Of a stretch of DNA of 35,814 nucleotides, positions 1 through 35,814 are shown piece by piece. The position numbers and the translations under genes are program-made. The notes beneath the pieces are model-generated. The model did no database searches. It was given only the letters and a program-made list of their open reading frames with translations, and was not told the DNA's origin. How positions within the stretch are numbered: position 1 is the first letter of the stretch; the number at the start of each line of letters is the position of its first letter. Source of the DNA: Bacteroidota bacterium (GTDB taxonomy: Bacteria; Bacteroidota; Ignavibacteria; Ignavibacteriales; Melioribacteraceae); assembly GCA_021801605.1 (NCBI GenBank), contig JAJYXU010000117.1, forward strand, positions 1 to 35,814, in the 5' to 3' direction.

Positions 1-2
1 AA

Positions 3-443
3 GAATCCTCTCAGAAATTCTACTCATCAACCGAAGAAGCAGTTCTAAAAAAACAAATACCCAAAGCGAAAATATCACGAATAGATTACCACATAGGGGG
101 AATATTTTCCGGGAAACGGGAGTATTTACGCGTGAAATGGAAAGAGTATTCGTTTGATATTTGTGCCGCACCATTTGGTACAGGATTCTTTATTTCATGG
201 TGGTTGGGCGAATCACCAAGTCCTTTCAAAGCTCTTGTCTTTTCTATTCCGTTTATCGGGCCGTTTCTTGTTAGAGCATTCAAACCCACAACTTACTACC
301 AGATGGATACAGCGTTAATGTTTGAAGAAATGGTTCACGCCGCCGTACTCGAAGTGTTGGATCAGATACTCCAAGGTAGTGGAATTAGGGCATTAACTGA
401 GTTAGAACGAAAACCGATCATGCAAGACCTTTTTAAGAAGTAA
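3..443 (+). CDS. Membrane-associated hypothetical protein, 5' partial
   Basis: The frame is open from the left edge of the window, so this is the last ~146 residues of a longer protein; the GTG at 132 is an internal codon, not a convincing start. It has an aromatic, hydrophobic stretch (FDICAAPFGTGFFISWWLGE, window residues ~50-70) followed by a ~19-residue apolar segment (FKALVFSIPFIGPFLV) that could be membrane-embedded, and then a soluble, mostly helical tail. It ends 24 bases before the large ATPase gene on the same strand, so the two are probably co-transcribed and may work together, for example as a membrane partner of the ATPase. I do not recognise a named family. The function given is inference from position only. 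Confidence 0.7.
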   Translation, partial: ESSQKFYSSTEEAVLKKQIPKAKISRIDYHIGGIFSGKREYLRVKWKEYSFDICAAPFGTGFFISWWLGESPSPFKALVFSIPFIGPFLVRAFKPTTYYQMDTALMFEEMVHAAVLEVLDQILQGSGIRALTELERKPIMQDLFKK

Positions 444-467
444 CAGTACAGAGAGGGAATACCGTTA

Positions 468-3400
468 ATGTATTATGATGTGATCGAAGAGCTAACCAGA
501 AGTTTTTATGAATGGGAACACCGAGGAAGAGGGTGGGACGTGTGGGATTATCCAGTAGAACTTGAACCCCCGTTCGTTCCATTCTATTTCCACTCAATTC
601 AAAAGACGAATCATATTGATGACGGCTACAAACAAACATTCATGAGCTCTGTTATTGAAAAAGTGAAACGCAAATGGAATAAGTTTTCTGATGAACATAT
701 CAAACTTGATGATAAATTTCCTGAACCATCTGAATATGTTTCTGCAACTCAATTTCAATGTGATGAAAAGATCGAAGAACTTATCGTGGTTTTTCCACAA
801 AATTATAAAGTGAACTCGGAATATATTGAGCAATGTCTCCTTGGTATAACCACTAGTACATACCCGGTTAGTTTTGAAATTATTGGCTCAGAAAAATCTA
901 TTACTGTACAATTTGCCTGTCGTGAATCGGATTCATTATACATTTCCCAACAAATTCATGCGTTCTTTCCTGATGCAATAATAACAGTTGGGCAAAATTT
1001 ACTGCAATCCTTACTGGCTGAGACAAAAGAAATTGCAGTAGTTGATTTCGGTCTCTCGGAAGAATTTATGCGTCCACTTCGAACATTTAAAACGTTCGAC
1101 CCAGACCCGTTGACGAGCGTTTTCGGAGTACTCGAAAACCTAAATGAAGGTGAAAAAGGAATCATTCAAATACTCTTTCAAGTAGTAGACTCACCTTGGA
1201 CAACGAGTATTATGAGATCAGTTTTAAATGATGATGGTGATTCTTTTTTTATTGATGCGCCTGAAATGGTGAAACTTGCGAAAGAAAAATGTAAACATCC
1301 TCTTTTTGCGGTTATAATTCGAATAGCAGCGACTACTAAATCTCAACAACGGGCATGGGAAATATTGAAAGCGCTGACCGGATGTTTCACCGTTTTTTCT
1401 GATCCTTACAGCAATGAGTTGATTCCTTTAACAAATCAAGATTATGAAAATGAACAACATCTTGCTGACATCATCATGCGACAGTCACACCGTAGTGGAA
1501 TGATTCTGAACAGTGCTGAATTGATTTCATTTGTTCATTTCCCCTCAGAAACGATTGTATCAAAGAAACTAACGCGGCAAATACAAAAAACAATTGAAAC
1601 CCCTTCTGTTGTAATCGGAAACAAATTTGTTCTTGGGGAAAATGTTCACAACAATAAAAAGACGGTTGTTTCCCTAAATTATGAACAACGACTCCGGCAT
1701 ATGCATATTATTGGTTCAACCGGCACCGGTAAATCTACTTTACTTCTTAATCTTATTACTCAAGATATTCAAAGTGGATTAGGGATTGCAGTACTCGATC
1801 CTCACGGTGATCTCATTGAATCGATTCTTGAGAGAGTTCCTGAGAATAGGCATGAAGACGTCATTCTGTTCGACCCGGGTGATGAAGAGTATCCTGTAGG
1901 ATTTAATATTCTCGAAGCAAAGACTAAGGTAGAAAAAAACGTCTTGTCTTCTGACCTTGTTGAAATTTTTCGAAGATTCTCTACAAGCTGGGGAGATCAA
2001 ATGAGTGTTGTACTGGGCAACGCAATTTCAGCGTTCTTAGAAAGTAACCGCGTGGGATCATTGACGGACTTGAGAAGATTCCTAATTGAGAAAGGATTTC
2101 GAGAAACATTTTTGCAAGAAGTAACAGATGAACATATCAAATACTTTTGGGATAAGGAATTCTCACTATTACGAGGAAGCGCACTCAATTCCATACTTAC
2201 CCGGCTTGATTTTTTCCTTAGACCAAAAACCATTCGAAATATTGTGTCACAACAAAGAGGCATCGATATTGAAGATATCGTTAATCACAAAAAGATATTC
2301 TTGGTAAAGTTAGCTCAAGGAATTATAGGTGATGAAAACGCTTATTTATTAGGCTCACTCCTTGTCTCAAAACTACACCAAGTAGTTATGCAAAGACAAC
2401 TACTAAGCCACCATGAAAGAACTCCATTCTATTTATATATAGATGAATTCCAGAATTTTATCACTGCATCGATGAAAGCTATTATGTCGGGGGCCCGAAA
2501 ATATTCTCTTGGATTGATTCTCGCCCATCAGGATTTGCATCAATTATGGGAATTAGATGTTGCCCTAGCAAACTCAATACTCTCAAATGCCGGTACACGA
2601 ATTTGTTTTCGGATAGGAGATTTTGATGCTCAAAAGTTACAAAGTGGCTTTGCTCACTTTGATATAAATGATCTGCAAAGTCTTAGTATAGGTGAAGCGA
2701 TTGTTCGGGTGGAGCGTTCTGATTGTGATTTTAATCTTAGAACGTTTCTACCTTCTGAAATTAATATTCACTATGGTCAACAAAACAAAGAAAAGATTAT
2801 TGGTCTTTCGAGGAAAAAGTATGGAATAGCACCAGTTGCTGTTGATAAGAAACAAGAAGCATCCGAAACTTTCCATCAACCTCCCTATCCCAAACAAAAA
2901 GAAACCACAACAAAGAAAATTGTGGTCAATGCTAATCTTGATGTGTTGGATGATGATAACAGGAGAATGAATGGAAAGAATGTATCACAACATCGGTTTC
3001 TTCAGACACTCATTAAACGATTAGCCGAACAACGAGGATATAAAGCTACGATTGAGGAAGCAACAAATGATAAACTTGGGAGAGTCGATGTAGGACTTGA
3101 ACGTGATGGGGAAAAGATCGCCTGTGAAATTTCAGTAACGACAAATGATGACCATGAAATAAAAAATATAGAGAAATGTTTTCAATCGGGATATGGTAAA
3201 GTATTGTTCTGTTCTACTGAGAAGAAGCGACTAGAAGCCATGAAAAAATTAATTACTGAAAAATTGGAATTAAAATTTAGTAGTAATGTTTTTCTATTTC
3301 TTCCTGATGAAATTATTTTGTTCTTTGAGAATGAAACCACAAATGAGATTAAGTTGCAGAGTGAAAATATTTTGAAGGGATATCGAGTAAAGGTAGAGTA

Positions 3401-3494
3401 TAAAACAATCTCTGAATCACAGAAAAAAGAAAAACAAGAAGTAGTGAGTGGAGTTGTTGTAAATGCGCTTAGGAGATTGAAGGGAGATAGGTAA
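468..3494 (+). CDS. HerA/VirD4-type ATPase with C-terminal nuclease-like domain
   Basis: A 1008-residue protein of the HerA/FtsK/VirD4 superfamily (the class often labelled type IV secretory conjugative DNA transfer protein). Walker A GSTGTGKST is at residues ~416-424, followed by AVLDPHGDL; the Walker B-like strand LYIDEFQNF is at ~655-663. The first ~390 residues are a family-specific N-terminal region without a motif I know. A linker rich in Lys, Gln and Pro (~800-835) leads to a C-terminal domain (~843-930) with GRVDVGLERDGEKIACEIS. Its D...E-x-S spacing resembles a PD-(D/E)xK nuclease core with the lysine missing or shifted. Known members are hexameric DNA pumps or DNA-end processors; transfer or defence are both possible here. 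The start ATG has a GAGAGGG ribosome-binding site. No relaxase or pilus gene is visible in the window. Confidence 0.82.
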   Translation: MYYDVIEELTRSFYEWEHRGRGWDVWDYPVELEPPFVPFYFHSIQKTNHIDDGYKQTFMSSVIEKVKRKWNKFSDEHIKLDDKFPEPSEYVSATQFQCDEKIEELIVVFPQNYKVNSEYIEQCLLGITTSTYPVSFEIIGSEKSITVQFACRESDSLYISQQIHAFFPDAIITVGQNLLQSLLAETKEIAVVDFGLSEEFMRPLRTFKTFDPDPLTSVFGVLENLNEGEKGIIQILFQVVDSPWTTSIMRSVLNDDGDSFFIDAPEMVKLAKEKCKHPLFAVIIRIAATTKSQQRAWEILKALTGCFTVFSDPYSNELIPLTNQDYENEQHLADIIMRQSHRSGMILNSAELISFVHFPSETIVSKKLTRQIQKTIETPSVVIGNKFVLGENVHNNKKTVVSLNYEQRLRHMHIIGSTGTGKSTLLLNLITQDIQSGLGIAVLDPHGDLIESILERVPENRHEDVILFDPGDEEYPVGFNILEAKTKVEKNVLSSDLVEIFRRFSTSWGDQMSVVLGNAISAFLESNRVGSLTDLRRFLIEKGFRETFLQEVTDEHIKYFWDKEFSLLRGSALNSILTRLDFFLRPKTIRNIVSQQRGIDIEDIVNHKKIFLVKLAQGIIGDENAYLLGSLLVSKLHQVVMQRQLLSHHERTPFYLYIDEFQNFITASMKAIMSGARKYSLGLILAHQDLHQLWELDVALANSILSNAGTRICFRIGDFDAQKLQSGFAHFDINDLQSLSIGEAIVRVERSDCDFNLRTFLPSEINIHYGQQNKEKIIGLSRKKYGIAPVAVDKKQEASETFHQPPYPKQKETTTKKIVVNANLDVLDDDNRRMNGKNVSQHRFLQTLIKRLAEQRGYKATIEEATNDKLGRVDVGLERDGEKIACEISVTTNDDHEIKNIEKCFQSGYGKVLFCSTEKKRLEAMKKLITEKLELKFSSNVFLFLPDEIILFFENETTNEIKLQSENILKGYRVKVEYKTISESQKKEKQEVVSGVVVNALRRLKGDR

Positions 3495-3573
3495 ATTAAT
3501 CTTATCAAGAAATCTTTATCTTAATTGAACTGTTTGGAAATAATTCGAAAATAAAAAATATTGGGACAGCATC

Positions 3574-4500
3574 TTGAAAGAAATTATAATTGACATTGGT
3601 GACAGTACTAGAAATGAAATGAGATGGTTGGCGTTTTATCGTTCTCTAGAATCCAAATCTATCAAAAAAGGTAATCAGGTAATTATTGATTTTGAAAACG
3701 TCACGTTTATCATCCCTTTTTGTCTCCTTGGTTTGTTAGCTTTTATTAAATCTGCATTTGAAGTAACTCAAAAAAAAGTTAAGCTCAAGAATATTCCCTT
3801 GAGTCCAGTTATTTACCAATACATGGAAAGAGCAGATTTTTTTAAGTATGCTAAAAAGTATTGTGTCATCGTTGGCGATTATACGGATGTAGCATTGTGG
3901 GAACGAGATAAAGAAGCTAAAAAAATGTATGGAATTATTGAGATTGAAAAAGATCCAATTAAGAGTGCCAATAAAATAGCTCAGACAATTGATGAATTGC
4001 AGAAGAGATACAAGTATATTCTTGATTTCTTTTCTACAAATCATAAAAATGCAAATATCTTCTTTACTATATTATCTGAGATTACCGCCAATATTCCAGA
4101 ACATAGTAATTCCACTGGATATTTATTAGTGCAAAAATGGGAGAGCCCAACCAAAGGGAAAATTTTCACCAGTCTTTCTATCATTGATACAGGTATAGGA
4201 ATTAGAGGAAGACTCGAAAGACAAATAAAGACTCGTAAGAGGAAACTTCCTAAAAATCTTCATAGTGACTCTGATTTTTTAAGATATGCTTTCAGTGAAG
4301 ATGGTACTCGAAGTGGTGCTGGATTACATAGTGTTATCCGATCTCTTAGTGAATGGAATCCAAACGATACAGCTTTATTGGTTCTTTCTGGTAATGGGAT
4401 AATGTATAAATCTCAAGGCTCAAGTGACATAGAATTTACAGATGAGGATCAATATTTTCAGGGCACACATGCAACCATTTGGTTTTATGGAGATATTTAA
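3574..4500 (+). CDS. STAS-like plus histidine-kinase-type ATPase protein
   Basis: A 308-residue protein with two parts. Residues ~1-95 look like a STAS-type fold (VIIDFENVTFIIPFCLLGLL). Residues ~150-305 carry GHKL/HATPase_c signatures: an N-box-like helix ILSEITANIPEHS (~165-178), the G1 box DTGIGI (~203) and the G2 box GAGLHSV (~248). No phospho-accepting histidine domain is seen, so it is more like an anti-sigma-factor kinase (SpoIIAB/RsbW-like) than a sensor kinase. The next gene encodes a STAS-like/HTH protein, so the pair is probably a partner switch in which the ATPase modifies or binds the STAS partner. The proposed start is TTG with no strong ribosome-binding site, so the N-terminus is uncertain. 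The ligand or signal is unknown. Confidence 0.75.
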   Translation: MKEIIIDIGDSTRNEMRWLAFYRSLESKSIKKGNQVIIDFENVTFIIPFCLLGLLAFIKSAFEVTQKKVKLKNIPLSPVIYQYMERADFFKYAKKYCVIVGDYTDVALWERDKEAKKMYGIIEIEKDPIKSANKIAQTIDELQKRYKYILDFFSTNHKNANIFFTILSEITANIPEHSNSTGYLLVQKWESPTKGKIFTSLSIIDTGIGIRGRLERQIKTRKRKLPKNLHSDSDFLRYAFSEDGTRSGAGLHSVIRSLSEWNPNDTALLVLSGNGIMYKSQGSSDIEFTDEDQYFQGTHATIWFYGDI

Positions 4501-4502
4501 AC

Positions 4503-4551
4503 TTGACAATCATTTTTAAAACACCTACCTTTAAGTAGAAGATGCTTAAGG
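4503..4551 (+). promoter_or_regulatory. Putative promoter with operator-like dyad before STAS-HTH gene
   Basis: TTGACA at 4503-4508 is followed 17 bases later by TACCTT (4526-4531), a possible sigma-70-type promoter. Overlapping it is the imperfect dyad CCTTTAAG (4528-4535) / CTTAAGG (4545-4551), which covers the first possible start codon (4542). Its whole 27-base context closely matches the dyad at 5159-5183. The overlap with the start of transcription and translation suggests a repressor site, possibly for the encoded HTH protein. Confidence 0.45.
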
Positions 4552-5144
4552 GTATGGTAAAAAAACAAAACAAAATAGAGATTTATCAGGTAGCCCAAAA
4601 AGCGGGATGGAATACTCCGAACACTTTAATTTGGAGAGAGCCCGCACAAAAAATGAGACCTGAATTTGTGAAGCGATTATATAAAGAAAACGAAACAGTG
4701 TGTGAATTAGATTTTTCTGGAATTGAGACGGCAGATGGTTCTTTTATTGATGAGTTTCTTGTGACTGAATTAAAAAACATGGACGCTGGCAAGGTAAGTA
4801 AAAAAGCAATTTATCTTTCCAATCTTAATGATGTTGTTTTGTATAACATCGAATTAGTTTTTACAAAAAAGCGTCCAGCTGGAGAAAAATTTTATATGAT
4901 GTTTCGTAAAGCAGATGGAACTTGGGAGCTGTTTTCAGAAGGAATCGAAGCATCATTAAAAGAAACATTAGAGTATATAATGCTAAAGAAAGAGCTAACA
5001 TCTAATGATGTTTCTAAAAAATTTAAAATCAGTGTTCCTGCTGCTTCGGTAAGATTAAAAAACTTATTTGATATGAGAATCGTGAACAGAAAAGACGAAA
5101 CAACATCGACAGGAAAGGAATTTGTGTATGAATCTATCTTTTGA
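4542..5144 (+). CDS. STAS-like (DUF4325-type) and helix-turn-helix regulator
   Basis: A 200-residue protein. The middle part (~50-120) contains CELDFSGIETADGSFIDEFL, the pattern of STAS-like DUF4325 proteins. The C-terminus (~141-190) reads like a winged helix-turn-helix (LTSNDVSKKFKISVPAASVR), ending in a short wing. It directly follows the STAS/ATPase gene and is flanked on both sides by matching dyads (4528-4551 and 5159-5183). I infer that it is the DNA-binding output of an ATPase-controlled partner switch, regulating itself and the ubiquitin-like operon downstream. ATG at 4554 is an alternative start that would remove four residues; the first dyad overlaps both. The DNA-binding role is not shown directly. 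Confidence 0.72.
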   Translation: MLKGMVKKQNKIEIYQVAQKAGWNTPNTLIWREPAQKMRPEFVKRLYKENETVCELDFSGIETADGSFIDEFLVTELKNMDAGKVSKKAIYLSNLNDVVLYNIELVFTKKRPAGEKFYMMFRKADGTWELFSEGIEASLKETLEYIMLKKELTSNDVSKKFKISVPAASVRLKNLFDMRIVNRKDETTSTGKEFVYESIF

Positions 5145-5158
5145 TTTTTTTTGCCCTA

Positions 5159-5183
5159 CTCTTAAGTATAATTTGCTTAAGAG
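5159..5183 (+). promoter_or_regulatory. Perfect dyad enclosing a TATAAT box before ubiquitin-like operon
   Basis: CTCTTAAG (5159-5166) and CTTAAGAG (5176-5183) are perfect reverse complements, and the 9-base centre begins with TATAAT (5167-5172), a consensus -10 box. Only poor -35 candidates precede it (TTGATT at 5141). A protein bound to the two arms would sit on the -10 box. The sequence aligns closely, without gaps, with the dyad at 4528-4551. Confidence 0.5.
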
Positions 5184-5210
5184 GTAATGAAAATTTTTTT
5201 ATATAGCAGT

Positions 5211-5227
5211 TAAGCAAAAATAGCTTA
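5211..5227 (+). promoter_or_regulatory. Second, shorter dyad in the ubiquitin-like operon leader
   Basis: TAAGC (5211-5215) and GCTTA (5223-5227) flank a 7-base A-rich centre. The arms reuse the TTAAG/GCTTA core of the stronger dyad ~45 bases upstream, so this may be an auxiliary operator. It is short and AT-rich, so chance is a real alternative. The operon's ribosome-binding site AAAGGAG follows at about 5256-5262. Confidence 0.25.
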
Positions 5228-5269
5228 TAGGTAATTCACTTAATAATCATAAAAGAAAGGAGAAATCCG

Positions 5270-5797
5270 ATGAACGATTCAAAAGAAGTAAACAAAAATC
5301 AAAATGAACAGAATACTCATCCTGATCATTTGAAAAAGGAAATTGATGAGCTTGAACAAAAAGCTGAGAAACTCGAAGAGGTAGCTGACCAATTTGAGAA
5401 TGATGCTGAAAAACTTCATGAAGAAGCACACAAACTTGAAGAGAAGGCAGAGCAGCTTGAGAAAAAAGCACATCAACTGGAAAAGGAAGCTGATAAACTG
5501 GAAGATAGAGCAGAAGAGCTTGAAGAAAAAGTTGAACAGCTAGAGCATGAAGAAGAACAAAAGGAATTTACCATTTCTGTGAATGGGAGAATGAAAACCG
5601 TTCAAGGAAAAACAATCTCGTATGATCAGTTGGTAGTTCTTGCGTTTGAAAACCCGAACCCTGATCTCAAAATAATTTATACTGTTAACTACAGTAAGGG
5701 TCCTAAACACAATCCAAAGGGCTCAATGGTACAAGGCGATATTGTTAAACTAAAAGAAGGAATGATATTCAATGTTACAGCAAGTAATCAGTCTTAG
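5270..5797 (+). CDS. Coiled-coil ubiquitin-like protein (Multi_ubiq type)
   Basis: A 175-residue protein. Residues 31-93 are nine consecutive heptads of the form xAxxLEx (Ala and Leu at fixed places, with Phe41 and Val88 the main exceptions), with one looser heptad before: a long, highly charged coiled coil that should oligomerise. Residues ~98-173 match the bacterial Multi_ubiq ubiquitin-like domain, with ISYDQLVVLAF, YSKGPKHNPKGSMVQGD and the family's ending MIFNVTASNQS. There is only one such domain and no C-terminal Gly-Gly; as I recall, family members commonly end this way. A strong AAAGGAG site precedes the start. The stop overlaps the next gene by 26 bases, so translation is probably coupled to the E1-like enzyme. 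It is the likely modifier or substrate of that enzyme; the conjugation target is unknown. Confidence 0.8.
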   Translation: MNDSKEVNKNQNEQNTHPDHLKKEIDELEQKAEKLEEVADQFENDAEKLHEEAHKLEEKAEQLEKKAHQLEKEADKLEDRAEELEEKVEQLEHEEEQKEFTISVNGRMKTVQGKTISYDQLVVLAFENPNPDLKIIYTVNYSKGPKHNPKGSMVQGDIVKLKEGMIFNVTASNQS

Positions 5798-6947
5798 TCC
5801 CGACCTTAAAAGATTGTGGGATGAAGGTTTTGAATTAGAGGTCAAACATGGCTATCTATTAGTACACAATGTTCCTTATGTTACTTCGTCAAAAGAAATA
5901 AAGAGCGGCACCCTCATATCAACGCTTGATCTTGCAGGTGAAGTAACTAAAAAACCTGAAACGCACGTAATCTATTTTATTGGAGAATATCCATGTCAAA
6001 AGGATGGCTCGCCCATCCTTGCGATTAAACATCAAAATGGGGATCAGAATCTTGGAAATAAGATCGTCGTAAATTATTCGTTCTCGAATAAACCCGCAGA
6101 TGGGTATCCCACCTACTACGAAAAAATAAAACGATACTTCGAAATTATTTCGAACCACGCAAAATCATTGAATCCTGATGTCGAAGTGAAAAAATACGAG
6201 GTTCATCTTACTGAAGATGAGGAATCTGTATTTAATTATTCGGACACAAATTCGAGTCGAGCAAAGATTAATGCACTACAGGAAAAACTGGAATCACAAA
6301 AAATCGTAATTGTCGGCTTAGGAGGAACCGGATCGTATATTTTAGATTTGGTTGCAAAAACTCCAGTTAAAGAAATACATCTGTTTGACGGTGATGAATT
6401 TCTACAACACAACGCATTCCGTTCCCCTGGAGCCCCTTCACTTGAAAAACTCCGAGAGCGGAAAAAGAAAGTAGATTATTTTGCTGAGGTATACTCTAGG
6501 ATGCATAAGAGGATTATTCCCCATCCAGAATTTATCAGCAATGAAAACATCAATCAATTACTTGACAGTTATTTTGTATTTCTTGCAATCGATGGTAGTC
6601 AGGTAAAAAAGGATTTGATTGAATTTTGTATAAACAATAAAATTCCATTTGTTGATGTGGGGATGGGTTTACAGCTTGCAGATAATGAACTGGTAGGCAT
6701 TGTCCGAGTCACTACTGGACTAACTTCTAAAATAGATCATCTTGAAAAAAGAATTTCTTTTTCGGACGAATCTGAAAACGCTTATGCAAGCAATATTCAA
6801 ATAGCGGATTTGAATTCATTAAATGCAGCGTTGGCAGTCATCAAGTGGAAAAAGATATTTTCTTACTATCAAGATTTAGGAAAGGAATGCAATAGCAACT
6901 ATGCGATAAATACAGGAGAATTATTCAATGAAGACTTTGTCGTATGA
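5772..6947 (+). CDS. DUF6791-ThiF fusion, E1-like activating enzyme
   Basis: A 391-residue protein. Residues 1-~150 match the DUF6791 domain usually found in front of ThiF domains (LSPDLKRLWDEGFELEV at the start, HVIYFIGEYPC near 65-75). Residues ~175-390 are a ThiF/MoeB/E1 adenylating domain: nucleotide-binding VIVGLGGTGS (~178-187), FDGDEF then N and R (~205-218) and the crossover-loop-like AIDGSQ (~270). This family adenylates the C-terminus of ubiquitin-like proteins. No cysteine is present at the usual thioester position of the ThiF domain; the only Cys residues are ~75, ~286 and ~373. The gene overlaps its neighbours on both sides, giving a coupled three-gene operon. No separate E2 or JAB peptidase gene is present; whether the N-terminal domain takes the E2 role is unknown. 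Confidence 0.83.
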   Translation: MLQQVISLSPDLKRLWDEGFELEVKHGYLLVHNVPYVTSSKEIKSGTLISTLDLAGEVTKKPETHVIYFIGEYPCQKDGSPILAIKHQNGDQNLGNKIVVNYSFSNKPADGYPTYYEKIKRYFEIISNHAKSLNPDVEVKKYEVHLTEDEESVFNYSDTNSSRAKINALQEKLESQKIVIVGLGGTGSYILDLVAKTPVKEIHLFDGDEFLQHNAFRSPGAPSLEKLRERKKKVDYFAEVYSRMHKRIIPHPEFISNENINQLLDSYFVFLAIDGSQVKKDLIEFCINNKIPFVDVGMGLQLADNELVGIVRVTTGLTSKIDHLEKRISFSDESENAYASNIQIADLNSLNAALAVIKWKKIFSYYQDLGKECNSNYAINTGELFNEDFVV

Positions 6948-7290
6948 GTTTGTGGAATATATTCCAGACCAAATGGAAGAAGGTAAACTTTATGTTTCAA
7001 TTCCCAATTGTGTGGCGATTCATAAATGTTGCTGTGGATGCCATACCGAAGTAGTTACTCCTCTATCCCCTGATGCTTGGAGATTAATTTTTGATGGAGA
7101 ATCAATTTCGTTATATCCCTCAATTGGTAATTGGCAATTTGCCTGTAAGTCCCACTACTGGATTAAGAATAATACCGTTGAATGGGCTAAATCATGGGAA
7201 GATACAATGGCTGAGAAGAATCGCAGTAAAAAATCTAATAAAAAAATGTTCTCGAAATTTTTGAAACATTTTTCTAAAAGAAAAAAATAA
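6928..7290 (+). CDS. DUF6527 putative zinc-binding protein
   Basis: A 120-residue protein matching DUF6527, a family that recurs next to Multi_ubiq and ThiF genes. Visible signatures are the Cys/His cluster HKCCCGCH (Cys34, 35, 36, 38 and His39), SLYPSIGNW (~61-69) and FACKSHYWI (Cys73, His76), a plausible single zinc site. A lysine/arginine-rich tail (~98-120) follows the domain. It overlaps the E1-like gene by 20 bases and ends the operon. The family's biochemical role is not known to me; a ligase-like adaptor or target-recognition part is a guess based on the metal site and the neighbours. Confidence 0.78.
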   Translation: MKTLSYEFVEYIPDQMEEGKLYVSIPNCVAIHKCCCGCHTEVVTPLSPDAWRLIFDGESISLYPSIGNWQFACKSHYWIKNNTVEWAKSWEDTMAEKNRSKKSNKKMFSKFLKHFSKRKK

Positions 7291-7334
7291 AGCGCACCAA
7301 GTAAATTTCTCAAGTGCATAATGGTTACGAGTAT

Positions 7335-7370
7335 TGAAAAGTTATGCTTGTTGCTAAGTATAACTTTTCA
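7335..7370 (+). promoter_or_regulatory. Long inverted repeat before the methyltransferase gene
   Basis: TGAAAAGTTATGCTT (7335-7349) and AAGTATAACTTTTCA (7356-7370) pair at 14 of 15 positions around a 6-base loop. TATAAC (7359-7364) inside the right arm could be a -10 box. The right arm shares TAAGTATAAYTT with the dyad at 5159-5183. There is no T-run after it, so an operator for the restriction-modification genes is more likely than a terminator, though it may also mark the end of the upstream operon. The rest of the 7291-7440 gap shows nothing else clear. Confidence 0.45.
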
Positions 7371-7440
7371 CTCATACGAGTTTTCGTTACCCTATATTTC
7401 TCAAACCTTGGAACTAATTCATTTCGCTTCTTGAGAAGGA

Positions 7441-9051
7441 ATGCGTAAATTTATGTCCATGGAAAGTGTACTTGTGCATATAGTCGATAATAAAGGCAAA
7501 TCACCTACTCAAGTAGCTGATGAGATAGGGAGTCAATATCTTGCGGAAATTGACATTGCTCAAAGAAAGGGGCTAGGGCAATTTTTTACTCCCCCCTTAG
7601 TTGCTCAATTTATGTCGTCGTTTTACGTATCACCAAACACCAAAATTTCAGAGATTAAAATTCTTGATCCAGGCGGAGGGACCGGAATTCTTTCGTGTGC
7701 ATTGATTGAAAGAATAGTGCAATCACACAAGTACCCTAAAAAGATCACTTTAACAATCTATGAGATTGATAGTGATCTTTCGAAGTATACTTCCCAAGTA
7801 TTAGAATATCTTAAATTATGGTTACAAGATGAATATGATGTTCAATTCATCTATACGTTATATACCGGTGATTTTATTTATGCCTATGCAGATACGCTTG
7901 AAAACCAAAATCGCATAGATGAGGAATACGATATAATCATTTCAAATCCCCCTTATTTCAAAATCCAAAAAACTGATGGACGAGTCAAGGCAAACGATAC
8001 GATTGTTCATGGACAACCAAATATATATGCGATGTTTCTGCACACAGCAGCTAGTTTACTGAGGGAGGGTGGCCAACTTATTTTTATAACTCCGCGTAGT
8101 TTTTCTTCGGGATTATATTTTAGGTTATTTCGAGAAAGATTTTTTTCCTTAGTTGATCTTGAATCAGTTCATCTATTTGAATCACGAACAGATGCATTTA
8201 AACGTGATGCAGTGCTTCAAGAAAATATTATTATATCAGCGAGACGAGTCACACGTAATAAATCCATTCATAAAATTACAATATCCACATCGCAAGGAAT
8301 ATCTGATATAGAGAACAAATCCATAGAACTTTATTCCTTTGACGAAATTTTTGATCGAACATCTTATCAAAAAATACTTCATCTTCCATCATCAAGAGAT
8401 GAAGCGGAAGTTGTTAAGCTCTTTAAGTCGTGGAAGGGAAATTTAAATGCATACAACATTCAAATATCCACAGGGCCGGTAGTATCATATCGTGCACGAC
8501 AATATATTTTTGCTACACAACAACCTGACATGGTGCTTGCCCCATTATATCTTTTATATAACGCCTCAAAAATGAAATGGGAATGGCCCGTATCTAGGAA
8601 TAATAAGGAACAATATATACAGGTATGCGACGATACTAAATCGCTTCTGATACCAAATAAGAACTATATTTTCCTGCGTAGATTTAGCTCGAAAGATGAT
8701 CATAGCAGATTAATCGCAACTCCATATTTTGCTGACAATGTTGAATCGAATGTGATTGGTGTTGAAAACCATCTCAACTATATTTATAGACCTCATGGAC
8801 ATTTAGACCGAAGAGAAATACTCGGGCTTTCAGCACTGCTCAATAGTTCACTGTTCGATACCTATTTTAGAACCTTCAATGGCAACATTAATGTGAGCGC
8901 TACTGAATTACGTGAAATGCCGTTACCTGATATTTCGCTCATCATGGAGTTAGGAAATAAATTGATACTCGAAAATAATTTTACTCAAAACGTAGTCGAT
9001 GAAATTGTAAGACAATTTTTCAAATCAAGGGAGGAGCTGAGAGTCGCATGA
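7441..9051 (+). CDS. Type II N6-adenine DNA methyltransferase, BsuBI/PstI type
   Basis: A 536-residue methyltransferase, slightly longer than M.BsuBI and M.PstI (about 500). GLGQFFTPPLVAQFM (~41-55) leads into motif I ILDPGGGTGIL (~77-87), which binds S-adenosylmethionine. The catalytic motif IV ISNPPYF is at ~166-172, the order expected for gamma-class adenine methyltransferases. The C-terminal half should hold the target-recognition region. It overlaps the endonuclease gene by 4 bases, the usual coupled arrangement. By family it should modify adenine in CTGCAG or a related site, protecting host DNA; the exact specificity cannot be read from sequence. AAGGA lies directly before the first ATG, so ATG 7453 or 7459 may be the true start. 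Confidence 0.87.
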   Translation: MRKFMSMESVLVHIVDNKGKSPTQVADEIGSQYLAEIDIAQRKGLGQFFTPPLVAQFMSSFYVSPNTKISEIKILDPGGGTGILSCALIERIVQSHKYPKKITLTIYEIDSDLSKYTSQVLEYLKLWLQDEYDVQFIYTLYTGDFIYAYADTLENQNRIDEEYDIIISNPPYFKIQKTDGRVKANDTIVHGQPNIYAMFLHTAASLLREGGQLIFITPRSFSSGLYFRLFRERFFSLVDLESVHLFESRTDAFKRDAVLQENIIISARRVTRNKSIHKITISTSQGISDIENKSIELYSFDEIFDRTSYQKILHLPSSRDEAEVVKLFKSWKGNLNAYNIQISTGPVVSYRARQYIFATQQPDMVLAPLYLLYNASKMKWEWPVSRNNKEQYIQVCDDTKSLLIPNKNYIFLRRFSSKDDHSRLIATPYFADNVESNVIGVENHLNYIYRPHGHLDRREILGLSALLNSSLFDTYFRTFNGNINVSATELREMPLPDISLIMELGNKLILENNFTQNVVDEIVRQFFKSREELRVA

Positions 9052-9983
9052 GCAAGATTGAAGAAGCACGAATTATCCTTCAAGAATTTGGATTACCCAA
9101 AGCACAACAAAATGAAATGGCAGCACTCACGCTTCTTGCTCTTTGTGGAATTACTGAAGCTGATAAATGGAGTTCAGCAAAACGGAAAAGCTTGCAGGTA
9201 ACCAAAGGTATTATGCAATTTATGACAGATCAGTATAAAAAGTCATATGCACCTAATACACGAGAGACGGTTCGCCGACAAGTACTTCATCAGTTTGTAC
9301 AAGCAAGAATTGCTGATTATAATCCTGATGATGTTACTCTACCCGTAAACAGCCCACGCGCTCATTATGCAATATCACAAGCCGCTCTGAAAGTGATTAA
9401 AACATACGGTACTAAAAAATGGCATGATGCGCTCACACAATTCAAGGAAGAGGTTGGTGAGCTCACAAAGAAATATGTAAAAGATCGTGATATGCAAATG
9501 ATTCCCTTGCAACTACCTGACGGATCAGTCATAAAGCTTTCACCCGGAAAACATAATAAAGTGCAGGTAGCCATTGTCAATCAATTCGCCTCTCGCTTTG
9601 CCCCAGGTGGACTGCTCTTATATCTTGGTGATACGGCTAAAAAAGATTTGATTACCGAGACTAAAAAACTATCTGAACTAGGCATCCCAATAAATCAGCA
9701 CAGTAAACTTCCCGATGTGGTAATATTTGATCCTCAGAGAAATTGGCTGTTTCTTATTGAAGCGGTTACTTCACATGGACCAATTACTCCGAAGCGGATT
9801 GTGGAGTTAGAAGACCTGCTTAAAAATTGTCATGCAGGGAAAATTTACGTATCAGCATTTCCTGATTTTGCTGAATTCAAGAGACACACGAATGACTTAG
9901 CGTGGGAAACAGAAGTATGGATTATGGAACATCCAACACATATGATTCATTTTAATGGTGATAAGTTTCTTGGACCAAGATGA
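9048..9983 (+). CDS. Type II restriction endonuclease, BsuBI/PstI family
   Basis: A 311-residue protein, close to R.BsuBI (316) and R.PstI (326). The C-terminal catalytic region reads LPDVVIFDPQRNWLFLIEAV then TSHGPI (~221-247), the family's variant of the PD-(D/E)xK core, and FLGPR at the end is typical. The N-terminal ~150 residues are helical and should form the DNA-recognition part. It is translated with the methyltransferase through an ATGA overlap. No small controller (C) protein gene precedes the pair; the XRE regulator at 11618 is 1.6 kb away and reads the other way. The reading frame appears intact, so an active system is plausible. Recognition of CTGCAG is expected from the family, not proven. 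Confidence 0.87.
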   Translation: MSKIEEARIILQEFGLPKAQQNEMAALTLLALCGITEADKWSSAKRKSLQVTKGIMQFMTDQYKKSYAPNTRETVRRQVLHQFVQARIADYNPDDVTLPVNSPRAHYAISQAALKVIKTYGTKKWHDALTQFKEEVGELTKKYVKDRDMQMIPLQLPDGSVIKLSPGKHNKVQVAIVNQFASRFAPGGLLLYLGDTAKKDLITETKKLSELGIPINQHSKLPDVVIFDPQRNWLFLIEAVTSHGPITPKRIVELEDLLKNCHAGKIYVSAFPDFAEFKRHTNDLAWETEVWIMEHPTHMIHFNGDKFLGPR

Positions 9984-11621
9984 GAAATGAGTAGTATATA
10001 AAATCTACGAGACGAAATAATGCTTGATTTCTTGTCGATGAAAGAGAGGGAAAAACTCCTCAAAGAAATGAGCATCATTAAAGATGAACCTGAATCTAGA
10101 ACAATACCCGTGTTATTATGGAGGACAACACTTCTCAGATTAGAAAAGTTTAGTCGAAAAAAGCTGCACAAGAAAGAAGTGGTTCAAGTGTATAAATCAT
10201 TCTGTGACTCCAATGGAATTTCACTTGCAACGCTCTACCGAAAAAAACTATCGTTTCGGAAAAATGGCATTAAAGGATTAATGCCAGCATATCATCAGAA
10301 TAAAATCCACAAAAAGAAAATAGATGATGTTGAGTATTTAGAAATCCAGCATCGAATTGATTTGAAACATCCGATTGAATCAATTCTCGAAATTGTAGAT
10401 AATCTTAGCGATGCGAAATCAATCGATGCGTCAAAAAAGGAATTGTTAAAAACAGTATCGCATTTTCTTGATTCCATCAAAAGTTTTCGAGGAACTAATA
10501 ATGCGTTGAAAGTTCATAGAACACTTAACAAAGATGAATTACAAACATTGCATGATCTCAAAAGCAGTATTCATAGAAATGTTTCCCAACGAGCGATTGT
10601 TGTTGAAATGCTCTTACGCAATGAACCGCTTATTGAAATCGTGAGTAAGAGTAAACGAAACGCAAAAACAATTTATCGATGGAAGAGTCGATTCGAAAAT
10701 GAAGGGATGAATTTTCTAAATGTAAAACGGAGCGGTGAATCATTTCAGAAAATTATGGAAGAACGAAAAAACAGAATTGCGAAAATAATTCACTACCCAC
10801 CGAATCATTATGACATCAATAGATCATCATGGAGTTTGATTGCTTTAGCAGAAGCATATCAAAAAGAACACAAGGAAAGAATCGGCCCTCATGCGATTTC
10901 TCGTGCTATTAAAGAAATGGGATACACTTTTAAGAAAGCGCAAAAAGTTCTTACGAGTGAAGATCCTCAGTATCAAGAAAAAGTAACGGCAATTAAGGAA
11001 GTTAAATCGTCACTGAATGATACTGATTCATTATTCTTTATAGATGAAGCGGGTCCCTGGGCTGTAAAGCCATATGGTGGAAAATCAATTCACGCACCAG
11101 GAGAAGTTAAAACATATCCTCAATATCCTTCTAAGAAAGGCAGTATCACCTTTATAGGAGCGTACGAGGCAACGAAGAAAATTATTCTCTGGAAGTTTAT
11201 TAGCCAAAAGAATTCTGAGGCAGTTATCGAAATTCTAAAAATAATTGTTCGCTACGCTCATCATAAAAAACAGGTATTTGTTACATGGGATTCTGCATCA
11301 TGGCACGATTCCAAATCTCTACATGATTTTATAGAGTTTCACAATACATCACATGAGCCAAAAATTATCATCTTACCATTGCCATCAAAAGCGCAATATC
11401 TCAATACGATAGAATCATATTTTAGCGGAATGAAGAAAGCCATCATTCATAACAGCAATTACCAAAGTAGCGATGAAATGATCGCGGCAATCGTAAGATA
11501 CTTCAAAGAAAAAAACTTGAGAAATCTAAAAAAGTATTCTCAGGATAAATTTATTGAAGCAGACTTCGAAAGCGGACTACATAAAAAAATAAACTGAGGT
11601 TTACACTAAAAAATTTCTCAT
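9980..11621 (+). mobile_element. Possible IS630-like unit with short inverted ends
   Basis: The transposase gene lies between two inverted copies of ATGAGAAAT (9980-9988 and 11613-11621), with looser similarity a few bases inward (TAGT and AAA-CT). The left copy contains the stop codon of the endonuclease and the right copy the stop codon of the XRE gene. There is no clear TA duplication outside the repeats, which IS630 insertions normally leave, so the boundaries are uncertain and the repeats may be chance. Confidence 0.3.
10020..11597 (+). CDS. IS630-like DDE transposase with extended N-terminus
   Basis: A 525-residue transposase, well above the ~340 residues usual for IS630. The catalytic half has the DDE_3 pattern: LFFIDEAGPW (first Asp ~342), VFVTWDSASWHDS (second Asp ~424) and YLNTIESYFSGMKK (Glu ~465). 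The N-terminal half has two successive helix-turn-helix-like units (ISLATLYRKKLSFRKNGIKG, ~60-85, and KSKRNAKTIYRWKSRFENEG, ~215-238) joined by a helical linker, which should bind the element ends. All three acidic residues are present, so it may be active. It lies between the restriction genes and the convergent XRE gene and may be a passenger IS or part of the island itself. Confidence 0.8.
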   Translation: MLDFLSMKEREKLLKEMSIIKDEPESRTIPVLLWRTTLLRLEKFSRKKLHKKEVVQVYKSFCDSNGISLATLYRKKLSFRKNGIKGLMPAYHQNKIHKKKIDDVEYLEIQHRIDLKHPIESILEIVDNLSDAKSIDASKKELLKTVSHFLDSIKSFRGTNNALKVHRTLNKDELQTLHDLKSSIHRNVSQRAIVVEMLLRNEPLIEIVSKSKRNAKTIYRWKSRFENEGMNFLNVKRSGESFQKIMEERKNRIAKIIHYPPNHYDINRSSWSLIALAEAYQKEHKERIGPHAISRAIKEMGYTFKKAQKVLTSEDPQYQEKVTAIKEVKSSLNDTDSLFFIDEAGPWAVKPYGGKSIHAPGEVKTYPQYPSKKGSITFIGAYEATKKIILWKFISQKNSEAVIEILKIIVRYAHHKKQVFVTWDSASWHDSKSLHDFIEFHNTSHEPKIIILPLPSKAQYLNTIESYFSGMKKAIIHNSNYQSSDEMIAAIVRYFKEKNLRNLKKYSQDKFIEADFESGLHKKIN

Positions 11622-12061
11622 AACGGTTTTCCTTTATTGAACTGTTTGCGAAAAAAGTCATTTACTCTGAACAGAAAATCTTTCGATGACTTTCTTTTAT
11701 TAGCTTCCCACTTTGCTAAGGTAGTCGGATCGATGTCTATTTCTTTTGCTAAATTTTTCTGTGAAATACCCCGTAACTTTCGATACAGTTTTATCTGATC
11801 TCCCAAAGAAAGAGTATCGAGTTGAAATGGGATATATCCAAGAAATTCTATGATCTTCGGGATATATTTAATAGATGGGTTGCTTAGATTCTTTTCCCAA
11901 TTATAAATACTTGTTTCCTCGACACCTATAATACGAGCAATATCCTTTTGAAATAGATTTTGCTCTAGTCTTCGTTTTCTTATATGTCCCCCTAAGGATT
12001 GTGGATTTTTGAGAATATTTGATGGTTTTTGAGCTGTTAGTATCAACTTGCAGATTGGCAA
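11618..12061 (-). CDS. Tandem-HTH XRE-family regulator at the island edge
   Basis: A 147-residue protein with two Cro/C1-type helix-turn-helix domains: IRKRRLEQNLFQKDIARIIG with SIYNWEKN (~27-60) and IKLYRKLRGISQKNLAKEID with TLAKWEAN (~88-120). The two halves look like an internal duplication. The only upstream start codons in frame are TTG at 12061 and TTG at 12046; the frame stays open past the island edge into comM DNA, where AAGGA precedes the first TTG. Its promoter and ribosome-binding site may therefore come from comM, or the gene may have lost its original 5' end. It is convergent with the transposase. It could regulate the island or the restriction genes; no target is shown. Confidence 0.72.
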   Translation of the reverse strand: MPICKLILTAQKPSNILKNPQSLGGHIRKRRLEQNLFQKDIARIIGVEETSIYNWEKNLSNPSIKYIPKIIEFLGYIPFQLDTLSLGDQIKLYRKLRGISQKNLAKEIDIDPTTLAKWEANKRKSSKDFLFRVNDFFRKQFNKGKPL

Positions 12062-12069
12062 CGCAGGTA

Positions 12070-12555
12070 TGTCCTTGTGGTTTTTTTACTGATCCTAATA
12101 AGGAATGCACCTGCAATACAATGCAAATTCAAAAATATATGGCAAAAATTTCAGGTCCTCTTTTAGACAGAATTGATATTCATATTGAAGTTCCCGCAGT
12201 AAAGTTTAAAGAGCTGGCTTCTAGCTCTACCGGCGAAAAATCAAGTGAAATTAGAAAACGAGTAATCTCTGCAAGAGAAATCCAGCAATTGAGATTTTCC
12301 GGAATAAAAAATATTTATAAAAATGCGGACATGGCATCTAAGGAAATCCGTAAATTCTGTAAAGTTGATAATCAATGTGAAGAATTATTAAAGATGGCAA
12401 TGACACGGTTAGGATTGTCGGCTCGGGCTTATGATAGAATTCTAAAAGTGAGCCGAACAATAGCTGACTTAGATGGATCAACTGAAATAAGGCCGCAACA
12501 CATTTCTGAGGCGATTCAATACAGAAGTTTAGATAGGGAATTATGGGGGCATTAG
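12070..12555 (+). pseudogene. comM: comM/yifB C-terminal fragment, cut by the island
   Basis: The frame gives CPCGFFTDPNKECTC, then KISGPLLDRIDIHIEVP, SARAYDRILKVSRTIADL and AIQYRSLDREL. These are hallmarks of the Mg-chelatase-like AAA+ protein ComM/YifB from its NPCPCG motif to the C-terminus, about 161 of ~510 residues. The sequence before residue CPCG is island DNA, so the ATP-binding part is separated and this fragment cannot work alone. In other bacteria ComM is a branch-migration helicase used in natural transformation, and comM is a known target for genomic islands such as the AbaR group in Acinetobacter. The remaining reading frame has no internal stop, suggesting a recent insertion. 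Confidence 0.85.
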
Positions 12556-12672
12556 TACGGCTGTTGAGTGTAAACAGTTAAAAATCTTTCTCAAATATTT
12601 CCATCCATTCATTCTTAGTGTTAAATTTCCTCTTAGAAATCAAAGCTATTAACTAACTGAACAAATCCTCCG

Positions 12673-13773
12673 ATGAAGAAAATATTGTTTCTGCTTTTCA
12701 TTTTGTTTGGAATAGATCTCTTTGCCCAGGATCAAACCGATCTTGAATTTTTTATTAAAGGTGCACAGGTAACCGACATAACAAGCGACGGAACAAACTT
12801 ATGGTTTGCTACAAACGGAAATGGAATTTTTAAATACATTCCTAAGAGCAACGCCTGGATGACGTATTCTACTTCCATTGGCAATTTACAGCACGATTTC
12901 TTTTATTGCATTGCGGCAAACAAAGATTATGTATGGGCAGGTTCAACAGACGGACTTTTCATACTTGATATAAAACGGGGTACCTGGACAAAAAGGAAAT
13001 TTGGTTTAGGCGGTCAGCTTGCAAATTGGATTCGTGCACTGGCATTTGATAAATATGAAAACGTACTCTGGATCGGACGTTTTAAATATTTAACTAAATT
13101 CGATCTTAACGAAAAAAAATATTCCGATTATGATTTAACCGTCCGCAGCAATGAGAAAACAAATAACATCAAAACAATTCAAGTTGACGGCGATTCTCTT
13201 GTATGGTTTGGTACCGAAGCCGGTTTGCATAAGTATGATAAAACGAAAGACCTAAAAGATAAGAATGCAATTACTTTTTATGATACAAGATATAACCACT
13301 TTGACGGCGAAGGCGAACAAGTCTCGATCACTTCTCTACTATTCGAAAGAAAAAATATTTGGATAGGGCTTGATGAGTTTATCACTCCGGAGCGACCGGA
13401 ATTTAATCTTGGCGGGTTATTTCGTTTCAACCGCAGAAATGATTGGCAGCGGTTCGACTATAAGAGCGGTTTGCCTGCAAACGGGGTTTACGACCTTGAA
13501 AGAACAGGGAATTATATTTGGGCATCGTTATATCAGTTTGGAGAAAGCACAAAAGAAACTTTTGGCAGAGGAATTGTTTTGATTGATCGAATTACAAATC
13601 AAATTATTCCAGTGCGCGATGAAAGAATACCTGCTACTGTCTACTCTATCTTTTTTGACGGAACAAATATTTGGCTGGGCACAGAATCAGGATTGATAAA
13701 AATAAATTTCTTTAACAAACTTGCACAATGGATGGGAATCCATGGCAATGCCAAAATGGGAGTTAAGAAATGA
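12673..13773 (+). CDS. Secreted beta-propeller protein
   Basis: A 366-residue protein beginning with a signal peptide (MKKILFLLFILFGIDLFAQ). The mature part has repeated blades of the two-component-regulator-propeller type: NLWFATNGNGIFKY, YVWAGSTDGLFILD, LVWFGTEAGLHKYD, NIWIGLDEF and NIWLGTESGLIKIN. No histidine-kinase or output domain follows, so it is a stand-alone periplasmic or surface propeller, probably for binding. It is the first gene of the envelope operon and overlaps rfaE1 by 4 bases (ATGA). The ligand is unknown. The 117 bases before it contain only AT-rich sequence without a clear promoter. Confidence 0.75.
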   Translation: MKKILFLLFILFGIDLFAQDQTDLEFFIKGAQVTDITSDGTNLWFATNGNGIFKYIPKSNAWMTYSTSIGNLQHDFFYCIAANKDYVWAGSTDGLFILDIKRGTWTKRKFGLGGQLANWIRALAFDKYENVLWIGRFKYLTKFDLNEKKYSDYDLTVRSNEKTNNIKTIQVDGDSLVWFGTEAGLHKYDKTKDLKDKNAITFYDTRYNHFDGEGEQVSITSLLFERKNIWIGLDEFITPERPEFNLGGLFRFNRRNDWQRFDYKSGLPANGVYDLERTGNYIWASLYQFGESTKETFGRGIVLIDRITNQIIPVRDERIPATVYSIFFDGTNIWLGTESGLIKINFFNKLAQWMGIHGNAKMGVKK

Positions 13774-14765
13774 TCAATGTCTCGCTTAGAAAACTGAATG
13801 CCTTAAAAAATAATTTCAAAGGAAAGCGGATCGCCGTAATAGGTGATTTGATGCTTGATTGTTATTACTGGGGCGGAATCAGCAGAATATCTCCCGAAGC
13901 ACCAGTGCCCGTTCTGGAAGTTGATAATGAGTTCTACCGTTTCGGCGGAGCTATGAATGTTGCATACAATATATTAACTCTCGGCGGCATCCCTTTTCCA
14001 ATCGGAGTGATTGGAAAAGATAATGAAGGAAAAATTTTTAGAAAACTATTAAACGAAAAAAATATCTCTTCAAAAGGAATTGTGGTTGATTCCAAACGAC
14101 CAACTACATCAAAGACACGTGTTATCGCAGACAAACAGCATGTTGTTCGTATTGATAAAGAAAAGAGAAATAAAATTTCTCCTCAGACCGAAAAGAAAAT
14201 TTTGGATTTGTTAAAAAAGACAATCAAAAACATCGATGCAGTTATTCTGGAAGATTACAATAAAGGTGTTCTTACGGAAAGTTTAATAAGACAAGTAATT
14301 GAACTTGCACATAAAGCAAACAAAGTTGTAACCGTAGATCCAAAATTCGATAATTTTTTTTCATACCAGAAAGTTACTGTCTTTAAGCCGAATAGAAAGG
14401 AAACAGAAGATGTCTTTGGAACCAGAATTCGATCCGATGAAGATATTTCTAAAGCGGGACAAAAATTATTAGAACAGTTAAATTGTAAATACGCACTTCT
14501 AACATTAGGAGAAAATGGTATTGCCCTTTTCGAAAAAGGGAAACCGGAAAGAAGAGTGCCTACAATTGCCAGAAAAGTTTCGGATGTTTCCGGCGCAGGC
14601 GATACGGTAATATCAACACTCACTATGGCTCTTACAGCCGGAGCTGATATTTTTGATGCTGCATATCTTGCTAATTATGCAGGCGGCTTGGTTTGCCAGG
14701 AAGTTGGAATTGTTCCTATTGAATTAAATAATCTGTTCAACGCAGTAGCCAAAGAGTTAAAATGA
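13770..14765 (+). CDS. rfaE1: D-glycero-beta-D-manno-heptose-7-phosphate kinase
   Basis: A 331-residue PfkB-family sugar kinase equal to the N-terminal half of E. coli HldE. Near the start are IAVIGDLMLDCYYWGGISRI and SPEAPVPVLEV, the characteristic heptose-kinase region, followed by FGGAMNVAYNI. The C-terminal PfkB signature DVSGAGDTV (~270-278) carries the catalytic base Asp. It phosphorylates heptose 7-phosphate to the 1,7-bisphosphate in the ADP-heptose pathway for lipopolysaccharide. The adenylyltransferase is a separate gene overlapping by 4 bases, so the two HldE activities are split here. Confidence 0.93.
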   Translation: MINVSLRKLNALKNNFKGKRIAVIGDLMLDCYYWGGISRISPEAPVPVLEVDNEFYRFGGAMNVAYNILTLGGIPFPIGVIGKDNEGKIFRKLLNEKNISSKGIVVDSKRPTTSKTRVIADKQHVVRIDKEKRNKISPQTEKKILDLLKKTIKNIDAVILEDYNKGVLTESLIRQVIELAHKANKVVTVDPKFDNFFSYQKVTVFKPNRKETEDVFGTRIRSDEDISKAGQKLLEQLNCKYALLTLGENGIALFEKGKPERRVPTIARKVSDVSGAGDTVISTLTMALTAGADIFDAAYLANYAGGLVCQEVGIVPIELNNLFNAVAKELK

Positions 14766-15241
14766 ACTACGTAAAAAATATTGATGAACTTACAGCAATC
14801 AGAAATGATTTGAAACGGCAGAATAAAAAAGTTGTTTTCACTAACGGCGTCTTCGATATTCTTCATGCCGGTCACGTTGATTATATCTCTAAAGCGAAAG
14901 AGAAAGGCGATGTATTGATTGTTGGCGTAAATTCCGATTCCTCAGTAAAAAGAATTAAAGGCGAGCTTCGACCGATTGTTCCTCAACATGAACGCGCTTT
15001 TATTATTTCTTCTCTTAAACCGGTTGATTACGTTGTAATTTTTGACGAAGATACACCAAACGAAATTATTAACAAACTGATACCTGATGTTTTGGTAAAA
15101 GGTGCCGACTGGTCATTAGAAAAAATTGTTGGGCGAGAAATTGTTGAAGCAAACGGCGGTAAAGTGGAAACAATTGAATTTGTAAATGACCGATCTACAA
15201 CGAACATAATTAAAACAGTTCTTGAAAGATTTAAAAAATAA
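14762..15241 (+). CDS. rfaE2: Heptose-1-phosphate adenylyltransferase
   Basis: A 159-residue nucleotidyltransferase equal to the C-terminal half of HldE. FTNGVFDILHAGHVDYI (~27-43) holds the HxGH nucleotide-binding motif, GVNSDSSVKRIKG follows, and VNDRSTTNII near the end matches the family's ISTTxxI region. It makes ADP-D-glycero-beta-D-manno-heptose from heptose 1-phosphate and ATP, the step after the RfaE1 kinase and a phosphatase. The start overlaps rfaE1 and the stop overlaps the TamB-like gene by one base, indicating tight co-expression with envelope assembly. Confidence 0.93.
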   Translation: MNYVKNIDELTAIRNDLKRQNKKVVFTNGVFDILHAGHVDYISKAKEKGDVLIVGVNSDSSVKRIKGELRPIVPQHERAFIISSLKPVDYVVIFDEDTPNEIINKLIPDVLVKGADWSLEKIVGREIVEANGGKVETIEFVNDRSTTNIIKTVLERFKK

Positions 15242-18200
15242 TGGCTGACCGCGAACAAAATAATGTTCAAGACCAAAAACAAAAAAAAGCTCAAAGGAGT
15301 TTATTCCGGAAAATAATAAACGTCTTTATTGGAATTTTCTTAGGGCTCTTAATTCTTAATATTCTGATTGTCGGTTTTACACAGACAAAAACGTTTAGGG
15401 AATTATTGAGAGAAAAAGTTATTGCCCTGGCAAATAAAGAGCTCAACGGTAAATTAAACATAGAAAATATAGATGGAACAATTCTCACTTCACTATATCT
15501 ACGCAACACTTCAATCGTTATTGATAACGATACTCTTATCTTTGCAAAAAAAATCGAATTGAAAACAAGTCCTCTTCAACTGCTCCTTAAAAAAATCTTT
15601 GTAAGAAATATTTTGCTTGAAGATGTAAAAATTTCTATGCTTCAAGATCAGGATGGTCAATGGAATTTTGAAAAACTCTTAAAACCAAAACCCGTTGATA
15701 CAACTGCATCTTCATTTTCATTTACAATTCAAGCGAGTGATATTCAGTTTCATAACATTTCGTTTCTAAGACAATCATACGCAAACTTGAAATCGCAGAA
15801 AGTATACTCCATATTAAACCCCGACGATTTACGGATTGAAAAGTTAAATTTTTCCGCACATGCATTTGCAGATATTCCCAACTCAAATTATTTACTGGCA
15901 TTAAATGAATTATCATGCAAAACGAACCTTTCCCACTTTAATTTAAAATATATCTCCGGCGAATTTGCAATAACAAAAGAGTTTGCAAGTATTGGCAATT
16001 TATATCTTTTAACAGACAGCAGCGAAGTAAATATCAGCGCTCGTATTGACAGTTTGAATCTATTTGGTAAAGTACAGTTAGAAGATTTTAGAAATTATCC
16101 TTTTATTATGAGTGCAAAAGCAAAGTCGTTTAACTTTGACGATCTCTCGTCTTTCATAACCAGCACAGAAATTTTAAAAGGTAATCCTTCGCTGGATTTA
16201 AAAGCTCATGGTAAATTCGGCAATTTTAAGGTTGATAAATTTATAGTTGATTACCGCGATACACACTTTAAAATTGAGGGTAAGGTTGAAAACCTTAACA
16301 GACCCGAAAAACTTTTCATTATAGCAAAGATGAGTGAAACGGATATAAACTACAAAGATATTCATGCGTTTCTTCCAACTCTAAAAATTCCGGAGTACAC
16401 AAAGCTTCGGCTTTCAGAAGTTAATATGGAATTCGAAGGTGAACCGCTGAATTTCAAATCCAGATTTTCCGGAAATATTGATGACGGAAAATTGGTCCTT
16501 GATGCGACAATGAATCTCGCTTCCAAACCAATGGTTTATGATATTAACTTCTCGACCGAAAATCTTGATCTCTTTCCAATATTAAATATAAATACAAAAT
16601 TGGTTTCGAACGGAAAGATTAAAGGCAAAGGTGTTTCAATCTCTGATATTGCTGCTGATTTCCAAATCAACGCAGACGGCTCTCGCATTGACGGCTACAA
16701 TATTGATAAATTAATTTTCAGTTCTCATGCAGCAAACCGTTTAATAGACCTACAAATTGACGGCTCCAGCGATAAACTTTCTGCGTTTATAAAAGGAGAT
16801 GTTTCTTTTGACAAAGATACAATTCCTTCTTACAATTTAGTCGGGCAATTAAAAAATTTAGATCTTGCAAGATTCTTGAAAGATGAGAAGTATGAAAGCA
16901 ATTTCAATTTTTATCTTAGCGCAGACGGCAAGAGTTTTAATCCGGATGAATTAACCGCCACATTTAAAGTTGGTATTGATTCTTCACGCTTTCAAGGAGA
17001 AAGAATCAGCAATTCCGATATACAATGTTCCTTCAAGAAAGATTCTACTAAACGTGAAATTATTCTTACATCGGATTTTGCCGATTTCAAAATTGATGGC
17101 AGTTTCTCATTAAATAAAGCTATTGAGTTGGTTACTTACGAATCAAAAACGATTTCGAAAATTATTTCATCGAAAATTTCAGAATTAAATCCCCTATCAA
17201 TAGTTCAACCGAGTACAGTAAATGATTCTTCATCATCTGTAATTCCCGATTTTGTAAATGATAATTTGAAATTCAATTTTGGGGGAAAGCTTAAAGATTT
17301 AGAATTGCTAACAAAGATTATTGGATACGATCGGCTCGATTTTTCCGGCGAATTTAACGGTAATGTGAAAAATGAATCTGGAAATTTCTCTGTATCCACG
17401 GAACTGAACCTCGATTACTTTGTAATGATGCAGAAAGATAAAACAATTTATCTTTCAGGTTTTGACACGCAACTTAACTTCACGCGTGATAATAATTTCC
17501 TCTCATTCGATAAACTTTTTGGAACGGCTTCTCTAACCGGAAAAAGATTTTATTCCGGCAGTAATATAAAATCTATTGCGGCAGATGTTACGTTTAACCA
17601 GAGCAAATTATATTTCAGCACTTCGGCTAATATTGCAGATATGTTTGACACAGAAGCGGAAGGAATAATTAAGATGACTCCCGGTGAGCAGCAGTTACTT
17701 GTGGATAATCTTTCGTTTAGCTATAATGGCATTGAATGGAAAAACAAAGACACAATGAAAGTGTTGTTTAATCCCAATTATTTCAAGATCAGTCAATGCC
17801 GGATGCAGCGCGATACCTCTCTTATTAGTCTAAGCGGAATAATCGAAAGCTCCGGCAAACAAGATTGGCTATTGAGTGCCGATGGAATTTCCGGAGATAT
17901 TTTGGAACGTTATATTTTTGGTCTTAAAGAGAGCCAGCTTATTGCGAATGGTTCCGCAAGTGCAAAAATCAAAGGCGAGCTTGAAAATCCGGTTATTGAT
18001 CTTTTCGTTGACTTGAAAAACCTTAAGTTGCCTACCACTCATTTGGGCAACATTAAAGGATTATTAAATTATGCCGATAAAAAACTTACAACCAATATTA
18101 CATTCCTAGATTCCACCTCGAATGAAAATAGACCACTCTTTTTAATCAAAGGAATTTTGCCAATTGATTTGAGTTTTGCAGAAGTGAAAGAGAGAGTCAT

Positions 18201-19743
18201 GCAAAACGAACCGGTCAGCATACAAATGACATCGTCACAGTTTAATTTGAATTCCTTGGGACGAATTCTGCCGGGTATTACAGATCAGAGCGGAATGCTT
18301 TCTGCCGACTTGAATATAAGCGGAACAATTAACTCGCCTATTTATTCCGGCAACGTTAGTTTAACAGAGGGATTATTCAAAAGCCGCTTCAATAATTTGA
18401 ATTATAAATGCGGAATGAAGTTAAGTTTCGAAAAACAGTCTATGATTGTTGACAGTTTCGTTCTTTCAAATGCAGGCGGAACAAAATATTCCGGAACAAT
18501 TAACGGCAAAGGCGGAATTGATTTTGACGGATTCAAAACAAAAGAAATAAAACTTCTCTTTAACGGAGATCTTGCAGTACTTGGTCAGCAATCGCAAAGT
18601 GTCAGTCCTTTCTTTTACGGAGATCTTTTAATAGGAACTGACGGAGAGTGGCTCTTAACCAAGAACGGCGACCGCGTATTCTTCCAAGGAAATATTCTAT
18701 TGAAGAATACAGATTTAATTTATACCAGCGGACAAGAAAATGGCGTAGCAACAAACAAAAATTTCAATTTCATTTTTATTGAAGATTCATCGAAGATTGA
18801 TAAAGAGCTTGCACGGTTTCAGCAAGTACTTTTAAAAGAGAAAGATTTACAAAACTATAAAGAAGAGACTGAAAAGCCACTCAACTTTGATTATGAAATT
18901 GAAATCAGAACAGAGAACAGTGCAAAAGCTGTTATCATTCTCTCACAAGCGGCTAATCAAAAATTAATTGTTGAAATGCGCGGAGATTTAAAATATTCCA
19001 ACTTTAGCGGAGAAACGCGCGCACAGGGCGCATTCGAATTATTACAAGATTCTAAACTGGAATTCTTTAAAACTTTTGATGCAACAGGTTTTTTACGCTT
19101 CGAAAGTGATATTACCAATCCTTATCTGGATATCACTGCAACATATACCGGCGATTATATTAATCCCCGTGAAGAAAACAGCCAACCGCAGGAGGTTGCC
19201 GTAAAAATTAAAATTAGGTCACCTCTTTCCGACCTGGGGAAAAGCCTTGCCGGTAATACAGAAAGTATAGGAGTTTATGTTGGTTCAAAAAATATTCAGA
19301 ACAATATACGAGACACGCGTTACGATTACGCCGATGCGTTCTCATTTATTCTTACCGGTAAATTTAAAGATGATCTGACAGTTCAGGATAAGACTAATGT
19401 AGCCGGTCAAACTCTTGGAAGTACCGGCTATTCATTGCTCGGTTCTGTTTTAACAAATTATCTCAATTCTTCTGTTGGTGATTTAGTTAATAATATCCAG
19501 ATCAATCAAACAGGTTATGCAACAAAGTTTTCGCTCTCAGGTAAAATTCAAAACTTACGCTATTCATTTGGCGGCACAACAGAAGTGTTTCAAAATATTG
19601 GTAAAGCAAATCTAAAATTAGATTGGTCCCCTTTAGGTCCAAGTTTCTTAATTCGTATTGAAAGAAGAGACCCGGTTGTTTCACCATTCGGTTCAGAAGA
19701 TAAGATTAGTGAGTTTGCACTTAAATATAGGTTTGAGTTCTGA
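15241..19743 (+). CDS. tamB: TamB/AsmA-like envelope transport protein
   Basis: A 1500-residue protein with one N-terminal membrane anchor (VFIGIFLGLLILNILIVGF, ~27-45) and a very long periplasmic part made of beta-rich repeats, as in TamB and other AsmA/DUF490 bridge proteins. The first ~150 residues follow the AsmA-like pattern (LNGKLNIENIDGTI, LLLKKIFVRNILLEDVKISM). The last ~150 residues (YLNSSVGDLVNNIQ to YRFEF) fit the conserved TamB C-terminal domain. Such proteins span the periplasm to move phospholipids or to help insert outer-membrane proteins. Its place between heptose genes and an outer-membrane barrel gene agrees with this. The middle is poorly conserved; the assignment rests on the two ends, the size and the fold pattern. 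Confidence 0.82.
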   Translation: MADREQNNVQDQKQKKAQRSLFRKIINVFIGIFLGLLILNILIVGFTQTKTFRELLREKVIALANKELNGKLNIENIDGTILTSLYLRNTSIVIDNDTLIFAKKIELKTSPLQLLLKKIFVRNILLEDVKISMLQDQDGQWNFEKLLKPKPVDTTASSFSFTIQASDIQFHNISFLRQSYANLKSQKVYSILNPDDLRIEKLNFSAHAFADIPNSNYLLALNELSCKTNLSHFNLKYISGEFAITKEFASIGNLYLLTDSSEVNISARIDSLNLFGKVQLEDFRNYPFIMSAKAKSFNFDDLSSFITSTEILKGNPSLDLKAHGKFGNFKVDKFIVDYRDTHFKIEGKVENLNRPEKLFIIAKMSETDINYKDIHAFLPTLKIPEYTKLRLSEVNMEFEGEPLNFKSRFSGNIDDGKLVLDATMNLASKPMVYDINFSTENLDLFPILNINTKLVSNGKIKGKGVSISDIAADFQINADGSRIDGYNIDKLIFSSHAANRLIDLQIDGSSDKLSAFIKGDVSFDKDTIPSYNLVGQLKNLDLARFLKDEKYESNFNFYLSADGKSFNPDELTATFKVGIDSSRFQGERISNSDIQCSFKKDSTKREIILTSDFADFKIDGSFSLNKAIELVTYESKTISKIISSKISELNPLSIVQPSTVNDSSSSVIPDFVNDNLKFNFGGKLKDLELLTKIIGYDRLDFSGEFNGNVKNESGNFSVSTELNLDYFVMMQKDKTIYLSGFDTQLNFTRDNNFLSFDKLFGTASLTGKRFYSGSNIKSIAADVTFNQSKLYFSTSANIADMFDTEAEGIIKMTPGEQQLLVDNLSFSYNGIEWKNKDTMKVLFNPNYFKISQCRMQRDTSLISLSGIIESSGKQDWLLSADGISGDILERYIFGLKESQLIANGSASAKIKGELENPVIDLFVDLKNLKLPTTHLGNIKGLLNYADKKLTTNITFLDSTSNENRPLFLIKGILPIDLSFAEVKERVMQNEPVSIQMTSSQFNLNSLGRILPGITDQSGMLSADLNISGTINSPIYSGNVSLTEGLFKSRFNNLNYKCGMKLSFEKQSMIVDSFVLSNAGGTKYSGTINGKGGIDFDGFKTKEIKLLFNGDLAVLGQQSQSVSPFFYGDLLIGTDGEWLLTKNGDRVFFQGNILLKNTDLIYTSGQENGVATNKNFNFIFIEDSSKIDKELARFQQVLLKEKDLQNYKEETEKPLNFDYEIEIRTENSAKAVIILSQAANQKLIVEMRGDLKYSNFSGETRAQGAFELLQDSKLEFFKTFDATGFLRFESDITNPYLDITATYTGDYINPREENSQPQEVAVKIKIRSPLSDLGKSLAGNTESIGVYVGSKNIQNNIRDTRYDYADAFSFILTGKFKDDLTVQDKTNVAGQTLGSTGYSLLGSVLTNYLNSSVGDLVNNIQINQTGYATKFSLSGKIQNLRYSFGGTTEVFQNIGKANLKLDWSPLGPSFLIRIERRDPVVSPFGSEDKISEFALKYRFEF

Positions 19744-21842
19744 TGAAAAAAGAATTAATAGCATATTTTAAAAATCATCCTTCTCTTAAGATTAAGTCGA
19801 AAGACCTTGCAAAACAATTAAACATTGTTGAAGACCATGCATATGCAGAACTGAAACATTTTCTTCACATGCTTACAGAGGAAGGATTTATTAAAAGAGA
19901 TGGCAAGCGCTACATTTATAATGCTTATGTAAGCGGAAAACTGATAGGAACATTGCAGATTGTTGGAGACGGCGATTATGGCTTTGTTATTCTGAAGGAT
20001 AAAAACATTAAAGATGTTTTTGTTACCGGAAAAAATTTTAATATTGCCTTTGACGGCGACTTAGTGGAAATCTCTCTGATTGCATCGCACCGAGGTAAAA
20101 GTTTGGAAGGCGAAATAATAAAAGTTGTAGAGCGGAAAAGAAATGAAATTGTTGGAACGCTTCATAAGAGTCAATCTTTTTTCTTTATAAAACCGGACGA
20201 TCAAAAAATTCATCGTGATATTTATGTTGCTGCTAATAAATTAGGCGGTGCAAAAACCGGAGATAAAGTAGTTGCCGGAGATATTGAATGGAAATTGCCG
20301 CAGCTTAATCCTGAAGGAAAAATAAAAGAAATTCTTGGCAAAGCAGGCAGTTATGATGCCGAGATCTCTTCTATAGCCCGTGAATTTGGATTGACATATA
20401 AATTTTCCAAAGAAGTTGAACGAGAAGCCGAAGCAATTCTGGAAATAATTCCTCAAGCGGAAATTAAAAAACGTTTGGACTTACGAAATAAAACCATTTT
20501 CACAATCGATCCGGAAGATGCAAAAGATTTTGATGATGCAGTTTCAGTTGAAAATCTTTCGAACGGTAATTATCAAGTTGGAATACATATTGCCGATGTA
20601 AGCCATTATGTTCATGAAGGCACAGCAGTTTATCAAGAAGCTATTAAGCGCGCAACAAGCGTTTATCTTGTGGGAAAAGTTATTCCTATGCTTCCGGAAA
20701 AGTTATCGAACACAATTTGCTCACTTGTTCCTCATAAAGACCGACTTACTTACTCAGTTATTGTTGAGATGACTCCGCGCAATAAAATTGTGTCATATGA
20801 AATTCATAAATCAGTAATCAATAGTAAAAGAAGATTCACTTACGATGAAGTACAAGAGATACTTGATAATGAGGAAGGCGAATTGTGGGATGAGATTAAT
20901 CAGCTTAACAAAATCGCTCAAACCCTACGCCAGAAAAGAATGTCTAAGGGGAGTATAAATTTTTTCTCACCGGAAGTTAAATTTAGATTAGATAAAAACG
21001 GCGTTCCGGTCGAAATAAAAATTAAAGAAGTTAGAGACAGTCATAAATTGATTGAAGAATTTATGCTCATGGCAAATCAAATTGTTGCCCAACATGTACA
21101 GCCAAAAGAGAACAAAAAAACATTTCCTTTTGTTTATAGAATACATGATTTACCGGATAAAGAAAAAATTATGGAATTCGCACGGTTTGTAAAAACTCTA
21201 GGATATCACTTTGATCCAAACTCTGCGAATAAATCAAAACAATTTCAGATGCTGCTTGATGAAGTTGTTGGAAAAGAAGAAGAGGCTGTCGTTAACGAAG
21301 TTGCTATCCGTTCCATGGCAAAGGCGGTCTACTCAACAAAAAATATTGGACATTATGGATTGGGATTTAAATACTATACTCATTTTACTTCACCAATCCG
21401 TCGTTTTCCGGATCTTGTTGTTCATAATTTGATTCATAGATTTAATTCCAATAATCTGGAGAATAATTTATCGCTGGAAGAATTGGAAGAAATTTGTAAT
21501 CATTCGTCTGCCAAAGAACGGAATGCTGTTAATGCAGAACGGCTCTCGGTTAAGCTGAAACAAATCGAGTATTTAAAAGGTAGAGTAGGTGAAGATTTTC
21601 ATGGTGTTGTTTCGGGTATTACACATTTTGGAATTTTTATTGAGTTGAGCCAGACTCTTTCCGAAGGATTGATTAGACTTCGTGATATGCAGGATGATTT
21701 TTATGTTTATGATGAGAAAAATTATGCTATCAATGGAAAGAGAACGGGAAGAAGAATTCGTCTAGGCGATAAAGTGAACGTCAAGTTGATTCGCGTTGAT
21801 GAAGAAAGACGTGAAATTGATTTCATTCTATTAGAAGATTAA
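19743..21842 (+). CDS. rnr: Ribonuclease R
   Basis: A 699-residue RNase II/R family exoribonuclease. An N-terminal winged helix (~1-65) is followed by cold-shock-type OB domains (~70-220). The catalytic RNB domain has FTIDPEDAKDFDDAVSV (~254-270), with the metal-binding Asp cluster, then YQVGIHIADVSHYV and FTSPIRRFPDLVVHNLIH. A C-terminal S1 domain (~615-695, DFHGVVSGITHFGIFIEL) binds RNA. It degrades structured RNA 3' to 5'. The start overlaps the TamB-like stop by one base. It lacks the long basic tail of the E. coli enzyme. Confidence 0.93.
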   Translation: MKKELIAYFKNHPSLKIKSKDLAKQLNIVEDHAYAELKHFLHMLTEEGFIKRDGKRYIYNAYVSGKLIGTLQIVGDGDYGFVILKDKNIKDVFVTGKNFNIAFDGDLVEISLIASHRGKSLEGEIIKVVERKRNEIVGTLHKSQSFFFIKPDDQKIHRDIYVAANKLGGAKTGDKVVAGDIEWKLPQLNPEGKIKEILGKAGSYDAEISSIAREFGLTYKFSKEVEREAEAILEIIPQAEIKKRLDLRNKTIFTIDPEDAKDFDDAVSVENLSNGNYQVGIHIADVSHYVHEGTAVYQEAIKRATSVYLVGKVIPMLPEKLSNTICSLVPHKDRLTYSVIVEMTPRNKIVSYEIHKSVINSKRRFTYDEVQEILDNEEGELWDEINQLNKIAQTLRQKRMSKGSINFFSPEVKFRLDKNGVPVEIKIKEVRDSHKLIEEFMLMANQIVAQHVQPKENKKTFPFVYRIHDLPDKEKIMEFARFVKTLGYHFDPNSANKSKQFQMLLDEVVGKEEEAVVNEVAIRSMAKAVYSTKNIGHYGLGFKYYTHFTSPIRRFPDLVVHNLIHRFNSNNLENNLSLEELEEICNHSSAKERNAVNAERLSVKLKQIEYLKGRVGEDFHGVVSGITHFGIFIELSQTLSEGLIRLRDMQDDFYVYDEKNYAINGKRTGRRIRLGDKVNVKLIRVDEERREIDFILLED

Positions 21843-21864
21843 ATTTATTAAAAGGCGGTAGTTG

Positions 21865-24800
21865 ATGAAAAGAATTTATTTTTCAATCGCACTGAGTTTT
21901 ATTTTGACTTCTGTTTCGCTCGCTCAGTTTGGGCAGAACAAAGTAAACTATAAAGATTTTGATTGGTTTTATATTCAAACGCGGCATTTCGATATTTATT
22001 TTTCAAAAGGTGGAGAAAAAATTGCCGAGTTCACAGCTGCAGCATCGGAAGACGCACTCAACCATATTCAAAAAGATATTAACTATCAACTCAACAACAG
22101 AGTTACTCTTATAATTTACAATTCACACAACGACTTCCAGGAGACAAATGTTACCGATGAATATACCGGTAAAGGAACAGGCGGTTTTACAGAACCGTTC
22201 AAAAACCGCGTTGTATTCCCTTTTGAAGGTTCCTACAAAAAATTTCAACATGTAATTGCACACGAACTTGTTCATGCGGTTATGCGCGATATGTATTTTG
22301 GTGGAACTGTACAAAACATAATTGCCAAAGGAATTTCTTTGCAGCTCCCCACCTGGTTTATGGAAGGAAGCGCTGAATTTCTTTCGCAAGGTTGGGAAAC
22401 AAATACCGATATGTTCATTCGTAATTCAATTATAAGTGAAACGCTTCCTGATATTAACCAGCTCGATGGATACCTTGCTTATCGGGGCGGGCAATCTGTT
22501 TTTAGATACATTGCAGATAATTACGGACGTCAAAAAGTTGGTGAAATAATAAATAGCGTTCAAAGTACAGGCTCTTTAGAATCTGCTTTGAAATCAGCCA
22601 TTGGAATTAATATTGAAGAATTAAATGAACGTTGGAAAAAAAGTTTGAAAAAAGAATTTTGGCCCGATGTTGCAACTACTCAAGATCCGGATGAATTATC
22701 TAAACGATTAACCGATAATAAAAAGATTGGCGGCTTTTATAATACAAGTCCGGTTATATCTCCTCAGGGAGATAAAATTGCGTTTATATCCGACCGTGAT
22801 ATTTATCTCAATGTTTATATCATGAATTCGCAAGATGGAAAAATTTTGAAAAAAATTGTTGAAAGCGGATGGACAACGGACTTTGAAGAATTAACTGTTT
22901 TACATCCCTCGCTAACCTGGGCACCGGACAATAAACGTTTAGCTCTCTCATCTACAAACGGCGGCTATGATGTTATAACTATAATTGATGCTGAAACAGA
23001 AAAAAGTTATGAACTTCCATTCAAACTCAGTGGAATAGAATCTGTAAATTGGTCGCGCGATGGAAATAAATTAGCTTTTGTCGGACAGAACGCTGTTCAA
23101 TCCGATATTTATGTTTACGATTTTACTACTCAGAAGGTTACCAACATAACAAACGACATTTATAGCGACACCGAACCGGTCTGGACTCCTGACGGTAAAA
23201 GAATAATTTTTTCATCTGACCGTGGTAACGATTTATCGCAAACGGTTCCGACCGTTGATTTTGATATGTACAAACATAATTACAAACAACTCGATCTTTA
23301 TTCGATTGATCTGGATAGTAAAAAAATTGACCGCATAACCGATTGGGATTTGAGCGATGAAAAATACGCTGCTGTTTCTGCAGACGGAAAAGAAATTCTT
23401 TTTGTTTCAGATCATAATGGAATTAACAATATCTACAAGAAAAAAATAAAAACTTCAGAACAGGATTCTGTTAAGTCTTCACTTGATTATAAGGCAACCC
23501 CGCTTACTAATTCTCAAAGCGATCTCGGTCAACTTTCACTTACATACGACGGCAAAAAATTAGTCTTCACCGCGCTCTATAATCTTGGTTATAATATTTT
23601 TCTTCTCAATAACCCGTTCGATTTGAAAGCGGATGTTGATTCTCTCAAATTGACTAAGTACATGGCTGGTTTGATCAAATCAAAAAATAAATTATCAGGA
23701 AAACCGATTGTTCATGTAACTTCCCAAAAAGATTCAACAAAAGTGAATGACTTAGCTAGAGTTGATTCTACTTCTAATAACGCCAAGCCAAAGATTTTTG
23801 TTGGGCAATATATTAGCGATAAAAAAACGGCAGATGATTCATTGAATAACGCATACAGAAAATATGTTTTTGCCAACGACAAAGCGGAAAGCGATAGCGC
23901 GCGTATTGAAAAACGGAACCAACTATTCAAAGAAGAACTTGATAAGAATGGAAATTTTCTTGTCAATAGATATAAAATCAATTTTTCTCCGGATTTAGTT
24001 TATGCCAATGCAGGCTACAGTACTTTTTATGGTTTGCTCGGAACTACAATTCTTTCATTTAGTGATGTTCTTGGAAATCATCGTTTGATCGGTCAAACTA
24101 GTTTGCAAGTTGATATTAAGAATAGTGATTATGGTTTGGCATATTACTATCTGAAAGAGCGTCTTGATCTCGGCATACAAGCTTTTCACACGGCACGGTT
24201 TTTATATAAAGATGGTTTTTACGGATCGGAATTGTACCGCTTTACAAATTTCGGATTAGTCGGAATGGCAAGCTATCCGCTGGACCGCTTTCATCGTTTA
24301 GATTTCGGTCTTAGTGTTCTCAGCGTCAGTGCAGATGACCTGGATAATCTTTCTGTTCCATCCGATAACAATACGTATACTCTTCCTTCAATGAGTTTTA
24401 TACAGGATAATGTTTTATGGGGATACACTTCCCCGATTGAGGGAACACGCTATTCGTTAACTCTTTTTGGAGATCCCGGATTTGTTAGAAAGTCTCAAAG
24501 TTTCTATTCAGTAACTTTTGATTACAGAAATTATTTCCGTTTCTTTTACGATAACGGATTTGTGTTTAGAATTTCCGGCGGTTTATCTGCCGGAGCAACT
24601 CCGCAAAGATTTTTTATCGGAGGAACAGAAAATTGGATCAATCGTACATTCTCTACCGGCGGCATTCCAATATCTAATGCCAATGATTACGCTTTCTTAA
24701 GTCCGGCACTTCCACTGCGCGGATACGATTATGCTGAACGTATCGGTTCTAAATATGGATTAGTTAATCTGGAACTTCGCATTCCAATAATTAGATATTT

Positions 24801-25068
24801 ACTCACCGGCGGTTTGCCTTTATTCTTCCAGAATATTCTTGGTGTAGCATTTATTGATGCCGGTTCGGCATGGGATAAGACCCAAAAACTTCAGCTAATC
24901 GGCACAAATGATTCCGGTTCTACTGTTACAAAAGATCTTTTGATTGGCACCGGCGTTGGCTTTAGACTTTATATGTTGTTTCTATGGAGACTCGATATTG
25001 CTTGGAAATATGATTTGCATAAATTTTCCGAGCCGCGTTATCTAATTTCAATCGGTTTAGATTTTTAG
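21865..25068 (+). CDS. Metallopeptidase-like, PD40 propeller and outer-membrane barrel protein
   Basis: A ~1067-residue secreted protein (signal peptide ending SVSLAQ). Residues ~25-270 are a Peptidase MA-like gluzincin domain: HELVHAV (~133) gives two zinc ligands and the catalytic Glu, and WFMEGSAEF supplies the third ligand. Residues ~290-600 hold TolB/PD40-type propeller repeats (NTSPVISPQGDKIAFISDRD, PVWTPDGKRIIFSSDRG). The C-terminal ~350 residues look like an Omp85/BamA-like beta-barrel and end in Phe, as outer-membrane proteins often do. A Ser/Lys/Asp-rich linker joins the parts. The true start is ATG 21865 after AAGGCGG rather than the upstream TTG. It closes the envelope operon; protease activity and substrates are inferred only. 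Confidence 0.82.
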   Translation: MKRIYFSIALSFILTSVSLAQFGQNKVNYKDFDWFYIQTRHFDIYFSKGGEKIAEFTAAASEDALNHIQKDINYQLNNRVTLIIYNSHNDFQETNVTDEYTGKGTGGFTEPFKNRVVFPFEGSYKKFQHVIAHELVHAVMRDMYFGGTVQNIIAKGISLQLPTWFMEGSAEFLSQGWETNTDMFIRNSIISETLPDINQLDGYLAYRGGQSVFRYIADNYGRQKVGEIINSVQSTGSLESALKSAIGINIEELNERWKKSLKKEFWPDVATTQDPDELSKRLTDNKKIGGFYNTSPVISPQGDKIAFISDRDIYLNVYIMNSQDGKILKKIVESGWTTDFEELTVLHPSLTWAPDNKRLALSSTNGGYDVITIIDAETEKSYELPFKLSGIESVNWSRDGNKLAFVGQNAVQSDIYVYDFTTQKVTNITNDIYSDTEPVWTPDGKRIIFSSDRGNDLSQTVPTVDFDMYKHNYKQLDLYSIDLDSKKIDRITDWDLSDEKYAAVSADGKEILFVSDHNGINNIYKKKIKTSEQDSVKSSLDYKATPLTNSQSDLGQLSLTYDGKKLVFTALYNLGYNIFLLNNPFDLKADVDSLKLTKYMAGLIKSKNKLSGKPIVHVTSQKDSTKVNDLARVDSTSNNAKPKIFVGQYISDKKTADDSLNNAYRKYVFANDKAESDSARIEKRNQLFKEELDKNGNFLVNRYKINFSPDLVYANAGYSTFYGLLGTTILSFSDVLGNHRLIGQTSLQVDIKNSDYGLAYYYLKERLDLGIQAFHTARFLYKDGFYGSELYRFTNFGLVGMASYPLDRFHRLDFGLSVLSVSADDLDNLSVPSDNNTYTLPSMSFIQDNVLWGYTSPIEGTRYSLTLFGDPGFVRKSQSFYSVTFDYRNYFRFFYDNGFVFRISGGLSAGATPQRFFIGGTENWINRTFSTGGIPISNANDYAFLSPALPLRGYDYAERIGSKYGLVNLELRIPIIRYLLTGGLPLFFQNILGVAFIDAGSAWDKTQKLQLIGTNDSGSTVTKDLLIGTGVGFRLYMLFLWRLDIAWKYDLHKFSEPRYLISIGLDF

Positions 25069-25080
25069 AAAATACTCTTC

Positions 25081-25179
25081 AGGGTAGTTCCAATAACTTC
25101 AATATTCTCTGCGGACTTTGCGTATTCTTTGCGTTCTCCGCGTTAAATTTTTGCAAAAGATAGTTTTTGGAACTACCCT
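25081..25179. repeat. Palindromic MITE-like element, family A
   Basis: The ends AGGGTAGTTCCAATAACT (25081-25098) and AGTTTTTGGAACTACCCT (25162-25179) are inverted copies differing at one position. The interior has short repeats such as CTTTGCGTATT and CTTTGCGTTCT, a pattern I recall from intergenic repeats in Bacteroidota-like genomes. It encodes nothing and fills the gap between the barrel gene and the convergent fmdB gene, where it could also form a transcript-ending hairpin. Confidence 0.7.
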
Positions 25180-25191
25180 TCATAAATAAAT

Positions 25192-25452
25192 CTATTTTTT
25201 ATCTGGGCTTGACGTCCCGGATTTTTTTTCGGTAGAATTTATGCTGGATTTTTTTGAATCGTTTTTAGAACTGTTTTTATAATCCGTTTGATAGAATCCG
25301 GTGCCCTTGAAAATAGGAGTTGAACCCGCGCCAATTAATCTTTTTACATGTCCATTACATTTAGGACAATTAGTTAATAGCTCATCATTAATACTTTGAA
25401 AATGTTCAAAAGTGTAACCACAATCCAAACATTTATAATCGTATGTCGGCAT
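25192..25452 (-). CDS. FmdB-family zinc ribbon protein
   Basis: An 86-residue protein. The start MPTYDYKCLDCGYTFEHFQ is the typical FmdB N-terminus; the ribbon is CLDC (Cys8, Cys11) and CPKC ~20 residues later. The upstream in-frame ATG at 25509 would add 19 unrelated residues, so ATG 25452, which follows AAGGAAAA, is chosen. The tail is a low-complexity Ser/Lys/Asn stretch. These small proteins are proposed regulators; the exact role is unknown. It is convergent with the envelope operon and divergent from the lipoprotein gene. Confidence 0.85.
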   Translation of the reverse strand: MPTYDYKCLDCGYTFEHFQSINDELLTNCPKCNGHVKRLIGAGSTPIFKGTGFYQTDYKNSSKNDSKKSSINSTEKKSGTSSPDKK

Positions 25453-25572
25453 AATTTTCCTTTTTGATACTTTCAGAAACCGGTGGCAAAAATACTCAGT
25501 AGGTTTCATAAATCAAACTTCTATTTTGTTAATCGTTTTTTTTGCATATTTGTTCCAAAAAAAATTGACGCT

Positions 25573-26241
25573 ATGAATCGCAGAATCCTTTTACTTTTCG
25601 TCTCTTCATTTTTACTATTCATCAATGGTTGTTTAAACTATACTCAAATTACAACTATCAAAAAAGATGGTTCAGGTAACATGTTTATTCATTATTGGAT
25701 GAAATGGAATTCGCAAAAAGATTCTTCCATAGTTGAACAACTTGGCATTTTCAGTAAGGATTCCGTTTATAAAGAATTTTCGTCTGAATACAGCTCCGTT
25801 AAAAAAGTGGAGGTGTATAAGGATCTTAACGACAGTACTATTCACACACAAGTATCATTAGATTTCAACAGTTTGGACTCTTTAAACAGAACACCTGCCT
25901 TTCGAAAATCAGAATTATCAATTAAGGATGGAACAAAAAACACAAAAATATTCTCTCAGTTTGTTCCGCCCTTTGCAACAGGATTTGGTTATGGCGGCAA
26001 AAATTTCTCAATCACATATATTTATTACCTTCCAGGGGAAACATTAAGTCATAATGCTACTGATATTGAGAGGAATAAACTCACTTGGAAATTTTCGCTT
26101 GATGATATTGGAACGGGTAAGTACATCACAGCAACATACCGCCCGTTCAAACTAAAAGAAACGCCTACGTGGATTTACATCTGTGCTTTGTTTGTTCTTA
26201 TTGTAGTTGTTGTATTTCTCTTTAGTAAAAGATTGAAATGA
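25573..26241 (+). CDS. Putative lipoprotein with C-terminal membrane helix
   Basis: A 222-residue protein starting MNRRILLLFVSSFLLFINGC: a lipoprotein signal with a lipobox-like ING-Cys at ~17-20. The mature part is mostly beta and soluble, and a hydrophobic helix near the C-terminus (WIYICALFVLIVVVVFLF) is followed by SKRLK, so it may be anchored at both ends. An upstream in-frame ATG at 25483 overlaps the divergent fmdB promoter region and would bury the signal peptide; it is rejected. I do not recognise a family. Confidence 0.72.
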   Translation: MNRRILLLFVSSFLLFINGCLNYTQITTIKKDGSGNMFIHYWMKWNSQKDSSIVEQLGIFSKDSVYKEFSSEYSSVKKVEVYKDLNDSTIHTQVSLDFNSLDSLNRTPAFRKSELSIKDGTKNTKIFSQFVPPFATGFGYGGKNFSITYIYYLPGETLSHNATDIERNKLTWKFSLDDIGTGKYITATYRPFKLKETPTWIYICALFVLIVVVVFLFSKRLK

Positions 26242-26279
26242 GATGAAATTTTAAGGAATAAAAGATAAGTCCAATTAAT

Positions 26280-26310
26280 TTGACACGCCTTGCTGATTTC
26301 TTTATATTTG
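26280..26310 (+). promoter_or_regulatory. Promoter before the PRPP synthetase gene
   Basis: TTGACA (26280-26285), a 17-base spacer and TATATT (26303-26308) make a near-consensus promoter; the same box extends to TATATTTG, which also fits the Bacteroidota TAnnTTTG element. Transcription should begin at about 26315, some 30 bases before the start codon. Confidence 0.7.
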
Positions 26311-26347
26311 CCCACCGTTTTTAGAACTAAGATAGACTATTTGCCAA

Positions 26348-27289
26348 TTGGAGCATCAACCACTCATATTTTCCGGTACTTCCAGTAAGGAATTGACCGA
26401 GAAAATTTGTAAGTATTTAAATTTAACCCCCGGCTTGATTGATTTTAGAAGGTTTAGCGACGGTGAAATTTGGGTTAAATTTATGGAAAACATTAGAGGC
26501 AGAGATGTGTTTATTATTCAATCAACACATCCTCCTGCAGAAAATCTAATGGAACTGCTTATAACAATTGATGCTGCTAAAAGAGCAAGCGCAACAAGAG
26601 TAACTGCTGTTATTCCATATTTCGGTTATGCTCGGCAAGATAGAAAAGATCAGCCCAGAGTTTCTATTACAGCAAAACTCGTTGCAAATTTAATTACTGT
26701 TGCCGGCGCTGATAGAGTTATTACAATGGATCTGCATGCAGCTCAGATTCAAGGATTCTTTGATATTCCGTTTGATCACCTGTACGCTTCACCGGCATTT
26801 ACGGGAATATTTAAAGAACAATCGGAAAATTTTGTTGTTGTTTCTCCGGATATGGGTGGAATTAAACTTGCCCGTTCTTATGCAAAAAGATTAGATGCAG
26901 GTCTTGTTGTTATTGATAAAAGAAGACCAAAACATAATCAAGCAGAAGCGATGAATATTATTGGTGAAGTTGAAGGGAAAAATGTTCTTCTTGTTGATGA
27001 TTTGATTGATACGGGCGGAACTTTTGTGAGTTCTATTAAAGCCCTTAAAGAAAAAGGGGCAAAAGATATTTACGGTGCTATTACCCATGCCCTACTTTCC
27101 GGAGAGGCAATTATGAGAATTAAAGATTCGGAAATTAAAAAATTGTATGTAACAGACAGCATTCCATTGAAGTCGGATGCTGGCGGTAAAATTGTTGTTA
27201 GATCAGCTTCCGGTTTATTTGCGGAAGCAATTATTCGTTCCAGCAGGAATGAATCAATAAGTTCATTATTCGAAATAGATAAAAGTTAG
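26348..27289 (+). CDS. prs: Ribose-phosphate pyrophosphokinase (PRPP synthetase)
   Basis: A 313-residue enzyme making PRPP from ribose 5-phosphate and ATP for nucleotide, His and Trp synthesis. Visible signatures: FSDGEIWVKF (~36), YFGYARQDRKDQPR (~92-105), the metal-binding MDLHAAQIQGFFDIPFDHLY (~126-145) and the PRPP loop VLLVDDLIDTGGTF (~214-227). The start is TTG: an in-frame TAG lies 15 bases upstream and no ATG is available before the conserved IFSGTSS. It probably starts a transcription unit with rplY and pth. Confidence 0.95.
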   Translation: MEHQPLIFSGTSSKELTEKICKYLNLTPGLIDFRRFSDGEIWVKFMENIRGRDVFIIQSTHPPAENLMELLITIDAAKRASATRVTAVIPYFGYARQDRKDQPRVSITAKLVANLITVAGADRVITMDLHAAQIQGFFDIPFDHLYASPAFTGIFKEQSENFVVVSPDMGGIKLARSYAKRLDAGLVVIDKRRPKHNQAEAMNIIGEVEGKNVLLVDDLIDTGGTFVSSIKALKEKGAKDIYGAITHALLSGEAIMRIKDSEIKKLYVTDSIPLKSDAGGKIVVRSASGLFAEAIIRSSRNESISSLFEIDKS

Positions 27290-27320
27290 CGAAAAATTTA
27301 TTCTGGGAGATAATTAAGAA

Positions 27321-27965
27321 ATGTCAGAAATACTAGTACAAGGAAACAAAAGAGCTCTTTCAACAAAAGGTGTGGTTAACCAATTAAGAAGAGATGGAAA
27401 CGTTCCGGGAATTTATTATACCAAGGGTGTTGAACCGATTCCAGTTTATGTTTCAGAAAAAGCTTTAAAACCAATTGTTTTTACATCAGAGACTCACATT
27501 ATCAATCTAAAAATTGGTGATGGTGAAGAACTCAAATCAATCTTAAAAAATGTTCAGTTCGATCCGGTTACAGATCGTGTTGTGCATTTCGATCTTCTTG
27601 GTATCTCTGCAGATCAGGAAATTGAAATTGAAGTTCCACTTCTTTTTGAAGGACAAGCTAAAGGCGTTAAAGAAGGTGGTGTTGTTCAACAGACATTACA
27701 CAAACTCAGCGTATCTTGTCTTCCGGCAGACATACCAGAGCACATTGCAATTAATATTTCCGATCTGGCTTTAGGCGATTCTATTCACGTCCGCGATCTT
27801 AGTATTGAAAAAGTTAAATTCCTTCAGCATCCCGAGGTTATCATTGTTTCTGTTGTTGTACCGCGTGCAGCAGTTGAACCGACAGTAGCAGCCGTTGTAC
27901 CGGGTGAAGAAAAGACTGAACCTGAGGTTATTACTAAAGGCAAGCAGACCGAAGAAGAGGAATAA
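27321..27965 (+). CDS. rplY: 50S ribosomal protein L25 (CTC form)
   Basis: A 214-residue L25 of the longer Ctc type: the N-terminal 5S-rRNA-binding barrel (~1-95, with GNVPGIYYTKG) and the C-terminal beta domain (~96-190, with EIEVPLLFEGQAKGVKEGGV and LPADIPEHIAINISDL). The acidic, Glu-rich tail is common in this form. A GGGAG ribosome-binding site precedes the ATG. It sits between prs and pth, an arrangement seen in many bacteria. Confidence 0.94.
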   Translation: MSEILVQGNKRALSTKGVVNQLRRDGNVPGIYYTKGVEPIPVYVSEKALKPIVFTSETHIINLKIGDGEELKSILKNVQFDPVTDRVVHFDLLGISADQEIEIEVPLLFEGQAKGVKEGGVVQQTLHKLSVSCLPADIPEHIAINISDLALGDSIHVRDLSIEKVKFLQHPEVIIVSVVVPRAAVEPTVAAVVPGEEKTEPEVITKGKQTEEEE

Positions 27966-27970
27966 TTTAG

Positions 27971-28618
27971 TTGTATGTTGTTGTTGGACTAGGTAATCCG
28001 GGCGCAAAATACGAGTTAACTCGTCACAATATTGGGTTTCAAATACTCGATCGCTTTGCCCGGAAGAATAAGTTAAAATTTATTTCCTCTAAAAAGGATT
28101 ATGTTTATTCGGAAGGTGTGATGAACTCTTCCGATTTTTTTTTGATGAAACCTACATCATTCATGAATTTGAGCGGTGTTCCGGTTCTAGATTTTTTGGA
28201 TGATCATTCTGTTGATATTGAGAATATTCTTGTGCTGGTTGATGATGTAAATTTACCCGTTGGAGAAATTCGCTTAAGAAAATCTGGAAGCGATGGCGGG
28301 CATAATGGAATCAAATCAATTATCTATCATTTGCAAAGTGATTCTTTCCCCCGTTTAAGATTTGGAATTGGAAACGAATTTGAAAAAGGTGAAATGGCAG
28401 AATTTGTTCTTGCTAAGTTTGTTAAAGAAGAATTGATTGTAATTAATAAAAGTGTTGAGTTCGCGGTTGAATTGATTGAGGAATTTGTTTCCGGCGGATA
28501 TAAATTAATGTTGGACTTTTATAGTAAATCTAAAAAGAATTTTTCGGGAAATGCAGAGCAGTCAAATCTAAAAGACTCAGATGGCTCTATTCCGCCCGAA
28601 AACTCTAAAAATGAATAA
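27971..28618 (+). CDS. pth: Peptidyl-tRNA hydrolase
   Basis: A 215-residue enzyme that frees tRNA from peptidyl-tRNA after premature release. VVVGLGNPGAKYELTRHNIGF holds the catalytic His; MKPTSFMNLSG and VLVDDVNLPVGEIRLR with GSDGGHNG are the other conserved blocks. The start codon is TTG, directly before the conserved YVVVGLGNPG, 5 bases after the rplY stop. The last ~30 residues are a non-conserved Ser/Asn-rich tail. Confidence 0.94.
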   Translation: MYVVVGLGNPGAKYELTRHNIGFQILDRFARKNKLKFISSKKDYVYSEGVMNSSDFFLMKPTSFMNLSGVPVLDFLDDHSVDIENILVLVDDVNLPVGEIRLRKSGSDGGHNGIKSIIYHLQSDSFPRLRFGIGNEFEKGEMAEFVLAKFVKEELIVINKSVEFAVELIEEFVSGGYKLMLDFYSKSKKNFSGNAEQSNLKDSDGSIPPENSKNE

Positions 28619-28636
28619 AATTAATTCAATAAATTA

Positions 28637-28667
28637 TTGCACGGCTTATTAAATAATCCTATTTTTG
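28637..28667 (+). promoter_or_regulatory. Promoter before the rpsF-ssb-rpsR-rplI operon
   Basis: TTGCAC (28637-28642), a 17-base spacer and TATTTT (28660-28665), extending to TATTTTTG, fit both the sigma-70 pattern and the Bacteroidota TAnnTTTG pattern. The predicted leader is about 65 bases. Confidence 0.6.
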
Positions 28668-28686
28668 AGCCCAATTTATAAACCCT

Positions 28687-28709
28687 TCTCTCCGCATAAG
28701 ACGGAGGGA
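28687..28709 (+). promoter_or_regulatory. Hairpin in the rpsF mRNA leader
   Basis: TCTCTCCG (28687-28694) pairs with CGGAGGGA (28702-28709), eight pairs with one G-U, around a 7-base loop. It ends 11 bases before the GGGAGG ribosome-binding site. Many bacteria use an S6:S18-binding leader here for feedback control; this hairpin is in the right place but I cannot match its details to the known motif. Confidence 0.4.
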
Positions 28710-28737
28710 CAAAGACCATAGGGAGGTGAGTATCACA

Positions 28738-29127
28738 ATGCGTAAGAGAACCTACGAAAGTGTTGCTATTATCAACGCAGCACTTGAAGAAGATCAAATC
28801 GAATCAACCATTGCCCGAATGCAAGAAACAATTACAACACATGGCGGTGAAATGCTTGATTTGGATAAATGGGGTAGAAAGCGCCTCGCATACCCGATCA
28901 ATAAAGCAAAAAGCGGTTACTATGTTATTTTCAGATTTAATGCAACAACAGATCTGATTGCAACATTAGAACGTAATTACAGGTTGGATGAAAATGTTAT
29001 TCGTTATTTAACAATTCAGCTTGATAGATTTGCGCTCGAAGCAATCGCAAAACAAAAAGAAGCTTTTAAGAATGCAGAAGCTGCTGCGGCAGAAGCTCAA
29101 TTAAAAACGACAGAAAGCCAAGTATAA
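28738..29127 (+). CDS. rpsF: 30S ribosomal protein S6
   Basis: A 129-residue S6 with the normal alpha/beta core: YESVAIINAALEEDQIE at the start, GRKRLAYPINKAKSGYYVIF (~44-63) and LERNYRLDENVIRYLTI. The C-terminal ~30 residues are Ala/Glu/Lys-rich. ATG 28738 is chosen because it follows GGGAGG at a suitable distance; the GTG at 28726 lies directly on that site. First gene of the conserved S6-SSB-S18-L9 cluster. Confidence 0.95.
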   Translation: MRKRTYESVAIINAALEEDQIESTIARMQETITTHGGEMLDLDKWGRKRLAYPINKAKSGYYVIFRFNATTDLIATLERNYRLDENVIRYLTIQLDRFALEAIAKQKEAFKNAEAAAAEAQLKTTESQV

Positions 29128-29154
29128 CTAATTTGTTAAGCAATGGAGGTAACG

Positions 29155-29625
29155 ATGGCTGAACTTAAGATGCCAGAACTTAATAGTGTTATTGTTGCGG
29201 GCAACCTTACAAAAGACCCCGTCTTCAGACAGACTTCTAATAGTACACCGGTCGTAAATTTTCACGTTGCGGCAAACAGAAGATATAAAGACAGCAGCAA
29301 TCAATGGCAAGAAGATGTTTGCTATGTTGGCGTTGTTGCATGGAATAAATTAGCAGATAGCTGCAAAGACCGTCTTAAAAAAGGAAGCGCTGTTTTAATT
29401 GATGGGGAACTTCAAAGCAGAACTTTCAAAACAGAAGATGGAAAAAACAGAACGATCGTTGAGATTAAAGCTAAGAGAATTCAATTCCTGAATAAATTTG
29501 CAAAAACAGCCGGTAACGGCGAAGATATTGTTGTTGAATCTGACGAAGCAGATTATGAAGATAACTCATTCGATAAATTTCTAACCGATGAAGAATCAAA
29601 CTTAATGAAGAGTAACAAATTATGA
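29155..29625 (+). CDS. ssb: Single-stranded DNA-binding protein
   Basis: A 156-residue SSB with the OB fold: [19 protein letters not shown] (~7-25), [28 protein letters not shown] and [23 protein letters not shown] precedes ATG 29155, so the in-frame ATG at 29143, which overlaps that site, is rejected. After an acidic stretch (~125-150) the protein ends SNLMKSNKL and lacks the usual DDDIPF-like tip used to bind partner proteins. Its stop overlaps the rpsR start by 4 bases. Confidence 0.92.
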
Positions 29626-29849
29626 GAAATGAAAGAAATAAAAACCAGAAAAAAGTTAAGAGAGTCATTGATGGTTACATTGATTACAAAGACTCTAAAC
29701 AACTTGGAAGATTTTTAACCGATCAAGGTAAAATCATTCCTCGCAGAATTACCGGACTAACAGCAAAACAGCATAGAGAATTAGTCCAGGCAATTAAAAG
29801 AGCACGTCAATTGGCAATTTTACCATTTGTTTCAGAAGCAGTTAAGTAG
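29622..29849 (+). CDS. rpsR: 30S ribosomal protein S18
   Basis: A 75-residue S18: [40 protein letters not shown] and [10 protein letters not shown] are the family core. It forms the S6:S18 pair on the small subunit with rpsF. It overlaps ssb by 4 bases (ATGA) and is followed 8 bases later by rplI. Confidence 0.96.
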
Positions 29850-29857
29850 GAGCGGCG

Positions 29858-30301
29858 ATGAAAGTAATATTAAGAAGAAATTTTGATCAGCTTGGAAAAG
29901 TTGGTGATGTAGTTGCCGTTAAAGACGGATATGCAAGAAACTATCTTATCCCCCGTCAAATTGTGTATCAGGCAACTAAAGGTAATATTTTAGCTCTCGA
30001 AGAAGAAAAAAAACAAATTCTTAAAAAAGAAGCTAAAGAACTTGAACTTGCACAAAAACTGGCTAACGATATTGAAAAAGTATCTATCACCATTCCTGTT
30101 AAAGTTGGTGAAGAAGATAAAATTTTTGGAACCGTTACCAGCCAGATGATAGCTGATTCTATGAAAGAAAAAGGTTACGAAATTGATAAGAGAAAAATCG
30201 AAATTACAGAACCGATTAAATCTCTTGGCATTTACAGCGTAACAATAAAAGTTCACCCGAGCGTTTCTGCTGTTGTTAAAACTTGGGTTGTAAGAGAATA
30301 G
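29858..30301 (+). CDS. rplI: 50S ribosomal protein L9
   Basis: A 147-residue L9 of normal length. The N-terminal domain MKVILRRNFDQLGKVGDVVA with YARNYLIPRQ is diagnostic; a long charged helix (~45-75) joins it to the C-terminal domain (GTVTSQMIADSMKEKGYEID). TAGGAG precedes the start. Last gene of the cluster. Confidence 0.96.
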   Translation: MKVILRRNFDQLGKVGDVVAVKDGYARNYLIPRQIVYQATKGNILALEEEKKQILKKEAKELELAQKLANDIEKVSITIPVKVGEEDKIFGTVTSQMIADSMKEKGYEIDKRKIEITEPIKSLGIYSVTIKVHPSVSAVVKTWVVRE

Positions 30302-30318
30302 ATTCATTTTGTTTTTGT

Positions 30319-30426
30319 GAGGTTGTCTCAAAAGTAATGATTCAAATAAAAAATCAGCGGAAATCAGTTATATCTGCGTCATCAGCGGGCTATTCTAAGA
30401 TAAAACATTACTTTTGAGACGACATT
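30319..30426. repeat. MITE-like element, family B (copy 1)
   Basis: GTCTCAAAAGTAATG (30325-30339) and CATTACTTTTGAGAC (30406-30420) are perfect 15-base inverted repeats; the left side extends to GAGGTTGTCTC. The interior contains ATTCAAATAAAAAATC, ATCTGCGTCATCAGCGG and CTATT in the same order as the reverse complement of the copy at 33574-33686. No coding potential. It separates rplI from secD and could end transcription as a hairpin. Confidence 0.78.
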
Positions 30427-30481
30427 ATTATTTAATAATCACAAATTTTACTATTTCAATCACTAAAAATTACATACCAGA

Positions 30482-32389
30482 ATGAAAGAGCTAAGATTCA
30501 GAATCATAATGATTATCGCGGCTATTGCTCTCAGTCTTTACCTCCTCTATCCAACTTATAAAGATGCCATGAACACTAAAGAAGTTACTTCAAAGTTGGC
30601 TTCTTATGAGGCAAAGATTAAAAAGAGTAATCCGTCAATCACTCCTACAGAATTAGAAACTAAACTTTCCTCCATCAAAGATAGTATTCTTGTTAATACT
30701 CCAGAGTACAAATCTGCGAGAGAAAAAAGAATGAAGCTAGGTCTTGATCTTCAGGGCGGAATGTATCTTGTTATGGAAGTAAATACCGCTAAGCTGCTTG
30801 AAAAATTAGCTAAAGATCCTGACCAGCAATTCAAACAAATATTAAAAGAATCGGAAGCTGATTCAAAATTAACCGACGAAAATGTTGTTGCAATTTTTGT
30901 CCGTAAAATGAAAGCAAAGAATATCCGAATGAGCAGATACTTTGGCTCAATACGCGAAAGCGACGATGCAATTGCCAGTAAATTAGAACAGCAGGAAACC
31001 GATGCAGTAACAAGAGCAATTGAAATTATAAGCAATAGAGTTGATAAATATGGTGTTTCTGAACCGAGTATTCAAAAACAAGGTTCCCGTAGAATTGTAA
31101 TTGAATTACCCGGCATTGCAAGAGAAGAGGAAGCTAAACGCTTGCTTCAGGGTCAGGCATTGCTTGAATTTAAGATGGTAAAGGACGCTAGTTTTGCAAT
31201 TGCCATAATGAACAAAATTGATGAGACACTTGCCGGTTTGAACAAAACAGATTCGACAAAATCAAAAAACGAATCAGCTGTTAAAAAAGACACTACAAAG
31301 AAAGATCAAAAACTCACGGAAGAACAATTTGCTAAAGAACATCCTTTCTTTGCTCTCGCACGACTTATTGATCCTCAAAGGAGTGCCGATGCATATGTAA
31401 AAGAAAATGATCGTTCTAAAATCGACACCTTGCTCGAAAAACCTGAAGTTAAAAAAGTAATGCCGGATAATGTTCAATTCATTTATGATGCAAAACCTTT
31501 AAAAGGTAATGACGGAATTGATTATTACAGAATGTATATGGTGAATAAAGAAGCTGAATTAACGGGCGGAGTAGTAGTTGATGCCCAGGCAAATATTGAC
31601 CCATCCACTTCCGCGCCGGAAGTTACAATGCAGATGAACAATGAAGGCGCACGCGAATGGGCAAGAATTACGGGTGCTAATATCGGTAAAAGATGTGCTG
31701 TTATACTTGATGGTCAAGTTTATACAGCTCCTACAATCGAAGGTAAAATTCCGAGCGGCAGTTCAAGAATTACAGGTTCCGCCAATATGGAAGAAGCCAA
31801 ACTTCTTGAGATCGTTTTGAAAGCAGGCGCTCTTCCCGCACCAATTGAAATCCTTGAGCAGAGAGTTGTTGGACCCTCCCTCGGTCAAGATTCCATTCGT
31901 CAAGGTATAAACTCAACACTAATGGGTTTTGTCCTTATCTCTATATTTATGGCTTTCTATTACAAAAAGGGTGGCGTTTTTTCTATTGTAGCACTTACAG
32001 TTACAATTTTGAATTTGCTTGGGATTCTTGCCGGTTTTGGAGCCACTTTAACGTTACCCGGTATTGGCGGTATTGTTCTAACGATGGGCATGGCAGTAGA
32101 TGCAAATGTTATTATATACGAAAGAATTAGAGAAGAACTGGCTACAGGCAAAACAGTTAAAGCTGCAGTGGATGCTGGCTTTAAAATCTCCTTCGCCCCA
32201 ATTTTTGATTCCCACGTAACTTCATTCATTACGGGAATTATCCTTTATCAATTTGGAAGCGGGCCTATTCAAGGTTTTGCGCTTACTTTGATGATTGGTT
32301 TGATTGTAAGCTTGTTTAGCCAGTTAGTTATTGTTCGAGTCATTTTTGACTTCATGATTTCTAAAGGTTATAAAATAAACGTTGGTTAA
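30482..32389 (+). CDS. secD: Protein translocase subunit SecD
   Basis: A 635-residue SecD. An N-terminal membrane helix (~7-25) is followed by GLDLQGGMYLVMEV (~82-95), the P1-type periplasmic region (with AIEIISNRVDKYGVSEPSIQ and ELPGI) and six-helix RND membrane domain (~460-630) with GGIVLTMGMAVDANVIIYER, which carries the conserved Asp used for proton-driven pulling. It works with SecF and SecYEG. A ~100-residue lysine-rich insertion around 255-355 enlarges the periplasmic domain. secF follows 21 bases later as a separate gene. Confidence 0.95.
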   Translation: MKELRFRIIMIIAAIALSLYLLYPTYKDAMNTKEVTSKLASYEAKIKKSNPSITPTELETKLSSIKDSILVNTPEYKSAREKRMKLGLDLQGGMYLVMEVNTAKLLEKLAKDPDQQFKQILKESEADSKLTDENVVAIFVRKMKAKNIRMSRYFGSIRESDDAIASKLEQQETDAVTRAIEIISNRVDKYGVSEPSIQKQGSRRIVIELPGIAREEEAKRLLQGQALLEFKMVKDASFAIAIMNKIDETLAGLNKTDSTKSKNESAVKKDTTKKDQKLTEEQFAKEHPFFALARLIDPQRSADAYVKENDRSKIDTLLEKPEVKKVMPDNVQFIYDAKPLKGNDGIDYYRMYMVNKEAELTGGVVVDAQANIDPSTSAPEVTMQMNNEGAREWARITGANIGKRCAVILDGQVYTAPTIEGKIPSGSSRITGSANMEEAKLLEIVLKAGALPAPIEILEQRVVGPSLGQDSIRQGINSTLMGFVLISIFMAFYYKKGGVFSIVALTVTILNLLGILAGFGATLTLPGIGGIVLTMGMAVDANVIIYERIREELATGKTVKAAVDAGFKISFAPIFDSHVTSFITGIILYQFGSGPIQGFALTLMIGLIVSLFSQLVIVRVIFDFMISKGYKINVG

Positions 32390-32410
32390 ATTTTAGGAGA
32401 TTAATCATAG

Positions 32411-33550
32411 ATGCGACTTTTTGATAATTTAAATATCGATTTCATGGGAAAACGCACAACGTTCTATATTGTGTCTTCTGCGATACTTCTTTTTGGTTTA
32501 ATCATGATTGTTGTTAAGGGTATTCAGTTTGGAATCGATTTCAAAGGTGGGACCGAGATAGCTCTTCAATTTGATAACCCTGTTGATATTTCTTATGTAA
32601 GAAGTGAAGTTGATAAACTTGGCTTAGGAAACATGGAAGTAAAAACTTTTGGTGGAGCTACAGGTATTCTTCTTAGAACCGAATTACAGGAAATTCCAAA
32701 ACAAATTATGCCACATGTAAAATCCAGAATTGAATCTTTGATTGGAAATATTTATCCCGGAGTTGAGAAAAAAGTTACAGACTCAACCTCGAACACAATA
32801 ACATATACTTTCAAAGATCCCCAAATTGCAAGTGTTCTGGTAAACAGACTGTCTGAAGCCGGATATCAGACAGCAAAAGCTTCTTCCGAAATATCAGACC
32901 CATCAATTGTTGTTCGCCTTGGTATATCTGATATAATCAAAGAGAACTTATCGCAAAAGTTTAAGGACAATTCATTCTCTATCCAGAAAGAAGACAAAGT
33001 CGGCCCTAAAGTGGGAAAAGAATTAAAACGCAATGCAGTTCTGGCAGTTTTACTTTCACTCGTTGCAATTTTGATCTACCTCGGATTCCGTTTCAAATTT
33101 GAATTCGCGGTTGGTGCGGTGCTCGCACTTTTCCATGATGTCCTTCTTACACTCGGAATTTTTGCGGCACTCTATGGTGTAATTCCAAATTTGAATCTCG
33201 AATTTACTGTTACAGTTGTTGCAGCATTCTTAACATTGGTTGGTTATTCTACCAACGACACTGTAATTGTTTTTGATAGAGTACGTGAACAGATGAAACT
33301 TCACAAAACACTTTCTGTTGAAGAGAATATAAATCATGCGATTAACAAAACGCTTAGCAGAACAATCATTACAGTATTCACAGTTATGATTTCAATAATT
33401 GTTCTTTTAATATTCGGCGGTGAAGTTCTTAGAAGTTTTGCTTTTGCTTTAATGATCGGTATGATAACCGGAACTTACTCTTCAGTATTTATTGCCGGCG
33501 CATTCGTTCTTGAATATGCCAATAGAGCCAAAGCAAAAATTACTTTCTAA
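32411..33550 (+). CDS. secF: Protein translocase subunit SecF
   Basis: A 379-residue SecF. FYIVSSAILLFGLIMIV is the first membrane helix, GIDFKGGTEIALQF (~39-52) the SecF signature, and the C-terminal ~190 residues form five further helices with VGYSTNDTVIVFDRVREQM (~278-296). The periplasmic loop (~55-190) is longer than in E. coli SecF (323 residues in total). AGGAG precedes the start. Partner of SecD. Confidence 0.95.
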   Translation: MRLFDNLNIDFMGKRTTFYIVSSAILLFGLIMIVVKGIQFGIDFKGGTEIALQFDNPVDISYVRSEVDKLGLGNMEVKTFGGATGILLRTELQEIPKQIMPHVKSRIESLIGNIYPGVEKKVTDSTSNTITYTFKDPQIASVLVNRLSEAGYQTAKASSEISDPSIVVRLGISDIIKENLSQKFKDNSFSIQKEDKVGPKVGKELKRNAVLAVLLSLVAILIYLGFRFKFEFAVGAVLALFHDVLLTLGIFAALYGVIPNLNLEFTVTVVAAFLTLVGYSTNDTVIVFDRVREQMKLHKTLSVEENINHAINKTLSRTIITVFTVMISIIVLLIFGGEVLRSFAFALMIGMITGTYSSVFIAGAFVLEYANRAKAKITF

Positions 33551-33573
33551 TATTCTTCATAGATTAAAAACAC

Positions 33574-33686
33574 AAGAGGTTGTCTTTTAAGTAAAATTTT
33601 TTAAATAATAGACCGCTGATAAACACAGATTAAACAGATTTTCACAGATTTTTTATTTGAATAATTACTTATGAAGACAACCTCTT
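33574..33686. repeat. MITE-like element, family B (copy 2, inverted)
   Basis: Perfect 13-base terminal inverted repeats AAGAGGTTGTCTT (33574-33586) and AAGACAACCTCTT (33674-33686). Read as reverse complement it aligns with the element at 30319-30426 over most of its length (GAGGTTGTCT, AAGTAAT, ATTCAAATAAAAAATC, ATCAGCGG, CTATT). It lies 23 bases after secF, followed by T-rich sequence, and may act as a terminator. Confidence 0.8.
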
Positions 33687-33797
33687 TTTTGTCTTGTCTC
33701 GTCCTGAAAAAAATTGACTACGGCAAAAAGAAAAGCATGATAGAAATAATGGAAAACAAAATGTTGCTCTCGATAAGAAGGAGAATAATATTGATTG

Positions 33798-33820
33798 AAG
33801 TACGCATAAAGTACTTTTCA
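33798..33820 (+). terminator. Weak hairpin between convergent secF and CNNM genes
   Basis: AAGTAC (33798-33803) and GTACTT (33811-33816) with a 7-base loop, followed by TTCA. The stem is short and the T-run poor. The rest of the 33687-33847 gap holds no supported feature. Confidence 0.22.
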
Positions 33821-33847
33821 TTTGGATGATGTGTTAAATACGCGTGC

Positions 33848-35119
33848 TTACAAAATTTTAGAGATTAACAGTTTATCAATTCTTTTACCATCCATATCAA
33901 CGATTTCATAACTATAATTACCGATTTCAAATTTCTCACCGGTGTTTGGGATTTTTTTTATCGTATGGACAATAAATCCAGCAAGAGTAATATAGTTTTC
34001 ATCACCCTCTGGGAATTCGAGTGTAATCGTTTCCACAAGGTCATCAAGCAGAGTATCCCCGTCAACAAGGAAACTGCCATCAGATCTTCTAATAATGGGA
34101 TGTTCTTCAACTTCATCTCTTTGTGTTATATCGCCAATAATATTTTCAACAATATCCCGAAGAGTGATAATCCCTTGAAATACGCCATACTCATCAATAA
34201 CGATTGCATTATAATTTTTATGTTCTTTAAGAATTTCAAGAATGCGATATGCAGAGAATGTATCGACCACATATAAAGGTTCTTTAATTAAGGACTCAAT
34301 TTTAGACAGATTGTTAATTTGTTTATAGAAATCCTTAGCAATTATAACACCGATTACATTATCAAGAGAATCCTCACAGACGGGATAGAGAGAATATTCG
34401 TTTTCAAATACAGTCTTTTTAATTTCTTCAATAGTGTCATTTATATTAATCCAGATCACGTCGTTTCTTTGTGTCATAATAGCATTAGCTTTTCTATCAC
34501 CGAATTTGAAAACTCTTTTAAGAAGCTCGCTTTCCTTTTTTTCAATTGAACCAAAAGAAGCACCCTGTTCAATTAGCAATTTTAATTCTTCCTCGGTAAC
34601 GGGTGGATTTTTATTCTCCTTAATTCGAAATAATTTGATGAATATTTTTGTAGAAATGGAAAGAAGCTGAATTATCGGATATGCAATTTTCGTTAAAATG
34701 TTAAGTGCCGGTGCAAAAAAGATTGCAATGTTTTCTGCATTGTTAAGAGCGATTGTTTTAGGTACAAGCTCGCCAATTACTAGAGAGAAATAAGTTATCA
34801 GTCCAACAATAACAAGGTAAGCAGTTTCTTGTGCAATTGGTTTTAAGAACGATATTTGTTCAACATATGGGACAAGGTCTTCCGTTAAAGCAACACCGCC
34901 GAAGACACCGGAAACAATTCCAATAAGTGTAATTCCAACTTGAATAGCCGAAAGGAATTTTTCTGGCTCTAAACTCAATCGAAGGGCGAGCTTTGCATTT
35001 TTACTCCCCTGTTTTGCCCTTTCTTCGAGACGTGCCTTACGGGAAGTGACGATCGCAATCTCAGTCATCGCAAGAAGACCGTTAATAATTATTAATGCTA
35101 TAATAACAGCCAATTCCAT
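33848..35119 (-). CDS. CNNM/CBS-domain membrane protein (HlyC/CorC family)
   Basis: A 423-residue protein. The N-terminal ~190 residues form a CNNM (DUF21) membrane domain with about four helices (ELAVIIALIIINGLLAMTEI at the start, then VGITLIGIVSGVFGGVAL). Two CBS domains follow (~205-325: VIWININDTIEEIKKTVFEN, YPVCEDSLDNVIGVI, YNAIVIDEYGVFQGIITLRD). The C-terminal CorC/HlyC transporter-associated domain (~340-420) contains SFLVDGDTLLDDL. Such proteins are linked to Mg2+/Co2+ efflux or homeostasis; the hemolysin name is historical. Transcribed alone on the minus strand. Confidence 0.92.
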   Translation of the reverse strand: MELAVIIALIIINGLLAMTEIAIVTSRKARLEERAKQGSKNAKLALRLSLEPEKFLSAIQVGITLIGIVSGVFGGVALTEDLVPYVEQISFLKPIAQETAYLVIVGLITYFSLVIGELVPKTIALNNAENIAIFFAPALNILTKIAYPIIQLLSISTKIFIKLFRIKENKNPPVTEEELKLLIEQGASFGSIEKKESELLKRVFKFGDRKANAIMTQRNDVIWININDTIEEIKKTVFENEYSLYPVCEDSLDNVIGVIIAKDFYKQINNLSKIESLIKEPLYVVDTFSAYRILEILKEHKNYNAIVIDEYGVFQGIITLRDIVENIIGDITQRDEVEEHPIIRRSDGSFLVDGDTLLDDLVETITLEFPEGDENYITLAGFIVHTIKKIPNTGEKFEIGNYSYEIVDMDGKRIDKLLISKIL

Positions 35120-35354
35120 TAATTACCTGCTCAATGTTTTGCTCTATTTAGAATATAAACTTGACATTGTAACCAAATTCAACACTAAAGAGATGGCACT
35201 GATAGTTCGTGAAAAATTAGGTTATCAATTATTTTTATGATGAAAATAAGTATTTGAATTTTTCACCATATATAATCAAAAGTAAAGACAGATTTTTAAA
35301 ATTATGTGTTACAATTGGATCTGTTAAAACGTGATAATGGTTATCCTAGTTTTT
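35120..35354. other. Intergenic gap without a supported feature
   Basis: AT-rich. It holds the 5' flank of the CNNM gene and the 3' flank of the nhaA remnant. I see no clear promoter, RNA gene or repeat here. Confidence 0.6.
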
Positions 35355-35691
35355 TCAATTGACTTCTTCAACAGTATGCATACCGTTAATGACGGCAGAA
35401 TTTAAAATTAGCAACCCTAAAATGGCTGCAATGGTGGAAGCTATAATTATACTTAACTTGGAAGCAATTATAATCTCAATACTATTAAATGCCAAATTTG
35501 TTATAAAGATAGACATTGTAAATCCAATACCTGCCAAACAAGCTGTGCCAAATATCAATCGCCAATTCAAATCTTCCGGTAGTAAGCCGATACCAATTTT
35601 AACAGCTAAAAAAGAAAAAATAAAGATGCCTAAAGGTTTCCCTATTAATAACCCGAAAATAATTCCCAATGAATTGTTTGTCATCAAGCTA
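35355..35691 (-). pseudogene. nhaA: nhaA C-terminal fragment, truncated by an IS
   Basis: About 112 codons matching the end of the NhaA Na+/H+ antiporter: SLGIIFGLLIGKPLGIFIFS, LPEDLNWRLIFGTACLAGIG and FTMSIFITNLAF. The first ~270 residues of NhaA are missing; upstream (towards higher coordinates) the sequence changes to the end of an IS630-family transposase. The frame continues without a proper start up to the IS end at about 35691. The ATG at 35687 is an internal codon. It should be non-functional unless the other part lies beyond the IS. Confidence 0.85.
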
Positions 35692-35814
35692 GTGTCTCGT
35701 CAATTATGTAGTGTCGGGTAAAGCCTTTTCAATTTTATTCTTGCATCCTTAGCTGTAAACTGCCAATTGATTTTTGAGTTCATATTATTCCGGTGGTTTT
35801 GCCACGCCTCGCAT
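35692..35814 (-). mobile_element. IS630-family insertion, end only
   Basis: The end of an IS entering nhaA. The junction is at CTAG (35689-35692), which fits the TA target preference of IS630. TAGTGTC occurs twice near the end (35690 and 35709). The rest of the element lies beyond the right edge. Confidence 0.7.
35700..35814 (-). CDS. IS630-family transposase, C-terminal part
   Basis: The minus-strand frame is open from the window edge and ends at 35700. It reads CEAWQNHRNNMNSKINWQF followed by TAKDARIKLKRLYPTLHN, the characteristic IS630 transposase C-terminus (AW..HRN...WQFTT.DARIKLKRLYP pattern). The catalytic part is outside the window. It is different from the long IS630-like protein at 10020-11597, whose C-terminus does not share this motif. 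Confidence 0.78.
   Translation of the reverse strand, partial: CEAWQNHRNNMNSKINWQFTAKDARIKLKRLYPTLHN

What the first reader, a model, noticed from the sequence alone, without database searches (positions are those of the whole stretch)
5270..7290. Compact three-gene ubiquitin-like system with a modifier built on a nine-heptad coiled coil
The sequence shows a Multi_ubiq-type domain fused to a nearly perfect nine-heptad coiled coil, then a DUF6791-ThiF E1-like enzyme and a DUF6527 Cys/His protein, all in overlapping frames. Families of this type are known from bacterial ubiquitin-like operons, but this set has a single Ubl domain instead of a tandem, no separate E2 and no JAB peptidase. A coiled-coil modifier could be a self-assembling scaffold that displays many Ubl domains, or a polymer that is itself the substrate. 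This is the best candidate here for a poorly described system.
Basis: partly seen in the sequence, partly recalled or inferred. Interest (0 to 1): 0.78.

Follow-up and report, generated by a model that had tools for sequence, protein, structure and literature searches.

The report
Coiled-coil ubiquitin-like modifier operon
A bacterial genome carries, on what looks like a mobile island, a small ubiquitin-like protein-tagging operon of a kind already known in outline, whose tag is attached to a long self-pairing helix and ends in an unusual final amino acid, which makes it a new variant worth testing rather than a new system.

Summary
ORFs 5270-5797, 5772-6947 and 6928-7290 encode a Multi_ubiq domain behind a coiled coil (ten heptads, not nine), a DUF6791-ThiF E1 and a DUF6527 protein. 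The system is not unknown. The trio recurs across phyla and public records name its genes. It is a sister of the published Bub operons: the nearest solved E1 is Citrobacter BubCD, the nearest solved Ubl 9cd2. Two genes upstream resemble CapK/CapS regulators. Unlike Bub, the operon lacks the Prok-E2_E enzyme and the JAB domain. It may have its own peptidase, because a DUF6527 relative is named a ubiquitination-like serine protease. Three features stand out. (1) Only the window's own Ubl, 1 of 96 distinct loci, has a strong coiled coil. (2) In those 96 loci the Ubl ends in Ser, not Gly, and overlaps the E1 start by exactly 26 nt; in 15 later loci one ends in Ala and one overlap was scored differently. 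(3) The ThiF part has no fully conserved Cys, while DUF6791 has near-invariant His65, Cys75 and Ser105. Best reading: a DNA-damage-controlled conjugation operon with DUF6791 as its E2-like part (not shown) and a pre-oligomerised modifier. New variant of a known kind.

The parts
3574..4500 (+). CapK-like GHKL kinase (no N-terminal HTH domain found)
   Evidence: N-box region aligns with the CapK-position gene of a Citrobacter-type Bub operon, BLASTP E 6e-6 over 74 aa; HATPase_c only weak, E 0.046, below cut-off.
4528..4552 (+). second operator-like palindrome, CCTTTAAG-N9-CTTAAGGG, at the capS start
   Evidence: Matches the palindrome at 5159 with 3 mismatches; the pattern has three matches in the window against 0.30 expected, and 2 of 100 shuffles reach three.
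4542..5144 (+). CapS-like STAS-like + winged-HTH protein; Ser67 aligns with Ser54 of the CapS-position protein
   Evidence: BLASTP E 1e-8 over 144 aa with the Citrobacter-type gene; HTH_5 E 1.4e-4 just over its cut-off, DUF4325 STAS-like E 0.0028 below its cut-off.
5159..5183 (+). perfect operator-like palindrome CTCTTAAG-N9-CTTAAGAG upstream of the Ubl gene
5270..5797 (+). Ubl modifier, 175 aa: coiled coil + beta-grasp
5342..5551 (+). ten-heptad coiled coil (aa 25-94)
5561..5794 (+). beta-grasp Ubl domain (aa 98-175), C-terminal Ser175
   Evidence: Multi_ubiq; VIA Z 12.8, rmsd 2.8, 78 aligned, to 9cd2; Ser at the end in 93 of 93 distinct tails.
5772..5797 (+). 26-nt Ubl/E1 overlap, the same length in 96 of 96 distinct loci
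5772..6947 (+). DUF6791-ThiF E1 enzyme (NF004805 / PRK06153.1-4), 391 aa
   Evidence: 570 bits over nearly the full length, cut-off 352; model pLDDT 88.9.
5799..6248 (+). DUF6791 domain with His65, Cys75, Ser105; candidate E2-like part
   Evidence: Pfam aa 10-159; 79/79 H65, 78/79 C75, 79/79 S105.
6273..6944 (+). ThiF adenylation domain; no fully conserved Cys
   Evidence: Pfam; nearest fold BubCD 9ea4, Z 24.8, rmsd 2.5, 220 aligned; conservation.
6928..7290 (+). DUF6527 Cys/His protein; candidate Ubl-specific protease (last gene, as in Bub)
   Evidence: Pfam; product name of the relative in E. coli ES2; next to the E1 in 103 of 107 loci.

Best explanation
This is a Bub-like protein-conjugation operon of the DUF6791-E1 branch, carried on a probable mobile island and switched on by DNA damage through a CapK/CapS-like pair. 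Proposed steps: (1) ssDNA activates the kinase, which phosphorylates CapS Ser67; CapS leaves its palindromes and the operon is expressed (inferred from PMC13373217). (2) The ThiF domain adenylates the Ubl C-terminus, here Ser175 (the adenylation domain and the conserved terminus are shown; the reaction is inferred). (3) The Ubl passes to a nucleophile in the fused DUF6791 domain, Ser105 or Cys75, which acts as a built-in E2 (inferred; the homology test failed). (4) It is conjugated to an amine on a target (inferred). (5) DUF6527 removes it (from a product name). In this species the Ubl sits on a parallel coiled coil in the place where many relatives have further N-terminal sequence, such as extra Ubl domains, so each tag event would deliver a bundle of Ubl domains (inferred).
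For: Domain hits. Nearest solved E1 is BubCD by profile, E 9e-10, and by fold, Z 24.8. Nearest solved Ubl is 9cd2, 44% identity, Z 12.8 against 8.9 for the next. DUF6527 is next to the E1 in 103 of 107 loci. 36 of 102 loci carry an HExxH-type motif in one of the two nearest upstream genes (at least three of these are UvrD-like helicases), and one M78/HTH pair, one fused HTH-M78 protein, one WYL and one LexA-like protein were confirmed by Pfam. CapS-like Ser alignment and paired palindromes. Ser C-terminus in 93/93 distinct tails and overlap -26 in 96/96 loci. No fully conserved Cys in ThiF; H65/C75/S105 conserved in DUF6791. Separate DUF6791 and ThiF ORFs in L016 and L020 suggest that the two parts are separable modules. 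Parallel in-register charge score -6, against +2 to +12 for 11 antiparallel registers.
Against: A profile comparison of DUF6791 with Prok-E2_E is no better than chance: score 13.25, 72 of 200 column shuffles reach it, and a JAB sequence and three unrelated alignments score higher. L041 lacks Cys75. No HTH of CapK was found in the window kinase and its GHKL hit is weak. Four loci replace DUF6527 by a different gene. One Ubl ends in Ala, L118. Bub operons have not been shown to protect against phage (PMC13373217, passage). Changing the C-terminal Gly of the CBASS substrate cGAS to Ser abolished its conjugation (PMC10097602, passage). The PADLOC library of 2023 has no match to the window's DUF6527.
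Confidence: 0.55

Rival explanations
1. The Ubl is not a transferable tag. The E1 modifies the Ubl C-terminus or a small molecule, as MccB does with its peptide, and the coiled-coil Ubl is the scaffold or effector itself.
For: MccB and PaaA, E1-like enzymes, are the next-best fold matches by Foldseek. The Ubl ends in Ser, not Gly. No recognisable E2 in the operon.
Against: BubCD is nearer than MccB. DUF6527, whose relative bears a protease name, would fit reversible conjugation. DUF6791 is strongly conserved with candidate nucleophiles.
Confidence: 0.2
2. DUF6527 is a zinc-binding adaptor, E3-like, rather than a protease. It brings targets to the E1.
For: C34, C36, C38 and C73 with H32 and H76 are kept in 98 of 98 aligned members and look like metal ligands (the zinc reading is inference).
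Against: The product name of a relative is a serine protease. Ser65 and Ser75 are also 98/98.
Confidence: 0.25
3. The coiled coil is an incidental tail that does not change how the modifier works.
For: It is present in 1 of 96 distinct loci only, and many relatives have only a short N-terminal tail.
Against: A perfect ten-heptad a/d pattern is hard to keep without selection. Relatives carry other N-terminal modules at the same place, including extra Ubl domains (three Multi_ubiq stretches in L008).
Confidence: 0.3

Closest known systems
Bub (bacterial ubiquitination-like) operons, e.g. Citrobacter BubA, BubB, BubCD
   Same: Multi_ubiq Ubl, related E1 domain, DUF6527 as last gene, and in the plasmid read a kinase-like and a wHTH gene in front.
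   Different: The Bub plasmid read has Prok-E2_E fused to the Ubl and a JAB domain on the E1; other Bub loci have a separate E2; Bub Ubls read here as separate ORFs end in Gly in 3 of 4. Here DUF6791 is in the JAB place, there is no E2 gene, the Ubl ends in Ser and overlaps the E1 by 26 nt.
Multiubiquitin / ThiF (DUF6791) / DUF6527 trio, E1 family PRK06153
   Same: Same three genes and order. E1 matches in 115 plasmid records, 54 of the 60 listed naming both ThiF and multiubiquitin; a trio in 3 of 5426 E. coli genomes by a DNA search that misses distant copies.
   Different: Relatives differ in the N-terminal part of the Ubl; none of the 95 other distinct loci has the strong coiled coil.
9cd2, E. 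coli ZDHYS365 multi-ubiquitin protein (solved structure)
   Same: Closest solved Ubl, 44% identity over 78 residues.
   Different: 222-aa chain in which the matched domain is the last (149-221); the rest was not compared for a coil.
CapK/CapS DNA-damage controllers (PMC13373217)
   Same: Kinase-like gene then STAS-like wHTH gene directly upstream; aligned Ser; paired palindromes.
   Different: No N-terminal HTH found in the window kinase; GHKL and STAS only by weak hits and alignment.
CBASS Cap2 (E1 and E2 in one protein)
   Same: An extra domain fused to an E1; no separate E2.
   Different: Cap2 uses Cys residues and a Gly/Ala-ended substrate, cGAS (PMC10097602, passages); here no fully conserved E1 Cys and a Ser end.

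Membership tests
Bub operon | Multi_ubiq ubiquitin-like protein | tested here: met
   PF14452 E 4.3e-17.
Bub operon | E1 adenylation domain of BubCD type | tested here: met
   Profile E 9e-10; fold Z 24.8, rmsd 2.5, 220 aligned. ThiF (23.7) and SUMO E1 (23.1) follow closely, so it is related but not exclusive.
Bub operon | Prok-E2_E enzyme (BubB) | tested here: not met
   No hit in the operon. The whole-genome search for PF14462 found none, but its control was silent too, so absence from the genome is open.
Bub operon | JAB domain in front of the E1 | tested here: not met
   DUF6791 instead; Prok-JAB present in the Citrobacter-type protein. That this is 'BubC' is inferred.
Bub operon | DUF6527 as last gene | tested here: met
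   PF20137 in both; BLASTP E 3e-8. That this gene is 'BubE' is recalled and inferred, not read in a call.
Bub operon | Ubl C-terminal Gly | tested here: not met
   Ser here and in 93/93 distinct tails. Gly ends 3 of 4 Bub Ubls read as separate ORFs (the fourth, L130, runs past its Gly) and the Citrobacter BubA construct.
Multiubiquitin/DUF6791-E1/DUF6527 trio | three genes, order and 26-nt overlap | tested here: met
CapK/CapS | CapS: winged-HTH domain, gene directly before the operon | tested here: met
   HTH_5 just over cut-off; BLASTP E 1e-8 to the CapS-position gene.
CapK/CapS | CapS: STAS domain with the phosphorylated Ser | tested here: inconclusive
   STAS-like DUF4325 below cut-off; Ser67 aligns with Ser54 of the CapS-position protein, the number that PMC13373217 gives for E. 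roggenkampii CapS.
CapK/CapS | CapK: HTH-STAS-GHKL | tested here: not met
   No HTH found; GHKL by weak hit and motif alignment only.
CBASS Cap2 | E2 domain fused to E1 | tested here: inconclusive
   Strand and helix order of DUF6791 recalls E2 from memory, but the profile test against Prok-E2_E was at chance.
Anti-phage defence | protects against phage | not testable with these tools
   Context only: type II RM beside it, probable island.

The most novel reading that the evidence does not exclude
A branch of ubiquitin-like conjugation that uses a Ser-ended modifier, a fused DUF6791 domain as E2 with a Ser (or Cys) nucleophile, no JAB and no separate E2. In this species the modifier comes pre-assembled on a parallel coiled coil, so one conjugation event plants a cluster of Ubl domains.
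Probability: 0.3. Interest if true: 0.75.

Novelty: new variant of a known kind. Interest (0 to 1): 0.5.

Why it matters
Ubiquitin-like tags mostly end in Gly. A widespread family that ends in Ser, with its E1 and possible E2 in one chain, gives a three-gene set small enough to rebuild in a tube and ask how tags are passed on without the usual parts. The coiled coil tests whether bacterial Ubls work as oligomers: it may be a swap of one N-terminal assembly module for another.

Tried and rejected
DUF6791 as a detectable relative of Prok-E2_E: the motifs line up by eye, and local hhalign gives a collinear path, but the score is at chance: 13.25, with 72 of 200 column shuffles as high. A single JAB sequence (17.75) and the DUF6527, Ubl and ThiF alignments (14.0-14.8) score higher. 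A comparison with one BubB sequence also failed. I keep this as a lead only.

A second coiled-coil Ubl: L117 has a helical-looking N-terminus, but its heptads are not better than shuffles (0.22 and 0.11). No plasmid match covers 80% of the window Ubl or of the L117 Ubl; BLAST's low-complexity filter may mask such coils, so this is weak.

Phage genomes: no E1 match in the phage collection; 4 relatives in viral contigs. A viral scan with BubB found no relative.

A single-alpha-helix (ER/K) reading of the coil: rejected, since i+4 repulsions (16) exceed attractions (8). A DNA tandem repeat behind the coil: none found.

Programmed frameshift between Ubl and E1 as the reason for the constant overlap: no evidence gathered; I read the overlap as locked by the two conserved protein ends.

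DUF6527 by other libraries: no NCBIfam hit for the window or E. coli protein, no solved relative of the window protein. The Bub DUF6527 protein matches MbnC weakly (E 0.038, E 0.011); not followed.

DUF6527 count: a first script found 98 of 107 and I first took some misses for broken genes; a wider search shows 103 of 107, with only L027, L040, L053 and L063 lacking it.

Paper searches: DUF6527 in 0 papers. DUF6791, PF20590, PRK06153, ZDHYS365 and PF20137 in none; PF14452 in one. Other searches. I made no search for coiled-coil Ubls as such, so I do not claim that none is in print.
Full report
What is there. Three overlapping genes at 5270-7290 encode a 175-aa ubiquitin-like protein, a 391-aa DUF6791-ThiF enzyme and a 120-aa DUF6527 protein. 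The E1 matches NCBIfam NF004805 over residues 1-389 with 570 bits, cut-off 352. The Ubl has ten heptads at aa 25-94 with Ala at eight of ten a positions and Leu at nine of ten d positions; 0 of 20,000 shuffles reach ten. AlphaFold, on 29 sequences, gives one helix from 18 to 95 and then a beta-grasp (mean pLDDT 89.3, pTM 0.53). Summing charges on facing e and g positions favours a parallel in-register pair (-6) over the 11 antiparallel registers tried (+2 to +12); that is a crude count, not a structure.

How common it is. A Ubl was found directly upstream in 103; the four without were L104, L106, L016 and L020. L104 and L106 begin at or inside the E1 gene, and in L016 and L020 my script had anchored on the second half of a split E1; L016 does have a Ubl, with the same tail. 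After dropping the second copy of the window and near-duplicates, 96 of 102 loci remain as distinct. All 96 overlap by exactly 26 nt and all 96 end in Ser. Nucleotides show an ATG at -26 and T, C at the first two Ser codon positions in 93 of 93 distinct stretches, while the third Ser position varies. In 15 later loci, five of them second copies of earlier ones, 14 end in Ser and one (L118) in Ala; 14 overlap by 26 and my script placed one E1 start (L115) at -41. By length, 37 of the 96 Ubls are 110 aa or less, 5 are 111-145, 23 are 146-175, 30 are 176-260 and 1 is longer; the window Ubl (L001) is in the 146-175 class because of its coil. Lengths rest on the longest start, so some are too long, and they only stand in for domain number. 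The coil score is 2.0 in the window and at most 1.48 in the other 95; the loci were read by eye, and only L117 looked helical. The 80 genome loci are those nearest to A1, not a random sample. DUF6791 is sparse: 3 of 96 relatives and 13 of 395 in the phylum sample, own genome included in both, and 2 of 339, 5 of 337, 3 of 348 and 3 of 343 in four other samples, each including the genome it was centred on.

Relation to Bub. The best profile match in the PDB is Citrobacter BubCD, E 9e-10. Foldseek puts BubCD chains at ranks 1-8, and VIA gives Z 24.8, rmsd 2.5, 220 aligned, against 23.7 for ThiF. The Ubl is nearest 9cd2 (Z 12.8), then other bacterial multi-ubiquitin structures (8.9-8.4); BubA comes at 7.5, level with eukaryotic Ubl domains. 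A Citrobacter braakii plasmid shows this layout: a 368-aa protein with weak HTH and HATPase hits, a wHTH protein, a Ubl fused to Prok-E2_E, JAB-ThiF, DUF6527. The PDB constructs place BubA's end at Gly229 and BubB's start at about residue 230 of that fused chain. Of four Bub Ubls read as separate ORFs three end in Gly and the fourth runs past its Gly. So the window operon shares the Ubl, the E1 and the last gene, but not the E2, the JAB or the Gly. I therefore call it a Bub-like sister branch, not a Bub member. Whether the Bub authors count this branch among their 544 operons I cannot tell: Gong 2025 and Ye 2026 are not held. I know those two from reference lists; from memory, unchecked, the first reports one to three Ubl domains behind diverse N-termini with filaments, and the second oxyester intermediates.

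Chemistry. In 79 E1s the ThiF part keeps the residues of an adenylating enzyme (G184, G185, G187, D208, N214, R217, K233, D274 invariant; their roles are recalled), but its only frequent Cys, position 272, occurs in 63 of 79 and is Ala in the window. DUF6791 has His65 79/79, Cys75 78/79 and Ser105 79/79. This makes DUF6791 the natural place for an E2-like step, but its homology to E2 is not shown. In CBASS, mutating the final Gly of cGAS to Ser blocked conjugation (PMC10097602, passages read), so a Ser end must be handled differently or trimmed.

Third gene. DUF6527 follows the E1 in 103 of 107 loci; a narrower first script had found 98. The other four (L027, L040, L053, L063) carry a different gene within about 8 nt of the E1 stop. 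In the 98 aligned, H32, C34, C36, C38, S65, C73, S75 and H76 are in 98. The RefSeq record of E. coli ES2 names its DUF6527 protein a ubiquitination-like system serine protease; that is a name, not a test, and NCBIfam gave no hit for the window or E. coli protein.

Control. The two genes in front resemble CapK and CapS. PMC13373217 (abstract, section 7 and passages read) reports that 231 of 443 capK+capS pairs precede Bub operons, that CapS binds two sites, and that Bub has not been shown to protect against phage. A perfect palindrome lies at 5159-5183 and a 3-mismatch copy at 4528-4552; a third match, at 29162, is elsewhere. Three matches compare with 0.30 expected, and 2 of 100 shuffles reach three. 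In related loci the upstream genes differ: 36 of 102 have an HExxH-type motif (at least three are UvrD-like), and single cases of M78 with HTH, fused HTH-M78, WYL and LexA-like S24 were confirmed, while a sixth protein gave no hit. CapS was seen upstream in one other locus, L035. The regulators thus vary, but several belong to kinds linked with DNA damage (CapW and CapH+CapP in PMC13373217; LexA recalled).

Setting. The operon lies on a probable island that splits yifB: its N-terminal part is on contig C50 and its C-terminal part on this contig, with a serine-recombinase-like ORF beside the C50 part (identified by eye). That the two contigs join was not shown, and no direct repeat of 10 nt or more was found between the compared ends. 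A type II RM pair of BsuBI/PstI type follows the trio.

Verdict. The system is a variant of a known kind. Its most testable novelties are the Ser end with the locked overlap, the DUF6791 fusion where Bub has JAB and an E2, and the coil, which is private to this lineage in my sample.

Noticed in passing
window 12019-12555 and L128 74-1129 (contig C50): yifB/comM is split between two contigs, profile residues 1-348 and 343-499; a serine-recombinase-like ORF (L128 1116-2678, minus; by eye) abuts the N-terminal part, so the island probably inserted in yifB.
   Followed up: partly
window 468-3494: TraD/VirD4-like coupling ATPase (TrwB_AAD_bind E 4.9e-13) whose C-terminus looks by eye like a restriction-nuclease domain; a partial relative lies downstream of the E1 in L027.
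   Followed up: no
window 7441-9983: Type II RM pair: Eco57I/N6 methylase and BsuBI/PstI endonuclease.
   Followed up: no
window 10020-11597: Long (525 aa) IS630-family transposase (NF033545, 168 bits).
   Followed up: no
L027, L040, L053, L063, right after the E1: DUF6527 is replaced by a gene of about 650-690 aa starting MSKxTDLSHIY...GLTGQIGSGCS, P-loop-like by eye.
   Followed up: no
L007, L008, L009 upstream; L006 divergent: A three-gene module with a UvrD-like helicase sits beside the trio in Leptolyngbya, Klebsiella, Acinetobacter and Rhizobium plasmids.
   Followed up: no
L065, L070, L083, L091, L092, L094, L097, L100 upstream of the Ubl: A related protein of about 780-830 aa, subtilase-like by eye in L065, lies just upstream of the trio in eight loci; a shorter relative is in L013.
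   Followed up: no
   Followed up: partly
Ubl/E1 overlap in related loci: The Ubl stop codon is TAG in 74 of 93 distinct overlaps, TAA in 18 and TGA in 1, probably because the E1 frame favours Ser there.
   Followed up: partly
L108 5837-6175 (Citrobacter-type DUF6527): Weak match to the methanobactin protein MbnC (E 0.038; E 0.011 in the PDB).
   Followed up: no
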